DNA from: Paracidovorax anthurii
GTDB taxonomy: Bacteria > Pseudomonadota > Gammaproteobacteria > Burkholderiales > Burkholderiaceae_C
Length of the DNA stretch: 64,000 bases
Assembly: GCF_003269065.1 (NCBI RefSeq)
Contig: NZ_QLTA01000001.1
Span: 62,001 to 126,000, forward strand
Direction of reading: 5' to 3'
Numbering within the stretch: the stretch's first letter is position 1; each line of letters starts with the position of its first letter. The notes under the pieces were generated by a model, which saw only the letters and a list, made by a program, of their open reading frames with translations, was not told where the DNA came from and ran no database searches. Below are positions 1-64,000 of this stretch, one piece after another. Made by a program: the position numbers and the translations under genes.

Positions 1-73
1 GCGGATGGTATTGACGAGAATCAATGAAGTAAAATGGTTTTATCTCATTCACCCATGAGCAGGAATCATCTGA
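1..73. promoter_or_regulatory. AT-rich region upstream of metR
   Basis: This short stretch is much richer in A+T than its surroundings. It holds an imperfect dyad in which a TAAAA half faces a TTTTA half across about 2 bases, flanked by TGAA and TTCA ends. MetR-type regulators bind dyads with TGAA and TTCA ends and often sit divergently from metE, so this is probably the metR promoter and operator. The spacing differs from the classical N5 form, and the left neighbour lies outside the window. Confidence 0.35.
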
Positions 74-985
74 ATGTTGGAGCGCCTACACCTCAGCATC
101 GTCCGGCAGGTCGAGAAGCAAGGGTCGTTGACGGCCGCCGCGGGCGTGCTGAACCTGACCCAGTCAGCGCTGAGCCACAGCATGAAGAAACTGGAGCTGC
201 AACTCGGCACCGACATCTGGCTGCGCGAAGGGCGAAGCCTGCGCCTGACGCAGGCCGGCCAGTACCTGCTGGCGGTGGCCAACCGCGTGCTGCCGCAACT
301 GGACCTGGCCGAAGAGCGCCTGGGCCAATTCGCGCAGGGCGAGCGCGGTGCGCTGCGCATCGGCATGGAATGCCACCCCTGCTACCAATGGCTGCTCAAG
401 GTGGTGTCGCCCTATCTGGCCGCATGGCCCGACGTGGACGTGGACGTCAAGCAGAAGTTCCAGTTCGGCGGGATCGGCGCGCTCTTCGGCTACGAGATCG
501 ACCTGCTGGTCACACCTGATCCGCTGTTCAAGCCGGGGCTGAAATTCGAACCCGTGTTCGACTACGAGCAGGTGCTCGTCGTGGCCAAGGGCCACGCCCT
601 GGCTTCGGCAGCCTACGTGAAACCCCAGCAGCTGACCCAGGAAGTGCTCATCAGCTACCCGGTGGACATCGAGCGCCTGGACATCTACAACCAGTTCCTG
701 CTGCCGGCCGGTGTCACGCCCAAGCGCCACAAAGCGATCGAAACCACCGACATCATGCTGCAGATGGTGGCCAGCGGCCGCGGTGTGGCAGCCCTGCCGC
801 GCTGGCTGGTCGAGGAGTACGCGGCCAAGATGGACGTGGTGCCTGTGCGGCTGGGCGTGCGCGGCATCGCCAAGCAGATCTTCCTGGGGGCACGCGAGGC
901 GGACACCGCCATCGACTACGTGCGGGCCTTCATCGAACTGGCCCGTCAGCCTGCCGCCACCCTTGCGCAAGGAGCCAACGGATGA
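74..985 (+). CDS. metR: LysR-family regulator, MetR-like
   Basis: A 303-residue LysR-type DNA-binding regulator. The N-terminal winged helix-turn-helix (residues about 5-60, including [14 protein letters not shown]) is followed by a type 2 periplasmic-binding-protein effector domain. The segment [11 protein letters not shown] matches the homocysteine-sensing MetR subgroup, as does the later [13 protein letters not shown] and [14 protein letters not shown]. MetR controls methionine synthesis genes with homocysteine as coactivator. It overlaps queH by 4 bases (ATGA), so the two are probably co-transcribed. An ATG start preceded by AGGA supports the chosen 5' end. The MetR subgroup call rests on remembered sequence similarity. 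Confidence 0.85.
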
Positions 986-1650
986 ACACCACCGTCGAAC
1001 GCAAACCGCTTCCGCTGCCCGGCGGCCACGACAAGGTGCTGCTGCATTCCTGCTGCGCGCCCTGCTCGGGCGAGGTCATGGAGGCCATGCTGGCGACCGG
1101 TATCGGCTACACCATCTTCTTCTACAACCCCAATATCCATCCGCTCAAGGAATACGAGCTGCGCAAGAACGAGAACATCCGCTTCGCCGAGCAGTTCGGC
1201 GTGCCCTTCATCGATGCGGACTACGACCGGGACAACTGGTTCGAGCGGGCCCGAGGCATGGAGCACGAGCCCGAGCGCGGCGTGCGCTGCACCATGTGCT
1301 TCGACATGCGCTTCGAGCGCACGGCGCTGTATGCGCATGAGCACGGCTTTCCGGTGATCACCAGCTCTCTGGGCATTTCGCGCTGGAAGAACATGCAGCA
1401 GATCAACGATTGCGGCGTGCGCGCGGCGGCCAGGTATCCCGGGCTGATGTACTGGGAATACAACTGGCGCAAGGGCGGTGGTTCGGCCCGCATGATCGAG
1501 ATCAGCAAGCGCGAGAACTTCTACCAGCAGGAGTATTGCGGATGCGTCTACTCGCTGCGCGACAGTAACCGGCACCGGGTGGAAAGCGGCCGCGAGCGCA
1601 TCCAGTTGGGAGTGATGTTCTACGGTGACGAGGCGCCCGCAAAAGACTGA
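982..1650 (+). CDS. queH: Epoxyqueuosine reductase QueH
   Basis: A 222-residue protein of the QueH (DUF208) family, which performs the last step of queuosine tRNA modification, reducing epoxyqueuosine to queuosine, and replaces QueG in many bacteria. The vicinal cysteine motif [11 protein letters not shown] (C24, C25, C28) and the C-terminal CGC of [12 protein letters not shown] supply the metal and Fe-S ligands typical of the family. The region [16 protein letters not shown] is also characteristic. The start codon overlaps the metR stop (ATGA), implying translational coupling. Length is normal for the family. Confidence 0.92.
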
Positions 1651-2210
1651 TGCGCCTTGTGGGGGGAGCCACGCCACCCCTGGCTTTCAGAACGTGTTCA
1701 ACGGCGTCCGGCCCGCTCGATCAGAGCGGGCGTGCCGAGGTTTCCCCCCACATCCGCCAAGTATGGCAAGACCCTTGATCCCTCCCGAAAAGCCCAGGGC
1801 CGCAGACGACATCACCGACGGCTACTCGCTGGAAGTCAGCGCGAAGGACATTCCTGCACTGACCCCAGCGGCGCCTCGCATGCCGCCCGCGTCAACCGTT
1901 TCCATTCCCGACCTGGCAAGCGAGAACAACGAAATTTGGCACGGCGGGGCCGGATCTTTTCGTGGATCGTCTTGCCGCCGGCCTGACAGAAGCACATGGA
2001 AAGATGCGTCTGCATTGCTTCCCATTCGGGGGCATCGCACCGTCAGTGAACTGGATAGACCAGTACCGCGCTCGCACTGAGCACCCACGCCTCGATAACG
2101 CATCACGGGCTTGATAGATGGCCTGGCTTTGACAATAGCCGCGACACGGTGGGCTATACGACCTGGCGCTCCAGCCTTTGCCGGCACGGGGCCGCGGCCG
2201 GGCCCGGTCC
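1651..2210. other. Gene-poor, lower-G+C stretch
   Basis: About 560 bases without a convincing gene. Base composition is lower in G+C than the flanks and codon bias in all frames is poor. The first 45 bases hold a weak match to the end of the 269-bp cruciform element (AGAACGTGTTCA). One reading frame at 1763-2080 is listed separately. The rest looks like decayed or intergenic DNA. Confidence 0.5.
1763..2080 (+). CDS. Small hypothetical protein, doubtful
   Basis: A 105-codon open frame beginning MARPLIPPEKPRAADD and rich in Pro, Ser and Ala in its first half. No domain is recognised, no Shine-Dalgarno sequence precedes the ATG, and third-position G+C is lower than in neighbouring genes. It may be a horizontally acquired remnant or simply a chance frame in a gene-poor stretch. 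Confidence 0.2.
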   Translation: MARPLIPPEKPRAADDITDGYSLEVSAKDIPALTPAAPRMPPASTVSIPDLASENNEIWHGGAGSFRGSSCRRPDRSTWKDASALLPIRGHRTVSELDRPVPRSH

Positions 2211-3245
2211 TCATGCGTCCACCGCGTCCCCGATGGCATAGAAGCGCCCGCCCGCGATGTAGTGCAGGCTGCGCCAGGCGGGGTCGGCCGACTCGAAAAG
2301 CCAGTGCCCTTCGCGGAACGCGCGGTCATCCGCCCACGCGCCCACCACCTCGCCGATGAACAGGTCGTGGGCCTGCTGGTTGTGCGGCTCCGCGACCAGC
2401 CGGCAGGCCAGCCAGGCGGAGCACCCCTCGACGAACGGCAGGTCGTGGCCATCGATGCCGAAGAGCCGCACGCCGGCCTCCGCCAGCTTGCCGGGCTCGC
2501 GGTGCAGGCTGCGGTGCCCGACGCGGTGCGTGAGCGCGAGCAGCGCCACCGTGGGCACCTGGATCACGAAAGCGCCGCTGGCCTCGACCAGCTCGCGGGT
2601 GCGGGTCGTCTTGTCGAGCACCACGGTGAGCTTCGGCGGCGCGAAATCCAGCGCGCACGCCCAGGCCGCGGCCATGACGTCGTCGGTGCCGCCATGGCGC
2701 GCGGACACCAGCACCGTGGGGCCATGGTTGAGGAGCCGGTACGCCTTCTCCAGCGGCACGGAGGCGACGTGCGCCACCGAGAAGGCGGCCCCATCCGCCC
2801 CCGGCGCCCCCTCGCGCAGCAGGCGCTGCAGCCCCCCGTGCCCGGCGGCGAAGAGATCGCGCAGGGCCTGCGCGTGTTCCGCCCCCGGGTGCGGCGCGCG
2901 CGCCTCGAAGCGCGCCGACCAGTGGACCAGCGCCCGGGCCTGGTCGGACAGCGGCAGCACGCGCACGGTCGCCACGTAGTCGTCCACCGGCATCGGCGAC
3001 GCCTCGAAGCGGTAGGAGAGCGCGCGGCCCGCATCGTCCAGCGACAGCAGCCGCTCGCGCACCAGCCCGCCGTCCGGCAGCGCCAGCCAGCGCACGGAGC
3101 CGACCGTGCCCTCCGGCAGGTCGCCTTCGATCCCGCTGCCCGCCAGGGCCGGATGCCACGCGCCGATCTCGCCGAACCGCCGCAAGACCTGCCATACGCG
3201 CCCGGCATCGCCGTCGATCAGCGCGGAATACTCCACCATGGGCAT
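2211..3245 (-). CDS. SRPBCC domain fused to flavin reductase-like domain
   Basis: A 344-residue two-domain protein. Residues about 1-145 resemble the SRPBCC/polyketide-cyclase fold (EYSALIDGDAGRVWQVLRRFGEIGAWHPAL), a lipid- or aromatic-ligand pocket. Residues about 160-340 resemble the flavin reductase-like FMN-binding family (VLVSARHGGTDDVMAAAW, followed by a conserved GHRS-type segment), which binds FMN and often reduces flavin for a partner monooxygenase. The start is set by GGAGG eight bases before ATG at 3245; two upstream in-frame codons lack this signal. It stands alone, so the partner is unknown. Confidence 0.75.
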   Translation of the reverse strand: MPMVEYSALIDGDAGRVWQVLRRFGEIGAWHPALAGSGIEGDLPEGTVGSVRWLALPDGGLVRERLLSLDDAGRALSYRFEASPMPVDDYVATVRVLPLSDQARALVHWSARFEARAPHPGAEHAQALRDLFAAGHGGLQRLLREGAPGADGAAFSVAHVASVPLEKAYRLLNHGPTVLVSARHGGTDDVMAAAWACALDFAPPKLTVVLDKTTRTRELVEASGAFVIQVPTVALLALTHRVGHRSLHREPGKLAEAGVRLFGIDGHDLPFVEGCSAWLACRLVAEPHNQQAHDLFIGEVVGAWADDRAFREGHWLFESADPAWRSLHYIAGGRFYAIGDAVDA

Positions 3246-3362
3246 GCCCGATACCTCCATCCATTTCCGGCGCCCGGCCTTTGCGCCGGACACCGTCCCA
3301 CCAGGGTTTGCCAGGAACACGGCGCGACGCGGACGCGGCGCGCCACCATGGGCCGCTTCAGA

Positions 3363-3992
3363 TCACACCAGGCGATCGGACGTGACCACCCGCAGCCCCG
3401 GATGCGGCGCGAGCGCCGCATCGATCAGCGCCGCCGCGATGCGCGGGGCGGGGTTGACGCGCCAGCGCTTCGGCAGCACCGGCCCCAGCAGCGACAGGGC
3501 CAGCACCCCCACGCGCTCGCCCGGGCGGGATGCTTCGCGCGGCCCGCCGATCGCGCCGGGCCGCACCAGCGCCAGCGACGGGAATCCCAGCAGGGCGAGA
3601 TCCCGCTCCAGATCGCCCTTGACCCGGTTGTAGAAGAAGCGGGAGCCCGCGTCGGCGCCGATGGCCGAGTTCAGCACACAGGTAGGCGTGCCATGCCGCC
3701 GGGCGTGCCGCGCGATGGCGAGAGGATAGCAATGGTCCACGCGGCGGAAGGCCTCCCGGGAACCGGCCACGCGCATCGTGGTGCCCAGCGTGCAGATGAC
3801 GGCGTCCGCCGCCCACCAGGGCGCGGCCTCGGGCAGGCGGTCGAAATCCACCGGCACCGACTGCAGCCGGGCATGCGCGGGCAGCGCGCGGCGCGTCAGC
3901 GCCACCACGGCATCGACGCGCGGGTCGGCCAGCGCCTGTTCCAGCACCTGGCGACCGACCAGCCCGGTCGATCCGGCAAGGAGAAGTCTCAT
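3363..3992 (-). CDS. NAD(P)-binding Rossmann-fold protein
   Basis: A 209-residue atypical short-chain dehydrogenase-like protein. The N-terminal LLLAGSTGLVGRQVLEQAL is a glycine-rich dinucleotide loop (GxTGxxG), and residues about 130-160 carry FFYNRVKGDLERDL with a YxxxK-like pair. The family (HTATIP2/YwnB-like) includes oxidoreductases and quinone-reductase-like proteins of uncertain substrate. It follows the SRPBCC-flavin reductase gene head-to-tail in reverse order (117 bases apart, same strand), so the two may form an operon. Confidence 0.75.
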   Translation of the reverse strand: MRLLLAGSTGLVGRQVLEQALADPRVDAVVALTRRALPAHARLQSVPVDFDRLPEAAPWWAADAVICTLGTTMRVAGSREAFRRVDHCYPLAIARHARRHGTPTCVLNSAIGADAGSRFFYNRVKGDLERDLALLGFPSLALVRPGAIGGPREASRPGERVGVLALSLLGPVLPKRWRVNPAPRIAAALIDAALAPHPGLRVVTSDRLV

Positions 3993-4118
3993 CGCGAAAT
4001 CCTGCGGCCCGAGGGGCCAAAGCCGTACGGTAACCGCTGCGCGGGGCGCCGTCCTCCCGCCGACACACGCATGGCCTATCCTCCGGGCAGCACTTCACCC
4101 ACCGACGAAGGCACCTGT

Positions 4119-4502
4119 ATGAAACACCCCCTGCTGACCCCCCTGGCGGCCCTGGCCCTCGCACTGGCGGCCACCGGCGCCGCCGCCCAGGACCCGCGGC
4201 ACGACTACCCGAGCTGCGACCTGCCGGCGCAGCGAAACCTCACCGGGCAGACCGGAGGGACCATCACGGACCCGCTGCAGGCCCACATCTCCGTGCGCGC
4301 GAACATCCTCCAGGCCGACATCGGCACCGCGCGCAAGGCACGGCGCATCTCCGAGCGGCAGGCCGAGCGGCTGTGGCACCGGGTCGACAAGGTCCGCAAG
4401 GACACCGACCGCTTCGTCCGCCAGCAGGGCTTCCTCAGCGCGGCCGAGCGCGCCAGCTACGACCGGGCGCTCGATGCGGTGGCGCTGAAAATCTGCCGCT
4501 AG
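4119..4502 (+). CDS. Small exported hypothetical protein
   Basis: A 127-residue protein with a clear Sec signal peptide (MKHPLLTPLAALALALAA, cleavage expected after the AAAQ region near residue 24). The mature part is predicted to be mostly helical and basic (RKARRISERQAERLW), with two cysteines (CDLP near the N-terminus and KICR at the very end) that could form a disulphide. No family is recognised with certainty. It is probably periplasmic. It reads convergently toward the low-G+C unit that begins about 50 bases downstream. Confidence 0.65.
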   Translation: MKHPLLTPLAALALALAATGAAAQDPRHDYPSCDLPAQRNLTGQTGGTITDPLQAHISVRANILQADIGTARKARRISERQAERLWHRVDKVRKDTDRFVRQQGFLSAAERASYDRALDAVALKICR

Positions 4503-4553
4503 GTGTTCAGTCCCGGCATTTGATGGATCGGATCAATCGTGAAGCGTTCGGGC

Positions 4554-5987
4554 TCAAACGACGGAATCCAGATTCATCGGGATGGCCTGGAAGGCAATTC
4601 GGCGCAGCAGGTCAACCTCGCCAGCAGTTCCCACCATTGCTGGCTTGGTATTGCCTGCGAAGCCGTACCGCCTCAACGTGACATTGGGCTTTGGATCCGC
4701 GGTGGCAGGGGTGACCCGCTCAATCCGGACATAGCCCGGGGCACCTCCGGGGCTCATGGCAACATGCAAGAGCAAGCCCACCAACCAACGATTGAGGCTG
4801 TAGGCCTTCATGCTATAGGCAGCACGATCGAGCAGTTGGACCTTGAATGGCGCTTGTCGCACGACCTCGTTGTGCCACTGAAGGACTGAAGGGGCCGCGA
4901 CCGCCAGCAGCGCGGCCGTCTCGCGCTCGTACAGCGCATGAAGCTCCGAATAGATGCGCTCGTCGGTGTATCCCCACATCAAGGAGCGAAGCGCCTGATC
5001 TTCCGCTGACTGGAGTCGGCTGCAAAGCTGCAACCACTCAGTGCCGAGCCCGTCAGACAACAGTATTTCCTCCAGCCGACTCACACATCGGTGAAGATCG
5101 TGCCACTCGTCTTGGAGCACGAACCGCAAGGCCTCCTGCAAGCCTCCATCGCCAGCGCCTTCGATACGCACAATACCTGCCGCCGGACCTGCGACGGCCG
5201 CTTCAATGTCCTTTTTCAGGTCGCAATAGGAGAAAAAATCCTTTGCCGCTTCCGTTTGCTGGATGTCCTTGTCCAAGCCAAATCCCAACGCGAAGACCGC
5301 GATCTGGCCTTCCAAATGCAGCTTGCTGTCGGGGCTCTTGGTATCTCTCACCTTCACGGCGACGACGTTGCCTGGCTCGTTCGCGCTGATGTCTTTCATG
5401 AGACCGAGCCGGTAGCCACAGAGAATCTTCAATCGGGCGCCAAACTTTGTCTTGTAAGCGTCCAACTGGCCAAGGAATTCGGCCCGAAGTTCACTGGCCG
5501 TCCGCGCTGTCGAGGGAAATCGCAGGGTCGCTGCATCTCCTCGCAAACCTTTGACAGTCTCATCATCGCGCAGGACCTCGACATATGGAAACTTGTGCTT
5601 GCCACTGTGAAGGTGCGGCCAGTCATACACCGTCGCGCTGAAGAGACGATCGCTGCCCAAACCCAGAAGTGGAAAGCACGCCGTGTCAGACTCGACAAGC
5701 GTGACTGACAACCCCAGCTCACAGGCCATCAGGGCGGCGGACACGCCCCCAACGCCCGCACCAATGACGATGACATTGGAGGTGTCTGGCTCGGCAAGAG
5801 GGATCGGCCCGATGAGTCCGGCCTGATACGCGGCCAGCATCAAGGTTCGCCCACGAATGAGTTGATCCTTCATGCTGATGAATTTCAGATCGCGATTCAG
5901 ATCGAACTGCAACGCCTGAATCTTGAAGGCAAGAATGGCAAGTCCGTCCTCACCATATTGGTTCAAAGCACCGATCGCGGGGCTCAC
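4554..5987 (-). CDS. FAD/NAD(P)-binding protein of a low-G+C operon
   Basis: A 477-residue protein starting with GTG. After about 70 residues of leader, NVIVIGAGVGGVSAAL followed by E99 forms a classical FAD-binding Rossmann motif (GxGxxG, with an acidic residue ending strand 2). A second glycine-rich segment (IVRIEGAGDGGLQEAL, near residue 270) suggests an NAD(P) site or a split oxidoreductase fold. The C-terminal 200 residues, predicted to be helical, match nothing I recognise. The GTG overlaps the stop of the upstream small gene (GTGA), so the two are translationally coupled. Base composition is clearly below that of the chromosome, suggesting acquisition by transfer. Its substrate is unknown. 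Confidence 0.7.
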   Translation of the reverse strand: MSPAIGALNQYGEDGLAILAFKIQALQFDLNRDLKFISMKDQLIRGRTLMLAAYQAGLIGPIPLAEPDTSNVIVIGAGVGGVSAALMACELGLSVTLVESDTACFPLLGLGSDRLFSATVYDWPHLHSGKHKFPYVEVLRDDETVKGLRGDAATLRFPSTARTASELRAEFLGQLDAYKTKFGARLKILCGYRLGLMKDISANEPGNVVAVKVRDTKSPDSKLHLEGQIAVFALGFGLDKDIQQTEAAKDFFSYCDLKKDIEAAVAGPAAGIVRIEGAGDGGLQEALRFVLQDEWHDLHRCVSRLEEILLSDGLGTEWLQLCSRLQSAEDQALRSLMWGYTDERIYSELHALYERETAALLAVAAPSVLQWHNEVVRQAPFKVQLLDRAAYSMKAYSLNRWLVGLLLHVAMSPGGAPGYVRIERVTPATADPKPNVTLRRYGFAGNTKPAMVGTAGEVDLLRRIAFQAIPMNLDSVV

Positions 5988-6415
5988 AGACTGAATCCCT
6001 GCATCGCTTCGATGTTCACGTCCGCAAGATCGCTCTGGACGAGGAACTGGCTACTGCGTGCCAAGGCTTGGACGCTTTCGAAAGCGGACAGTGCGTTGGG
6101 ACGGAAGAATGGGAATGCGGGTGGCGGCACCAGTTCACGGCCGACCACCTTACGGTCGAAGACGACCGTATCGTCCAGAGATGTCCGGCCCTCAGGCCAG
6201 TAGGCGTAGACGCCGGATCCGACGCGTTCCAGCATTCGCCGACGGACCATCCCGCTGACGAACCGCCTCACGACAGCAAGCGCAACAGACAAGGGCAATG
6301 CCTCGGAGATATACCGCGCAGCGACCTGGTCCCGCAGTTGCCTGACGGCTACAGAGTCGCCATGGCTGAAATTCTTCTCCAAATACTCGGCGAGCGCCCG
6401 CTCAAGTTCATCCAT
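5984..6415 (-). CDS. Small winged-helix-like protein, first gene of FAD operon
   Basis: A 143-residue acidic protein (MDELERALAEYLEKNF). Its first 80 residues read like a winged-helix module: helices ending RQLRDQVAARYI and AVVRRFVSGMVRRRM, then a short wing, ERVGSGVYAYWPEG. The rest has no recognised domain. An excellent Shine-Dalgarno (GGGAGGTGAT) lies six bases before ATG. The gene overlaps the FAD-binding gene by four bases. A perfect 6-4-6 palindrome lies about 55 bases upstream, so the product may be an autoregulator or a partner subunit. Confidence 0.6.
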   Translation of the reverse strand: MDELERALAEYLEKNFSHGDSVAVRQLRDQVAARYISEALPLSVALAVVRRFVSGMVRRRMLERVGSGVYAYWPEGRTSLDDTVVFDRKVVGRELVPPPAFPFFRPNALSAFESVQALARSSQFLVQSDLADVNIEAMQGFSL

Positions 6416-6469
6416 TAATCACCTCCCTGAGTTGCTTTGCCCGTCGAGTATGGCAAATGCACATTCATG

Positions 6470-6485
6470 ATGAGCACGAGCTCAT
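6470..6485. promoter_or_regulatory. Operator-like palindrome ATGAGC-N4-GCTCAT
   Basis: A perfect inverted repeat with 6-base arms and a 4-base centre (ACGA), 55 bases upstream of the ATG of the small winged-helix-like gene. It lies where a promoter for the FAD operon must be, so a dimeric repressor site is likely. The small gene itself is the obvious candidate regulator. No promoter boxes are clear enough to name. Confidence 0.45.
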
Positions 6486-6548
6486 GCATTCAGGCAGAGA
6501 GTCAGGCCGTGTCAGCTTGACTCACACCAACCGGTCTCCACGAAAGCC

Positions 6549-6596
6549 GGGGTGATTCAGTGCTTACGGCTTCATTTACCCAGAGTAAATCACCCC
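6549..6596. repeat. Nested hairpin, two alternative stems
   Basis: Outer arms GGGGTGATT and AATCACCCC (9 bases) enclose a second, inner hairpin, ATTTAC-CCAGA-GTAAAT, and the two stems share bases at the right-hand side. Such mutually exclusive pairing can occur at mobile-element ends or in RNA switches. There is no T-run to make it a terminator. Confidence 0.4.
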
Positions 6597-6862
6597 TTCG
6601 CAAAACACACCGAACCATCCGTGGTCACGCTCCTCACCCAATTGCAGAACTTTTCCGCATGCCTCCACGGGCCGATGGCAACGACACGCGCAGGCCCTCC
6701 CTTTGGAATGCCGAGAGTCCATACTCGGGCCCAAACCACACACTGCCCCATCAAGCCAAGCCAGATCAATGCCTTTCGAAACGCTGCTCTCCGGGCAATG
6801 TAGGCTGCACCCGCCAGTTTCAAAACTGTGCTTCGGCCTTTAAGACTCCGTTGCGTCCCCCC

Positions 6863-7501
6863 ATGCTCCACTACCACACCATCCCCGTCACCGCCTTCCA
6901 GCAGAACTGCTCCCTCGTCTGGTGCGACGCCACCCTGTCCGCCGCCGTGATCGACCCCGGAGGCGATCTGGAGCAGGTGCTGGCCGAGGTGGAGCGCCGC
7001 GGCCTGCGGCTGGAGCAGATCTGGCTCACGCACGCGCACATCGACCACGCGGGCGGCGCGGGCGAGCTGGCCGAGCGGCTGTCGCTGCCGGTCACCGGGC
7101 CGCACCCGGGCGATCAGTTCTGGATCGACGGGCTGGCGCAGCAGAGCGCGATGTTCGGCTTCCCGCCCGCGCGGCCGTTCACGCCCGCGCGCTGGCTGCA
7201 CGACGGCGATACGGTGCAGGTCGGCCACGAGACGCTGCACGTGCGCCACTGCCCGGGGCACACGCCGGGGCACGTGGTGTTCCACGCGCCGCAGATCGAG
7301 CGCGCCTTCGTGGGCGACGTGCTGTTCGCGGGCAGCATCGGCCGCACCGATTTCCCGATGGGCGATCACCAGCAGCTCATCGACAGCATCACGCAGCGGC
7401 TCTGGCCGATGGGCGACGCCACGGTGTTCATCCCCGGCCACGGGCCCGAGAGCACGTTCGGGCGCGAGCGGCGCAGCAACCCCTACGTGGGCGGCACCTG
7501 A
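6863..7501 (+). CDS. Metallo-beta-lactamase-fold hydrolase (glyoxalase II-like)
   Basis: A 212-residue MBL-fold enzyme. The metal-binding motif HAHIDHAGG is followed by HCPGHTPGHVVF, a GDVLFAGSIGRTDFP segment and a terminal PGHGPESTFGRE, which together give the full set of zinc-binding His and Asp residues. This layout is typical of the YcbL/GloB-like thioester hydrolases that act on glutathione conjugates. Length fits the family. The ATG chosen is the first after the low-G+C stretch; a Shine-Dalgarno is not obvious. Confidence 0.88.
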   Translation: MLHYHTIPVTAFQQNCSLVWCDATLSAAVIDPGGDLEQVLAEVERRGLRLEQIWLTHAHIDHAGGAGELAERLSLPVTGPHPGDQFWIDGLAQQSAMFGFPPARPFTPARWLHDGDTVQVGHETLHVRHCPGHTPGHVVFHAPQIERAFVGDVLFAGSIGRTDFPMGDHQQLIDSITQRLWPMGDATVFIPGHGPESTFGRERRSNPYVGGT

Positions 7502-7662
7502 CCCGGCACGGGCGGGCGGCGGGCCATCCGTGCCGCCTTGATGCCCGTCAATATCCCGCGGCGGCCCCGCGGGCATGCTTTCACATGAGTTGAGGCGCGG
7601 CGCAATCGGGAGTTTCCCCAGGGTGCCGCGCCCCACGGCCTTCGACCGTGAAAGCATCCTCC

Positions 7663-9171
7663 ATGACGACGTCCGCTCCCCTTCCCGTTCCGCCGATCGC
7701 CTCGCAGCCCGAGCCCAGCTCCAACCGCAAGTTCGGCTTCCTGCTGCTCGCGCTCGGCCTCTATGCGCTGGTGCTCGCGCTGCCCACGCCCGCCGGGCTC
7801 TCGTCGTCCGGCCAGGTGGCCCTGGCGCTGCTCGCGCTGGTCATCACGCTGTGGATCAGCGAATGCGTCTCGCCGGCCAACAGCGCCGTGATCCTCACCG
7901 GCATGGCGGTGGTGGGCCTGATGGGCAAGCCGCTCACGCCCGGCGCCAAGCCCATGGGCTCGTCCGACGCGCTCACGGTGATGCTGGGTGGCTTCTCGTC
8001 CACGGCGGTGCTGCTGGTGGCCGCCGCGCTGTTCCTGGCGGTGGCGCTCAAGCACACGGGGCTGGACAAGCGCGTGGCGCTGCTGGTGATGAGCCGGGTG
8101 GGCCTCTCGCCCGCGCGGCTCACGGTGGGCGCGATGCTGGTGGGCTTCGTGCTGGCCCTCTTCATCCCCTCGGCCACGGCGCGCGTGGGCGCGGTGATCC
8201 CGATCATGGTGGGCATCACGGCGGCGCTGGGCCTGCCCGTGGGCAGCAGCCTGGGCGCCACGCTGATGATCGTGACGGCGCAGGCGTGCTCGATCTTCAA
8301 CATCGCCGTGAAGACCGGCGCCGCGCAGAACCTCATCAGCCTGAACTTCATGCAGGGCGCCTTCGGCCACACGGTGACCTGGGGCGAATGGTTCCTCACG
8401 GCCCTGCCCTTCACCATCGGCATGGGCCTCGTGCTGTTCCTCGTCTCGCTCTGGCTGCTGCGACCCGAGGTGCCCGTGGCCGAGAACGCCGCGGAGCGCC
8501 TGCGCGAGCAACTGCGCGCCCTGGGCCCGGTGACCGCGCCCGAGAAGCGCCTGATCGCCGTGGCGCTGCTGCTGCTGGTGCTCTGGTCCACCGAGGGCGC
8601 GCTGCACCCCTTCGACACCACCACCACGACGCAGCTGGGGATCGCGCTGCTGCTCATGCCCAAGATCGGCGTGATGCACTGGTCGCAGGCCGAGAAGCTC
8701 GTGCCCTGGGGCACGGTGGTGCTGTTCGCCGCCTCGATCTCGCTGGGCACGCTGCTGCAGCGCACCGGCGCGGCCGGCTGGCTGGCGCAGCAGACGCTGG
8801 GGCAGCTGGGCCTCTCGGCCCTGCCCGTGGTGTCGGTGATCGCGGCGCTCTCGCTCTTCAGCATCGTGCTGCACCTGGGCTTCGCGTCGGCCACAGGCCT
8901 CGCGAGCACGCTGATCCCGATCTTCATCGCCTTCGCGCAGACGCTGCCCGTGTCGAAGGAGACCGCCTTCGGCGTCGTGCTCATCCAGAGCTTCGTGGTC
9001 TCGTTCGGCTTCATCCTGCCGACCAACGCGCCGCAGAACATGCTGTGCCATGGCACGGGCGCCTTCGGCACGCCGCAGTTCGCCAAGGTGGGGCTGCTGG
9101 TGACGCTGGCCGGCTTCGCGCTGATCCTGCTGCTGTCGGTCACTCTGTGGCCCCTGATGGGGGTGCTCTGA
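7663..9171 (+). CDS. DASS-family anion (di/tricarboxylate) symporter
   Basis: A 502-residue inner-membrane protein with about 12 hydrophobic segments. It shows the divalent anion:Na+ symporter (SLC13/DASS, CitT-like) layout: an SPANSAVILTG segment in the first half and a second copy, PTNAPQNMLCHGTGAF, near the C-terminus, corresponding to the two SNT-like substrate and sodium hairpins. Likely substrates are C4-dicarboxylates, citrate or related anions. The dehydrogenase gene starts one base after its stop, so uptake and oxidation of the same hydroxy acid is a reasonable inference. Confidence 0.85.
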   Translation: MTTSAPLPVPPIASQPEPSSNRKFGFLLLALGLYALVLALPTPAGLSSSGQVALALLALVITLWISECVSPANSAVILTGMAVVGLMGKPLTPGAKPMGSSDALTVMLGGFSSTAVLLVAAALFLAVALKHTGLDKRVALLVMSRVGLSPARLTVGAMLVGFVLALFIPSATARVGAVIPIMVGITAALGLPVGSSLGATLMIVTAQACSIFNIAVKTGAAQNLISLNFMQGAFGHTVTWGEWFLTALPFTIGMGLVLFLVSLWLLRPEVPVAENAAERLREQLRALGPVTAPEKRLIAVALLLLVLWSTEGALHPFDTTTTTQLGIALLLMPKIGVMHWSQAEKLVPWGTVVLFAASISLGTLLQRTGAAGWLAQQTLGQLGLSALPVVSVIAALSLFSIVLHLGFASATGLASTLIPIFIAFAQTLPVSKETAFGVVLIQSFVVSFGFILPTNAPQNMLCHGTGAFGTPQFAKVGLLVTLAGFALILLLSVTLWPLMGVL

Positions 9172-9172
9172 C

Positions 9173-10135
9173 ATGGGCGCGCGCATCGGCGTCGTCGGCG
9201 CGGGCCAGGTGGGCGCCGCGGCCAGCTACCTGCTGTCGTCCACGCCGGGCGTGAGCGACATCGTGCTGGTGGACCTGGACCCCGCCCGCGCCGCGGGCGA
9301 GGCGGCGGACATCGGCCACGCCGCCGCCTTCGGCACCGCGGCCCGCGTGCGCGAGGGCTCGCATGCCGACCTGGCCGGCGCCGACGTGGTGGTCATCACG
9401 GCCGGCGCGAGCCTGAAGCCCGGCCAGACGCGGCTGGAGCTGCTGCACCAGAACCTGCGCATCGTGGACCGCATCGTCGGGCAGGTGCTGCGCGCCGCGC
9501 CCGAAGCCGTGCTGCTCTTCGCCACCAACCCCGTGGACGTGATGCCCGCCATCGCCGTGCAGCGCTGGGGCGTGGCGCCCGGGCGCGCCATCGGCACGGG
9601 CTGCACGCTCGACTCCATCCGCTTTCGCGACCGGCTGGCCCACCACCTGGACGTGGCGCCGGGCTCGGTGCACGCCTACGTGCTGGGCGAGCACGGCGAC
9701 TCGGAGGTGCTGCACTGGTCCAGCGCGCAGGTGGGCGGCGTGCCCATCCTCGACTTCGCCGCGCAGCGTGGCCGGCCCATCGACGAGGCGCTGCAGGGCG
9801 CCATCGCGGAAGACGTGCGCACCGCCGCCTACCGCATCAAGGCGGGCAAGGGCGTGTCGAACTTCGGCATCGGCGGCTGCATCGCGCGGCTGGTGCGCGC
9901 CATCGTGGGCGACGAGCGCAGCGTGTTCGCCGTCTCCACCTTCCTGCCCGAGCTGCTGGGCGTGCGGCAGACCTGCGTGTCGCTGCCGCACGTGGTGGGC
10001 GCGGGGGGCGCCTCCCGGCCCTTCGTGCCGCCGCTGGCGCCGCCCGAGGCCCGGGCGCTGCGCGCGAGCGCGGCCGTGCTGGCCGAGACGATCGCGGGCG
10101 GCATGGACGCGCTGGCGGGCACCGGCCCGGGATGA
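9173..10135 (+). CDS. LDH/MDH-family 2-hydroxyacid dehydrogenase, atypical specificity residue
   Basis: A 320-residue NAD-dependent L-2-hydroxyacid dehydrogenase. The NAD loop is GVVGAGQVGAA. The catalytic set is present: R87 (GQTR), D147 and R150 (LDSIR), and H174 (GEHGDSE). The residue that separates lactate (Gln) from malate (Arg) dehydrogenases, in the loop AGASLKPGQTR, is Leu81. The enzyme is therefore neither a standard LDH nor an MDH and may take a bulkier or hydrophobic 2-oxo acid. Coupling to the DASS carrier (1-base gap) suggests a catabolic pair. Confidence 0.85.
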   Translation: MGARIGVVGAGQVGAAASYLLSSTPGVSDIVLVDLDPARAAGEAADIGHAAAFGTAARVREGSHADLAGADVVVITAGASLKPGQTRLELLHQNLRIVDRIVGQVLRAAPEAVLLFATNPVDVMPAIAVQRWGVAPGRAIGTGCTLDSIRFRDRLAHHLDVAPGSVHAYVLGEHGDSEVLHWSSAQVGGVPILDFAAQRGRPIDEALQGAIAEDVRTAAYRIKAGKGVSNFGIGGCIARLVRAIVGDERSVFAVSTFLPELLGVRQTCVSLPHVVGAGGASRPFVPPLAPPEARALRASAAVLAETIAGGMDALAGTGPG

Positions 10136-10168
10136 GGCGGACGCGGGCCGCGACCCGCACCGCCGATT

Positions 10169-10213
10169 GCTACATATTCAATAGCAAACTATTCAATAAA
10201 CACGGCGACATGG
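10169..10213 (+). repeat. 45-bp dispersed element, copy 1
   Basis: This copy begins GCTAC, carries ATAGCAA at bases 13-19 and ends CGGCGACATGG. It lies between the dehydrogenase stop and the convergent M48 peptidase gene. All seven copies in the window have exactly this 45-base length. The first part can fold as a short hairpin (GCTA facing TAGC). Confidence 0.8.
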
Positions 10214-10238
10214 ACGGCCTTTTGCTCCCATACCGCCC

Positions 10239-11135
10239 TCAGCCCCGCCGCGCGGCCTGGTAGAGCCCCTGCACGCGCGGCACGTTCTGCTCCAGCTCGC
10301 GGATGCGGTCCGGGCCGCTCGGGTGGGTGGAGAGGAACGCCAGCCCGCCCTGCCCGCCCGTGGCATCGCCCATCTTGCGCCACAGGCTCACCGAGGCCTC
10401 GGGGTTGAAGCCGCCGCGCGCGGCCAGCTCCAGGCCCACGAGGTCGGCCTCGGTCTCGTCGCCGCGGCTGAACTTGAGCGTGAGCAACTGCGTGCCCAGG
10501 TTGGCGGCCGCGTTGCCCAGGTCGCCCAGCCCCAGCAGCTGCGCGCCCAGCGACAGGCCGATGCTGGTGGCCTGCGACTTGGCCAGGCGCGCGCGGGCGT
10601 GCTCGCGCAGCGCGTGGGCCATCTCGTGGCCCATGACCATGGCGGCCTCGTCGTCGCTCAGCTTGAGCTGGTCGAGGATGCCCGTGTAGAAGGCGATCTT
10701 GCCGCCGGGCATGCAGAAGGCGTTGATCTGCTTGCTGCCGATCAGGTTCACCTCCCACTTCCACTGCCGCGCGCGGTCGTTCCACTGCGGCGTGAACGGG
10801 ATCAGGCGCTGGCCGATGCCACGCAGGCGCTGCAGCTGCGGGTGGCCGTCGCCCGCCAGCGCGCGCTGCGCCTTGGCCTTGGCGAGCATCTGGTCGTACT
10901 GCTGGTCGGCCGCCGCTTCGAGCTGCTCGGCCGGCACCAGGCGGCGCATGGACGAGGCGGAGCCCACGTCCACCTGCGCCAGCGCGGGCGCCGCCGCGGC
11001 CGCCCCGGCCGCGAGCAGGAAGCCGCGCCGCGCCTGCCAGGGGCCCGCGCGCAGAGCGCTGCAGAAACGGCATCCGGCATCGGCGTGGGGCGACGCGGCG
11101 GTCGCCAGAGGGGGGGTCAGGAGGTCGTTCGGCAT
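10239..11135 (-). CDS. Periplasmic M48-family metallopeptidase, Tat signal
   Basis: A 298-residue zinc protease. The HExxH motif is HEMAH (170-174), and the third zinc ligand follows in the RGDETEADLVGLEL segment. The N-terminus carries a twin-arginine signal (ARRGFLLAAG, R36-R37, then an Ala-rich stretch ending ALAQ), so the folded enzyme is probably exported by Tat. Relatives (LoiP/BepA-like) degrade misfolded envelope proteins. A 21-base-pair hairpin lies 13 bases upstream of the ATG. Confidence 0.88.
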   Translation of the reverse strand: MPNDLLTPPLATAASPHADAGCRFCSALRAGPWQARRGFLLAAGAAAAAPALAQVDVGSASSMRRLVPAEQLEAAADQQYDQMLAKAKAQRALAGDGHPQLQRLRGIGQRLIPFTPQWNDRARQWKWEVNLIGSKQINAFCMPGGKIAFYTGILDQLKLSDDEAAMVMGHEMAHALREHARARLAKSQATSIGLSLGAQLLGLGDLGNAAANLGTQLLTLKFSRGDETEADLVGLELAARGGFNPEASVSLWRKMGDATGGQGGLAFLSTHPSGPDRIRELEQNVPRVQGLYQAARRG

Positions 11136-11147
11136 GGTGGGAGCGAG

Positions 11148-11201
11148 CTAGAGTGCGTGATGCACTTTGACGTACCCGCAAAAGTGCATCACGCACTCTA
11201 G
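11148..11201. repeat. Perfect 21-bp inverted repeat
   Basis: Arms at 11148-11168 and 11181-11201 are exact complements (CTAGAGTGCGTGATGCACTTT and its complement) around a 12-base loop. The repeat sits in the divergent region between the M48 gene and the AmpG-like gene, 13 bases from the M48 start. It may be an operator, or a stem in the M48 leader that hides the ribosome site. It has no U-tract. Confidence 0.75.
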
Positions 11202-11322
11202 TGCACCCGCCCCGGGGCCGCTGTAGGCGGGCGCGCAAAAACGGCGACCGGCGCGAAGCCCCCGGGGCTCGGGCGGCGGTGCGGATAATGCCCGGCGGGC
11301 CGCCCCGCCCGCTCCAACGTCC

Positions 11323-12669
11323 ATGAACCACGCACCCTCCCCCGCCCCGACCCCGGCCTCGACGCCTTCCCGCTCCTGGCGCGCCGCCTGGCGCGTCTAT
11401 CGCGAGCCCGCCAGCCTGCGCATGCTCGCGCTGGGCTTCTCGGCCGGCCTGCCGCTGCTGCTGGTGCTGGGCACGCTGTCGTTCTGGCTGCGCGAGGCGG
11501 GCGTGGACCGCACCACCATCGGCTACCTGAGCTGGGTGGGGCTGGCGTATGCGTTCAAGTGGGTGTGGGCGCCGCTCGTGGACCGCATGCCGCTGCCGCT
11601 GCTCACGCGCGCGCTCGGGCGCCGGCGCAGCTGGCTGCTGCTGGCGCAGGCGATGGTGATCGGCGGACTCGTGGGCATGGCCTTCAATGATCCCCGGGTG
11701 GCGCTCGCGCCGCTGGTGTGGTGCGCGCTGGCGGTGGCCTTCGGCTCGGCCACGCAGGACATCGCGCTCGACGCCTTCCGCATCGAATCCGCCGACACCG
11801 ACCGGCAGGCGGCGCTGGCCGCCACCTACCAGACCGGCTACCGGCTCGCGATGATCTGGGCCGGCGCGGGCGTGCTGTGGCTGGCCGCGCGCGCCGAGGT
11901 GCCCGATGCGGCGGGCTACCAGGGCAGCGCCTGGCGCTTCGCGTACCTCGCCATGGCCGCGTCGATGCTGGTGGGCGTGGTGACGGTGCTGTGCTCGCGC
12001 GAGCCCGCGCCGCGCCCGCTGCCGCCCGCGCGCACGCCGGCCGAATGGCTGCGCGGCGCGCTGGTCGAGCCCTTCGCGGACTTCGTGCGGCGCTACCGCT
12101 GGCAGGCGGCGCTGATCCTGGCGCTGATCGCCGTCTACCGCATCAGCGACGTGGTGATGGGCATCATGGCCAACCCGTTCTACGTGGACATGGGCTACAC
12201 CAAGGACGAGGTGGCCGCCGTGACCAAGGTCTTCGGCGTGCTGATGACGCTCGCGGGCGCCTTCGTGGGCGGGGTGCTGTCGATGCGGCTGGGCGTGATG
12301 CGCGTGCTGATGCTGGGCGCAGTGCTCTCGGCGCTGAGCAACCTGCTGTTCGCCTGGCTGGCCCTGCGCGGGCACGATCCGGTGGGGCTGGTGCTGGTGG
12401 TGTCGGCCGACAACCTGGCCGGCGGCATCGCCTCGGCGGCCTTCATCGCCTACCTCTCGGGGCTCACCAACGTGCAGTATTCGGCCACGCAGTACGCACT
12501 GTTCAGCTCGATGATGCTGCTGCTGCCCAAATGGATCGCGGGCTTCTCGGGGCGCTTCGTGGACGCCTTCGGCTACGGCGACTTCTTCATCGCCACGGCC
12601 GTGCTGGGCCTGCCCGTGCTGGTGCTGGTGGCGCTGGCGGCGCGGGTGCACGCGCGCCAGGGAGCATGA
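11323..12669 (+). CDS. AmpG-like MFS permease
   Basis: A 448-residue inner-membrane protein with about 12 transmembrane segments, resembling AmpG, which imports anhydromuropeptides for cell-wall recycling. Supporting segments are LGFSAGLPLLLVLGTLSFWLREAG at the first helix, FKWVWAPLVDR after helix 2 and ATQDIALDAFRIE in helix 4, all characteristic of the AmpG/SLC33 branch of the MFS. It is divergent from the M48 protease. Substrate in this organism is inferred from the family. Confidence 0.8.
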   Translation: MNHAPSPAPTPASTPSRSWRAAWRVYREPASLRMLALGFSAGLPLLLVLGTLSFWLREAGVDRTTIGYLSWVGLAYAFKWVWAPLVDRMPLPLLTRALGRRRSWLLLAQAMVIGGLVGMAFNDPRVALAPLVWCALAVAFGSATQDIALDAFRIESADTDRQAALAATYQTGYRLAMIWAGAGVLWLAARAEVPDAAGYQGSAWRFAYLAMAASMLVGVVTVLCSREPAPRPLPPARTPAEWLRGALVEPFADFVRRYRWQAALILALIAVYRISDVVMGIMANPFYVDMGYTKDEVAAVTKVFGVLMTLAGAFVGGVLSMRLGVMRVLMLGAVLSALSNLLFAWLALRGHDPVGLVLVVSADNLAGGIASAAFIAYLSGLTNVQYSATQYALFSSMMLLLPKWIAGFSGRFVDAFGYGDFFIATAVLGLPVLVLVALAARVHARQGA

Positions 12670-12682
12670 CGCCCGGACGCCG

Positions 12683-12697
12683 GTTTACCTAACTTTA
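12683..12697 (+). promoter_or_regulatory. PhoP-type direct repeat before the response regulator gene
   Basis: GTTTA-CCTAA-CTTTA is a direct repeat with 5-base half-sites and a 5-base spacer, the 10-base period used by OmpR/PhoP-class regulators. It lies 76 bases upstream of the response regulator ATG, suggesting autoregulation. One mismatch from the PhoP consensus half-site. Confidence 0.4.
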
Positions 12698-12773
12698 CGG
12701 AGACTTCAACGCCCCGAGAAGCGCCGGGGCGAGCATAAAGCCTCCGCCTTTCGCGGAAGAAGAACCACAGCCC

Positions 12774-13493
12774 ATGAGTACCGCCCAACTGTTGATGATC
12801 GAAGACGACTTCCGCCTCGCGCAGATGGTCATCGAATACCTCGGCCAGTCGGGCCTGGAGGTCGCGCACATGGCCGACGGCCAGAGCGGCATGGCGCGCC
12901 TGCAGGGCCACGATGCCGGCCCGCTGCCCGACCTCGTGATCCTCGACCTGATGCTGCCCGACATGGACGGGCTGGACGTGTGCCGCCGCATCCGCTCGCT
13001 GCCCGGCCCGGCCGCGCAGGTGCCGGTGCTGATGCTCACCGCCAAGGGCGACCCGATGGACCGCATCATCGGCCTGGAGATCGGCGCCGACGACTACCTG
13101 CCCAAGCCCTTCGAGCCGCGCGAGCTGCTCGCGCGCATCCGCGCCATCCTGCGCCGCCGCGAGAACGGCCCGGCCGCGCCCTCGCAGGCGCTGCGCTTCG
13201 GCACGCTGGAGATCGACCGCGACGCGCGCTCGGTGGCCGTGGGCGGCCAGCCGGCCGAACTCACCTCCTACCAGTTCGACCTGCTGGTGGCGCTGGCCGA
13301 GCGCGCGGGCCGCGTGCTCACGCGCGACCAGATCATGGAGGCCGTGCGCGGCCGCGAGCTGGAGGCCTTCGACCGCTCCATCGACGTGCACATGGGCCGC
13401 ATCCGCGCGGCCATCGAGGCCGACCCCAAGAACCCGCGCCGCATCCTCACCGTGCGCGGCGTGGGCTACGTGTTCGCCAAGCAGCAGGACTGA
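12774..13493 (+). CDS. OmpR-family response regulator
   Basis: A 239-residue two-domain regulator. The receiver domain (1-125) has the acidic pair E10-D11/D12, phospho-acceptor D58 in VILDLMLPD, a Thr in MLTAKG and Lys in LPKPFEP. The C-terminal winged helix (145-238) ends with the usual TVRGVGYVF. It is followed, after a 314-base spacer with a repeat, by a histidine kinase on the same strand, almost certainly its partner. A PhoP-like box precedes it. The stimulus is unknown. Confidence 0.92.
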   Translation: MSTAQLLMIEDDFRLAQMVIEYLGQSGLEVAHMADGQSGMARLQGHDAGPLPDLVILDLMLPDMDGLDVCRRIRSLPGPAAQVPVLMLTAKGDPMDRIIGLEIGADDYLPKPFEPRELLARIRAILRRRENGPAAPSQALRFGTLEIDRDARSVAVGGQPAELTSYQFDLLVALAERAGRVLTRDQIMEAVRGRELEAFDRSIDVHMGRIRAAIEADPKNPRRILTVRGVGYVFAKQQD

Positions 13494-13807
13494 TGATGAT
13501 GATGGGCATCCCCCTGAGCGGCTGCGCCGCTTCCCCCTTCTCTCGCCGCGCTGCGCGCGGCGGGAAGGGCGGAGTGAGGGCCGCGGCTCCATGCCCGCCT
13601 GCGCGGGCATGGACGGCCCGAACGCCCCTTGCCTCTGGCAAGGGGCTGGACGCCGGTGGCCGGGCGGAGCCCGCTCCACGGCGTCCGCTGGCGTGGCCTG
13701 CTCCGCGGCCATCGGACCGGCGGCCGCCGTGCGCGATTCGCGGGCTGCGCGCATGGCGCAGCGCAATGGACCACCGAGCCGGCGCAAACCGCGCCTGAAA
13801 TCAACCC
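13494..13807. other. Spacer between regulator and kinase genes
   Basis: An unusually long gap for a two-component pair. It holds copy 1 of the 62-63 bp G+C-rich element, a hairpin pair CCCCTTGCC/GGCAAGGGG just before it, and another palindrome around ATGCCCG/CGGGCAT. No credible gene. The spacer looks like a repeat insertion between genes that were probably adjacent. Confidence 0.55.
13648..13710 (+). repeat. G+C-rich 63-bp dispersed element, copy 1
   Basis: Begins GGACGCCGGTGGCCGGGC and ends GGCCTGCTCCGCGGCC. It shares about 90% of its bases with the copy at 28609-28671 and a lower but clear match with the reverse-strand copy at 24733-24794. All three are extragenic. Confidence 0.75.
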
Positions 13808-15067
13808 ATGTCCAATCCGTTCTCCCGCCGCCTCTATCTGCGCATCTGGCTTGCCGTGGTCGGCGGCGTGGCCGTGCTCACGCTGGCCGTGGGCTGGGCG
13901 TGGCGCATCGCGGCGGAGCAGAACGCGCTCACGCAGCCCGCGCCACCGCCGCGCGAGATCGTGCTGCTCGATCCCTCGGGCCAGCCGGTGCTGCGCGGCC
14001 TGGCGATCCGCGTGCCGCCCTCGGCGGGCGGGCCGCCCGAGGGGCTGGAGTTCCGCGTGGAGGCCGAGGGCGCCGAGCTGCCCTACACCCTGCAGTTCTC
14101 GCCGCGCATCCGCCCGCCGGGCCACGACCGGCGCGGCGGCGGCCCGGAGGCCGCCTTCTGGACGCGCCCGCCCTTCGGCTTCCTCTGGATGCTGGGCCTC
14201 GTGGGCGTGGCGGTGGCCGTGGGCGTGTTCCCCATCATCCGCCGGCTGCTCCAGCGGCTGGAGAACCTGCAGCGCGGCATGCAGCGCTTCGGCGAGGGCG
14301 ACCTGTCGGTGCGCGTGGCCGAGCACGGCCATGACGAGGTGGCCGACCTCGCGCGCCAGTTCAACGCCGCGGCCGCGCGCATCGAGACGCTGGTGGCCTC
14401 GCACAAGTCGCTGCTGGCCAATGCCTCGCACGAGCTGCGCTCGCCGCTCACGCGCATCCGCATGGGGCTGGAGCTGATGCAGGGCAGCACGCCCTCGCCC
14501 GCCTTTCGCGCGGAGATCCTGCGCAACATCGCCGAGCTGGACCAGCTCGTGGACGAGATCCTGCTGGCCAGCCGCCTCGATGCGCGCGAGGCCGACATGG
14601 GCACCGTCGAGGCCGTGGACCTGCTGGGCCTGGCCGCCGAGGAATGCGTGCGCGTGGACGCCGAGCTGGACGCCGGCACCACCGGCGACACGCTGGAGGC
14701 GAGCGGCGTGGCCAAGCTGCTGCGCCGCGCGCTGCGCAACCTGCTGGAGAACGCGCGGCGCTACAGCCAGGGCGAGATCACCGTGGTGCTGCGGCGCGTG
14801 GGCCGCTACGCCGAGGTGCGCGTGTGCGACCACGGCCCCGGCGTGCCGCCCGCGCAGCGCGAGCGCATCTTCGAGCCCTTCTACCGCCTGCCGGGCGCGA
14901 GCGAACGCGCCGGCGGCGTGGGGCTGGGCCTGTCGCTGGTGCGCTCCATCGCCGAGCGGCACGGCGGCAGCGTGCGCTGCGAGGACCGGCCCGACCGCCA
15001 GAGCGGCGCCTGCTTCGTGCTCACGCTGCCGCTGGCGGGCACAGCCGCGCACCCGCCCGCACCCTGA
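13808..15067 (+). CDS. Sensor histidine kinase
   Basis: A 419-residue membrane kinase. Transmembrane helix 1 spans about residues 12-32, a periplasmic sensor of about 90 residues follows, and helix 2 lies near 123-142. A HAMP linker (about 145-195) leads to the phospho-acceptor helix with H208 (NASHELRSPLTR). The ATPase domain has an N-box (RNLLENARRYS), the G1 box DHGPGVP and the G2 box GVGLGLSLV. Partner of the upstream OmpR-type regulator. The small Pro- and Arg-rich sensor gives no ligand clue. Confidence 0.92.
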   Translation: MSNPFSRRLYLRIWLAVVGGVAVLTLAVGWAWRIAAEQNALTQPAPPPREIVLLDPSGQPVLRGLAIRVPPSAGGPPEGLEFRVEAEGAELPYTLQFSPRIRPPGHDRRGGGPEAAFWTRPPFGFLWMLGLVGVAVAVGVFPIIRRLLQRLENLQRGMQRFGEGDLSVRVAEHGHDEVADLARQFNAAAARIETLVASHKSLLANASHELRSPLTRIRMGLELMQGSTPSPAFRAEILRNIAELDQLVDEILLASRLDAREADMGTVEAVDLLGLAAEECVRVDAELDAGTTGDTLEASGVAKLLRRALRNLLENARRYSQGEITVVLRRVGRYAEVRVCDHGPGVPPAQRERIFEPFYRLPGASERAGGVGLGLSLVRSIAERHGGSVRCEDRPDRQSGACFVLTLPLAGTAAHPPAP

Positions 15068-15084
15068 GAACGTGTTCACGATCT
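15067..15084 (+). repeat. Partial terminus of the cruciform element
   Basis: AGAACGTGTTCACGATCT differs at two positions from the outermost 18 bases of the element at 55441-55709. Like that element it begins immediately downstream of a gene stop codon. The remainder of the element is not found here. Confidence 0.45.
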
Positions 15085-15284
15085 GGCGGTCCCGGCCGCC
15101 GCGCCGTGCCATCCGGTTACACATAAACAATCGTTAGGCACCGATTTCAGAACGCCGACGGTTTCCAGGGGCCCGAATTAGCCGCTTCCCCCGTATGCTA
15201 CTTTCCGCCCTACGGAACACCCCTGGGCACTCCCGCACGCAGCGGCACGGACCCCGCGGGGCCCGGCCGGGAAAGAAGCATCCG

Positions 15285-15500
15285 ATGAGTGAACTCCGCG
15301 CAGACATGCCCCCCTGGCCAGGACAGCGGCTCCATGCGCTGGCGGCGGCGGTGGCCGCCATGGCCGCCCGGGGCAAGGGCATGCCGGAACGCGCGGCGCC
15401 CGTGCAGCCGCCCGTCCGGCCCGCGCCGCGCTCGCCGCTCTTCCTGATCACCCACACGCATTGGCCGGCCTGCGCGCGGCCGGACCACGCTCCGGACTGA
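15285..15500 (+). CDS. Small hypothetical protein
   Basis: A 71-residue basic, Ala- and Pro-rich open frame (MSELRADMPPWPGQRL) with a GGAAAGAAG ribosome site about seven bases upstream. No domain is recognised. It lies about 120 bases upstream of the BacA-like fusion on the same strand, so if real it could be the first gene of that unit or a leader peptide. Its composition does not exclude a chance frame. Confidence 0.35.
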   Translation: MSELRADMPPWPGQRLHALAAAVAAMAARGKGMPERAAPVQPPVRPAPRSPLFLITHTHWPACARPDHAPD

Positions 15501-15620
15501 CGCGGGTTCACCGCCGGGGAGGCCGGGCGGGGCCGAAGCAACGCAGCGCCCCCCTCCCGCCGATGGCGAACCCGCATGGCCCCCCGGCCGCGCCGCGCGC
15601 GGCCTTCACAAGGAACTGAC

Positions 15621-17471
15621 ATGGCAATCGAGCACATTGAAGTCATTCACACACTGGGGCCCGCGGGCACCAATTGCGAGGCCGCGGCCCACGAGTGGTT
15701 CCGGCGCCAGGGCCGCCAGGGCGCCGTGCACCTGCACCCCACGCTGGAGGTGGCCGTCGAGTCCCTCAAGGACGACCCGCGCATCGCCCTGCTCGGGTGC
15801 GTGGCCTACCCGGACCTGCACACGCTGGTGTTCTCCAACCTCGAACGCTTCCAGATGCTGGACATCTTCGTGATGCCCACGTTCAACATGATCCTCGCCT
15901 CGCGCACGGGCGAGCCGCCCGCCACCGTCGCCACGCACCCGGCGCCGCAGAACCTCGCTCCGGCCGGCGCGCAGCTCTCGTTCGCCAACAGCAACGCGCA
16001 GGCCGCCCTGGACTGCCACCTCGGCAAGACCGAGGGCTGCGTGACGACGGCCAAGGCCGCCCGGTCGCTGGGCCTGAAGACGGTGCGCGATTTCGGCCCG
16101 GTGGCCATGGGCTTCACGATTCCACGCCACCGCATGAATGCCCACCGAACCGCCCCGGCCCGGGCCCGCCCGCACCGCGGTGCGCGGCAGGAAAACCATC
16201 CCCAGGGCCCGACCCTCGCCCTCCTCGACCCGATGAAGACCACCCAACAAGACAAGACCGTGCAGTCGCTGGAACGCCAGCTGAACGCCTTCCGGCAGCG
16301 GCAGACGTTCGACGGCAGCATTCCCGATCCCACACCGCAAGACATCGCCGCGCTGGGCCGCATCCAGGCCACCGGCACCCTGCTGCACGCCCGCTACGGG
16401 CAGGCCCGCATGATCGGCGCGTGGGAGCAGGACATCGCCGCCTGGCTGGCCGCCGGCCTGGACACCCCGCCCTGCTTCGACCGGGTGCGCGATGCATACC
16501 AGCCGCCGCCCAACGGCCTGGACGGCCTGTTCATCGGCCCGGTGATCACCGCCAACGGCCCCCCGCCCCGGGGCTACCACCTCGAATTCTTCATCGCGCG
16601 GCGCGAGGACCCGCCCGAGGTGAGCGATCTCGAATGGACTTATCCGCACCCCAAGAACAAGTGCGAATCCGCCCGCCTGCTGGCCGCCTCCGCCGGCTTC
16701 ATGGAAGGCAACTGCATCGTCTTCTTCCCGGAGAACATCCGCGCGCGCGACAAGGTCAGCCACCAGCAGTACGCGCTGTTCTTCTTCAACAAATTCCAGA
16801 AGATCTACGAAGAGATCACGCTGCGCAACACCACCACCTTCATCGGCGCCGACCTGGCCGAGGCCTGGATGGGCGCCTCGCGCGGGATGGCGCCCGAGGA
16901 CTGCTACCGCGCCCGCTGCGTGTGGGGCTACCTGCACGACTACTACCACCACCGCGGCCCGATGCCGCTGGACACGAACCTGCAGCTCAAGCTGAACTGG
17001 CACGCCGGCCTGCTGGAGGAGATCAAGGTGGACAGCCAGGTGGTGCTGGAATGCCTCGACCCGCGCATCGCCTACGGCGCCTCGGTCATCGAGTTCGTGC
17101 TGCTGGAGCGGCTGTTCCGCTACCCGCTGCAGGTGGACGTGTGCCGCAACTTCGACTCCGGCACGGGCGTGTTCCTGTTCGAGTGGCTTGCGGAGCACGG
17201 CGCCATCGCGCTCGACGGCGGGCGCATCACCGCCTTCGGCCGCGAGGCGATCTACGGCGCGCTGCGCTCGCTGGTGGAGACCATCGAGGCGCTGGAGCGC
17301 TCCGCGCGCGGCGACGACTACAAGGCCCTGGCGCGGCAGTTCGTGTACCGCTACCTGCGCCCGCCGAGCCAGGAGGGCGACCGCTTCGACATCCCGCCGC
17401 GCATGCGGGCCGTGCTGGACGCCGCGCACCGGCCCGAGCGCGAGCTGCAGTTCGCAGACCTCGCGTATTGA
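15621..17471 (+). CDS. BacA-like (prephenate decarboxylase family) domain fused to DUF6421
   Basis: A 616-residue two-part protein in one uninterrupted frame, starting after AAGGA. Residues 1-171 resemble BacA-type prephenate decarboxylases, themselves relatives of prephenate dehydratase: HTLGPAGTNCEAAAHEWF, THPAPQNL, FANSNAQAALDC and GLKTVRDFGPVAMGF align in order with Bacillus BacA as I remember it. A Pro/Arg-rich linker (172-204) leads to residues 205-616, which resemble DUF6421 (GNCIVFFPENI, WGYLHDYYHHRGPMPLD, ERLFRYPLQVDVCRNFDSGTG). The His-rich HDYYHHRG could bind metal. The aminotransferase gene follows 40 bases later. I infer a pathway from prephenate to an unusual amino acid, which has not been shown. 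Confidence 0.7.
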   Translation: MAIEHIEVIHTLGPAGTNCEAAAHEWFRRQGRQGAVHLHPTLEVAVESLKDDPRIALLGCVAYPDLHTLVFSNLERFQMLDIFVMPTFNMILASRTGEPPATVATHPAPQNLAPAGAQLSFANSNAQAALDCHLGKTEGCVTTAKAARSLGLKTVRDFGPVAMGFTIPRHRMNAHRTAPARARPHRGARQENHPQGPTLALLDPMKTTQQDKTVQSLERQLNAFRQRQTFDGSIPDPTPQDIAALGRIQATGTLLHARYGQARMIGAWEQDIAAWLAAGLDTPPCFDRVRDAYQPPPNGLDGLFIGPVITANGPPPRGYHLEFFIARREDPPEVSDLEWTYPHPKNKCESARLLAASAGFMEGNCIVFFPENIRARDKVSHQQYALFFFNKFQKIYEEITLRNTTTFIGADLAEAWMGASRGMAPEDCYRARCVWGYLHDYYHHRGPMPLDTNLQLKLNWHAGLLEEIKVDSQVVLECLDPRIAYGASVIEFVLLERLFRYPLQVDVCRNFDSGTGVFLFEWLAEHGAIALDGGRITAFGREAIYGALRSLVETIEALERSARGDDYKALARQFVYRYLRPPSQEGDRFDIPPRMRAVLDAAHRPERELQFADLAY

Positions 17472-17511
17472 CCCGCGTGAACGCCATCCCGACAGCAAGG
17501 AGAACGCAACG

Positions 17512-18378
17512 ATGAGCGACCTGGCCCGGACCGTCCGGCACATCTGGCTGGACGGCGAAGTGGTGGCGGGCGAGCAGGCCCGGCTGCACGTGCTGAGCCA
17601 CGGGCTGCACTATGCGCAGAGCGTGTTCGAGGGCATCCGCGTGTACCACGGCGCGCCCTTCCGGCTGCGCGAGCACAACCAGCGGCTGATCGATTCGGCG
17701 CGGCTGATCGGCTTCGATCTGCCCTTCGATGCCGAAACGCTGGACCACGCCACCCTGGACCTGCTGCGCCGCGAGAACGTGCGCACCGGCTACATCCGCC
17801 CCGTGGCGTGGCTGGGCAGCGAGACGCTGTCCATGCTGCCGGCGGGCGCCACGCCCCACGTGGCGATCGCCGCCTGGGACTGGCCCGACATCTTCGGCCC
17901 CAAGGCGCGCAGCGAGGGCATCGCCCTCTCGGTGTCCGAATGGCTGCGCCCCGGCCCCGCCTCCACCCCCGTGCAGGCCAAGTGCGCCGGCAACTACGCG
18001 CTGGCGGTGCTGAGCCGGCATTCGTCCGAGCGCAAGGGCGCCGACGATGCGCTGCTGCTGGACGCGCAGGGCAACGTCGCGGAATCGACGGGCGCCAACC
18101 TGTTCATGGCACGCCAGGGCATGCTGGTCACGCCGCCGCCCGACTACGTGCTCAACGGCATCACCCGCCAGACCGTGTTCGGCATCGCGCAGGCGCTGGG
18201 CATCCCGGTGGAAGAGCGCCCCATCGCCCCGCAGGAGCTGTGGGCAGCGGACGAGGTGTTCCTGTGCGGCACCGCGTACGAGATCCAGCCCGTGCGCGCC
18301 ATCGACGCGCACGCCTTCGCCGTGGGCGAAATCACCCGGGCCGTGTCGGAGCGCTACCGGGCCCTGGTGGGCGCCTGA
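17512..18378 (+). CDS. Class IV PLP aminotransferase (branched-chain type)
   Basis: A 288-residue fold-type IV aminotransferase, the BCAT/D-amino-acid transaminase family. It shows SHGLHYAQSVFEGIRVY, the RPVAWLG segment, the PLP lysine in VQAKCAGNYALAV, ESTGANLF and a GITRQTVF loop binding the cofactor phosphate. A second, more conventional ilvE is present at 23158-24096, so this copy is probably specialised. It lies 40 bases downstream of the BacA-DUF6421 fusion on the same strand and would be well placed to aminate the 2-oxo acid made there. Confidence 0.85.
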   Translation: MSDLARTVRHIWLDGEVVAGEQARLHVLSHGLHYAQSVFEGIRVYHGAPFRLREHNQRLIDSARLIGFDLPFDAETLDHATLDLLRRENVRTGYIRPVAWLGSETLSMLPAGATPHVAIAAWDWPDIFGPKARSEGIALSVSEWLRPGPASTPVQAKCAGNYALAVLSRHSSERKGADDALLLDAQGNVAESTGANLFMARQGMLVTPPPDYVLNGITRQTVFGIAQALGIPVEERPIAPQELWAADEVFLCGTAYEIQPVRAIDAHAFAVGEITRAVSERYRALVGA

Positions 18379-18506
18379 CCACTCGGCGCACCGTCCCGCG
18401 CCCCACCCGGCGGCGCGGCGCCGGTGCGTAGTCCACCGGACTGGATGCGCGCGCCCGGGCCCGACATACTCCGGTGGACCCGATCGAGCCCCCCAGGAGA
18501 CACACC

Positions 18507-19586
18507 ATGCCCGCATCCCTGCCCTCCACCTTCGGCCTGCGCCTGCCCGTGATCCAGGGCCCCATGGCGGGCGCGGACACGCCGGCGCTGGCCGCCGCGG
18601 TATCGGCCGCCGGCGGCCTGGGCATGCTGGGCTGCGGCATGCGCTCGCCCGACGCCATGGCGCAGGCCGCGGCCGAGGTGCGCCGCGCCACCAGCCGGCC
18701 CTTCGGCATGAACCTCTTCGTGCAGGACACGCCCCGCCCCGACGCCGCCACGGTGGAGGCCGCGCTCGCACGGCTCGCGCCGCTGTATGCGCGCTTCGGG
18801 CTGGAGCCCGCCGTGCCCGCGCAGTGGTGCGAGGACTTCGCGCAGCAGTTCGAGGCGCTGCTGCAGGCCCGGCCTGCGGTGGCGAGCTTCACCTTCGGCA
18901 TCCTCACGGCGGCGCAGGTCGGGCGGCTGCACGCTGCGGGCTGCACCGTGATCGGCACCGCCACCACGGTGGCCGAAGCCCGCGCCTGGGAGGCGGTGGG
19001 CGCCGATGCGGTCTGCGCCTCGGGGCCGGAGGCCGGCGGCCACCGGGGCACCTTCCTGGGCGACTTCGACGCCTCGATGGTCGGCACGCTGGCGCTCGTG
19101 CCGCAGTGCGCGGACGCGCTCTCCATCCCGGTGATCGCGGCCGGCGGCATCATGGATGGCCGGGGCATCGCCGCGGCGCTGGCGCTGGGCGCGCAGGCGG
19201 TGCAGATGGGCACGGCCTTCCTGGTGTGCGACGAGTCGGGCATCGGCCCCGCCTACCGCCAGGCGCTGGCCGGCGCGCGCGAGACCGGCACGCGCACGAC
19301 GCGCATCTTCTCGGGCCGCCCCGCGCGGGGCATCGTCAACGCGATGATGGAGGCCCTGGCCGGCGCGGAAGCCGACGTGCCCGCCTACCCCGTGCAGAAC
19401 GCGCTCACCGGCGCCCTGCGCAAGGCCGCGGCGGCGCACGGCGATGCGCAATACCTCTCCCTCTGGGCCGGCCAGGGCGTGACCCTCGCGCGGCCCCTGC
19501 CCGCGGCGGCGCTCGTGGAGCGGCTCGAAGGCGAATGGCACGCGGCCACCGCCGGCCTGGCCTTGCCACCGGTTGCTACTATTTAG
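18507..19586 (+). CDS. Nitronate monooxygenase-family flavoprotein
   Basis: A 359-residue TIM-barrel FMN enzyme of the nitronate monooxygenase/2-nitropropane dioxygenase family. Motifs are LPVIQGPMAG near the N-terminus, CASGPEAGGHRG (with the catalytic His), VIAAGGIMDGRGIAAAL and GAQAVQMGTAFL for FMN phosphate. CCAGGAGA ten bases upstream sets the start. The last four codons and the stop codon (TAG) lie inside a 45-bp dispersed element, so the native C-terminus has probably been replaced. Confidence 0.85.
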   Translation: MPASLPSTFGLRLPVIQGPMAGADTPALAAAVSAAGGLGMLGCGMRSPDAMAQAAAEVRRATSRPFGMNLFVQDTPRPDAATVEAALARLAPLYARFGLEPAVPAQWCEDFAQQFEALLQARPAVASFTFGILTAAQVGRLHAAGCTVIGTATTVAEARAWEAVGADAVCASGPEAGGHRGTFLGDFDASMVGTLALVPQCADALSIPVIAAGGIMDGRGIAAALALGAQAVQMGTAFLVCDESGIGPAYRQALAGARETGTRTTRIFSGRPARGIVNAMMEALAGAEADVPAYPVQNALTGALRKAAAAHGDAQYLSLWAGQGVTLARPLPAAALVERLEGEWHAATAGLALPPVATI

Positions 19587-19619
19587 ATAGCAAACTCTCT
19601 AGCAAAATCGCCGACGTGG
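19575..19619 (+). repeat. 45-bp dispersed element, copy 2
   Basis: Begins GCTACTATTTAGATAGCAA and ends CGCCGACGTGG. It overlaps the last 12 bases of the nitronate monooxygenase gene and supplies its TAG stop. Length is again 45. Confidence 0.8.
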
Positions 19620-19675
19620 AGGCTCCCGGGGCCTGAAATCGGGGTTTCAGCCCCTACCGGAGCCCCGGGCGAATG

Positions 19676-20650
19676 TCACTGGCTCCAGGGCAGCGAGCGC
19701 GCCTCGCCCTGGATGACCGGCGCCTGGGCGTTGATCGTCTCGCCGGCCAGCACGCGCTCGTACATGCGCAGGTAGTCGCGCGCCATGCGCTCGGCGCCGA
19801 AGTGGCGCACCACGTGGTCGTGACAGGCGCGCGGATCGAAGCGGTTGGCGCGCACGGCCTCGGCAAGCGCCGGGGCGTTGTCGGCCAGCACGCCGCAGTC
19901 GCCGGGCACCAGCTCGGGCAGCGCGCCGTAGGGCGTGGAGAACACGGGGCAGCCGAAGTACAGGCTCTCGATCACGGCCAGGCCGAAGGGCTCGTGCCAG
20001 CGCACCGGGAAGATGAGCCCGCGCGAGGCGCCCAGCAGATCGGTCTTCTGCGTGCCGCCCACCATGCCGAAGAAATGGATGCGGCGCGAGAGCGTCCAGC
20101 GAAAGCCCCGGCGGAAGTTGATGCGGTCGCCGCCCAGCACGTCCAGCTCCACGCCCGCGAGCTTGGCCACGCGGATCGCGCCGCTCACGTTCTTCACGCG
20201 CCACGCGGCCTTGCCCAGGAAGTGGTAGTGGCTGCGCGGCCGCGCGAAATCGACGCCGCCGTAGCTCTCCCACAGCAGGCCGTTGTGCACGTATTCGGTG
20301 GAGCCGTAGCGCTGCGCGTGGTCGCGCGAGAGGAACACCGTGTTGCGCGGCAGCGGTTTGGGCTTGCGCGCGTTGCCGTGCTCGGTCACCAGGTAGGGCT
20401 TGGCGATCTCGGCGCGCGGGTTGAACTGGAAGTGGGTGATGTCCACGTCGTCCGGGATCTGCGGCTCCCAGGGCGCATCGGGGCGGATCGGCAGCACGCG
20501 GCCGAAGTCGCAGGTGGAGCCCTCGGGCACGAGGTAGCTCACGCGGTGGCCCAGGCGCACGAGCGTCTGGCCCAGATCCCAGATGACGCGCTCGGTGCCG
20601 CCGTAGCCATAGACCGGGATGGGGGAGTTGTTGACGAGCAGGACGTGCAT
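19676..20650 (-). CDS. Family 4-type glycosyltransferase
   Basis: A 324-residue GT-B fold glycosyltransferase. The N-terminal glycine-rich loop is PVYGYGGTERVIWDL. The C-terminal nucleotide-sugar site contains FPVRWHEPFGLAVIESLYFGCPV, a typical EPFGLxxxE family 4 motif. It lies downstream of the O-antigen ligase-like gene on the same strand (33-base gap), so it probably acts on lipooligosaccharide or another surface glycan. Donor and acceptor cannot be read from sequence. Confidence 0.88.
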   Translation of the reverse strand: MHVLLVNNSPIPVYGYGGTERVIWDLGQTLVRLGHRVSYLVPEGSTCDFGRVLPIRPDAPWEPQIPDDVDITHFQFNPRAEIAKPYLVTEHGNARKPKPLPRNTVFLSRDHAQRYGSTEYVHNGLLWESYGGVDFARPRSHYHFLGKAAWRVKNVSGAIRVAKLAGVELDVLGGDRINFRRGFRWTLSRRIHFFGMVGGTQKTDLLGASRGLIFPVRWHEPFGLAVIESLYFGCPVFSTPYGALPELVPGDCGVLADNAPALAEAVRANRFDPRACHDHVVRHFGAERMARDYLRMYERVLAGETINAQAPVIQGEARSLPWSQ

Positions 20651-20683
20651 GGCGGAAGGCCCTCGGAAGGGAAACGGGTTCGA

Positions 20684-21982
20684 TCAGGCGGGACGGCGCT
20701 CGCGGCCCTGCAGGATGGCCAGCAGCACCATGTTCATGAACAGGTAGAACATGGTGCCGCTGTTGTGGCCCAGGAACACCTGCGTGACGCCGAAGCCCAT
20801 GTAGGAAAGCGGCACCAGCACGCCCATCATGCGCAGGCACAGGGCCTCGCTGTCGGCCGGCCCGGCGGCCGCGCAGCCCACGCGGCGGCGCGTGGGCCAG
20901 AAAAGGGCCAGCGGCACGCCGTAGAACAGCAGCAGCACGCCCACGCCCATGAGCCCGCGCTTGGCGAAGATGTCCAGCACCTCGTTGTGCGCATGGCTGA
21001 AGTTCAGCAGGTACGGATGGGCCAGCCCGGCCTCCACGCGGCGCCGCTTCTCGACCTCGTAGCCGTAGCGGCCCCACCCGAGCAGCGGCCGGTCCATGCC
21101 CATCTGCCAGGCGAGCTTCCAGTGCGCGAGCCGCTGCCCCACCGAGTTCTCGGCCTCGCCGCTGGCCTCGAACTGGGTGACTTCCTCCTGGGCCTTGGTG
21201 ACGCGGGTGCGCACCTCGTCGGCCTTGAGTGCCATGAGCACGCCCGCGCCCGCGATCACCAGCGCCGCGCCCGCCAGCGCCACGCGGCGCCGGCCGCAGC
21301 GGGCCTGCAGCCACACGCACACCGGCAGGGCGATCGGCAGCACGACCCAGCTCCCGCGCGACTCCGACAGCAGCGCGCCTTCCACGCCCAGCAGCACGGC
21401 GGCGATCCAGGCCGCGCGCTGCCAGGGCTTCCAGCGCTCCCACAGCGCGACCAGCGCCACCGAGGCCATGAGCGCCAGCAGCAGGCTGATGCCGCCGTAC
21501 TGGATGGGGTTGGTGAAACCCGACGCGCGCGGGAAGTACGGGCCGGGGGACAGGAACCAGCCGTGCGCGGCGGGCAGCGTCTGGTGGATGCCGATCAGCC
21601 CCGCGCCCGCCGCGCCCACGCCCACGCCGCCGATCAGCCACGCGGCACGCGGCGGATAGGCCAGCACGTAGAACAGGCAGGGCAGCGCGAGCAGGTACTT
21701 CACGGGCCGGTCGAGCGTGCCGATGCCGATGGCGGCATTGAAGTCCAGGCCCCACACCGCGCCCATGAGCGCCATGGAGGCGAAGAGCCACCACGCCTGC
21801 CGGCCCGGCGGCCGGCGCAGCCACGTGGCGGCCGTGGCCAGGCTGGCCAGCAGCAGCAGGGCCGCGCCCCAGGAATAGCCCGAGCGCACCCAGAGGGCGA
21901 TGCCCGGCACCATGAACGCGGCGGCGCACGAAAGCCGTGTGAAGAACTCCGCGCGCGGCGGAGACAGCGGGGAAGCGGCCAT
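20684..21982 (-). CDS. O-antigen ligase-like membrane protein (Wzy/WaaL family)
   Basis: A 432-residue protein with about ten hydrophobic helices. The large periplasmic loop carries WKLAWQMGMDRPLLGWGRYGYE and, later, FSHAHNEVLDIFAKRGLMG, the latter matching the Wzy_C/O-antigen ligase signature H-x-H-N. Such proteins join O-antigen to lipid A-core or polymerise repeat units at the inner membrane. The ATG overlaps the stop of the upstream glycosyltransferase by one base (TGATG), supporting an operon and this start. Confidence 0.85.
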   Translation of the reverse strand: MAASPLSPPRAEFFTRLSCAAAFMVPGIALWVRSGYSWGAALLLLASLATAATWLRRPPGRQAWWLFASMALMGAVWGLDFNAAIGIGTLDRPVKYLLALPCLFYVLAYPPRAAWLIGGVGVGAAGAGLIGIHQTLPAAHGWFLSPGPYFPRASGFTNPIQYGGISLLLALMASVALVALWERWKPWQRAAWIAAVLLGVEGALLSESRGSWVVLPIALPVCVWLQARCGRRRVALAGAALVIAGAGVLMALKADEVRTRVTKAQEEVTQFEASGEAENSVGQRLAHWKLAWQMGMDRPLLGWGRYGYEVEKRRRVEAGLAHPYLLNFSHAHNEVLDIFAKRGLMGVGVLLLFYGVPLALFWPTRRRVGCAAAGPADSEALCLRMMGVLVPLSYMGFGVTQVFLGHNSGTMFYLFMNMVLLAILQGRERRPA

Positions 21983-22809
21983 CAGCGGCGAACGCTCTCG
22001 GTCAAACGGGCCCGATCGTATTCGAGCGCGGCATAGCGGAAGAACGCCTCCAGCGCGACGAACAGGCAGTAGAGGAAGCCCGCGCCGCCGCACAGGAAGC
22101 CCAGGCGCAGCACGTAGAGCCGCACGAACATGCTCGACCCCGAGGCGAGGCCGCGCAGCACGCCGCCGCGCTTGCCCAGCGACGCGCGCTTGGCGGCGCC
22201 GAGCATGGCGTACTGCGTGAGCTTCTCCAGGCTGCCGCGCACCGTCTCGCGCGAGTGGTGCAGCAGCGGTTCGCGCATCACGTGGCGCGGGGCCTCGGGC
22301 TCGGTGAGCACGGCCTCCTCGTGCACCACGCCGATGTACTCGCGCAGCATGTCGCGGCGAAAGAGCCGCTCGATGGCCGAGGTGGTGCGCAGGTGGCGCA
22401 GCTCGTGGCCGAAGGCCACCATGCGCCAGCGGATCTTCCACACGGCCCGCGCATTCGACGCGACGATGGCCTGCAGCTCCTCGCGGAACCCGGGCGTCAT
22501 CACCTCGTCGGCATCGAGGAAGAAGACGTAGTCGCCCGTGGCGTGCGCCAGCAGGCGGTTGCGCTGCACGGCGAAGCCCTGCCAGTCGGGATGGACGTGC
22601 ACCTCGGCGCCCAGGCGCCGGGCCTCGGCCACGGTGTCGTCGGTGCTGCCGCTGTCCACCACGACGATCTGGTCGGCGAAAGCGGCGCTTTCCAGGCAGG
22701 CGGCGATGCGGTGGCCTTCGTTGAGGGTGAGCACCGCCACCGTGAGGGTGGGGCGCGGCGCGGCGTCGCCGCTGCGGTCAGCCGGCATCGGAGGAATCGT
22801 CATACCCAT
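21982..22809 (-). CDS. Family 2 glycosyltransferase, lipooligosaccharide core type
   Basis: A 275-residue GT-A glycosyltransferase resembling WaaE/KdtX. It has VAVLTLNEGHRIAACLES, then VVDSGSTDDTV, and the metal-binding DxD as FFLDADEVM. A hydrophobic C-terminal segment (LGFLCGGAGFLYCLF) suggests membrane attachment. Homologues add a glucose to the inner core heptose. It heads a three-gene glycan unit with the ligase and the family 4 enzyme. Two nearby ATG codons and a TTG are possible starts; the first ATG is used here. Confidence 0.85.
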   Translation of the reverse strand: MGMTIPPMPADRSGDAAPRPTLTVAVLTLNEGHRIAACLESAAFADQIVVVDSGSTDDTVAEARRLGAEVHVHPDWQGFAVQRNRLLAHATGDYVFFLDADEVMTPGFREELQAIVASNARAVWKIRWRMVAFGHELRHLRTTSAIERLFRRDMLREYIGVVHEEAVLTEPEAPRHVMREPLLHHSRETVRGSLEKLTQYAMLGAAKRASLGKRGGVLRGLASGSSMFVRLYVLRLGFLCGGAGFLYCLFVALEAFFRYAALEYDRARLTESVRR

Positions 22810-22915
22810 GGGCAATCGAAGCAGGAAGTGGATGCGAGGCCCGGACTGTGCTGTCTGCGGGCCACGGCGAAGGCAACGCCGTGGTAGCTTGGATTGCGAG
22901 TGGTATCAACCAGGA

Positions 22916-23122
22916 TCAGTGGCCGGCGTGGACGTGCTCGCCCGCCTTCAGGCGGTACACGGTGCCGCAATACGGGCACTTGGCCTCGCCCGTGTGGGCC
23001 ACGTCCAGATACACCTTGGGGTGGGTGTTCCAGAGCTTCATGTCGGCCTTGGGGCTGGGGCAGAAGACGCCGCCCTGCGGATTCAGGTCCTTGGCGAGCA
23101 GTTCGATGGGGGCTTGCGGCAT
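22916..23122 (-). CDS. Zinc-finger (CHCC) domain protein
   Basis: A 68-residue protein with the C-x-H-C-C zinc pattern: C21 in GGVFCPSP, then THPKVYLDV, then AKCPYCGTVYRL. This is the bacterial zf-CHCC family, related to the mitochondrial complex I subunit NDUFS6. It lies 35 bases downstream of ilvE on the same strand, an arrangement common in betaproteobacteria. Its role is unclear; a zinc-stabilised accessory protein is likely. Confidence 0.85.
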   Translation of the reverse strand: MPQAPIELLAKDLNPQGGVFCPSPKADMKLWNTHPKVYLDVAHTGEAKCPYCGTVYRLKAGEHVHAGH

Positions 23123-23157
23123 GGTGGGGGCTTCGCTGGTGGAAAGGGAGAAGGGGG

Positions 23158-24096
23158 TCAGACCGGGGTCAGCCAGTGGGCGTACTTCGGGTTGCGGCCG
23201 TTCACGATGTCGAAGAACGCGCCCTGGATCTTCTCGGTGACGGGGCCGCGGCCGCCCGCACCGATGGCGAGGCGGTCCAGCTCGCGGATGGGCGTGACCT
23301 CGGCCGCGGTGCCGGTGAAGAACGCCTCGTCGGCGATGTACACCTCGTCGCGCGTGATGCGCTTTTGCACGAGCTCGATCCCGAGGTCCTGGCAGATGTG
23401 GAAGATCGTGTTGCGCGTGATGCCGTTGAGCGCGCCGGCCGAGAGGTCGGGCGTATAGACCACGCCGTTCTTGACCACGAAGACGTTCTCGCCCGCGCCC
23501 TCGGAGACGAAGCCGGAGGCATCGAGCAGCAGGGCCTCGTCGTAGCCGTCGTCCACGGCCTCCATGTTGGCCAGGATCGAATTGGTGTAGTTGCTCACCG
23601 CCTTGGCCTGCGTCATGGTGATGTTGACGTGGTGGCGCGTGTAGCTGCTGGTCTTCACGCGGATGCCGCGCTGCAGGCCTTCCTCGCCCAGATAGGCGCC
23701 CCAGGCCCAGGCGGCCACCATCAGGTGGATGGGGTTGCCCTTGGGGCTGACGCCCAGCTTCTGCGAGCCGATCCAGGTGAGCGGGCGCAGGTAGCACGAG
23801 GCGAGCCCGTTGTCGCGCACCACGGCCCGCTGGGCCTCGTTCACCTCGTCCTGGGTGAAGGGGATGCGCATGCGCAGGATCTTGGCGCTGTTGAAGAGCC
23901 GCTCGGTGTGTTCCTGCAGGCGGAAGATCGCCGGGCCCCGGGGCGTCTCGTAGGCCCGCACCCCCTCGAAGGCGCCGCAGCCGTAGTGCAGGCTGTGGGT
24001 GAGCACGTGGACCTTGGCGTCGCGCCATTCCACCATCCGGCCATCCATCCAGATCTTGCCGTCGCGGTCGGCTATCGAGGGAACTACGGGGCTCAT
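23158..24096 (-). CDS. ilvE: Branched-chain amino acid aminotransferase IlvE
   Basis: A 312-residue fold-type IV PLP aminotransferase performing the last step of Leu, Ile and Val synthesis and the first of their breakdown. Motifs include THSLHYGCGAFEGVRAYE, the PLP Lys in MTQAKAVSNYTNSI, SEGAGENVF and GALNGITRNTIF. The ATG is preceded by AAGGA at a good distance. Length and sequence match proteobacterial IlvE closely, unlike the second class IV enzyme at 17512-18378. Confidence 0.92.
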   Translation of the reverse strand: MSPVVPSIADRDGKIWMDGRMVEWRDAKVHVLTHSLHYGCGAFEGVRAYETPRGPAIFRLQEHTERLFNSAKILRMRIPFTQDEVNEAQRAVVRDNGLASCYLRPLTWIGSQKLGVSPKGNPIHLMVAAWAWGAYLGEEGLQRGIRVKTSSYTRHHVNITMTQAKAVSNYTNSILANMEAVDDGYDEALLLDASGFVSEGAGENVFVVKNGVVYTPDLSAGALNGITRNTIFHICQDLGIELVQKRITRDEVYIADEAFFTGTAAEVTPIRELDRLAIGAGGRGPVTEKIQGAFFDIVNGRNPKYAHWLTPV

Positions 24097-24149
24097 GGAA
24101 ATCCTTTTCGGGGCCTCGGCCACCGGGTGCGGCCGCAAAACCCGCGATT

Positions 24150-24611
24150 TTACGAGCCTGCGGGGCTCGCGCCCGGGGGAAGGGCCCCGGCATCGCCCGG
24201 CGCCCCGCCGGAGCCCTCGTCCTGCGCGGGCCGCACCAGTTCCCACGACACGAGTCGGCCGCCCCGGAATTCGCAGGTCACGTGCGAGCCCGTGCCGTCG
24301 GTCCAGCGGTAGCGCTCGGGCTCCTCGCCCTCGGCCGACAGCACCTGCCCGAGCGCGCGGGTCATCGCCACCACGTGCATCAGGTTCACGCCCTCGCGCA
24401 GCTTGGCGTTGAGCATCACGGCGCTGCCCACGTGGCCGATGGGCCGGTCGGCGGCCTTGCGCATCACGTTCATGAGCCGCGTGAAATGCAGCAGCGCCCA
24501 CATGAGCAGCCCGCCGCCGACGGCGAAGATGCCCTGCCAGCCGTAGACGCGGTGCGCCGTGAAGAGCAGCAGGACGATGAGGACGGGAATGAAGAAGCGG
24601 CGCAGATTCAT
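24150..24611 (-). CDS. Membrane-anchored hypothetical protein
   Basis: A 153-residue protein with two N-terminal hydrophobic helices (FFIPVLIVLLLF and IFAVGGGLLMWALLHF) and a soluble C-terminal domain that includes RYRWTDGTGSHVTCEFRGGRLVSWEL, predicted to be a small beta-sheet. No family is recognised. It lies between ilvE and radA on the same strand. The ATG at 24611 is chosen because it begins directly before the first membrane helix. Confidence 0.65.
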   Translation of the reverse strand: MNLRRFFIPVLIVLLLFTAHRVYGWQGIFAVGGGLLMWALLHFTRLMNVMRKAADRPIGHVGSAVMLNAKLREGVNLMHVVAMTRALGQVLSAEGEEPERYRWTDGTGSHVTCEFRGGRLVSWELVRPAQDEGSGGAPGDAGALPPGASPAGS

Positions 24612-24732
24612 GCGCCCGATTGTCGTCGGGCGGCGGCACGGGCCGGCTGTGGATCGTGCGTACCGGCGTGTCCGCACCCACGGCTGTCATGATCCGCGAG
24701 GCATGCAACCGGCGCTGCGCCACCCATCCGAA

Positions 24733-24794
24733 GGCCGCGGAGCAGGCCATGCCCGCGGACGCTCTGGATCTGGCTCGGCCAGGCCACCGGCGCC
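24733..24794 (-). repeat. G+C-rich 62-bp dispersed element, copy 3
   Basis: The reverse-strand copy of the element at 13648-13710 and 28609-28671. On its own strand it begins GGCGCCGGTGGCC and ends GGCCTGCTCCGCGGCC. It lies downstream of radA, before the hypothetical membrane gene. Confidence 0.65.
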
Positions 24795-24841
24795 TTCCCC
24801 CCTGGGGGAAGGCGCCGCAGGCGGCTCAGGGGGCCTCCACT

Positions 24842-26221
<1,380 letters not shown>

Positions 26222-26448
26222 GGGTGGGAGAGCGGGTTCGTTGAGCGGAGGGGCGCGGACGGTGCGGGCAGCGCCGGCGGCGCGGCGCGCATGCGCGGGG
26301 GCCGGATTTTCCGGCGCGGCGGGCCGCCCGGCGGGCGAGCGGTAAGCAAATGCGTCGTCGGTCCTATCCTACTCCGCGGCCGCCGCGCGCTTCCTAGGAT
26401 GGGCACCCCTGCGGCATCGTGCCGCGCCCCTTGAACGGAGAACAATCC

Positions 26449-26751
26449 ATGTCCGAGAACACCGCAGCCCCCGCTTCCACCCTGGCTTCCCGCCGCTGGA
26501 TGGTGGCCGCGCCGATCGCGCTGGCGTCGGTGCTGGCCCTTTCCGCCTGCGACCGCAACAAGGAGAGCAACGTGAACACCGCGCCCTCCAGCAGCCCGGC
26601 CCCGGCCCCGGCGACGGCGCCTGCCCCGGCCGGCAGCGGCGCGGTCACCATGCCCCCGTCCTCGGGTGGCGCCACCTTCGGCGGCACGGCCACGCGGCCG
26701 TCCCCGCCGCCCACGCCGGCCGCCTCCGACGCCGCCAGCGCGGCACGCTGA
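26449..26751 (+). CDS. Small Pro/Ala-rich lipoprotein
   Basis: A 100-residue protein with a charged N-terminus, a hydrophobic segment and a lipobox, VLALSAC followed by Asp (C36 would be acylated). The rest is a low-complexity Pro, Ala and Ser tail, typical of a flexible periplasmic tether. Asp after the lipid Cys could retain it in the inner membrane by the E. coli rule. ACGGAGAACA precedes the ATG. Function unknown. Confidence 0.75.
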   Translation: MSENTAAPASTLASRRWMVAAPIALASVLALSACDRNKESNVNTAPSSSPAPAPATAPAPAGSGAVTMPPSSGGATFGGTATRPSPPPTPAASDAASAAR

Positions 26752-26882
26752 CCGCGCCCTTGCCGGGCGGCCCCGCCGCCCGCGCGTGACAATAGCCCTC
26801 CCCGGCCCCGCGCGCCCCTGCGGCGCATGCGCGGGGCCTTTCTTCGTGCGCGCGAGCGGTCAGGCAAAGGAGGCAAGAGGCG

Positions 26883-27860
26883 ATGAGAGTTGCGATCTAT
26901 GGCGCGGGCGCCATCGGCGGATGGCTGGGCATGGCGCTGGCGCGCGCGGGCGCGCAGGTGTCCTTCGTGGCGCGCGGCGCCACGCTGCGGGCGCTGCGCG
27001 AGGACGGCCTGCGCTGCGTGCGGCCGGACGGCACGCAGGAAAGCGCCCGCGTGGCCGCCGCGGACGACCCCGCCGCGCTCGGCGCGCAGGACGCCGTGGT
27101 GCTGGCCGTGAAGGCCCCGGCCCTGCCCGACGTGGCCGCGCGCATCGGCCCGCTGATCGGGCCCGGCACCGCCGTGCTCACCGCCATGAACGGCGTGCCC
27201 TGGTGGTTCCTGGAAGGTTGCGAGGGCCCCGCGCGCGGGCAGGCCCTGCGCGCGGTGGACCCGGACGGCGCCCTGGCGCGCGCCATCCCCTCGGCCCGGG
27301 TGGTCGGCGGCGTGGTGCATGCCAGTTGCTCGCTCGACGCGCCCGGCGTGGTGCGGCAGCACTTCGGCAACCGGCTCATCCTGGGCGAGGCCGGCGGCGC
27401 GCCCACGCCCCGCGTGCGCGGCCTGGCCGACACCCTGGCGCGCGGCGGCATCGAGGTGGAGGTGTCCGAGCGCATCCAGCAGGACATCTGGTTCAAGCTC
27501 TGGGGCAACCTCACCATGAACCCCATCAGCGCGCTCACCGGCGCCACCACCGACCGCATCCTGGACGACGACCTCGTGCTCACCTTCGTCTCCGACGTGA
27601 TGCGCGAGGCCAAGGCCATCGGAGAGCGCCTGGGCCTGCCCATCGACCAGCAACCGCAGGACCGCCACGCCGTCACCCGCAAGCTGGGCGCGTTCAAGAC
27701 CTCGATGCTGCAGGACGTGGAGGCCGGCAAGCCGCTGGAGATCGACGCGCTGGTGGGCGCGGTGCACGAGCTCGGGCGCCTCACGCACACGCCCACGCCC
27801 GCCACCGATGCGCTGTTCGGCCTCGCGCGGCTGATGGGCCGCACGCGCGGGCTGTACTGA
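26883..27860 (+). CDS. panE: 2-dehydropantoate 2-reductase
   Basis: A 325-residue NADPH-dependent ketopantoate reductase-family protein (pantothenate synthesis). It has the dinucleotide loop AIYGAGAIGGWLGMAL, the AMNGVPWW segment, and the C-terminal substrate domain with FKLWGNLTMNPISALTG and KTSMLQDVEAGKPLEIDAL. The catalytic Lys (WFKLW) and the Asn and Ser contacts are present. Some paralogues of this family act on other 2-oxo acids, so the pathway is inferred. GGAGGCAAGAGGCG lies directly upstream. Confidence 0.85.
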   Translation: MRVAIYGAGAIGGWLGMALARAGAQVSFVARGATLRALREDGLRCVRPDGTQESARVAAADDPAALGAQDAVVLAVKAPALPDVAARIGPLIGPGTAVLTAMNGVPWWFLEGCEGPARGQALRAVDPDGALARAIPSARVVGGVVHASCSLDAPGVVRQHFGNRLILGEAGGAPTPRVRGLADTLARGGIEVEVSERIQQDIWFKLWGNLTMNPISALTGATTDRILDDDLVLTFVSDVMREAKAIGERLGLPIDQQPQDRHAVTRKLGAFKTSMLQDVEAGKPLEIDALVGAVHELGRLTHTPTPATDALFGLARLMGRTRGLY

Positions 27861-27885
27861 GCGGCCCGGCGGCCATCCCGTGCAC

Positions 27886-27930
27886 ACTATTAAAACAGTA
27901 GCAAAGAGCCCAATGGAAACGCCGACATCC
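27886..27930 (+). repeat. 45-bp dispersed element, copy 3
   Basis: ACTATTAAAACAGTAGCAA at the start and ACGCCGACATCC at the end, in the panE-GST gap. The opening GCT of the consensus is degenerate (ACT), but the 45-base length is kept. It may lie in the GST leader RNA. Confidence 0.7.
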
Positions 27931-27966
27931 GGCCTTCAACACCCTTTCAACCCGCCAAAGGACACC

Positions 27967-28593
27967 ATGACCTCCTCCCAGCCCGCACTCACGCTCCACT
28001 ACGCCCGGGGCACCTGCGCCCTCGCGGTGCGCATCGCCCTGGAAGAGGCCGGCGCGGACTACACGCTCGCGCGGCTGGACCTGCCGGCCGGGCAGCAGCG
28101 CTCGCCCGAATACCTCGCCATCAATCCCAAGGGCCGCGTGCCCGCGCTCGCGACCGAGACCGGCGTGCTCACCGAGACGCCCGCGCTGCTGGCCTACGTG
28201 GCCCAGCGCTTCGCGCAGGCGCGGCTCGCGCCCGTGGCGCCGCACGCCTTCGCGCGCATGCAGGAGTTCCACAGCTACCTCGCCTCCACGGTGCACGTGG
28301 CCCATGCGCACGGACGGCGCGGGGCCCGCTGGGCGGACGAGCCCGAGGCCATCGCCGCCCTGCAGCGCAAGGTGGGCCCCAACATGGTGGAGTGCTTCGA
28401 GCTCATCGAGCAGCACTACCTGCAGGGCCCCTGGGTGCTGGGCGAGGACTATTCGGTGAGCGACGGCTACCTGTTCACCGTGGGCGGCTGGCTGCAGAGC
28501 GACGGCGTGGACATCGCGCGCTTCCCGAAGGTGCACGCGCACCACCAGCGCGTGGCCGCGCGGCCGGCGGTGCAGCGCGCGATGATGGACTGA
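27967..28593 (+). CDS. Glutathione S-transferase family protein
   Basis: A 208-residue GST. The thioredoxin-like N-terminal domain has LHYARGTCALAVRIALEEAG, with a Ser/Cys-type active site near the N-terminus, and the glutathione-binding NPKGRVPALATETGVLTET (cis-Pro and T-E contact). A helical C-terminal domain follows, containing PWVLGEDYSVSDGYLF. The beta/theta-like layout fits bacterial detoxifying GSTs. The start at 27967 is the first ATG after the 45-bp repeat and gives the normal GST length. Confidence 0.88.
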   Translation: MTSSQPALTLHYARGTCALAVRIALEEAGADYTLARLDLPAGQQRSPEYLAINPKGRVPALATETGVLTETPALLAYVAQRFAQARLAPVAPHAFARMQEFHSYLASTVHVAHAHGRRGARWADEPEAIAALQRKVGPNMVECFELIEQHYLQGPWVLGEDYSVSDGYLFTVGGWLQSDGVDIARFPKVHAHHQRVAARPAVQRAMMD

Positions 28594-28608
28594 CCTTCAC
28601 ACCCCCGT

Positions 28609-28671
28609 GGGCGCCGGTGGCCGGGCCGGGCCCGCTCCACGGCGCCCGCCGGCGTGGCCTGCTGCGCGGCC
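28609..28671 (+). repeat. G+C-rich 63-bp dispersed element, copy 2
   Basis: The closest match to copy 1 (13648-13710), with about six differences in 63 bases. It lies between the convergent GST and peptide-binding protein genes. Confidence 0.75.
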
Positions 28672-28716
28672 GTCGGGCGGGTGGGGCCGTGGCCGCTCCC
28701 GCGCCAGGGCCGGCGA

Positions 28717-30297
28717 TCAGTTCACCTTGAGCGCGCGCCAGTCGATGCGGTTGTCGGCGCGGTGCGGCAGGTTCACCTTCTGCGTGGCGGCCCAGGGGAT
28801 GATCTGGTTGTAGAGCGGGATGTGCGAGATCAGCTCGTGGTCCTTGAGCAGCGCCTGCTCGATGAGGCCGTTGCGCGTGGCGGTGTCGGTCTCTTTCTTG
28901 ATGCGCTCGATCAGCGCGTCCTGCTGCGGATCGGAGAAGCGGCCCAGGTTGAAGTTGCCGTCGCCGCCCGCGCCCGGCGAGCGCACCAGCGACTGCAGCG
29001 TGTAGAAGGCGTCGAAGGTCGGCACGCCCCAACCCAGCAGGTAGATGCTGGCCTCGTTGCGCTGGATCATCGGGAAATACGTGGTGAACGGCTGGGTGCG
29101 CAGCTTGGCGCGCACGCCCACCTTCGCCCACTGCGCGGTGATCGCCTGGCACAGGGCCTCGTCGCTGGGGTAGCGGCCGGCGCTGCAGGCGAAATCGACA
29201 TCGAAGCCCTGCGCGTAGCCGGCCTCGGCCAGCAGCTTCTGCGCGGCGGCGGGGTCGTAGGGCCAGCGCGCGTCGGCTTTCTGCGTCCAGCCGTTCACCT
29301 GCCGCGCGATGAGCGCACCCGTGGGCTGCCCGAGGCCGCGCAGCGTGACGCGCTGGATGGTGTTGATGTCGATGGCCTGGTAGAGCGCGCGGCGCACGCG
29401 CAGGTCTTTCAGCGGGTTCCTGCCCTTCACGTTCGAGCCGGGCAGCTCTTCGCGGAACTGGTCCAGGCCCAGGAACAGCGTGCGGTTCTCGGGCCCTTCC
29501 AGCACCTGGAAGCCCGGGGTCTGGCGCACGCGGGCGATGTCCTGCGGGCTGGGGTCGAGCACGAAGTCCACCTCGCCCGAGAGCAGCGCCGCCGTGCGCG
29601 TGGCGTCGGACTTGATGGGGGTGTAGACCACGTCGGTCACATTGCCCGGGAACTGGCCCCGGCCCCACCAGTGCGGGTTGGCGGCCAGCACGATGCGCTG
29701 GTCGGGCGTCCACGACTTGAGCGCCAGGGGGCCCGTGCCCAGCGCGTTGCGGTGGGTGTAGGGCTCGTCGCTGGTCTTGATGTCCTTGGGGGTCGTGGCG
29801 TTGTGCTTCTCGGCCCAGGGCTTGCTCATGATGCGCAGCTCGGTGAGCTGGTTCACCAGCACGGGGTTGGGCACGTCCGAGAAGATGTCGATGGTCTTCG
29901 CATCCACCACTTCCACGCGGTCCACGCCCTGGGCATACACGGCGAAGTTGGAGGTCTTGGCCCGCGCGCGCTCCAGCGAGAACTTCACGTCCTCGGCCGT
30001 CAGCGGCGAGCCGTCGCTGAACTTCACGCCCTGGCGCAGCGTGACGCGCAGCTGCGTGGGGCTCACGCGCTTCCAGGCGGTGGCCAGCTGCGGCTCGGGC
30101 TTGAAGGTCTTGCTGTTGTATTCGACCAGGGTCTCGTACACGGCCGAATGCAGCACGTTGTTGGGCCCCACGTTGTGGGCATGCACGTCCCAGGTGGTGA
30201 TGTCGGCCGAGCGGGCGAAGCGAAAGGTGGCGGCCTGGGCGGCCAGGGGCAGCGCGGCAGCGATCGCGGCGGCCAGGAGGGTGCGGGAAAGTCGCAT
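28717..30297 (-). CDS. Periplasmic peptide-binding protein of an ABC importer
   Basis: A 526-residue family 5 solute-binding protein (DppA/OppA-like). A signal peptide (MRLSRTLLAAAIAAALPLAAQA) precedes the mature domain. The family signature is FSDGSPLTAEDVKFSLERA. No permease or ATPase genes adjoin it, so it either serves a transporter elsewhere or works as an orphan receptor. The start at 30297 is chosen for the signal peptide; an upstream in-frame start would bury it. Confidence 0.88.
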   Translation of the reverse strand: MRLSRTLLAAAIAAALPLAAQAATFRFARSADITTWDVHAHNVGPNNVLHSAVYETLVEYNSKTFKPEPQLATAWKRVSPTQLRVTLRQGVKFSDGSPLTAEDVKFSLERARAKTSNFAVYAQGVDRVEVVDAKTIDIFSDVPNPVLVNQLTELRIMSKPWAEKHNATTPKDIKTSDEPYTHRNALGTGPLALKSWTPDQRIVLAANPHWWGRGQFPGNVTDVVYTPIKSDATRTAALLSGEVDFVLDPSPQDIARVRQTPGFQVLEGPENRTLFLGLDQFREELPGSNVKGRNPLKDLRVRRALYQAIDINTIQRVTLRGLGQPTGALIARQVNGWTQKADARWPYDPAAAQKLLAEAGYAQGFDVDFACSAGRYPSDEALCQAITAQWAKVGVRAKLRTQPFTTYFPMIQRNEASIYLLGWGVPTFDAFYTLQSLVRSPGAGGDGNFNLGRFSDPQQDALIERIKKETDTATRNGLIEQALLKDHELISHIPLYNQIIPWAATQKVNLPHRADNRIDWRALKVN

Positions 30298-30453
30298 GGT
30301 GGTCTCGGGTCTTGCGGACAACGGAAGGCGCTGCCGGGGCAGCGAAACCACCACTATGCCAAGCGGCCCGGGCGGGGCGAACGACTTTGTGGTTGTAACG
30401 ATATGCGCGCGGTTGCGAAGATTGGCGCGCGGGCGCGGGACACCGCCCCGGCT

Positions 30454-31314
30454 TCACGCAGCCGCGCGCAGCATGCGCACCGCCTCGGGCAGCGACTGCG
30501 CCTCGGGCAAGAAGCGGTCGATCGTGGCGCCCAGCACGACGGCGCACAGCAGCGCACCCAGCAGGGGTTTCCAGGTCAGGCGCACGGCGGCCGCGAGCCA
30601 GCCGGCGCGCTCCACGCCCATGGCGGCGCGCGCCGTGGCGACCGAGAACGCCAGCTCCACCGCCACGGCCAGCAGCACGTCGAAGCCGAAGTACAGCAGC
30701 GCGAGCGCCCCGGCGCCGAAGAGCACGGCCGCGCCGATCAGGAAGATCGCCACCACGGGCACGACCACCACCGCGCCTTCGTCCGCGCCCGCCGCCGCAT
30801 CGAGCGCGCCGCTCGCCATGTCGCCCAGGGCATCGCCGAAATGCCCGTCGGCCCCGCCCCCGGCGAAGTCCCCGCCGCCGGACCGTGGCAACGGCATGCG
30901 CCCGCCCGTGCCGCGCACCGCGCGTGCGGCGAGGTCGCCGGCGTCGTAGATCAGCTCCGCCGCGTCCAGGACATCCGCGTCGGCCCCGTCGCCATCGCGG
31001 CGCTGTGCGCCGCGCGCGGACGGCTGCACCAGCCGCGCCGCCCAGAGGCGCAGCACCAGCAGGTACGCCGCATAGCCGGCCCCGAGCGTGACGAGGTAGC
31101 GCACGGCGAGCGAATCCACGCCCAGCACCATCTGCGTGTGCGAGACCGCCCACATGAAGGCCATCATGAAGGCGCCGATGCACCAGCCATGCAGTTGCAG
31201 GCGATGGCGCTGGCGCAGGGACTGCTCCAGCGCGCGGTCGGGCGCCTGCACGCGGCGCCAGCTGGAGCCCCTGCCGGGCGGTCTCTGGCCGGGCCGGGCC
31301 TTGCCGTCCCCCAT
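30454..31314 (-). CDS. Hypothetical membrane protein coupled to alr
   Basis: A 286-residue protein with about five hydrophobic helices: WCIGAFMMAFMWAVS, YLVTLGAGYAAYLLVLRLW, VVPVVAIFLIGAAVLFGAGALALLYF, a following helix and LLGALLCAVVLGATI. A long Gly- and Asp-rich linker (about residues 105-180) separates the first two from the rest. The ATG overlaps the alr stop by one base (TGATG), so translation is coupled to alanine racemase. No family is recognised. Confidence 0.65.
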   Translation of the reverse strand: MGDGKARPGQRPPGRGSSWRRVQAPDRALEQSLRQRHRLQLHGWCIGAFMMAFMWAVSHTQMVLGVDSLAVRYLVTLGAGYAAYLLVLRLWAARLVQPSARGAQRRDGDGADADVLDAAELIYDAGDLAARAVRGTGGRMPLPRSGGGDFAGGGADGHFGDALGDMASGALDAAAGADEGAVVVVPVVAIFLIGAAVLFGAGALALLYFGFDVLLAVAVELAFSVATARAAMGVERAGWLAAAVRLTWKPLLGALLCAVVLGATIDRFLPEAQSLPEAVRMLRAAA

Positions 31315-32420
31315 CAGTCCACCACCACCGGCACGCGCGGGGCCAGGGCGCACATCAGCTCGTAGCCCACGGTGCCGGCCGCGTGGGCCACCTCGTCGAT
31401 GGGCAGCACGGCACCGCCCGCCGCGCGGCCCCAGAGCGTGGCCTCGCTGCCCACGCCCGCGTCCACCCCGGCCGCGCGCAGCGGCGCGAGATCGACGGTG
31501 ACCATGTCCATGCTCACGCGGCCCACGGTGCGCGTGCGCACGCCGTTCACCAGCACCGGTGTGCCAGTGGGAGCGTGGCGCGGGTAGCCGTCGGCATAGC
31601 CGCAGGCGACCACGCCGATGTCCATCGGCGCGTCGGCGGTGAAGGAGGAGCCGTAGCCCACCGTGTCGCCGGCCTGCAGCCGCTGCGTGCCGATGATGCG
31701 CGCCGAGAGCGTCATGGCGGGCGCGAGGCCCCAGTGCGCGGCCGTGTGCTCGGGGAAGTCGGCCGCGCTGCCGTAGAGCACGATGCCCGCGCGCGCCCAG
31801 TCGCCGCGCACGCGCGCATCGCCGGCATGGCGCAGGGTGGCGGCGCTGTTGCACACCGTGCGCTCGCCCGGCAGGTCCTGCGTGGCGGTGGCGAAGGCCT
31901 CGACCTGGTGCGCGATGCCGCGCGGGCCGTCGGCGTCGCTGAAGTGGGTCATGAACGAGATCTCGTCCACCTGCGGCAGCGCATTGAGCCGCGCCCAGGC
32001 GGCCCGGTAGCGCCCGGGCGGAAAGCCCAGGCGGTTCATGCCCGAGTTCATCTTGAGGAAGACGCGGTGCGGCACGTGCGTCTTGTGGGCCGAGAGCCAG
32101 TCGATCTGCGCGTCGCAGTGCACCGTGTGCCAGAGCGACAGGCGCGAGCACAGCTCCAGGTCGCGCGGCTCGAACACCCCCTCCAGCAGCAGGATCGGGC
32201 CGCGCCAGCCGAGCTGGCGCACGCGCTCGGCCTCGGCCAGGTCCAGCAGCGCGAAGCCGTCCGCCGCCCGCAGGCCCTCGTAGGCGCGCTCGATGCCGTG
32301 CCCGTAGGCATTGGCCTTGACCACCGCCCACACCCGCGCATCGGGCACGGCCGCGCGGGCGCGGGCCAGGTTTTGCTGCAGTGCAGCAGTGTGGATGGTG
32401 GCTTGGATGGGACGCGGCAT
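31314..32420 (-). CDS. alr: Alanine racemase
   Basis: A 368-residue PLP enzyme converting L- to D-alanine for peptidoglycan. The PLP lysine is K35 in [11 protein letters not shown], and the opposite-face catalytic Tyr is in VGYGSSF. The C-terminal beta domain holds [12 protein letters not shown]. It is divergent from lplT, an arrangement conserved in related betaproteobacteria, and precedes a translationally coupled membrane gene. Confidence 0.95.
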
Positions 32421-32559
32421 GGTGGCGGGACTGCGGGGCGGAAGGGGGGAATTCTGGCATCGGACCCCAGGAAGCGCGTGATATAACCGCCAGTCACTTG
32501 CAGCGGGTTCCGAGATTTAACAGGGCATCAGTTCCGCTGATGCACCCACCAGCCATTCG

Positions 32560-33840
32560 ATGAAGCGCGGTTTCTATACGATCATGTCGGCGCAGTTTTG
32601 CAGCTCGCTGGCCGACAACGCACTCTTCGTCGCAGCCGTCGAACTGCTGCGCACCAGCGGTTCCCCGGAATGGCAGCGCGCCGCCCTGGTGCCGATGTTC
32701 GCCCTGTTCTATGTCGTGCTCGCGCCCTTCGTGGGCGCGTTCGCCGACGCGCTGCCCAAGGGCAAGGTCATGTTCGTGAGCAACGCGATCAAGGTCGCGG
32801 GCTGCCTCATGATGCTCTTCGGCTCGCACCCGCTCATCGCCTACGCCGTGGTGGGGCTGGGGGCGGCGGCCTATTCGCCGGCCAAGTACGGCATCCTCAC
32901 CGAACTGCTGCCCGCCTCGCAGCTCGTGAAGGCCAATGGCTGGATCGAGGGGCTCACGATCGCCTCCATCATCCTGGGGGTGCTGCTGGGCGGCCAGCTC
33001 GTCGGGCCGACCCTCTCGGGGCTGCTGCTGTCGGTGGACCTGCCCGTGTTCGACACCGGCGTGGACACCGCGGCCGAGGCGGCCATCGCCGCGCTCATCG
33101 GCATCTACCTTGCCGCCGCGTGGTTCAACACGCGCATCCCGCACACCGGCGTGGAGATGCGCCCCATGCCGAGCAACCCGCTCGCGCTGCTGCCCGACTT
33201 CTGGGCCTGCAACAACCGGCTGTGGCGCGACAAGCTGGGGCAGATCTCCCTGTCCACCACCACCCTCTTCTGGGGCGCGGGCGGCAACCTCAAGTTCATC
33301 GTGCTGGCCTGGGCCGCGGCGGCCCTCTCCTACAACACCACGCAGGCCTCGGCCCTCACGGGCGTGGTGGCCATCGGCACGGCCGTGGGCGCGGTGGTGG
33401 CCTCCATGCGCATGCGGCTGGACATGGCCACCCGCGTCATCCCGCTGGGCATCGCCATGGGCGTGCTGCTGATCCTGATGGTGTTCATCAAGAGCATCTG
33501 GATCGCCATCCCCTTCCTGATCCTGCTGGGCGGGCTGGGCGGGTTCCTCGTCGTGCCCATGAACGCGCTGCTGCAGCACCGGGGCCACAACCTCATGGGC
33601 GCGGGCCGCTCCATCGCCGTGCAGAACTTCAACGAGCAGGCCGCCATCCTGGGCCTGGGCGCGTTCTACAGCCTCTCGCTCAAGCTGGGGCTGTCGGTGT
33701 TCGGCGCCATCACGGTCTTCGGGCTGGTGGTGGCCGGCGTGATGTGGGCCATCCGGCGCTGGCATTTCCACAACTGCGCGCGCTACCCCGACGAGGTGGA
33801 GCACCTGCTGCACATCGCCCGGCACGACCACCACCACTGA
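32560..33840 (+). CDS. lplT: Lysophospholipid transporter LplT
   Basis: A 426-residue MFS-type flippase that moves lysophospholipids to the cytoplasmic face for reacylation. Characteristic segments are MSAQFCSSLADNALFVAA at the N-terminus, LGAAAYSPAKYGILTELLPA and KANGWIEGLTIASIILG. About 12 helices are visible. No acyltransferase gene (aas) adjoins, so the partner lies elsewhere. A 45-bp element begins 24 bases after its stop. Confidence 0.92.
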   Translation: MKRGFYTIMSAQFCSSLADNALFVAAVELLRTSGSPEWQRAALVPMFALFYVVLAPFVGAFADALPKGKVMFVSNAIKVAGCLMMLFGSHPLIAYAVVGLGAAAYSPAKYGILTELLPASQLVKANGWIEGLTIASIILGVLLGGQLVGPTLSGLLLSVDLPVFDTGVDTAAEAAIAALIGIYLAAAWFNTRIPHTGVEMRPMPSNPLALLPDFWACNNRLWRDKLGQISLSTTTLFWGAGGNLKFIVLAWAAAALSYNTTQASALTGVVAIGTAVGAVVASMRMRLDMATRVIPLGIAMGVLLILMVFIKSIWIAIPFLILLGGLGGFLVVPMNALLQHRGHNLMGAGRSIAVQNFNEQAAILGLGAFYSLSLKLGLSVFGAITVFGLVVAGVMWAIRRWHFHNCARYPDEVEHLLHIARHDHHH

Positions 33841-33863
33841 GCCTGCCGCCGCCACGGCCGCAA

Positions 33864-33908
33864 GCTATTCTTTTAATAGCAAAGAATCCAGCAGGCACAG
33901 CGACATGG
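33864..33908 (+). repeat. 45-bp dispersed element, copy 4
   Basis: Starts GCTATTCTTTTAATAGCAA and ends CACAGCGACATGG. Its hairpin is the best in the set (GCTATT facing AATAGC). It lies between lplT and the DMT-family gene; the latter starts 14 bases after the element, so the repeat overlaps its ribosome-binding region. Confidence 0.8.
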
Positions 33909-33921
33909 GCCCGGTTTCACC

Positions 33922-34797
33922 ATGACATCGCCGCTGCCCGTCCTCGCCCTGCTGTTCAACGCCTTCGTCTGGGGTCTGGCCTGGTGGCCGTTCCGCGTGA
34001 TGCACGGCGCGGGGCTGCACCCGCTGTGGGCCACGGCGGTGATGTACGCGCTGGTGCTGGCCGCGCTGCTGGCGCTGCGCCCGGGCCTCTGGGCGCAGGT
34101 GCGCGCGCACCCGCAGCTCTGGCTGCTGGCCCTGAGCTCGGGCCTGAACAACGTGGCCTTCAACTGGGCGGTGACGGTGGGCGACGTGGTGCGCGTGATC
34201 CTGCTCTTCTACCTGATGCCCGCCTGGGCGGTGCTGCTGGCCTGGAAGATCCTGGGCGAACGGCCCACGCCCCAGGCGATCGGGCGGCTGGCGCTCGCCT
34301 TCGCGGGCGTGGCGCTGGTGCTGTGGCCCGAGGGCGCCTCGGCGCAGCGCCTGCTGCGCGATCTCTCGCTGGCCGACGGGCTGGCGCTGCTGGGCGGCTT
34401 CATGTTCGCGCTGACCAACGTCACCCTGCGGCGCCTGCACGCCGTGCCGGGGCAGGCGCGCATGTTCGCGATGTTCGGCGGCTGCATGCTGATGGCGCTG
34501 GCGGCGGGCGCCGTCGGCCTGCGGGCGGGGGTGGTGGAGCCCTTCCCCGCGCCCGATGCCGCCTGGGTCGTGACGGCGCTGCTGCTCGCGGGCGTGCTGA
34601 TGCTGGGCAACTGGGCGCTGCAGTATGGCGCGGCCCGCCTCGCGGCCGGCACCACGGCGGTGGTGATGCTCTCGGAGGTGGTGTTCGCCAGCGTGTCCTC
34701 GGTGCTGCTCGCGGCCGCCACGCCGCAGCCGCGCACGCTGCTGGGCGGCGCGCTGATCGTGCTGGCGGCGCTGCTGGCCTCGCTGCGGCGGCGCTGA
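33922..34797 (+). CDS. DMT-superfamily (EamA) transporter
   Basis: A 291-residue inner-membrane protein with ten predicted helices in two homologous halves, the EamA layout. FLMPAWAVLLAWKILGERPT and the later TTAVVMLSEVVFASVSSVLL occupy equivalent positions in the two halves. Members export amino acids or metabolites; the substrate cannot be told. Its translation start lies just after a 45-bp repeat. Confidence 0.85.
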   Translation: MTSPLPVLALLFNAFVWGLAWWPFRVMHGAGLHPLWATAVMYALVLAALLALRPGLWAQVRAHPQLWLLALSSGLNNVAFNWAVTVGDVVRVILLFYLMPAWAVLLAWKILGERPTPQAIGRLALAFAGVALVLWPEGASAQRLLRDLSLADGLALLGGFMFALTNVTLRRLHAVPGQARMFAMFGGCMLMALAAGAVGLRAGVVEPFPAPDAAWVVTALLLAGVLMLGNWALQYGAARLAAGTTAVVMLSEVVFASVSSVLLAAATPQPRTLLGGALIVLAALLASLRRR

Positions 34798-34894
34798 AGG
34801 CGCGTGGCGCTGTCGCCTCCGCGACATCCATCCGGCGTGCCATCATCGCGCGGGCGGCCCGCAACCGCACCCCCACAAAATCCAAGGAGACGAC

Positions 34895-35890
34895 ATGACC
34901 CCCATCCATCGGCGCGCGGCGCTCGCCCGCACGGCCGCGGCCCTGCTGGGCGCGGCCGCACTTTCGGCGGCACCGGCCGCGCAGGCGCAGCCGCCGGCCT
35001 GGCCCGCCAAGAGCATCCGCTTCGTCGTGCCGTTCTCGGCCGGTGGCGCCAACGACCTCATGGCCCGCGCCGCGGCCGAGGGCGCCGGCAAGGCGCTCGG
35101 CCAGCCGGTCATCATCGACAACCGCCCCGGTGCGGGCGGCACGCTGGGCGCGGACATCGTGGCCAAGAGCGCGCCCGACGGCTACACCTTCCTCGTCAGC
35201 GCGGCCGGCGTGATCTCCAACAGCATGATCAAGAAGAGCATGCCGTTCAAGGACGACGACCTCGTGCCCGTGGCCATGATCGGGCTCGCGCCCTCGGTGA
35301 TCGTGGTGCCCAAGTCGGCGCCCTACCAGAACCTGCGCGACTTCGTGGAGGCCTCCAGGAAGGGCAGCGGCTTCAACTTCGCCACCGCCGGCACGGGCAG
35401 CACGCCGCACTTCGTGGCCGAGATGCTGAACGTGAAGTACGGCGCCAAGCTGCAGCCCGTGCCCTACAAGAGCGGCTCGGAGAGCACCACGGCCGTGCTC
35501 GGCGGGCAGGTGGAGGGCACGTCGGAGGCCAGCATCATCGCGCTGCCGCACATCCTGCGCGACGGCAAGTTCAAGCCGCTGGCCACCACCTGGACGCGCC
35601 GCATCTCGGCCTATCCGCAGCTCCCCACCGCCGTGGAGCAGGGCTTCGCCGACCTGCAGATCGCGCACTGGGCGGGCGTGCACGCGCCGCGCGGCACGCC
35701 GCCCGAGATCCTCGACAAGGTGGCCGCCGCCGTGGACAAGGCCATGCGCGACCCCGCCACCGCCACCAAGCTCAAGGGCATGGGCATCGAGCCCGTGGGC
35801 GGCACGCGCGCCGAGTTCGTGCAGTTCACCGACGCCGAGCGCAAGCGCCTGGGCGAGATCGTGAAGGCCGCCCGCATGCAGGAAGATTGA
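34895..35890 (+). CDS. TctC-type tripartite tricarboxylate receptor
   Basis: A 331-residue periplasmic binding protein of the Bug/TctC family. The leader RRAALARTAAALLGAAALSAAPAAQAQ is Sec- or Tat-like. The mature domain shows the family segments IRFVVPFSAGGANDLMAR, IIDNRPGAGGTLGADIVAKSAPDGYTF and HFVAEML. These receptors bind carboxylates and are abundant as orphans in Comamonadaceae. It lies 16 bases upstream of the ICL/PEPM-family gene, so its ligand may feed that enzyme. Confidence 0.9.
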   Translation: MTPIHRRAALARTAAALLGAAALSAAPAAQAQPPAWPAKSIRFVVPFSAGGANDLMARAAAEGAGKALGQPVIIDNRPGAGGTLGADIVAKSAPDGYTFLVSAAGVISNSMIKKSMPFKDDDLVPVAMIGLAPSVIVVPKSAPYQNLRDFVEASRKGSGFNFATAGTGSTPHFVAEMLNVKYGAKLQPVPYKSGSESTTAVLGGQVEGTSEASIIALPHILRDGKFKPLATTWTRRISAYPQLPTAVEQGFADLQIAHWAGVHAPRGTPPEILDKVAAAVDKAMRDPATATKLKGMGIEPVGGTRAEFVQFTDAERKRLGEIVKAARMQED

Positions 35891-35906
35891 TCGGATCGGA
35901 ACCCCC

Positions 35907-36773
35907 ATGACCATGAACACCAGGCAGCAACTGCGCGCGCTGGCCGAGGCCCGGCGCGGCACCCTCGTGCCCGGCGCCTTCAACGCCCTCTCGGCCCGCA
36001 TCGCCGCCGACCTGGGCTTCCAGGCCCTCTACATCACCGGCGCCGGCGTCACCAACATGGCCTTCGGCCTGCCCGACCAGGCCTTCATGGGCCTCAGCGA
36101 CATCGCCGACCACACCGCCCGCATCCGCGATGCCGTCGAGCTGCCCCTCATCGTGGATGCCGACACCGGCTTCGGCAACGCCCTCAACACCTACCACGCC
36201 GTGCGCACCCTGGAGCGCGCCGGCGCCGACTGCATCCAGCTCGAAGACCAGGTGAGCCCCAAGCGCTGCGGCCACTTCAGCGGCAAGGACGTCATCCCCA
36301 CCCAGGAGATGCTCGGCAAGATCCGCGCGGCCTGCGATGCCCGGCGCGACGCCGACCTGCTCATCCTGGCCCGCACCGACGCCGCCGCCGTGCACGGCTT
36401 CGAGGCCGCCGTCGAGCGCGCCCAGGCCTTCTCCGAGGCCGGCGCCGACATCCTCTTCGTCGAGGCCGTCACCACCGCCCAGGACGTGCGCGCCCTGCCC
36501 ACCCGGCTGGCCAAGCCCCAGCTCATGAACATGGTGATCGGCGGCAAGACTCCCATCGCCGGCGCGGAGGAACTGGCCGGCCTGGGCTACGGCCTCGTGC
36601 TCTACGCCAACGCCGCCCTGCAGGGCGCCGTGGCCGGCATGCAGAAGGCCCTGACCCACCTGCGCGACCACCGCCGCATCGACGAGGACCCGGCCCTCGT
36701 CGCGCCCTTCGCCGAGCGCCAGCGGCTCGTGGGCAAGCCCTTCTGGGACGACCTGGACCGCCGCTACGAATAG
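35907..36773 (+). CDS. Isocitrate lyase/PEP mutase-superfamily enzyme
   Basis: A 288-residue alpha/beta barrel enzyme. The active-site loop SPKRCGH places the catalytic Cys at 121, and the metal-binding DADTGFG and QLEDQ motifs are intact. The closest families are methylisocitrate lyase, oxaloacetate decarboxylase and 2,3-dimethylmalate lyase; the length favours the short lyases that cleave carbon-carbon bonds of 2-hydroxy diacids. Tight spacing behind the TctC receptor suggests carboxylate catabolism. Confidence 0.85.
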   Translation: MTMNTRQQLRALAEARRGTLVPGAFNALSARIAADLGFQALYITGAGVTNMAFGLPDQAFMGLSDIADHTARIRDAVELPLIVDADTGFGNALNTYHAVRTLERAGADCIQLEDQVSPKRCGHFSGKDVIPTQEMLGKIRAACDARRDADLLILARTDAAAVHGFEAAVERAQAFSEAGADILFVEAVTTAQDVRALPTRLAKPQLMNMVIGGKTPIAGAEELAGLGYGLVLYANAALQGAVAGMQKALTHLRDHRRIDEDPALVAPFAERQRLVGKPFWDDLDRRYE

Positions 36774-36906
36774 ACAGGAGCGGGTTCACGCACTCGGGGC
36801 GCTCCGGATGCCCATCCCCGGCCTGGCTGGCGACAATGGGGCCCCCGCAGTGGCGAGGTCCCCCTGACCGCGCAGGCGATGCGGGGCTTTCCGGAGGATG
36901 CCCGCC

Positions 36907-37401
36907 ATGACCCGCGCCCATGACTTCGACGCCCTGCAGATGGACGGCCAGACCGTGCCGCTGCGCCAGTACGAGGGCCGCGTGCTGCTCATCGTCAACA
37001 CCGCGAGCGCCTGCGGTTTCACGCCCCAGTTCGCGGGGCTGGAAGCGTTGCACCAGCGCTATGCCGGGCAGGGGCTGGTGGTGCTCGGCTTCCCGTGCAA
37101 CCAGTTCGGCCGCCAGGACCCGGGCACGCACGAGGAGATCGCCGCCTTCTGCCAGCGCAACTACGGTGTCAGCTTTCCGATGATGGCCAAGATCGACGTG
37201 AACGGCGCCGACGCGGCGCCGCTCTATCGCTGGCTCACGGCCGAGGCGCCCGGCCTGCTGGGCACCAAGGCCATCAAGTGGAACTTCACCAAGTTCCTCG
37301 TGGGCCGCGACGGACAGGTGGTCCGCCGCTATGCGCCCACCGACAAGCCCGAATCGCTCGCCCAGGACATCGAGGCCGCGCTCGCGCAGCCGGCGCCCTG
37401 A
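36907..37401 (+). CDS. Glutathione peroxidase
   Basis: A 164-residue thiol peroxidase of the GPx family, reducing peroxides with thioredoxin or glutathione. The catalytic tetrad is visible: C36 (NTASACGFTP), Q66 (FPCNQFG), Trp and Asn in IKWNFTKFLV. The resolving Cys region is FCQRNYG. An upstream ATG at 36898 abuts GGAGG directly and cannot be used efficiently, so the ATG nine bases after GGAGG is chosen. Confidence 0.93.
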   Translation: MTRAHDFDALQMDGQTVPLRQYEGRVLLIVNTASACGFTPQFAGLEALHQRYAGQGLVVLGFPCNQFGRQDPGTHEEIAAFCQRNYGVSFPMMAKIDVNGADAAPLYRWLTAEAPGLLGTKAIKWNFTKFLVGRDGQVVRRYAPTDKPESLAQDIEAALAQPAP

Positions 37402-37423
37402 GCGCCCCCGGGCCGCGCGTCAA

Positions 37424-37897
37424 TCAGTCGGCCGGCTCGCGCTGCGGCCGGCCGGAGATCTCGAAGTGCCGCGAGAAGCCCAGCGGCCGCGACACGCCGC
37501 GCGCCTCGGGCAGCAGCGGCACGCGCAGGCGCGGGCGGGGCAGCACGCGCAGGCGCCAGTCGGTACCGCCGATGAAGCGGAAACGCACCGTGTCGGTCCC
37601 CTCCACGCCCAGCAGCAGGAAGCTGCCGGTGGAGTACATGCCGCCGATGGTGGCGGTGTCGAGCAGGTCGAACGTGTCGCTGTAGAGGTGGATGCCCAGG
37701 AATTCCTCGCCGGGCACGTCGTCGGTCGTGAAGAGCAGGTAGCCGCCACCGCAGTGGAAAGCGGCCTCCAGCAGCGCCGCATCCACGGTGCGGCCCACGG
37801 GGCGGCTGGCCACCAGGATCTCGCTGCGGGGCCGCTGCCGTCCGCTGGCTTCCTGTACGAGGTGGAGGGAGAGTTCTTCGGCGGAGAGCACATCCAT
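37424..37897 (-). CDS. Probable immunity protein for the adjacent toxin
   Basis: A 157-residue soluble protein without signal peptide (MDVLSAEELSLHLVQE). It alternates charged helices and hydrophobic strands (GGGYLLFTTDDVPGEEFLGIHLY, SFLLLGVEGTDTVRFRFI). No family is recognised. The start lies 14 bases downstream of the stop of a glycine-zipper protein of pore-forming-toxin type. Toxin first, then a small gene at once on the same strand, is the usual polymorphic-toxin arrangement; the immunity role is inferred from this. Confidence 0.5.
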   Translation of the reverse strand: MDVLSAEELSLHLVQEASGRQRPRSEILVASRPVGRTVDAALLEAAFHCGGGYLLFTTDDVPGEEFLGIHLYSDTFDLLDTATIGGMYSTGSFLLLGVEGTDTVRFRFIGGTDWRLRVLPRPRLRVPLLPEARGVSRPLGFSRHFEISGRPQREPAD

Positions 37898-37911
37898 GGC
37901 GCGGCGCTCTC

Positions 37912-38628
37912 TCACCAGAGCAGGTCGGCGCCGAAGGCGGCGAGCGCGCCACCCACGAAGGCCCCCACGGCCACGCACACCGGCGCGCCGGGCCCGCAGG
38001 CCAGCCCCGCGAGCGCACCGCCCGCGATCCCGCCGCCGATGCCCGCGCCGGCCACCGCCACCTCCTTGCCGGCCGCGGCCACCTTGTCCTCGGCCGTGGC
38101 CACGTTGTAGACCGACAGCGCCACGGACAGCACGATGAGCCCCCGCCCGGCGCGCGAGAGGCCGCGCATGGCCTGCGTCACGCGCGGATTGGACTTGCCG
38201 GCGGACTTGACGATCTCGCCATACACCGCGTTCTGCTGCGCGGCCGTGAGCCGGTCGAACCGCGCGCCCGGCCCGTGCATCTGCTGCGCCTTGCGCGCGA
38301 CGAGTTCGTTGAGCGTCTTGCCCTCGGCCTTGAGCTGCTGGGCCATTGCCAGGCCGAACGGCGTGCTGCGCCCCCGGATCACCTCCATGATGACGTTGCG
38401 CGCCTCCTGCGCCTGCTGAGCGGCCTGCGGCCAGGTGATGCGCCCGGACAGGGCCTGGGCGCGCAGCTCGTTGGCCATGGCCTCGATCTGGCGGGTGTAG
38501 GCCAGCCGGGCATTCGAGTCGATGGCCATGTAGGCGCCGGCATTGGCCATCTCGACCTTGAGCAGCCAGATGGCCGACTCGAACGCGGAACGGTCCTTGT
38601 CGGAAGGGTTGTCGGGGGCTGTGGCCAT
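37912..38628 (-). CDS. Glycine-zipper protein, probable pore-forming toxin
   Basis: A 238-residue protein. The first 155 residues are helical and charged, without a signal peptide. The C-terminal 80 are membrane-active in type: a hydrophobic helix (GLIVLSVALSVYNVATAEDKV) followed by glycine zippers (VAGAGIGGGIAGGALAGLA, VGAFVGGALAAFG) ending ADLLW. The sequence xYNxxTAEDK followed by glycine zippers recurs at the ends of Rhs and other polymorphic toxins in my recollection. GGAG precedes ATG at 38628. No VgrG, PAAR or Rhs gene is in the window, so delivery is unknown. Confidence 0.55.
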   Translation of the reverse strand: MATAPDNPSDKDRSAFESAIWLLKVEMANAGAYMAIDSNARLAYTRQIEAMANELRAQALSGRITWPQAAQQAQEARNVIMEVIRGRSTPFGLAMAQQLKAEGKTLNELVARKAQQMHGPGARFDRLTAAQQNAVYGEIVKSAGKSNPRVTQAMRGLSRAGRGLIVLSVALSVYNVATAEDKVAAAGKEVAVAGAGIGGGIAGGALAGLACGPGAPVCVAVGAFVGGALAAFGADLLW

Positions 38629-38882
38629 ATCTCCTCTCCTCTTTTCTTTGCAACGGCGCCGTTCTGCGGCGGACGACTCCGGCCGCGCTGCGCCTGTCCG
38701 GCGACCGTACCAGCGGTGCCCGCATCCGTTCCGCAACCGCCGGTCAAAGAAGTGTCTTTTGGTATCCATGCCATGCGCATCACAAGCCCCTCCACGGGAG
38801 GGTTGCCAGCGGCGGCCCTGTGCGGTCTAGTTGCGCCTCGATCGAACAACCCACAATGACTTCACACGGGAGAGCGCCACCG

Positions 38883-40499
38883 ATGGCAACGATTTTCACG
38901 ATTTCCACCACACCGCAAGGACCGTGCCATGCGGCCCGGGCCGTGCTCTGCGCCCTCGCGGCGGCGGCCGCGCCGGTGTTCGCCCAGACCTCGGCCACCC
39001 CGGGCGCCGAGCCCGAGCCCGGCATGTGGGCCTTCGATGGCGAACTGAACGGCCAGCCCGGCCGCAGCCTGCAGATCGACACCCAGCAGGGCCAGGGCAT
39101 GATCGTGTCCTACCTGGGCTACCGGACCGACGGCTCCGCGCTCTTCCTGCAGGCGAGCGGCTTCCGCGCGGCCGGCAGCACCGCGTTCACGGGCGATCTG
39201 CAGGAGTTCCGCAACGGCCCCGTGATCGGTGGCCGCACCGGCAACGGCGAGGCGGCGGGCAGCGCGGGCACGGTCCGGCTCACCTTCGACACGCCCACCT
39301 CCGGCACCGTGACGCTGCCGGGCGACGCGCCCCGGCGCATCTCGCGCTTCACCTACCAGGCGCTGTGGTCCGAGCCGTTCAGCAACAGGTTCACCCTCAA
39401 GGCCTATTCCACCACCCTGATCCCGGCACCCGTCGCGACCCATGAGATCCGGCTCGCCCAGGGCAGCTTCCGCATGAGCCAGCTCTCCACCACCGACGGG
39501 CGGCTGTGCACCTACTCCGGCCCCTACCAGACCCGGGGCAACGGGATCGAATCCGAGGGCACGAAGGTCTGCACCGATGCAGCCGGCACGCAGCAGCGCA
39601 GCACCTACCGCGCCGAGCGGTTCGGCATCGACGGCAACGGCCTCTTCGCCGGAACGCTGCGCTCCGACGGCCGCGATGTCTTCTTCATGGGCCCGTGCCT
39701 GGCGGGCGCCGTCATGCTCGGCAGCCCCGACACCTGCGCCACGGGCTCGCGCAGCGACGTCGCGGTGCAGCCGGGCATGTGGGGCTTCGACGACGAGCAG
39801 GACGGCCGGCCGGGCCGCAGCCTGCAGATCGACGCCCAGCAGGGCAGCCGCGCGATGATCGTGTCCTACCTGGGATACCGCGCCAACGGCTCCGCGCTGT
39901 TCCTGCAGGGCAGCACGCCGAACCGCGCCTCGCCGACGCGCTACACCGTCACCCTGAAAGAGTTCCGCAACGGCCCCGCGATCGGCAGGCCGGCCACGGC
40001 CGGCGAAGAGGCCGCCACCGTGGGCGAGGCCCAGCTGGACTTCGACAGCCCCACCACCGGCACGGTCACGCTGCCCGGCGAGGCGCCGCGCCGCATCTCG
40101 CGCTTCCGGTACGAGGACCACAGCGTGCGCTTCGACAAGGCCTACAGCGCGCAGGTGTACCCGCTCTGGCAGACCGGGGGCGTCGAGACCCTGATCGACA
40201 TCGTCGCGCGCGACAACGTGTTCCGCATGGACACCACGGCCTACGGCCCCGGCAACTTCTGCCAGTACCGGGGCACCTACCGCCTGGCCGGCGACGGACT
40301 GGCCTCGGAGGGCACGCGCACCTGCACCGTGGGCAGCGGCGCCACGACCGCCACCCGCTACCGCATCGAGCAGTTCACGGTGGACCGCGACGGCCTGCTG
40401 CGCGGCACCCTGCGCGAGGCCGATGGCGTGTACCTGGTGATGGGCGGCTGCGCGAACTACACCCTCTGCACCCGCGCAGAGCTGGAACGGCCCCGCTGA
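38883..40499 (+). CDS. Exported protein of two tandem homologous domains
   Basis: A 538-residue protein with a Sec signal (CHAARAVLCALAAAAAPVFAQ, cleavage near residue 35). The mature part is an internal duplication: residues about 46-290 and 296-535 repeat the same blocks in order, PGMWAFDGELNGQPGRSLQI, MIVSYLGYR, GSALFLQ, EFRNGP, GTVTLPG and APRRISRF. Paired cysteines recur in each copy (CTYSGPY; CQYRGTY), suggesting disulphides. No family is recognised. Periplasmic or secreted. Confidence 0.75.
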   Translation: MATIFTISTTPQGPCHAARAVLCALAAAAAPVFAQTSATPGAEPEPGMWAFDGELNGQPGRSLQIDTQQGQGMIVSYLGYRTDGSALFLQASGFRAAGSTAFTGDLQEFRNGPVIGGRTGNGEAAGSAGTVRLTFDTPTSGTVTLPGDAPRRISRFTYQALWSEPFSNRFTLKAYSTTLIPAPVATHEIRLAQGSFRMSQLSTTDGRLCTYSGPYQTRGNGIESEGTKVCTDAAGTQQRSTYRAERFGIDGNGLFAGTLRSDGRDVFFMGPCLAGAVMLGSPDTCATGSRSDVAVQPGMWGFDDEQDGRPGRSLQIDAQQGSRAMIVSYLGYRANGSALFLQGSTPNRASPTRYTVTLKEFRNGPAIGRPATAGEEAATVGEAQLDFDSPTTGTVTLPGEAPRRISRFRYEDHSVRFDKAYSAQVYPLWQTGGVETLIDIVARDNVFRMDTTAYGPGNFCQYRGTYRLAGDGLASEGTRTCTVGSGATTATRYRIEQFTVDRDGLLRGTLREADGVYLVMGGCANYTLCTRAELERPR

Positions 40500-41191
40500 A
40501 CGGGCTCCGGGTGCCGGCCCCGGACCTGCCGCATCAGGTCCGCGAGCGTGCGCCCGGGCTCCGGCGCGAAGCGCTCGCCGAGCACCTCCAGCGCCGCGAT
40601 GCGGTCGATGCGGAAACCCCGGAAATCCGCGCGCAGCTCGCACCAGGCGGCCACGGTCCAGACCTTGCCCCAGAAGAAGCAGCCCAGCGGCCGGATGCGC
40701 CGCACGCTCGCGCGGCCCTGTTCATCGGCGTAGTCGATGCACGCGATGCGGCGCGCATGCACCGCTTCGCGCAGCGGTGCGAGCAGCGCCTGGGTGCGCT
40801 CGTCCATGCCGGGGCCAGGCGCGTAGAGTGCCTGCGATTCGGCAGCCACCCGGGCCGAGGGTGGCAGCGCCGACAGGATCTTGCCGAGCGCGCCCTCCAC
40901 CTGCAGGGCCAGCGCAGGATCGAGCCACGCCTGCGCGAGCCGCGCGGCCACCACGAGCGCGTCGGCCTCGCCCTGGCTGAACATGAGCGGCGGCAGCTCG
41001 AACCCCGCGCCCAGCCGGTAGCCCACGCCGGCCTCGCCCTCGATGGGCACGCCCTGGCGCTGCAGGTCGGCCACGTCGCGGTAGACGGTGCGCACCGACA
41101 CCTCCAGCCGCGCGGCCAGGAATTCGGCGGTGGAAAGCCGCCGGCCCCGGATGAGCTGGATGATCTGGAACAGGCGGTCGGCACGGCGCAT
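40457..41191 (-). CDS. YafY-type transcriptional regulator (HTH plus WYL)
   Basis: A 244-residue regulator. The N-terminal helix-turn-helix (MRRADRLFQIIQLIRGRRLSTAEFLA, VSVRTVYRDVADLQ) is followed by a WYL ligand-binding domain from about residue 135 (ARRIACIDYADEQG, RRIRPLGCFFWGKVWTVAAWCE). The 3' end overlaps the duplicated-domain gene by 43 bases in convergent orientation. It lies downstream of the glyoxalase-like gene on the same strand, a pairing seen often with WYL regulators. A reverse-strand 45-bp element sits 33 bases before its start. Confidence 0.88.
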   Translation of the reverse strand: MRRADRLFQIIQLIRGRRLSTAEFLAARLEVSVRTVYRDVADLQRQGVPIEGEAGVGYRLGAGFELPPLMFSQGEADALVVAARLAQAWLDPALALQVEGALGKILSALPPSARVAAESQALYAPGPGMDERTQALLAPLREAVHARRIACIDYADEQGRASVRRIRPLGCFFWGKVWTVAAWCELRADFRGFRIDRIAALEVLGERFAPEPGRTLADLMRQVRGRHPEPVQRGRSSSARVQRV

Positions 41192-41223
41192 GGGCGGGCA
41201 GAGGAATCCGATCGAAAACCGGC

Positions 41224-41268
41224 GGATGTCGCCGGTTTTTCTCGATAGTTAGCTATGTTTTCGATAGC
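41224..41268 (-). repeat. 45-bp dispersed element, copy 5 (reverse strand)
   Basis: On the reverse strand it reads GCTATCGAAAACATAGC and so on, ending CGGCGACATCC, with the fixed 45-base length. It separates the WYL regulator from the glyoxalase-like gene. Confidence 0.75.
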
Positions 41269-41288
41269 AATCGGCCACCGTGGCCGAT

Positions 41289-41690
41289 TCAGCGCGCGGA
41301 GGCATGCAGGCCGATGGTATTGCCCTCGGTGTCGCGCAGGTGGGCGATGAAGCCGATGCCGTGCGGCAGTTCGATGCAGGCGTCGATCACCTCCCCGCCC
41401 GCCGCGGCGACGCGGCCCATGGCGGCATCCAGGCCGGGCATGCAATCGAGGTAGATGCGCACGCCGCCGTCGCCGGCCGCGCGGCGCGCGGGCCCCGCCG
41501 CCAGGCAGCCGCCGGTGTTCGGATCGCCGTACGCGAAGACGGCCATCGGGTCGCCGCCGAAATCCTCGCGGCGCATGGGGCGGCCCAGCACGCGCTCATA
41601 GAAGGCCTGCGCGCGGCCGAGGTCGGCGCACGGGATCTCGAACCAGTTGATGACGCGTGCGGCGGTGGCGGGGGATGGGTTATGGGTCAT
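41289..41690 (-). CDS. Glyoxalase/bleomycin-resistance-family (VOC) protein
   Basis: A 133-residue vicinal-oxygen-chelate protein. NWFEIPCADLGRAQAFYERVLG is the standard first strand and helix, and the last third holds GFIAHLRDTEGNTIGLHA with the conserved Glu. GGAG six bases before the ATG sets the start. The WYL regulator gene is downstream on the same strand. The substrate is unknown. Confidence 0.88.
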   Translation of the reverse strand: MTHNPSPATAARVINWFEIPCADLGRAQAFYERVLGRPMRREDFGGDPMAVFAYGDPNTGGCLAAGPARRAAGDGGVRIYLDCMPGLDAAMGRVAAAGGEVIDACIELPHGIGFIAHLRDTEGNTIGLHASAR

Positions 41691-41787
41691 GGAAGGCTCC
41701 TGGGTTGCGAAGGACTCCATGGTGCGGGGCCCCTGCTGACAGCGTGGTGTCAGCAGGGTGCGCCGGGCGGACGGCCGCCGCCGCGCA

Positions 41788-42687
41788 TCAGGCGGACGGC
41801 GTGGCGCCGCGGTCCACGGCCTCGCTGCCGGCCTCCACGGCCAACTCCGCTGCGGCATCGGCCGCCGGCGCCTGGGCGCGGGCCTCGGCGGCGCGGCGCA
41901 ACTGGCGCGCACGCTGCAGCGAACGCTCCACCGCCCGCGCGTCCATGCCGTACATGTCGGCGAACGGCGCCACGTCGGCGCTGCCGCTGGCCTCGAAGGC
42001 GCGCAGCAGGGCCTCGGCCTTCGCATCGCGCTCGGCGACTTCCGCCAGCGCCTCGTCCAGCAGCGCATTGGCCTGCTCGTCGCGGCCGCGCACAAGCGCG
42101 TCGTAGCCGGCACGGTCCAGGCCCGAGGCCTCGAACGCCTGCGCGATGCGGCGGCGCAGCTTGGCCACGGGGTCCTCGCCCTCGCGCGGCTTGCGGCGGC
42201 GGAACACCTCCAGCAGCGCGTGGTGCACGTGCTCGGGCGCCATGGCCTCGACGGGCCGGCCCTGCAGATCGTGGCGCGGGCGGCCCTCGGCCACCACCTG
42301 CAGGTAGCGCGTGGAGCGCGTGTGGATGCCCAGCGCCACCTTGAGCGCGTCGCGCTCGAACACGCCGGCATGCGCGTCCAGCAGGTCCTGGAAGATGCCG
42401 CGCTTGAGGGGCAGGAACTGCGCGCCGAAGAGCCGCGGATACAGCGCCGCGAGCTGTTCGAGCGCCGGGTGGGTGCGGCGCCCGCCTCCCGTCGGCGCGG
42501 CCGGCTCGCCGGGCGCGCCCGCGGGGGCCGCGCCGCCTTCCGCGCCCTTGCGCCGGTTGCGGCCGCCACGGCGGGCCGGGCGGCGTTCGGCCGCGGGCGT
42601 GGGGGCGGCGGCAGCCGCCTCGCCAGGGGCGCTGGCCACGGGGGCCTCTGGGGCCTCGGAATCGGATGCGTTCACGGTATCGTTCAT
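41788..42687 (-). CDS. ProQ/FinO-domain RNA-binding protein
   Basis: A 299-residue protein. An N-terminal disordered Ala/Pro/Arg-rich stretch (1-70, with RRPARRGGRNRRKG) precedes the ProQ/FinO RNA-chaperone domain (about 75-190: LAALYPRLFGAQFLPLKRGIFQDLL, ALGIHTRSTRYLQVV, RHDLQGRPV). The C-terminus (200-299) is helical and charged. ProQ-like proteins bind structured sRNAs and mRNA 3' ends. Longer than E. coli ProQ because of both extensions. Monocistronic. Confidence 0.88.
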   Translation of the reverse strand: MNDTVNASDSEAPEAPVASAPGEAAAAAPTPAAERRPARRGGRNRRKGAEGGAAPAGAPGEPAAPTGGGRRTHPALEQLAALYPRLFGAQFLPLKRGIFQDLLDAHAGVFERDALKVALGIHTRSTRYLQVVAEGRPRHDLQGRPVEAMAPEHVHHALLEVFRRRKPREGEDPVAKLRRRIAQAFEASGLDRAGYDALVRGRDEQANALLDEALAEVAERDAKAEALLRAFEASGSADVAPFADMYGMDARAVERSLQRARQLRRAAEARAQAPAADAAAELAVEAGSEAVDRGATPSA

Positions 42688-42883
42688 GGCAGAAAGGGAA
42701 GGCCCTGGAGCACGGTCGGGCCGCCGGCCTGCGCGGCCCGGGCGGCGATCGGAAAACCCGCCATCATGCCAGCCTCCGCGCGCGGGCGGCCCGGGAGGGC
42801 ACGCGCCCCGGCGGCGCGGCGGCGTGGGCGGGTCGGGAATGCATGCGGTGGGCCATCGGGAAGCGCACGGGGGCAAAGGCCCA

Positions 42884-43702
42884 TCACGCCAGGAAGTCCA
42901 GGACCTCGCGGCCCAGCGCGTCCACGCGCGCGGCATCTTCCCGCAGCCACCGCGACACCGCGTGGTCGCAGCCGGGCAGCAGGATCTTGCGCAGGCGCGA
43001 GGGGGCCATGGCGCCCTCGATGGCGTCCACCACCTCGCGGGGGATCACGCTGCTGCGCGGCGCGCCCGCCAGGACCACCGTGCCCGCGGAGCGGCCGGCC
43101 GGCTGGCCGTGGTCCGCGGCGCGCAGGCCGTCGTATGCGCCCATCACCAGCAGCAGCTCGCCGGCGTAGCGCTCCAGGAAGCGCAGCGAGGTCGAATCCA
43201 GGAAACCGAACGGGCGCGAGATGGCCGCCGTGAACTCCGGCCCGAACGGGCGGGCATGGGCCGCCTCGGGGTAGACGGCCGGGCAGATCAGGATCAGCTT
43301 GCGGACCGATGCCTCGTGGCGCTCGGCGAGCTTGAGCGCCAGCGCGCCGCCCAGGCTCTGGCCCAGCACCACCGGCGGGGGAAGCGCCGACGCCGCGTGG
43401 AAGCGTTCGGCCTCCTGCAGGTTGCGCGCCAGCGACGTGGCGTGCAGCGGCACCGGGGACGACGGGCCGTGGCCCGACAGGTTGAAGCTCAGGCTCCCGA
43501 CGCCCTGCCCCTGCAGCCAGAACAGCAGGGGATTGAGCCGCGTGTAGTCCGAGCGCGCGCCGTGGATGGCGAACACCGGGCCCGCGGCCGCCGAGTCTTC
43601 CTCGCGGCCCCGCAGGACCCGGCCTTCCAGGCGGTAGCCGCCGAAGTCCTCCGAGAAATAGCCCGCCGGGCCCGGCGGGGATTCGGCGAAGGCGGGGTTC
43701 AC
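42884..43702 (-). CDS. Alpha/beta hydrolase
   Basis: A 272-residue alpha/beta-hydrolase-fold protein. The nucleophile elbow is GQSLGGAL (Ser). The oxyanion-side HG occurs in VFAIHGARSDY, an Asp candidate lies in GAYDGLRAAD, and the catalytic His is in GCDHAVSRW. It starts with GTG overlapping the TSUP stop (GTGA), so the two genes are coupled. The substrate, an ester or thioester, is not predictable. Confidence 0.82.
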   Translation of the reverse strand: MNPAFAESPPGPAGYFSEDFGGYRLEGRVLRGREEDSAAAGPVFAIHGARSDYTRLNPLLFWLQGQGVGSLSFNLSGHGPSSPVPLHATSLARNLQEAERFHAASALPPPVVLGQSLGGALALKLAERHEASVRKLILICPAVYPEAAHARPFGPEFTAAISRPFGFLDSTSLRFLERYAGELLLVMGAYDGLRAADHGQPAGRSAGTVVLAGAPRSSVIPREVVDAIEGAMAPSRLRKILLPGCDHAVSRWLREDAARVDALGREVLDFLA

Positions 43703-44490
43703 GGCAGCCACAGCGCGCCGGCGATGGCCTCGCGCAGGGGGTTGCCCGGGGAGCTGAGCAGCTTGGCGGCCAGGACGCAGCACACCACCACGATCATCGG
43801 CTTCACGAGCTTCGGGCCCACCTTCACCGCGCAGCGCGCGCCCAGCTGGGCGCCGGCGAACGAGGCGCAGGCCATCGCGATCGCGAGCGGCCAGAGGATG
43901 GCGCCCTTGGTGATGAACACCAGCAGCGAGCCGATGTTGCACGAGGCGTTGCCGAGCTTGGTGAAGCTCACCGCCCGCATCGTTCCCAGGCCGCAGAGCA
44001 GCACGAAGGCCACCATGAAGAAGGACCCCACGCCCGGCCCGAACACGCCGTCGTAGAACCCCAGCAGCGGCGCCACCGTCATCGAGAAAAGGAAGATGGA
44101 GATCCGGGCCTTGCGGGCCCCGTTGTCCAGCCGGGGAGCCAGGATGAAGTACGCGGCCACCAGGATCAGCAGCACGGGCACGCTGGCCTCCAGCCAGCGC
44201 TTGTTGAAGAAGCTGACCAGCAGCGCGCCGCACATGCCGCCGCCCATCGCGAAGGGAATGAGGTACTTGCCCTCGCTCCATTCGATCAGCCCCTTGCGGG
44301 CGAAGGTGGCGGTCGCGGAGATGGTGGCGGATGCCGCCTGGAACTTGTTGGTGGCGATGGCGCTGACGGGCTCCACGCCCGCCAGGAACAGGGCCGGCAG
44401 CGTGATGAGCCCGCCGCCGCCCGCGATCGCATCGAAAAAGCCGGCGAAGAAGGCCACCGCCGCCAGCGCCGCAATCGTCTCGATATCCAT
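43699..44490 (-). CDS. TSUP-family transporter (TauE/SafE-like)
   Basis: A 263-residue inner-membrane protein of the TauE/SafE sulfite exporter family, with eight predicted helices in two halves: FFAGFFDAIAGGGGLITLPAL and, in the second half, GFYDGVFGPGVGSFFMVAF, the paired TSUP motifs. Members move sulfite, sulfoacetate or other organosulfur anions. A 10-bp terminator-like hairpin ends only eight bases before its ATG. It follows the clavaminate-synthase-like oxygenase on the same strand. Confidence 0.88.
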   Translation of the reverse strand: MDIETIAALAAVAFFAGFFDAIAGGGGLITLPALFLAGVEPVSAIATNKFQAASATISATATFARKGLIEWSEGKYLIPFAMGGGMCGALLVSFFNKRWLEASVPVLLILVAAYFILAPRLDNGARKARISIFLFSMTVAPLLGFYDGVFGPGVGSFFMVAFVLLCGLGTMRAVSFTKLGNASCNIGSLLVFITKGAILWPLAIAMACASFAGAQLGARCAVKVGPKLVKPMIVVVCCVLAAKLLSSPGNPLREAIAGALWLP

Positions 44491-44498
44491 GGTCTGTC

Positions 44499-44537
44499 AA
44501 AAAATAAAAGCTGCCGCGGCGCCTGGGCCGCGGCAGC
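44499..44537 (-). terminator. Terminator or attenuator before the TSUP gene
   Basis: GCTGCCGCGG pairs perfectly with CCGCGGCAGC around an 8-base loop. On the reverse strand it is followed by TTTTATTTTTT. It is a canonical intrinsic terminator, yet only eight bases separate it from the TSUP ATG, so that gene must depend on readthrough or on hairpin control. Confidence 0.8.
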
Positions 44538-44667
44538 ATGGGGAGGAAAAGATCCGCTCCGGGTTACGGGGTTGCCATCAAAGAGCGCACAAGGCGCGAA
44601 GCCGCAGACAGTGCGACAGCACGGAAAAGCGAAGCAACGCGGTGATCCTTTTGATGGCGGAACCGTA

Positions 44668-45747
44668 TCAGCCCTGGACGATCAGCGGCGATTCATTCAG
44701 CGTGACGGCCCGGGCCACATTCGAGTAGCCGAAGACCCGCGCCAGCAGGCGCCGGTTGTCCTTCACGACGTCGCGGCAGTGCAGCGCCCGGGTGTTGTTG
44801 ATGACGATCGTCGATTCCTGCGACAGCGCGTACTGGAACGGACGGGCATCGGCCACCGCCTGGAAGAAGGCCGCGAAGGCCTGCTTGACCAGGGGGGAGG
44901 CCGCCTCGTCCACCGTGAAGCGGTAGGAATTGAAGCGGGCCGCGAATCCCACGCGCGCATCGAAGTCGAGGATCGACACGCCGCGGCCGTCCTCGCCCTG
45001 GCCGGCGTTGAACGAATCGCTGCGGCTGAAGTTGAAGCTGGGCGACGTGAGGCACAGGGTGTTCGTCGCGCCGATGCGCTCCAGGATCTCGGGCAGGGGG
45101 ATGACCGAGGTCGGCTCCTGGCCGGGATTCCACAGGGCCGTGAGGATCAGCGCCGAGGGCGCCGGGGAATGGCCGTCGCGGTCTTCCACCGCGCACCAGT
45201 ACGGCGCCTCGGTGTGCGGGCCCAGCGAGAGGCCCGAGTGCGAGCTCAGCTCCACCGTGCCGGTTTCGTGGGCCAGCTTCTCCTGGCCGCCGCCCTTGAA
45301 GTTGCCGACCAGGCGCACGAGCTTGCCGGCGTTGTCGATGTCGTAGGCGAAGGCACGGTGCTCGACCGCCTTCAGCAGGATCTGGCTGCGCGCGCCCAGC
45401 CGCAGGATGGCGGGGTCGCCCTCCAGCATTTCCGGAGCGGGCAGGGACGGCGGCAGGGGCCGGTCGTCCACGGCGGCCAGGCCCTCGAAGATCAGCGCCG
45501 ACATGCCGCCGTGGGCATAGTGGTCCGCGATCCGCTGCTGCCCGGCACTGAAGGTGGAGCGCAGTTCGGTGGCCGCGTGCGCGGCCATGGTGCGCGCCTG
45601 GGGCGACTGAATGCCGCCGATCGCGGCGATGTCCGCCGCGAGGCGGTCCAGCAGGGTGGCCTGCTGGGGAGACAACCGGAGCGTGTCGATTTCCTGGACG
45701 GAAGAGGAGAAAGACTGTTGTTCTTGATTCTCGACAACCAAACTCAT
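44668..45747 (-). CDS. Fe(II)/2-oxoglutarate oxygenase, clavaminate synthase-like
   Basis: A 359-residue oxygenase of the TauD/clavaminate synthase-like family. The iron ligands are H178 and E180 (GPHTEAPYW) and H323 (ALHCRD); R337 (LLARVF) is the likely 2-oxoglutarate anchor. The HxE triad instead of HxD, and the overall layout, recall amino-acid beta-hydroxylases such as AsnO and VioC. The upstream region is AT-rich with a palindrome and a small terminator-like hairpin. The ATG at 45747 is the first in-frame codon after that hairpin. Confidence 0.82.
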   Translation of the reverse strand: MSLVVENQEQQSFSSSVQEIDTLRLSPQQATLLDRLAADIAAIGGIQSPQARTMAAHAATELRSTFSAGQQRIADHYAHGGMSALIFEGLAAVDDRPLPPSLPAPEMLEGDPAILRLGARSQILLKAVEHRAFAYDIDNAGKLVRLVGNFKGGGQEKLAHETGTVELSSHSGLSLGPHTEAPYWCAVEDRDGHSPAPSALILTALWNPGQEPTSVIPLPEILERIGATNTLCLTSPSFNFSRSDSFNAGQGEDGRGVSILDFDARVGFAARFNSYRFTVDEAASPLVKQAFAAFFQAVADARPFQYALSQESTIVINNTRALHCRDVVKDNRRLLARVFGYSNVARAVTLNESPLIVQG

Positions 45748-45765
45748 TTTTATAGATACCCTCAT

Positions 45766-45787
45766 AAAAAAACCCGCATCCAGCGGG
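45766..45787 (-). terminator. Small terminator-like hairpin in the oxygenase leader
   Basis: On the reverse strand CCCGC-TGGAT-GCGGG is followed by seven T residues. The stem is only 5 base pairs. It lies about 19 bases before the oxygenase ATG and about 128 bases after glcF, so it could end the glcF transcript or act as a leader attenuator. Confidence 0.5.
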
Positions 45788-45914
45788 CCCGGGCAATCTA
45801 TCATCAATTATTTGAATGGCAATATGCCATTTAATAAACAAAAGTTATCCGAAACATAATAGAAACCCTTAAGGGAAAACCCAGCCAGGGCACGGCCCGC
45901 CCGGGTGCGCCGCG
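45788..45914 (-). promoter_or_regulatory. AT-rich promoter region with operator palindrome (45816-45830)
   Basis: The most AT-rich stretch of this part of the window. It holds ATGGCA-ATA-TGCCAT, a 6-3-6 inverted repeat, surrounded by A/T runs that could serve as promoter boxes for the oxygenase gene. The contrast with the 70% G+C flanks suggests a regulated promoter. Confidence 0.45.
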
Positions 45915-47174
45915 TCAGCCCGCGCCGGGCCGCAGCGCCTCGTCGAGCACCTCGATCCAGTGGCGTACGGGCGTGGCCGTGCCGCCCTGCAGGTGGGTGA
46001 TGCAGCCGATGTTGGCCGAGAGGATGGCGGCGGGCGCCTCCTCCGCGCAGGCCTCGCCGAGCGCGCCGAGCTTGCGGTCGCGCAGTTGCCCCGCGATCTC
46101 CGGCTGCAGCAGCGAGTAGGTGCCGGCCGAGCCGCAGCACAGGTGCGATTCGGTGCGCGCCACGCGCAGGCGAAAGCCCAGGCGCGCCAGGTGCGCCTCG
46201 ACGCCGCCGCGCAGTTTCTGCCCGTGCTGCAGGGTGCAGGGCGGGTGGTAGGCCAGCAGCGCCTTGGGCGGATCGACGCGGCCCGCGAGGCGCTCGGCCA
46301 GCGCCGGCAGCATGTCGGGCAGCAGCTCGGAGAGGTCGCGCGCCAGGGCGCTCACGCGCGCGGCGCGCCCGGCGTAGGCGGGGTCGTCCTGCAGCAGGTG
46401 GCCATAGTCCTTCACCGTGACGCCGCAGCCCGAGGCGTTGACCACGATGGCCTCCACGCCGCCCTCCTCCACGTGCGGCCACCAGGCGTCGATGTTGGCG
46501 CGCATCTGCGCGCGGCCGCCCTCCTGGTCGTTGAGGTGGAACTTCACCGCGCCGCAGCAGCCCTCGCCCGCCGCGATCACGGTCTGGATGCCGGCCGCGT
46601 CGAGCACGCGCGCCGTGGCGCGGTTCACGTTGGGCAGCATGGCCGGCTGCACGCAGCCCGCGAGCATCAGCACCTTGCGCGCGTGCGTGCGCACCGGCCA
46701 GGCGCCGGCCTCCTGCGGGCGCGGCACCTTGGCGCGCAGCGCGGCGGGCAGCAGGCCGCGCACGGCCTGCCCGGCCTTGAGCGCGGGCGCGAACAGCGGC
46801 GAAGGCACGCCCTCCTTCAGCGCCCAGCGCCGCGCGCGCTCGGGCAGCGGGCGGCGCACTTTCTTCTCGACGATGTGCCGGCCGATGTCCACGAGGCGGC
46901 CGTACTGCACGCCGCTCGGGCAGGTGGTCTCGCAGTTGCGGCAGGTGAGGCAGCGGTCCAGGTGCAGCTGCGTCTTGCGCGTGGGTGTCTCGCCTTCGAG
47001 CACCTGCTTGATGAGGTAGATGCGGCCGCGCGGGCCGTCCAGCTCGTCGCCCAGCAGCTGGTAGGTGGGGCAGGTGGCGGTGCAAAAGCCGCAGTGCACG
47101 CATTTGCGCAGGATGGCCTCGGCCTCGCGGCCCTCGGGGGTGCCTTGGAATTCGGGGGCGAGCTGGGTTTGCAT
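45915..47174 (-). CDS. glcF: Glycolate oxidase iron-sulfur subunit GlcF
   Basis: A 419-residue subunit of membrane-associated glycolate oxidase (glycolate to glyoxylate). Two 4Fe-4S motifs lie near the N-terminus: CVHCGFCTATCPTYQ and CLTCRNCETTCPSGV. Two CCG domains follow (EGCCGAVKFHLNDQEGG and SHLCCGSAGTY), the Cys-rich heterodisulfide-reductase-like units. glcE lies upstream, separated by a DUF1275 gene. The catalytic FAD subunit GlcD is not in the window. Confidence 0.94.
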   Translation of the reverse strand: MQTQLAPEFQGTPEGREAEAILRKCVHCGFCTATCPTYQLLGDELDGPRGRIYLIKQVLEGETPTRKTQLHLDRCLTCRNCETTCPSGVQYGRLVDIGRHIVEKKVRRPLPERARRWALKEGVPSPLFAPALKAGQAVRGLLPAALRAKVPRPQEAGAWPVRTHARKVLMLAGCVQPAMLPNVNRATARVLDAAGIQTVIAAGEGCCGAVKFHLNDQEGGRAQMRANIDAWWPHVEEGGVEAIVVNASGCGVTVKDYGHLLQDDPAYAGRAARVSALARDLSELLPDMLPALAERLAGRVDPPKALLAYHPPCTLQHGQKLRGGVEAHLARLGFRLRVARTESHLCCGSAGTYSLLQPEIAGQLRDRKLGALGEACAEEAPAAILSANIGCITHLQGGTATPVRHWIEVLDEALRPGAG

Positions 47175-47213
47175 GGCGGTGTCTCGTGGGTTGCGTGGGG
47201 AGGCCCGCGGGCC

Positions 47214-47987
47214 TCAGCCGGGGCGCCGGCGCCGCGCGCGCCACAGCGCCGCGAGCCGCTCGAAATCCGCCGCCAGCGGCGGCAGCGAGAGCCCCAGCAG
47301 GATCGCCGCGAGCGGCACCACCCAGATGAAGCCCACGTGCTTGAAGCCCGCCGCGCCCACGATGCCGCCGGCCGTGAACATGCCCAGCAGGCTCGCGAAC
47401 AGCACGAGCCGCTGGCGATTGGCATGCACGTGCGCCTCGGGCGGCGTGCCGCGCCGGTTCCAGTAGAGCATCTTGCCCATCTCGATGCCCAGGTCGGTCG
47501 CCACGCCGGTCATGTGCGTGGTGCGGATCTGGGCCGACGACATCTTGGTGACCACGGCGTTCTGCAGCCCCATGAGGAAGGCCAGCAGCAGCACGGTGAG
47601 CGGCACCGAGAACGGCGTGGGCCAGCCCAGCGTGATCGCGCCCATGAGCCCGAAGAGCAGCAGCAGCACCGCCTCCAGCAGCAGCGGCAGCGCGAAGCCG
47701 CTGCGCAGCCGCTGCTGGCGCGCCCAGTTGACCAGGATGGCCGTGCTGCCCGCGCCCGACATGAAGGCCCAGAGCGTGCCCACCGCGCCCAGCACCAGCG
47801 CCATGTTGCCCAGCACGAGGTTGTCGGCCACGGTGGAGAGGAAGCCCGTCATGTGCGAGGTGTACGAGTGCACCACCAGAAAGCCCCCCGCGTTCACCGC
47901 GCCCGCGTTGAAGGCCAGCAGCAGGCCCAGCAGCCGGTTGGTGGCCGGCGTGCGGTGCCGCCCCGTGAGATGCCACAGCAGGCGCAT
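47214..47987 (-). CDS. DUF1275 (YoaK-family) membrane protein
   Basis: A 257-residue inner-membrane protein with six to seven predicted helices. GGFLVVHSYTSHMTGFLSTVADNL at helix 1 and KMSSAQIRTTHMTGVATDLGIE in the middle are diagnostic of DUF1275; the HMTG element occurs in both halves. Function unknown, possibly transport. It is placed between glcE and glcF with short gaps (13 and 39 bases), suggesting a link to glycolate or lactate uptake. Confidence 0.85.
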   Translation of the reverse strand: MRLLWHLTGRHRTPATNRLLGLLLAFNAGAVNAGGFLVVHSYTSHMTGFLSTVADNLVLGNMALVLGAVGTLWAFMSGAGSTAILVNWARQQRLRSGFALPLLLEAVLLLLFGLMGAITLGWPTPFSVPLTVLLLAFLMGLQNAVVTKMSSAQIRTTHMTGVATDLGIEMGKMLYWNRRGTPPEAHVHANRQRLVLFASLLGMFTAGGIVGAAGFKHVGFIWVVPLAAILLGLSLPPLAADFERLAALWRARRRRPG

Positions 47988-48000
47988 GTCCTCGGACCTC

Positions 48001-49140
48001 CTAGTTCAACGGCAGCCGGCCGGGGTTGAAGATGCCGGCCGGATCGAAGGCCTCGCGCAGCCGGGCGTGGAGCCGGTCCAGGGCGGCCTGCGGGGCGGAT
48101 TGAGGGTCTTTTGCGCTCCATGTCGCCGTATCTTCTGCATCTTTCGCTATGAAAAGCGTAGCACTTCCACCCGCGGCGCGGGCCGCCTCGCGCAGGGCCG
48201 GGCCGAGCGCGGCCGGGGCCTGCACCCAGCGCAGCCCGCCGTGCCATTCGACGAGCGGCGCGGGCGTGCCGGCGGGCAGCGCCAGCGCGGGCGCTGCGGG
48301 CGGCACCGACAGCCGCCAGAGCGCGTGGCCGGCGGGCCGGCCGGCGAACCACGGCAGGGCCTGATCGCGGCAGGCGGCCCACTGCGCGCGGGCCTCCTCG
48401 GGCGCCTGCCGCTCGCCGCCCAGCGTGCGGCAGGCGGCCTCCACCGCCGCGGCGGCGCCGCGCAGGCGCAGGTGCAGCGTGCCGCCCGCCGCCCCGGGCG
48501 CGGCGGCCGCGGCAGATGCCTCCCAGCGGCTGGCATTGAGCGGCAGCGGCTGCCCGCCCCAGGCCTGCAGGCGGCGCAGCGCCTCGGCCTGCGGCAACTC
48601 GAAGCGCAGCGTGGCCTCGGCGGGCGGCACGGGCAGCACCTTGAGGCTCGCCTCGGTGACCAGCCCGAGCGTGCCCCAGGCCCCCACCATGAGGCGCGAG
48701 ACGTCGTAGCCCGCCACGTTCTTCATCACCTGGCCGCCGAAGCGCAGGCACTCGGCGCGGCCGTTGACGATCTCCACGCCCAGCACGAAATCGCGCACCG
48801 CGCCGGCACTGGCCCGCGCCGGCCCCGAGAGCCCGGCGGCGACCATGCCGCCCACGGTGGCGCCCTCGCCGAAGTGCGGCGGCTCGAACGGCAGGCACTG
48901 GCCCTGCCGCGCGAGCAGCGCCTCCAGCTCCGCGAGCGGGGTGCCGGCGCGCATGGTGACCACCAGCTCGCTGGGCTCGTAGTCCACCACGCCCGCCAGC
49001 GCGCGCGTGTCGAGCACCTCGCCCGCGAGCGGCGCGCCGCCGTGGAAATCCTTGGTGCCGCCCCCCCGGATGCGCAGGGGCCGGCGTTCGCTGGCGCTGT
49101 CGCGCACGCGCTCGATGATCTGGCGAAGAGCGGAGTCCAT
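48001..49140 (-). CDS. glcE: Glycolate oxidase FAD-binding subunit GlcE
   Basis: A 379-residue FAD-binding subunit of glycolate oxidase. The PCMH-type FAD domain has RIRGGGTKDFHGG and PHFGEGATVGGMVAAGLSGPAR, and the C-terminus ends EAFDPAGIFNPGRLP, typical of GlcE. Near residue 325 the sequence ATLFIAKDAEDTATWSAKD is encoded by an in-frame reverse-strand 45-bp dispersed element. The insertion occupies a loop before the C-terminal helix, so function may be preserved. Confidence 0.92.
   Translation of the reverse strand: MDSALRQIIERVRDSASERRPLRIRGGGTKDFHGGAPLAGEVLDTRALAGVVDYEPSELVVTMRAGTPLAELEALLARQGQCLPFEPPHFGEGATVGGMVAAGLSGPARASAGAVRDFVLGVEIVNGRAECLRFGGQVMKNVAGYDVSRLMVGAWGTLGLVTEASLKVLPVPPAEATLRFELPQAEALRRLQAWGGQPLPLNASRWEASAAAAAPGAAGGTLHLRLRGAAAAVEAACRTLGGERQAPEEARAQWAACRDQALPWFAGRPAGHALWRLSVPPAAPALALPAGTPAPLVEWHGGLRWVQAPAALGPALREAARAAGGSATLFIAKDAEDTATWSAKDPQSAPQAALDRLHARLREAFDPAGIFNPGRLPLN
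48118..48162 (-). repeat. 45-bp dispersed element inside glcE, copy 7
   Basis: On the reverse strand GCTACGCTTTTCATAGCGA and so on, ending ACGGCGACATGG, read in the glcE frame. Forty-five bases is 15 codons, so the frame is kept. It is the only coding copy found. Confidence 0.75.
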
Positions 49141-49298
49141 GGTGGAGGATCGTAGCGGCAGGCCCCGCGCGGCCCGGCGCGCCGGGCCGTGAATTTTTTG
49201 AACGGGGCGCGTGAGCGGCCCGGGGACGGCCGCCGATGCCCTGCCTGCGGGCTTGCCATCGAAGGGGGAACGCGCCGCAGCAGGGCGGCGAAGCCGCG

Positions 49299-50282
49299 TC
49301 AGTCCAGCCCCGCCGGCAGCGCGGATTCCTCATACCACGCCACGGGCAGCCCGGGGGCCGGGGCCGGCCGGCCGGCGCGCAGCAGCAGGCCCGTCCAGGG
49401 CAGGCGCGCGATCTCCGCGGCGGAGCGCCCCTTGCGCGCCGAGGTGGCGAACAGCTCGCGGCCGCCCGCGCCGCCCAGGCAGGGCATGGTGGGGCACTGC
49501 GCGGGCACGGGCACCTCGGCCGCGATCTCGCCCGAGGGCGCCAGCCGCAGCAGCCGCGCGCCCTCGTACATGGCGCACCAGTAGTGGCCCTCGGCGTCCA
49601 CCACGGCGCCGTCGGGCCGGCCCAGGTAGCCGGACTGGCCGGACTGCCAGTGCGGCGGCTTCGGGGCGAAGGAATGGAACACCCGCGGCTCGCCCCGGGG
49701 CTCGCCGTGGGCGTCGCAGTCCCAGGCGCGCACGGTGTGGGCGGGCGTATCGGCCCAGTAGAGCCGCAGGCCGTCCGGCGACCACGCGAGGCCGTTGGCC
49801 GTCATCACGCCGTCCAGCATGCGGCGCACCACGGGCGTGCTCGCGCTGCCCCGGCCGTCGATGCAGTAGAGCGCGCCCACCGCCTCGCGCGGCTGGCCGG
49901 GGGCCGGCTCGTGCAGCGTGCCCACCCAGAAGCGGCCCAGCGCATCGCACTTGCCGTCGTTGGCGCGCTGCGTGGCGGGGTCGTAGGGCAGCGTGGCGAC
50001 GGGCACCAGCGTGCCGCCCCACTCGCGCGCGCGGTAGATGCCGTCCCGCAAGGCGATCACCAGGCCGCTGGCCGCGCCGGCGGTGCGCGCGGGGGCGATG
50101 CAGCCGGGCTCGCCGGGCATGGCCCAGTATTCGACGCGGCCGGTGTCAGGCTCCCAGCGCGCGAGCGCGCGGCCGGCGATGTCCACCCAGTAGAGGCGCG
50201 TCTCCAGCGGGTGCCAGAAGGGCGATTCGCCGAGCTGGTCGGGCTCCAGGCTGCCCGCGTGCCAGTCCATGTCGAGATGCAT
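49299..50282 (-). CDS. SMP-30/gluconolactonase-family protein
   Basis: A 327-residue six-bladed beta-propeller lactonase (SMP-30/regucalcin family), hydrolysing sugar lactones. It shows the metal-site elements LGESPFWHPLETRLYWVDI (Glu), ANDGKCDALGRFWVGT (Asn, Asp) and TANGLAWSPDGLRLYWADT (Asn, Asp). It is separated from glcE by about 160 bases on the same strand; no sugar dehydrogenase or transporter accompanies it. Confidence 0.9.
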   Translation of the reverse strand: MHLDMDWHAGSLEPDQLGESPFWHPLETRLYWVDIAGRALARWEPDTGRVEYWAMPGEPGCIAPARTAGAASGLVIALRDGIYRAREWGGTLVPVATLPYDPATQRANDGKCDALGRFWVGTLHEPAPGQPREAVGALYCIDGRGSASTPVVRRMLDGVMTANGLAWSPDGLRLYWADTPAHTVRAWDCDAHGEPRGEPRVFHSFAPKPPHWQSGQSGYLGRPDGAVVDAEGHYWCAMYEGARLLRLAPSGEIAAEVPVPAQCPTMPCLGGAGGRELFATSARKGRSAAEIARLPWTGLLLRAGRPAPAPGLPVAWYEESALPAGLD

Positions 50283-50374
50283 GCGGTGGTCTCTCCCCGT
50301 GCGGCCCCGAGGCGCGACCGCCGCGCCTGCCTGAGGAGCCAGCGCCGATTATTCGGCCACGCCGCGACAGGGGC

Positions 50375-50401
50375 AAAAAAAAGCCCGCCTTGCGGGCGGG
50401 C
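50375..50401 (-). terminator. Intrinsic terminator after amtB
   Basis: GCCCGCC faces GGGCGGGC around a four-base loop; on the reverse strand it is followed by eight T residues. It lies about 84 bases beyond the amtB stop and ends the torF-glnK-amtB transcript before the lactonase gene. Confidence 0.85.
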
Positions 50402-50484
50402 CGAATGTCCAGAGGAGTCACTCGATCGTCGTCATCGATCCGGGCGGAGCCACCAGCCGCCGCCCGGTCCGATCCGTTCCGCTT

Positions 50485-51924
50485 TCAGCGGTTGTAGGCC
50501 GTCTCGCCGTGCGAGGTGATGTCCAGTCCCTCGCGCTCGGCTTCCTCGCTCACGCGCAGGCCCACGAGCAGGTCGGCGATCTTGTAGGCGATGAAGGCCA
50601 CCACGCCGGACCACACCAGGGTGACGCCCACGCTCTTGATCTGGATCCACACCTGGGCGCCCATGGAGAACGTGTCGGGCGTCAGGCCGCCCGTGCCGCC
50701 CAGGCCCTGCGAGGCGAACACGCCGGTCAGGATGGCGCCGATGATGCCGCCCACGCCGTGCACGCCGAACACGTCGAACGCGTCGTCCGCGCCCAGCATC
50801 TTCTTGAGGCCACCCACGCCCCAGAGGCAGACCACGCCGGCGATCAGGCCCAGCACGATGGCGCCCATCGGGCCCACGAAGCCGGCGGCCGGCGTGACGG
50901 CCACGAGGCCGGCCACGGCACCGGAGGCGGCGCCCAGCATGGAGGCCTTGCCCTTGTGCAGCGATTCACCGGCCAGCCAGCTCAGCGTGGCGGCACCCGT
51001 GGCGAGCACGGTGTTCACGAAGGCCAGGCCCGCGGCGCCGTTGGCGGCACCGGCCGAGCCGGCGTTGAAGCCGAACCAGCCCACCCACAGCAGCGAGGCG
51101 CCCACCATGGTCAGCGTCAGGCTGTGGGGCGTGAGGGCTTCCTTGCCGAAGCCGATGCGCTTGCCCACCATGTAGGCGCCCACGAGGCCGGCGATACCGG
51201 CGTTGATGTGCACCACGGTGCCGCCCGCGAAGTCGAGCGCGCCATCCTTGCCCAGCAGGCCGCCGCCCCAGACCATGTGGGCCATCGGGATGTAGCTGAA
51301 GGTGAACCACAGCACCGAGAAGATCAGCACGGCCGAGAACTTGATGCGCTCGGCGAACGAGCCCACGATCAGCGCCACGGTGATGGCCGCGAACGTGGCC
51401 TGGAACGACACGAACACGTATTCGGGGATCGTCGGCAGCAGCGCGGACAGCGTGTCCGGCGCGATGCCCTTGAGGAAGATCTTGTCGAAGCCGCCGAAGA
51501 ACGTGCCCTCGCCGCCGAAGGCCAGGCTGTAGCCATAGATGGCCCACAGCACCGAGATCAGCGAGAAGATCACGAACACCTGCACCAGCACCGACAGCAT
51601 GTTCTTGGAGCGGGCGAGGCCGCCGTAGAAGAGCGCCAGGCCCGGGATGGTCATCAGGATCACGAGCAGCGTGGAGGTCAGCATCCACGCGGTGTCGCCG
51701 GAATCGAGCTTCGGAGCCGGCGCGGCGGCGGCGGGCTCGGAGGCAGCGGCGGCGGCCGGTGCGGCCACGGCGGGAGCGGCCGGGGCCGGAGCTGCGGCGG
51801 GCGCGGCCTCGGGCGCCGAAGCGACGGCGGCGGCGGGTTCGGAGGCGGCCGGGGCCTGCGCCAGCGCGGCGCCGCCGGCCAGCAGACCCATCCCCAGCAG
51901 GAAGGAAGCAAGCAGTTTTTTCAT
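50485..51924 (-). CDS. amtB: Ammonium transporter AmtB
   Basis: A 479-residue ammonia channel. A signal peptide and a long Ala/Pro-rich segment (about residues 25-75) precede 11 transmembrane helices. Conserved parts include DTAWMLTSTLLVILMTIPGLALFYGG, FAGGTVVHINAGIAGLVGA with the first pore His, and DDAFDVFGVHGVGGIIGAILTG with the second. The extended low-complexity N-terminus is unusual for AmtB but seen in related betaproteobacteria. GlnK is encoded directly upstream and should block it when nitrogen is plentiful. Confidence 0.95.
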   Translation of the reverse strand: MKKLLASFLLGMGLLAGGAALAQAPAASEPAAAVASAPEAAPAAAPAPAAPAVAAPAAAAASEPAAAAPAPKLDSGDTAWMLTSTLLVILMTIPGLALFYGGLARSKNMLSVLVQVFVIFSLISVLWAIYGYSLAFGGEGTFFGGFDKIFLKGIAPDTLSALLPTIPEYVFVSFQATFAAITVALIVGSFAERIKFSAVLIFSVLWFTFSYIPMAHMVWGGGLLGKDGALDFAGGTVVHINAGIAGLVGAYMVGKRIGFGKEALTPHSLTLTMVGASLLWVGWFGFNAGSAGAANGAAGLAFVNTVLATGAATLSWLAGESLHKGKASMLGAASGAVAGLVAVTPAAGFVGPMGAIVLGLIAGVVCLWGVGGLKKMLGADDAFDVFGVHGVGGIIGAILTGVFASQGLGGTGGLTPDTFSMGAQVWIQIKSVGVTLVWSGVVAFIAYKIADLLVGLRVSEEAEREGLDITSHGETAYNR

Positions 51925-51976
51925 GGTGTTTCTCTTGGAATGCGTTGATCCATCGGGCTGCGCGAAACGGCGCGCG

Positions 51977-53091
<1,115 letters not shown>

Positions 53092-53144
53092 GGGTTTTCC
53101 TCCGGAAGAAACCAACGATGGCGGGTGTGTTTGCCCTAGCGCAA

Positions 53145-53160
53145 AGCATGGACCGTGCCA
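53145..53160 (-). promoter_or_regulatory. Sigma-54-type promoter of the torF-glnK-amtB operon
   Basis: On the reverse strand TGGCACG-GTCC-ATGCT matches the -24/-12 consensus TGGCACG-N4-TTGCW at all but one base, with correct spacing. It is about 55 bases upstream of the torF ATG and downstream of an NtrC-type site. Confidence 0.75.
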
Positions 53161-53245
53161 TGCGCCCGAAGCACGCTCCGAATGGGTGCGCGGAGTACGG
53201 TCCCCATCCGCCAATCGTTACAACGCTGACCGATTTGCAGCATGA

Positions 53246-53262
53246 TGCACCTCATTGGTGCA
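53246..53262. promoter_or_regulatory. NtrC binding site
   Basis: TGCACC-TCATT-GGTGCA is a perfect dyad of the NtrC (GlnG) enhancer type. It lies about 86 bases upstream of the sigma-54-like -24 box, a normal enhancer distance, and explains nitrogen control of torF, glnK and amtB. Confidence 0.85.
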
Positions 53263-53323
53263 ATTCATCCGACCCGCACGGCACGGGCATCGGGGGCGCA
53301 CCCAGTTGGGGAGGTATCGGGTC

Positions 53324-53431
53324 ATGGGTCTTGCATTGGTGCAGAGCCGCGCGCTCCTGGGGCTGCAGGCGCCGGCCGCCGCGGTAGAGGCATGTCTGGC
53401 CAACGGCCCGCCGGATCTCCCCCGGGTGGGG
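53324..53431 (+). pseudogene. Partial duplicate of the comM 5' end
   Basis: Its first 20 codons read MGLALVQSRALLGLQAPAAA, nearly identical to the comM start MSLALVQSRALLGLQAPAVT, and LANGPPDLP continues the match to LANGLPSFT. Identity then fades within about 108 bases. Upstream bases also resemble the comM leader. The fragment lacks all catalytic parts and is a non-functional relic. Confidence 0.8.
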
Positions 53432-53521
53432 CGGCCGCGACAGGGTTCCACCCGCCATCCGTCCACCACCCGCGCACAGCCAACCGATTCGCCTGTCCGC
53501 CGGGCTGTTCATGCCGCCTTG

Positions 53522-53572
53522 GTTCATTTGCCATGGATGTTCGCGCGACACGAACATCGCAGGCAAATGAAC
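53522..53572. repeat. Long hairpin of 11 plus 8 base pairs
   Basis: GTTCATTTGCC pairs with GGCAAATGAAC, then a symmetrical 3-base mismatch, then GATGTTCG pairs with CGAACATC, leaving a 7-base loop. It has no U-tract. It lies between the comM fragment and intact comM. Confidence 0.7.
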
Positions 53573-53870
53573 AAAACCCGCGTGACGGGGCGGGCCCTGC
53601 GCGCCGCAGGACCTGTCCTGGGGACAGCGTCAAGGCACCGCAGGTCCATGCACGTTGGTGCCCGCGCGATCGGCAAGCCGGGCCGCCATGGTCAACCCGT
53701 GCGATCGGAGGCTCCTGCCGGAAACGATGGCGCGGAGCGGCGCCTGGAGGCTTTCATTTCCAGCCATCACAATGGGTTCCTGGGCCGTGCCACGCAATGA
53801 CGCGTGGCGGCACTGGAATCGAAAGTGCGCGCCGCAACGGTAGCGCACACCCGCGGAGGGAGGGTATTTC

Positions 53871-55433
53871 ATGAGTCTTGCATTGGTGCAGAGCCGCGCG
53901 CTCCTGGGGCTGCAGGCCCCCGCCGTCACGGTGGAGGTGCATCTGGCCAACGGCCTGCCCAGCTTCACGCTGGTGGGCCTGGCGGAGGTGGAGGTGAAGG
54001 AGGCGCGCGAGCGCGTGCGCTCGGCGCTGCTGAACGCGGGGCTCGACTTTCCCCACAACAAGAAGATCACCGTCAACCTCGCGCCCGCCGACCTGCCCAA
54101 GGATTCCGGCCGGTTCGACCTGCCCATCGCGCTGGGCATCCTCGCGGCCAGCGGCCAGATCGACGCGGCGCGCCTGGCGGGCCATGAATTCGCGGGCGAG
54201 CTGTCGCTCTCGGGCGGGCTGCGGCCCGTGCGCGGCGCGCTCGCCACCAGCCTCGCGCTGCGCGCGGCCGGCGAGACCGCGCGCATGGTGCTGCCGCCGG
54301 GCAGCGCCGAAGAGGCCGCGCTGGTGCCCGGCACCGAGGTCTACCGCGCCCGGCACCTGCTGGACGTGGTGGCCCGCTTCCTGCCGCCGCAAGCCCCGGA
54401 GGGCGATGCCCCGGGCCCCGGTGAAGCGGCCCCGGACGGCGACGGCTGGTGTCGCGTACACGCCGCGCCGCCGGCCGCGGCCGCGCCCGCCGACGACCTC
54501 GCGGACGTGAAGGGCCAGGCGGCCGCCAAGCGCGCGCTGGAGATCGCTGCCGCCGGCGGCCACGGGCTGCTGATGGTGGGCCCGCCGGGCTCGGGCAAGT
54601 CCATGCTGGCGCACCGCTTCGCGGGGCTGCTGCCCGCGATGTCGGTGGACGAGGCGCTGGAGAGCGCGGCCGTGGCCAGCCTGGCCGGGCGCTTCACGCC
54701 GGCGGGCTGGGCGGTGCGGCCGACGGCCGCGCCGCACCACACCTGCAGCGCCGTGGCGCTGGTGGGCGGCGGCACGCCGCCCCGGCCGGGCGAGATCTCG
54801 CTGGCGCACCACGGCGTGCTGTTCCTCGACGAATTCCCCGAGTACGCGCGCAGCGCGCTGGAGGCCCTGCGCGAGCCGCTGGAGACCGGCCGCATCACCA
54901 TCGCCCGGGCCGCGCGCCGCGCGGACTTCCCCGCGCGCTTCCAGCTCGTGGCGGCGATGAACCCCTGCCCCTGCGGCTACCTGGGCTCGCACCAGCGCGC
55001 CTGCCGCTGCACGCCCGACCAGGTCGGCCGCTACCAGGCCAAGCTGAGCGGGCCGCTGCTCGACCGCATCGACCTGCACGTGGAAGTGCCCGCCCTGCCG
55101 GCGGACGAACTGCTGGCCACCGCGCCCGGAGAGCCCTCGGCCGCCGTGCGCGACCGCGTGGCGGCGGCCCGCGAACGCGCCCTGGCGCGCCAGGGCAAGC
55201 CCAACCAGGCGCTGCAGGGCCGCGAGATCGACACGCACCTGGGCCTCGACGACGCGGCCGCGCGCTTCCTGCAGGCCGCCTCGGCGCGCCTGGGCTGGTC
55301 GGCGCGCAGCACCCACCGCGCGCTCAAGGTGGCGCGCACGATCGCCGATATGGCGGGCGAAGACCGCGTGGGCCCCGCCCACGTGGCCGAAGCCGTGCAA
55401 TACCGCCGCGTGCTGCGCGCGCCGGGCGCCTGA
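53871..55433 (+). CDS. comM: ComM/YifB-family AAA+ ATPase (Mg chelatase-like)
   Basis: A 520-residue ring helicase. In naturally transformable bacteria ComM drives branch migration of incoming single-stranded DNA. The N-terminal Lon-like domain (1-165: LVQSRALLGLQAP, PAVTVEVHLANGLPSFTLVGL) precedes the AAA+ core, with Walker A MVGPPGSGKSML, Walker B LFLDEFPEY, and the zinc-like NPCPCGYLG and CRCTP. The ATG is preceded by GGAGGGAGGG. A defective copy of its 5' end lies about 550 bases upstream. Confidence 0.94.
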   Translation: MSLALVQSRALLGLQAPAVTVEVHLANGLPSFTLVGLAEVEVKEARERVRSALLNAGLDFPHNKKITVNLAPADLPKDSGRFDLPIALGILAASGQIDAARLAGHEFAGELSLSGGLRPVRGALATSLALRAAGETARMVLPPGSAEEAALVPGTEVYRARHLLDVVARFLPPQAPEGDAPGPGEAAPDGDGWCRVHAAPPAAAAPADDLADVKGQAAAKRALEIAAAGGHGLLMVGPPGSGKSMLAHRFAGLLPAMSVDEALESAAVASLAGRFTPAGWAVRPTAAPHHTCSAVALVGGGTPPRPGEISLAHHGVLFLDEFPEYARSALEALREPLETGRITIARAARRADFPARFQLVAAMNPCPCGYLGSHQRACRCTPDQVGRYQAKLSGPLLDRIDLHVEVPALPADELLATAPGEPSAAVRDRVAAARERALARQGKPNQALQGREIDTHLGLDDAAARFLQAASARLGWSARSTHRALKVARTIADMAGEDRVGPAHVAEAVQYRRVLRAPGA

Positions 55434-55440
55434 GCTTCTA

Positions 55441-55709
55441 AGAGCGTGTTTACGATCTTTTCATGGTGCCCGCAAGGCAGCAAACAGCCGCAATCTAGGC
55501 GCGCGCCGCAGGCCATGCTGGCGGCCTGGGCAAGGCGTCGCAACGACGAGTGCGGCTGTTTGCTGCCTTGCCCGGAGGGTTGCCCCGCTTTGGGCCCGTC
55601 TGCGGCGTTGCAAATGCTCGCCGGGCCACCAGCCCGGCTGCGCTTTGCGCCTTGCAGCCGAGCCCAAAGCGGGGCAACGGGCACCATGAAAAGATCGTAA
55701 ACACGCTCT
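55441..55709. repeat. 269-bp three-stem cruciform element
   Basis: Outer arms of 32 bases (55441-55472 and 55678-55709) are perfect inverted repeats. Inside lie two more perfect pairs: 55473-55492 with 55551-55570 (20 bases) and 55579-55595 with 55662-55678 (17 bases). The whole can fold as a three-way junction. There is no transposase. It begins seven bases after the comM stop. Best read as a non-autonomous mobile or structured repeat element. Confidence 0.75.
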
Positions 55710-55797
55710 AACCGGACGCGACCTGCACGGTCACGCCGGATTCATTCGCGCGCTCCGGGCACGCCCCGCCCGCGTCCCCTTCTCCAGCGCCCCCCCC

Positions 55798-55971
55798 ATG
55801 CGAAATCTCCGCGCCGGAGCGCGCATCGAGCAACAGCTCGACCGCCTGGCCGAGAAGGCCGTACGGGCCGACGTGGCGGCGGCGGCGACGACTGGAAAGC
55901 GTTCTGACGGTCGGCGGGCCCGCATGCGGGCGGCCGAACCATTCGCTACCAAATCAATAGCAAGCTATTGA
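55798..55971 (+). CDS. Very short hypothetical reading frame
   Basis: A 57-codon frame (MRNLRAGARIEQQLDRLAEK) in the gap between the cruciform element and the SDR gene. It ends inside the 45-bp element copy 6, which supplies its stop codon. There is no good ribosome site. Likely a truncated remnant or chance frame. Confidence 0.2.
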   Translation: MRNLRAGARIEQQLDRLAEKAVRADVAAAATTGKRSDGRRARMRAAEPFATKSIASY

Positions 55972-55989
55972 GAAAAATCAGCGACATGG
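55945..55989 (+). repeat. 45-bp dispersed element, copy 6
   Basis: Starts GCTACCAAATCAATAGCAA and ends ATCAGCGACATGG, 45 bases. It lies 41 bases beyond the stop codon of the convergent SDR gene. Confidence 0.8.
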
Positions 55990-56030
55990 GGCCGATTCCA
56001 TTCGGATCGGTGCTCCCAAGCCCCCGCGCA

Positions 56031-56822
56031 TCACAGGAACATGCCGCCCGACGCCTCGATGCGCTGCGCGTTGATCCAGCGGCTGGCGGGCAGCAGCAGC
56101 GAGGCGACCACGCCGCCGATGTCGTCCGGCCGGCCCACGCGCCCGAGCGCCGTCTGGGACGCGATGAAGGCGTTGAGCTGCGCGTTGTCGCGCACCGCGC
56201 CGCCGCCGAAGTCGGTTTCGATGGCGCCGGGCGCGACCACGTTCACCGCGATGCCGCGCGGCCCCAGCTCCTTGGCCAGGTAGCGGGTCAGCACCTCCAC
56301 CGCGCCCTTCATCGCCGCATAGGCCGCATAGCCCGGCAGCGCGAAGCGGGCCAGGCCCGAGGACACGTTCACGATGCGCCCGCCGTCGTTCATGAGCGGC
56401 AGCAGCGCCTGGGTGAGGAAGAACACGCCCTTGAAGTGCACGTTCACGAGTTCGTCGAACTGCGCCTCGGTGGTCTCCGCGAACGGGGCGTGCACGCCCA
56501 TGCCCGCGTTGTTGACGAGGAAGTCGAAGCGCTCGCGCTGCCAGTGCCCCGCGAGCGCGGCGCGCACCGCATCCGCGAAGGCCGCGAAACCGCCGCTGCG
56601 GCCCACGTCCAGCGGCAGGGCCACGGCGCGCCGGCCCAGGCCCTCGATGGCGGCCACCACCGCCTGGGCTTCGTCCGCGCGGCTGCGGTAGGTGAGGATC
56701 ACGTCCATGCCCTGGCCCGCGATCTGCAGCGCCGCATCGCGGCCGAGGCCGCGGCTGCCGCCGGTCACGAGGGCGATGGAGGGGGCCGAGGGGACGGTGG
56801 CGGAAGGGGCTGTGACAGTCAT
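56031..56822 (-). CDS. Short-chain dehydrogenase/reductase
   Basis: A 263-residue classical SDR. The cofactor loop is VTGGSRGLGRDAAL (TGxxxGxG), NNAGMG follows, and the catalytic triad is Ser (VNVSSGLARF), Tyr and Lys (GYAAYAAMKGAV). Length and layout suit 3-oxoacyl-ACP or sugar/aldehyde reductases; the substrate is unknown. A LysR regulator is divergent with a 106-base shared control region, so it probably regulates this gene. Confidence 0.92.
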   Translation of the reverse strand: MTVTAPSATVPSAPSIALVTGGSRGLGRDAALQIAGQGMDVILTYRSRADEAQAVVAAIEGLGRRAVALPLDVGRSGGFAAFADAVRAALAGHWQRERFDFLVNNAGMGVHAPFAETTEAQFDELVNVHFKGVFFLTQALLPLMNDGGRIVNVSSGLARFALPGYAAYAAMKGAVEVLTRYLAKELGPRGIAVNVVAPGAIETDFGGGAVRDNAQLNAFIASQTALGRVGRPDDIGGVVASLLLPASRWINAQRIEASGGMFL

Positions 56823-56928
56823 GGAATGGGCCTTTCGAGAGGGGGGAACGGAATGGCGCCAGTCTATTGATCCACCGGACGCCGATAAATAGGCAAGAAT
56901 CGATCTCTTTGTTCAACCGAAAAGAACA

Positions 56929-57909
56929 ATGGACCCCTTCCAACGCATGCAGGTGTTCGCGCGCGTGGCCGAGCTGGCCAGCTTCACCCAGGCCGCGCAG
57001 GCGCTGGCGCTGCCCAAGGCGAGCGTCTCGACGGCCGTGCAGTCCCTGGAGACGGAACTGGGCACGCGGCTGCTGCACCGCACCACCCGGCGCGTGCAGC
57101 TCACGCAGGATGGGCAGGCCTATTACGAGCGCTGCAAGGACCTGCTGGCGGACGTGGACGAGCTGCAGTCCATGTTCCAGCACGCCGACGGCGCCAGCCT
57201 GCGCGGGCGCGTGCGCATCGACATGTCCACCGGCATGGCGCGCAACGTGGTGGTGCCGCACCTGCCCCAATTGCTGGCGCGCCACCCGGCGCTGGAACTG
57301 GAACTGAGCAGCACCGAGCGGCGTGTGGACGTGGTGCGCGAGGGCTTCGACTGCGTGCTGCGCACAGGTGCGGTGGTGGACAGCAGCCTCGTCGCGCGCC
57401 CGCTGGGCGAGGCGCGGCTGGCCAACTGCGTGAGCCCGGCCTACCTGCGCCGGTACGGCATGCCGGAGTCGCTCGCCGACCTGGCCGGCCACCGGCTGGT
57501 GCACTTCGTCAACACGCTGGGCGCGCGCTCCACCGGGTTCGAGGCGCGGGTGGACGGGGCCCTGGTGCTCACGCCGATGCAGGGCGCCGTCACCGTGAAC
57601 AACGCCGAGGCCTACATCGCCGGTTGCCTGGCGGGGCTGGGCATCATCCAGGTGCCGCGCCTGGGCGTGGTGGACCTGCTCGCGCGCGGCGAACTGGTGG
57701 AAGTGCTGCCCGGGCTGGCCGCGCCGGCCATGCCGCTCACGCTGCTGTACGCCAACCGCCGCAACCTGCCGCGGCGCGTGCGCTACGTGATGGACTGGCT
57801 CGCGGAGGTGGTGGCCACCCACCTGGGCGCCCGGGAAGCGGCGCAGGGGGCCCCGGCCCCGCCCGGGCGCAGTCCCGTCAAACGTTCTCCCACGGGCGGC
57901 CGGGGCTGA
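56929..57909 (+). CDS. LysR-family regulator
   Basis: A 326-residue LysR-type regulator, CrgA/DsdC-like subgroup. The helix-turn-helix is at residues 5-60 (VFARVAELASFTQAAQALALPKASVSTAVQSLE), followed by the effector-binding domain with GRVRIDMSTGMARNVVVPHLP. It is divergent from the SDR gene. Its 3' end overlaps the PIP-box gene by 32 bases in convergent orientation. Confidence 0.92.
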   Translation: MDPFQRMQVFARVAELASFTQAAQALALPKASVSTAVQSLETELGTRLLHRTTRRVQLTQDGQAYYERCKDLLADVDELQSMFQHADGASLRGRVRIDMSTGMARNVVVPHLPQLLARHPALELELSSTERRVDVVREGFDCVLRTGAVVDSSLVARPLGEARLANCVSPAYLRRYGMPESLADLAGHRLVHFVNTLGARSTGFEARVDGALVLTPMQGAVTVNNAEAYIAGCLAGLGIIQVPRLGVVDLLARGELVEVLPGLAAPAMPLTLLYANRRNLPRRVRYVMDWLAEVVATHLGAREAAQGAPAPPGRSPVKRSPTGGRG

Positions 57910-58555
57910 CGCCATCGATCTCGATGACCGAGGCGCCCGACTCCCGGGCGGGCGATTCTTCCTGGATCTGCCCCGGGGCCGAGGTAACGGACGGACCCGG
58001 CAGCGATCCCTCCCCGGGGGCCTGCACGGCCGGGTCGAGCCGCAGGGACGTATCGCCGCGGTAGCTCAGCCGGCTCGACTCGGCCTGCAGCAAATTCTGG
58101 AACCGGGCGGAAATCCGCCGCGATTGCTCGGCCTTTTCCTTCTCCTTGTCCTTCGCCTTTTGCTTGATGCTCCTGTGCTCCCTGATCGAATCCTCCTGGT
58201 TCAGGGACGATTCAGGAAGCGGTGGAAGCCTCTTCACATCCACCCCGGCCAGCAGGCCGCCGAGATCCCTGACGCCATGCTGGCGCAGTTCATTCAGTTT
58301 TTCCAACTCCTTGTTCTGCTCGCGGCGCTTCGCGAAATCGGGACGGATGCATGCGGAAAAGCTGCGGGTCAACCCACGCGCCGTGGCGGCATTCGGCACC
58401 AGCGTGCGCAGGGAACCGGCCACGCGCTGCGAAAGCGAGCGCACCATCGCCCTGCTGGAATCGGGCGCGGCGGTGGCCGTGGTGCCGGTCTCCGGGAGGG
58501 TGGTCGTCGAGGCGGGGAGGGGTCGGCGCGAGCCCGATCCCGAGATATGGGTCAT
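57878..58555 (-). CDS. Candidate HrpX-regulated type III effector, unknown fold
   Basis: A 225-residue orphan protein. The first 50 residues (MTHISGSGSRRPLPASTTT and onward) are 34% Ser or Thr with few acidic residues, the pattern of type III secretion signals. The middle is strongly charged and predicted coiled coil (KRREQNKELEKLNELRQ; RSIKQKAKDKEKEKAEQSRR). No Sec signal. Base composition is below its neighbours. A perfect PIP box with a correctly spaced -10 box lies upstream, which fixes the ATG at 58555 rather than 58588. Effector status is inferred from promoter and N-terminus. Confidence 0.65.
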   Translation of the reverse strand: MTHISGSGSRRPLPASTTTLPETGTTATAAPDSSRAMVRSLSQRVAGSLRTLVPNAATARGLTRSFSACIRPDFAKRREQNKELEKLNELRQHGVRDLGGLLAGVDVKRLPPLPESSLNQEDSIREHRSIKQKAKDKEKEKAEQSRRISARFQNLLQAESSRLSYRGDTSLRLDPAVQAPGEGSLPGPSVTSAPGQIQEESPARESGASVIEIDGVSPGRPWENV

Positions 58556-58583
58556 GGGTAAGAAACTCCTGGAGGGGGCCTCC

Positions 58584-58645
58584 AGCATGGCGCGCCTTTT
58601 GCGGAATGGCGAGCGACCCTGCGAAGCGCCATCGCGCGCAACGAA
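58584..58645 (-). promoter_or_regulatory. PIP box (58621-58645) with spaced -10 box
   Basis: On the reverse strand TTCGT-N15-TTCGC fits the TTCGB-N15-TTCGB consensus at every base. The -10-like CATGCT (YANNNT) follows 31 bases later (58584-58589), the spacing needed by HrpX/HrpB-type AraC activators. The transcript would begin just ahead of the ATG at 58555. Confidence 0.8.
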
Positions 58646-58676
58646 GGCACAGCCCCTGCGAGATCGTGAGCCCGTT

Positions 58677-59408
58677 CTAAAGGCCCAGGAACGCCGCGCG
58701 CAGCTCCGGTGCCGCCGCGAGCCGCGCCATCGGCATGTGGCCCCGCACCTCGCCCCGCTCCAGCAGGTAGGCCCGGTCGGCCACCGCCTCGGCGAACGCG
58801 AGGTTCTGCTCCGACAGCAGGATGCCCACGCCCTGGGCCTTGAGGCGCAGGATGGCGTCCGCCATCTGTTCCACGATGACCGGCGCCACGCCCTCGGAGG
58901 GCTCGTCCAGCAGCACCACGAGCGGCTGGCCCATGAGCGTGCGCGCCACGGCCAGCATCTGCTGCTCGCCGCCGCTCATGCGCCCGCCCGGGCGCCGGGG
59001 CATCTCGCCCAGGTTGGGGAACAGCGCGAACAGCGCCTCGGGCGTCCACACGGGCGCGGGCGTGCCGTCGGGCCAGCGGCGCGGCGGCTGGCGGCCCACG
59101 CCGAGGTTTTCCAGCACCGTGAGGTCGGTGAAGATGCGCCGCTCCTCGGGCACGTAGCCCAGGCCGGCGCGCGCGATGCGGTGCGGCGCGAGGCGCGAGA
59201 CGTCGCGGCCCAGGAAGCGCACCGTGCCCTCGCGCCGCGCGACCAGCCCCGCGATGACCTTGAGCGTGGTGGACTTGCCCGCGCCGTTGCGCCCCATGAG
59301 CGCCACGACCTCGCCGCGCCCCACCTCCAGCGCCACATCCGCCAGGATCTGCGCGCCGCCGTACCAGGCGCGCAGCCCTTCCACCTGCAGCAGCGGCGGC
59401 GCGGTCAT
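58677..59408 (-). CDS. livF: Branched-chain amino acid-type ABC ATPase LivF
   Basis: A 243-residue ABC ATPase. It has Walker A GRNGAGKSTTLK, the signature MSGGEQQMLAVARTL and Walker B LVVLLDEPSEGVAP, with the usual LivF C-terminus. The ATG overlaps the livG stop (ATGA). Part of the operon livK-livHM-livG-livF, all present here. The exact ligand (branched-chain amino acid, amide or aromatic compound) is not shown by sequence. Confidence 0.93.
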   Translation of the reverse strand: MTAPPLLQVEGLRAWYGGAQILADVALEVGRGEVVALMGRNGAGKSTTLKVIAGLVARREGTVRFLGRDVSRLAPHRIARAGLGYVPEERRIFTDLTVLENLGVGRQPPRRWPDGTPAPVWTPEALFALFPNLGEMPRRPGGRMSGGEQQMLAVARTLMGQPLVVLLDEPSEGVAPVIVEQMADAILRLKAQGVGILLSEQNLAFAEAVADRAYLLERGEVRGHMPMARLAAAPELRAAFLGL

Positions 59409-60178
59409 GGCGCGGCCTCCGCGCGGGCCGGCGCCAGCCGGCCGCTGCCCAGGTAGGCGGCCTGCACGCGCGGGTCGGCCTGGATCGCGGCGGGCGGGCC
59501 CTCGGCCAGCAGGCGGCCGCGCACCAGCACCAGCACGCGGTCGGCATGGCGGAACACCACGTCCATGCTGTGCTCGGTGAACAGCACGCCCATGCGGCGC
59601 TCGGTGGCGAGTTCGCGCGCCAGGGCCATCAGCGACAGGCGCTCGGCCGGCGCCATGCCGGCCGTGGGCTCGTCCATGAGCAGCAGGCGCGGGCCGTGGG
59701 CCAGGGCCATGGCCAGCTCCACGCGCTTGACGTCGCCGTAGGCCAGCTCGCGGCAGGGCCGGTGGGCCTGCGCGCGCAGGCCCAGGCGCTCCAGCAGGGC
59801 CAGCGCGTCCTGCGGCCGGTGGTCCGTGGCCCGGCGCCAGAAGCGGAACACGCGCCCGTCGGCCGCGAGCAGCGCCATCTGCACGTTCTGCAGCACGGTG
59901 AGCGAGGCGAAGGTCTCGGCGATCTGGAAGGTGCGCCCCACGCCCAGGCGCCAGATGGCGCGCGGCGGCAGGCCGGCGATGTCGCGGCCCGCGAGGCGCA
60001 CCGTGCCGGCATCGGGCGCGAGCTGCCCGCCCACCATGTTGAAGGTGGTGGACTTGCCCGCGCCGTTGGGGCCGATGAGGGCCAGCATCTCGCCCGGCGC
60101 CAGCGCGAAGCCGATGCCGTCCACCGCCCGCACGCCGCCGAAGGACCGGGCCAGGCCATGCACCTCCAGCAGGCTCAT
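59405..60178 (-). CDS. livG: Branched-chain amino acid-type ABC ATPase LivG
   Basis: A 257-residue ABC ATPase. Walker A is GPNGAGKSTTFNMV, and the Q-loop region GRTFQIAETF is typical of LivG. The signature motif is unusual, LAYGDVKRVELAMAL in place of LSYGxQRRLEIARAL. Walker B is LLLMDEPTAGMAP. It overlaps the fused permease gene and livF by four bases each (ATGA), indicating coupled translation. Confidence 0.93.
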   Translation of the reverse strand: MSLLEVHGLARSFGGVRAVDGIGFALAPGEMLALIGPNGAGKSTTFNMVGGQLAPDAGTVRLAGRDIAGLPPRAIWRLGVGRTFQIAETFASLTVLQNVQMALLAADGRVFRFWRRATDHRPQDALALLERLGLRAQAHRPCRELAYGDVKRVELAMALAHGPRLLLMDEPTAGMAPAERLSLMALARELATERRMGVLFTEHSMDVVFRHADRVLVLVRGRLLAEGPPAAIQADPRVQAAYLGSGRLAPARAEAAP

Positions 60179-62067
60179 GGCACGCCTCCGCCGCGCCGCC
60201 CGCGCCAGGACAGCGCGCCCGCGAGGCCCCGGGGAAACAGCAGCACCAGCAGCAGCAGGGTGCCGCCCAGCACGGCGCGCCAGTAGTCGGTCTGGCGCGC
60301 GAACGTGTCGTGCAGGCCGGTGAACACGGCCGCGCCCGCGAGCGGCCCGGCCAGCGACTGCACGCCGCCGAGCAGCACCATCACCAACCCGTCCACCGAC
60401 TTGCCCACCGACAGCAGCTCGGGCGCGGCGCCGCCCTTGGAGAGCGCGTGCAGCGCGCCGGCCAGCCCGGCCGCCATGCCCATGGCCACGAACGCCGCCC
60501 AGCGCAGCCGCCGCACGTCGATGCCGATGGCCTCGGCCCGGGGCGCCGAGTCGCGCGCGGCGCGCAGCGCCATGCCGAAGGGCGCGTGCAGCAGGCGGCG
60601 CAGCCCCCACACGCCGCCCGCCACGCAGGCCAGCGTGAGCAGGTAGAACGCCGCCCCCTCGGCCAGCCAGCCCGTGGGCCAGGCGCCGGTGATGCCGTTG
60701 CTGCCGCCCGTGACGGCGTCCCACTGGAAGGCGATCGCCCAGGTGATCTGCGCCAGCGCCAGCGTGAGCATCGCCAGGTACACGCCCGACAGCCGCACGC
60801 AGAGCCAGCCATAGGCCACCGCGAACAGCCCCGCCGCCACGGGCGCGAGCGCCAGCGCGGCCGCCGCGGGCAGCCCCGCCGCGCGCACCAGCAGCGCCAC
60901 CGCGTAGGCGCCGATCCCGAAATACGCCGCGTGCCCGAACGAATGCAGGCCGGCGGGGCCCAGGAGCACGTGCAGGCTCGCGGCGAAGAGCGCGGCCACC
61001 AGCACGTCCTGCGCGAGCACCGTGGCATAGGGCCACGCGCCCGACGCCAGCGGCAGCAGGGCCAGGGCCGCGACGCCGGCGGCCCAGCCCGCGCGCGCCA
61101 CGGCGCCGGCGGGGCGCGGCGGCGCCTCGGCATCGGCCCCGGCCGGCGCGCGCTGCGGCGCCAGCGGCCGGCCGAGCAGTCCCCAGGGCCGCCAGGCCAG
61201 CACGGCCGCCATCACGAGGAATTCGGCCACCAGCGTGAGCTGGGAGAACGACACCGCCACGCCCGCGATCTCCACCACGCCGAGCCAGATGCACACCGCC
61301 TTGAGCTGCGCGATCAGCAGCGCCGCCACGAAAGCGCCGGGCAGCGACCCCATGCCGCCCACCACCACCACGACGAAGGCCGCGCCGAGGGTGTTCAGGT
61401 CCAGGTCCAGGCTGGCCGGCTCGCGCGGCAATTGCAACGCGCCGCCCAGGCCCGCGAGCAGCGCGCCCAGCGCGAACACCGCCGTGAACAGCCACGCCGG
61501 GTCCACGCCCAGCGCGCCCACCATCTCGCGGTCCTGCGTGGCCGCGCGCACCAGCGTGCCCCAGCGCGTGCGGTGCAGCAGCGCCCACAGCAGCGCCAGC
61601 ACCGCCGGGCCCACGGCGATCAGGAACAGGTCGTAGGCCGGAAAGCGCCGCCCGAGGATGTCCACCGCGCCCTCCAGCCCCGGCGCGCGCGGGCCCAGCA
61701 GCTCCTCCGGCCCGAAGGCCCAGAGCACGGCGTCCTTGATGACCAGCACCAGCGCGAAGGTGGCGAGCAGTTGCAGCAGCTCGGGCGCGCGGTAGATGCG
61801 GCGCAGCAGCGCCACCTCCGCCAGCGCGCCCAGCAGCCCCACGGCCAGCGGCGCGAGCAGCAGCGCGGGCCAGAAGCCGATCGCGCCGCCCAGGCGCTCC
61901 ACCAGCGCCCAGGCCGCGTAGAGCCCCAGCATGTAGAACGAGCCGTGCGCGAAATTGACGATGCGCGTCACGCCGAAGATCAGCGACAGCCCCGCCGCCA
62001 CGAGGAACAGCGTGGAAGCGCCCGCCAGCCCGTTCAGGAGCTGGACCGCGAGGCCGGAAACATCCAT
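60175..62067 (-). CDS. Fused LivH-LivM permease
   Basis: A 630-residue inner-membrane protein combining two permeases that are separate in E. coli. Residues about 1-290 correspond to LivH (ASTLFLVAAGLSLIFGVTRIVNFAHGS) and about 330-620 to LivM (HSFGHAAYFGIGAYAVAL, ALRAARDSAPRAEAIGIDVRRLRW, the ABC-contact EAA-like loop). About 16-18 helices in total. It follows the LivK gene and overlaps livG by four bases. Confidence 0.92.
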   Translation of the reverse strand: MDVSGLAVQLLNGLAGASTLFLVAAGLSLIFGVTRIVNFAHGSFYMLGLYAAWALVERLGGAIGFWPALLLAPLAVGLLGALAEVALLRRIYRAPELLQLLATFALVLVIKDAVLWAFGPEELLGPRAPGLEGAVDILGRRFPAYDLFLIAVGPAVLALLWALLHRTRWGTLVRAATQDREMVGALGVDPAWLFTAVFALGALLAGLGGALQLPREPASLDLDLNTLGAAFVVVVVGGMGSLPGAFVAALLIAQLKAVCIWLGVVEIAGVAVSFSQLTLVAEFLVMAAVLAWRPWGLLGRPLAPQRAPAGADAEAPPRPAGAVARAGWAAGVAALALLPLASGAWPYATVLAQDVLVAALFAASLHVLLGPAGLHSFGHAAYFGIGAYAVALLVRAAGLPAAAALALAPVAAGLFAVAYGWLCVRLSGVYLAMLTLALAQITWAIAFQWDAVTGGSNGITGAWPTGWLAEGAAFYLLTLACVAGGVWGLRRLLHAPFGMALRAARDSAPRAEAIGIDVRRLRWAAFVAMGMAAGLAGALHALSKGGAAPELLSVGKSVDGLVMVLLGGVQSLAGPLAGAAVFTGLHDTFARQTDYWRAVLGGTLLLLVLLFPRGLAGALSWRGRRGGGVP

Positions 62068-62110
62068 GCGGCGCGCCTGGGCAGGAAGACCGTGCCGTGC
62101 CGGGGCCGCG

Positions 62111-63310
62111 TCAGTCCACGGCCTTGCGCAGCGCCTTCACCTCGGCGTCGGTGGGCTGGAACTTCGCGCCGTCCTGGTAGCGGAAATCCGCCATCACGCC
62201 CTGGCCGCCCTGCTTCTTCGTGCGGCCCACGAAGGCGCCCATGGTGGACTGGTGGTCCTGCGCGCGGTAGGTGATGGGCCCGAAGGGCGTGGCCACTTCG
62301 AGGCCCCGGAAGGCGGCGATGAGCTTCTCGGTGTCGGCCGAACCGCCCGCCCGGCGCAGGCCGGCCGCGATCGACTGGATGGCGCTGTAGCCCACGATGG
62401 AGCCGGCGCGCGGGTGGTCCTTGAAGCGCGCCTGGTAGGCATCGAGGAATGCCTTGTGCTCCGGCGTGGCGATGGCGTACCAGGGGTAGCCGGTGACGAT
62501 CCAGCCCTCGGGCGCCTCGCCCTTGAGCGGGTCGAGGTATTCGGGCTCGCCCGAGAGCAGGCTCACCACCTCGCGGCCCTGGAACAGCCCGCGCGTGTGG
62601 CCTTCGCGCACGAACTTCGCGAGGTCGGCCGCGAACAGCACGTTGAAGATCGCGTCCGGCTTCGCGTCGGCCAGGGCCTGCGCCACGCTGCCGGCGTCCA
62701 CCTTGCCCAGGGGCGCGGCCTGCTCGGCGACGAACTCCACGCCGGGCTGCGCGGCGGCCAGCAGCCGCTTGAACGTCGCCACGGCCGACTGGCCGTATTC
62801 GTAGTTGGGGTAGACGATGGCCCAGCGCTTCTTCTTCAGCGCCGCCGCCTCGGGCACCAGCATGGCCACCTGCATATAGGTGGAGGGGCGCAGGCGGAAG
62901 GTGTAGCGGTTGCCCTGCTCCCACACGATCTTGTCGGTGAGCGGCTCGGCCGCGAGGAAGAACACCTTGCGCTGGCGCGCGAAGTCGGTCAGCGCCAGCC
63001 CCACGTGCGAGAGGAAGCTGCCCATGAGCACGTCCGCCTTCTCGCGCGCCAGCAGCTCCTCGGCCGCGCGCACCGCGTCGCCGGGGTTGCCGTTGTCGTC
63101 GCGCGTGACCAGCTCCAGCCTGCGCCCGCCGATGCCGCCGGCCGCGTTGACCTGCGCCACCGCCAGCTCCATGCCCTTGCGGTAGGGCTCCAGGAAGGCC
63201 GGCTGGGCCTTGTAGCTGTTGATCTCGCCGATCTTGATCGTGCCCTGCGCATGGGCCGCGGCGGCGGCGAATCCGAGGGCGGCGAGGAGGAGGCGGGCGG
63301 GCCGGAGCAT
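62111..63310 (-). CDS. livK: Liv-type periplasmic binding protein
   Basis: A 399-residue periplasmic receptor of the LivK/amide-binding type I family. A signal peptide (MLRPARLLLAALGFAAAAAHA) precedes GTIKIGEINSYKAQPAF, the usual mature start. Segments INAFL-like SFLSHVGLALTDFARQ and WAIVYPNYEYGQS agree with the family. It is the first gene of the importer operon. Several relatives bind aromatic or amide compounds, so livK is a family-level symbol. Confidence 0.88.
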   Translation of the reverse strand: MLRPARLLLAALGFAAAAAHAQGTIKIGEINSYKAQPAFLEPYRKGMELAVAQVNAAGGIGGRRLELVTRDDNGNPGDAVRAAEELLAREKADVLMGSFLSHVGLALTDFARQRKVFFLAAEPLTDKIVWEQGNRYTFRLRPSTYMQVAMLVPEAAALKKKRWAIVYPNYEYGQSAVATFKRLLAAAQPGVEFVAEQAAPLGKVDAGSVAQALADAKPDAIFNVLFAADLAKFVREGHTRGLFQGREVVSLLSGEPEYLDPLKGEAPEGWIVTGYPWYAIATPEHKAFLDAYQARFKDHPRAGSIVGYSAIQSIAAGLRRAGGSADTEKLIAAFRGLEVATPFGPITYRAQDHQSTMGAFVGRTKKQGGQGVMADFRYQDGAKFQPTDAEVKALRKAVD

Positions 63311-63514
63311 GGGCAATCCTGATTTCCGAATGACGTTCTGCGGGCCTGAAATGTACCTGCCACGGCGGTTTGGCCGACAATGCGGGGGTTTGCCCGCTTG
63401 GCAGGGGGCAGCCAGGGCGACCCGAAGGCGCGCCCGCACGAGCCACCGGCCCTGCCCTTGAAGGCCACGCGCCGCTTTCCCGCTTTCTTTTCCTCACTGT
63501 CCTGCCATCCATCC

Positions 63515-64000
63515 ATGAGCGCATTCAACGAAGAGCGAGTCCTCTCCGTCCACCACTGGACCGACCGCCTGTTCTCCTTCACCACCACCCGCGACACCTC
63601 GCTGCGGTTCTCCAACGGCCACTTCACCATGATCGGCCTCAAGGTGAACGACAAGCCCCTGCTGCGCGCCTACAGCATCGCCAGCGCCAACTACGAGGAG
63701 CACCTGGAGTTCCTCTCCATCAAGGTGCCCGACGGCCCGCTCACCTCGCGCCTGCAGAACATCCAGGTGGGCGACAGCATCGTCGTGGGCCGCAAGCCCA
63801 CCGGCACGCTGCTCATCGACTACCTGCTGCCGGCCAAGCGCCTGTACCTGATCTCCACCGGCACGGGCCTGGCGCCCTTCCTCTCGGTGATCCGCGACCC
63901 CGAGACCTACGAGAAATTCGAGGAAGTGGTGCTGGTGCACGGCGTGCGCCAGGTGAGCGAGCTGGCCTACCACGACTTCATCACCCAGGAGCTGCCGAAG
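63515..64000 (+). CDS. fpr: Ferredoxin-NADP+ reductase, 5' part
   Basis: The first 162 residues of a bacterial (subclass Fpr) ferredoxin-NADP reductase of about 257; the window ends inside it. FAD-binding LLRAYSIASANYEEHLEF is the RxYS motif, KVPDGPLTSRLQ follows, and LISTGTGLAPFLSVIRDPE is the NADP-binding GTG segment. In Fpr the enzyme supplies electrons to ferredoxin or flavodoxin and responds to oxidative stress. It is divergent from livK with a 204-base shared upstream region. Confidence 0.9.
   Translation, partial: MSAFNEERVLSVHHWTDRLFSFTTTRDTSLRFSNGHFTMIGLKVNDKPLLRAYSIASANYEEHLEFLSIKVPDGPLTSRLQNIQVGDSIVVGRKPTGTLLIDYLLPAKRLYLISTGTGLAPFLSVIRDPETYEKFEEVVLVHGVRQVSELAYHDFITQELPK

Follow-up and report, generated by a model that had tools for sequence, protein, structure and literature searches.

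A DUF6421 gene paired with a TdaC-like gene in Paracidovorax anthurii and other bacteria: a candidate route to a prephenate-derived amino acid

Gene layout and the joined reading frame

In the window, i.e., the whole 64,000-nucleotide stretch of Paracidovorax anthurii DNA analyzed here, an open reading frame translating into 616 amino acids without an internal stop occupies positions 15621-17471, and a class IV, BCAT-like aminotransferase gene (17512..18378, +) begins 40 bases past its stop. The initial annotation had described this layout correctly, including a second, standard ilvE nearby: a housekeeping-type ilvE lies outside the trio at 23158..24120 on the minus strand, serves for comparison only, and scores 477 bits against 300 bits for the trio aminotransferase on the same NCBIfam model. 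The long frame begins with a TdaC/BacA-like gene with a PDT fold and no TRF segment (15621..16133, +), near the end of which relatives have their stop while the window frame continues. It is followed by a linker made of the first-gene end and the former intergenic stretch (16119..16232, +) and by a DUF6421 domain, predicted from profile match, motif and fold to be a PolE-type Fe/pterin oxidase (16233..17471, +). Downstream of the trio lies a nitronate monooxygenase-like gene (18474..19586, +), which is present in the examined regions of genomes G010 and G011, absent from that of G007, and probably not a part of the trio. Scanning the window for Rfam families, tRNAs and tandem repeats revealed nothing relevant to the trio. 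The source genome is a draft assembly of 5.47 Mb in 130 contigs, and the nearest named relative at the trio locus is Paracidovorax konjaci, with a first-domain identity of 91%.

The fusion of the two halves, claimed in the initial annotation, is private to this assembly. The first gene of P. konjaci and G007 has its own stop, after GFTIHAAA or GFTVHAAA, and DUF6421 forms a separate frame; the window differs from them in length by one base immediately 5' of the first-gene stop, and its frame therefore runs on across formerly intergenic sequence. In the linker, third-position G+C (0.82/0.86/0.62 by frame) does not follow a coding-like pattern, compared with 0.95/0.68/0.48 in the first gene. Separate frames for the two genes were found in all 26 relatives carrying both, i.e., 21 genome-scan loci (L001-L012 and L015-L023), G007 and four plasmids (L037-L040). 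In Salinarimonas (L021 9961-11808), what looked like a fused frame was rejected, as it is an alternate frame and the first gene has its own stop. On the basis of the separate frames and the non-coding-like linker, a conserved bifunctional enzyme was rejected. It is also very unlikely that the 616-amino-acid product is a genuine new bifunctional enzyme of this lineage, with an intermediate channelled between the domains. The frame is open and dN/dS against P. konjaci is low in both domains; however, the one-base difference sits right at the 3' end of the first gene, and the assembly is a draft. The sequence comparison, based on one genome per species, points to a private one-base frame change, which could have arisen by genuine mutation or through misassembly. 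The suspicion that the halves are unrelated genes joined by an accident of annotation was right in that they are separate genes, yet these genes are linked. In Pantoea records, the DUF6421 gene is split across two frames in one case (L023 10525-11731) and annotated short in another (L040 8540-9295).

Values of dN/dS for the TdaC-like, DUF6421 and aminotransferase genes were 0.155, 0.183 and 0.177 against P. konjaci and 0.177, 0.372 and 0.217 against G007.

Relationships of the three gene products

The N-terminal half had been called BacA-like. The superfamily was correct, but TdaC is the closer named relative, with 48% identity across 161 residues against 25-27% for BacA. The first-gene product has the PDT fold but neither the TRF segment nor a PDT match over the cut-off, which together characterize prephenate dehydratase (PheA). 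The Thr of the TRF segment is catalytic in prephenate dehydratases. The segment was missing in 29/29 TdaC/BacA-type rows and present in 4/4 PDT rows of an alignment that omits L068 and L069, for which no PDT row was obtained under the motif filter. A better alignment of the first half with true dehydratases was not observed, the window protein giving no PDT profile row at E <= 10; two PDT matches over the cut-off are encoded in its own genome. Searches of the first half against the PDB yielded only weak unrelated matches with phmmer (best E 0.19) and a single weak profile match, to glutamate racemase (E 0.12).

In a second tree, built without the Proteus row, five BacA rows and the two PDT rows, TdaC and the DUF6421-linked rows were split from the BacA rows with 100/100 support; the latter formed their own group on a long branch, and the window sequence grouped first with Paracidovorax rows and not with bacilysin BacA. 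A clade of the DUF6421-linked TdaC-like rows (with L014) excluding the TDA TdaC was not rejected (p-AU 0.496). In the tree with PDT rows, the BacA group joined the Pseudoalteromonas and Micromonospora TdaC-like rows with 84/97 support on long branches. BacA may therefore have descended from within the TdaC-like set.

Resemblance of the C-terminal part to DUF6421 was confirmed by a Pfam match to PF19985 (residues 215-561, E 4.5e-19, 68.9 bits, cut-off 25). The family can no longer be called uncharacterised, as it had been: it is the PolE family, for which crystal structures exist and which was tied to Fe/pterin chemistry in 2025 (PMC12614342). The domain has the PolE fold and conforms to the metal motif HE/DxxHx(21-23)E as HDYYH, 22 residues and E, corresponding to domain residues 235-239 and E262 (about 16935-17018 of the window). 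H235, D236, H239 and E262 are invariant in 21/21 DUF6421 rows. Homology thus predicts an Fe(II)-, tetrahydropterin- and O2-dependent amino acid oxidase. At two sites that are mutated in SnPolE entries, Tyr in SnPolE is replaced by Phe in 21/21 rows (Y157 to F183 and Y280 to F307, mapped by hand), and therefore the substrate pocket may differ.

The trio aminotransferase is 51% identical to the enzyme of the Pseudoalteromonas xiamenensis cluster and 39% identical to the ilvE product of its own genome, and clears two branched-chain transaminase cut-offs. The aminotransferase of the Bacillus cluster clears a valine-pyruvate transaminase cut-off.

Linkage across bacteria and distribution in the genus

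The conserved linkage of PDT/BacA-type, DUF6421 and aminotransferase genes suspected earlier was borne out in many loci. DUF6421 was present at 21 of 23 scan loci and was accompanied in 21/21 by a TdaC-like gene, adjacent or at most 4 kb away, the scan query having spanned both halves with one of its six search patterns in the first half. A TdaC-like gene without DUF6421 was seen at the remaining loci, L014 and L013, the latter at a contig end. Among 44 Bacillus genomes, the two genes occurred in the same eight, adjacent to each other, and a BacA-type match (E about 1e-33, mostly classed by E-value alone) occurred in 26, none of which overlapped those eight. The pair and the BacA-type gene thus behave as if they were alternatives in Bacillus, a pattern that shared descent could explain. 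The Micromonospora sample, drawn evenly from a larger set, comprised 101 genomes; the same three carried both genes, at a spacing of about 1.2 kb. Two further weak DUF6421 matches lacked a strong TdaC-like partner, and one genome had a BacA-like match (2.2e-30) and no DUF6421.

Neighbours in the 21 loci, as detected by tblastn with a few queries, included an aminotransferase in 14, an ATP-grasp ligase in 15 and an EamA exporter in 10. Beside the Paracidovorax trio, no ATP-grasp ligase and EamA exporter pair was found, and the ATP-grasp family of the 15 loci had no member among the ORFs of window positions 5601-28500. In the P. xiamenensis cluster, two ATP-grasp genes lie side by side, and another gene, annotated as DAHP synthase/chorismate mutase, scores below the curated cut-offs of the corresponding NCBIfam models that it matches.

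Several other gene contexts were also recorded. On a 16 kb Serpentinimonas plasmid (L037 3502-6410), the TdaC-like and DUF6421 genes are accompanied by an NTF2-like gene and a LysE exporter, and a LysE-type gene also lies 3' of the pair in Salinarimonas. In the Vibrio cluster (L022 11788-18710), an AMP-binding gene and genes for a carbamoyltransferase and an FAD/NAD-type oxidoreductase lie close to the pair, which suggests further tailoring; the FAD proteins beside DUF6421 in Vibrio and Burkholderia showed no significant similarity. In Proteus mirabilis, a TdaC-like gene is flanked by genes for RraA-like, cupin and class II DAHP synthase proteins (L045 5262-8448), with no DUF6421 within the 12.5 kb examined, in a 4.09 Mb record labelled plasmid. 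A distinct BacA-annotated gene on Pseudomonas aeruginosa and Pantoea plasmids (L043 5950-6570 and L044 5950-6537) belongs to a common set with AMP-binding or phenylacetate-CoA ligase-like, branched-chain transaminase, carboxymuconolactone decarboxylase-like, ornithine cyclodeaminase-like and LysE genes.

Within the genus, a match to the TdaC-like/DUF6421 genes was found in 7/17 genomes. Both genes are present in three (the window, G007 and G011), each with the aminotransferase; three have the TdaC-like gene alone (G003, G016 and G006, in which the contig terminates just past it), and G010 has a shortened DUF6421 and the aminotransferase. The histidine kinase flanking the site in the window has a homologue in 17/17, its position being seen in the examined regions only. 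Based on this patchy occurrence, the trio is an accessory island that has been partly lost in several species.

Proposed pathway, rival readings and known systems

The initial annotation proposed a new route to dihydroaromatic or tetrahydrotyrosine-type amino acids, and a route to a non-proteinogenic amino acid is plausible. We consider it an evenly balanced question whether the three genes make such a compound from the shikimate pathway as follows. The TdaC-like enzyme would bind prephenate or a close relative and, as it lacks the TRF segment with the catalytic Thr, would decarboxylate it while leaving the ring non-aromatic; the product would be a dihydro-hydroxyphenylpyruvate-type keto acid, which the adjacent aminotransferase would turn into an amino acid. 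That amino acid would then be desaturated, hydroxylated or epoxidised with O2 by the DUF6421 enzyme, which would hold Fe(II) through HDxxHx22E and use a reduced pterin, a cofactor class assigned by homology. For Bacillus, Priestia and Pantoea, the scheme would end with a peptide made by an ATP-grasp ligase and exported by EamA, the counterparts of BacD and BacE in bacilysin synthesis. An aminotransferase and shikimate genes, in combination with the absence of the TRF segment, suggest the conversion of a prephenate-derived keto acid into an amino acid. The scheme parallels the steps of bacilysin synthesis (PMC9147277) with a different oxidase. Fold, motif, family membership and linkage are results of the analysis, and the substrate, step order and product are proposed on that basis. 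More tentatively, and as a possibility rather than an expectation, small clusters widespread in Bacillota, Actinomycetota and Pseudomonadota may have a PolE-family oxidase acting on a non-aromatic, prephenate-derived amino acid supplied by a TdaC-like decarboxylase.

The main rival to a prephenate-derived pathway is a branched-chain substrate as in PolE, an enzyme that acts specifically on L-Ile and gives traces of product with Val and Leu (PMC12614342). DUF6421 and the BCAT-like enzyme would then act on a branched-chain amino acid, the TdaC-like protein would supply a second, independent building block or have another role, and ATP-grasp ligases would join the two. The cut-offs passed by the trio and Bacillus aminotransferases are in agreement with this. 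However, the Tyr to Phe replacements at both SnPolE sites speak against it, and the pairing of the DUF6421 and TdaC-like genes in both Bacillus and Micromonospora suggests one shared route; we regard the branched-chain substrate as rather unlikely. Less likely still is a TdaC-like protein that is a divergent dehydratase or a helper raising the phenylpyruvate supply, with the oxidase acting on phenylalanine or a relative. The Fe/pterin enzymes known earlier are indeed aromatic amino acid hydroxylases (PMC12614342), and a review suggests that TdaC may turn prephenate into phenylpyruvate (PMC7497051). On the other hand, the TRF segment is missing in all 29 rows, and the genome already has its two PDT matches over the cut-off.

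GlmS is the target of anticapsin, and an anticapsin-like product might predict a second GlmS copy. No second copy was found, with one match at E <= 1e-40 in each of the 13 genomes searched, and self-resistance by a second copy is therefore unsupported. The Vibrio glmS (L022 7166-8995), about 1 kb upstream of the cluster, was rejected as a resistant copy because it is the sole glmS match in its genome.

If the prephenate-derived pathway is true, the clusters would represent a bacilysin-like antimetabolite family with a different oxidase, and their chemistry would also reveal the function of TdaC. The recurring pairing with aminotransferases and ligases places both DUF6421 and TdaC-like proteins in a defined setting and points to a class of substrates that can be tested. 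No report of the pairing was found among the literature matches listed, a coverage outside which most subscription journals lie.

Among known systems, the first gene resembles tdaC of the Phaeobacter tropodithietic acid cluster in its 48% identity and lack of the TRF segment. The role of TdaC is still called obscure in a review (PMC7497051), and TDA has been reported in Janthinobacterium without tdaC. In the incomplete gene tables for the surroundings of tdaC, genes for DUF6421, an aminotransferase or an ATP-grasp enzyme are not listed. BacA likewise belongs to the PDT superfamily without the TRF segment, and in the Bacillus version of the cluster, as in the bacilysin operon, an amino-acid ligase of the ATP-grasp type occurs together with an aminotransferase and an exporter. 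However, DUF6421 takes the place of the cupin and SDR genes found downstream of bacA (in 3/4 loci by eye, L074 having wrong-strand frames only), the exporter is of the EamA type, and the aminotransferase is valine-pyruvate-transaminase-like; moreover, no amino-acid ligase of the ATP-grasp family from the 15 loci was found among the ORFs of window positions 5601-28500 around the BacA-like gene, whereas the Bacillus relatives have one. With PolE, the Fe/pterin L-Ile desaturase of polyoxin synthesis, the window domain shares the Pfam family, the fold and the HD/ExxHx(21-23)E motif, but it differs in having HD instead of HE, Phe at the two hand-mapped Tyr sites, about 20% identity in the structural alignment, and linkage to a TdaC-like gene.
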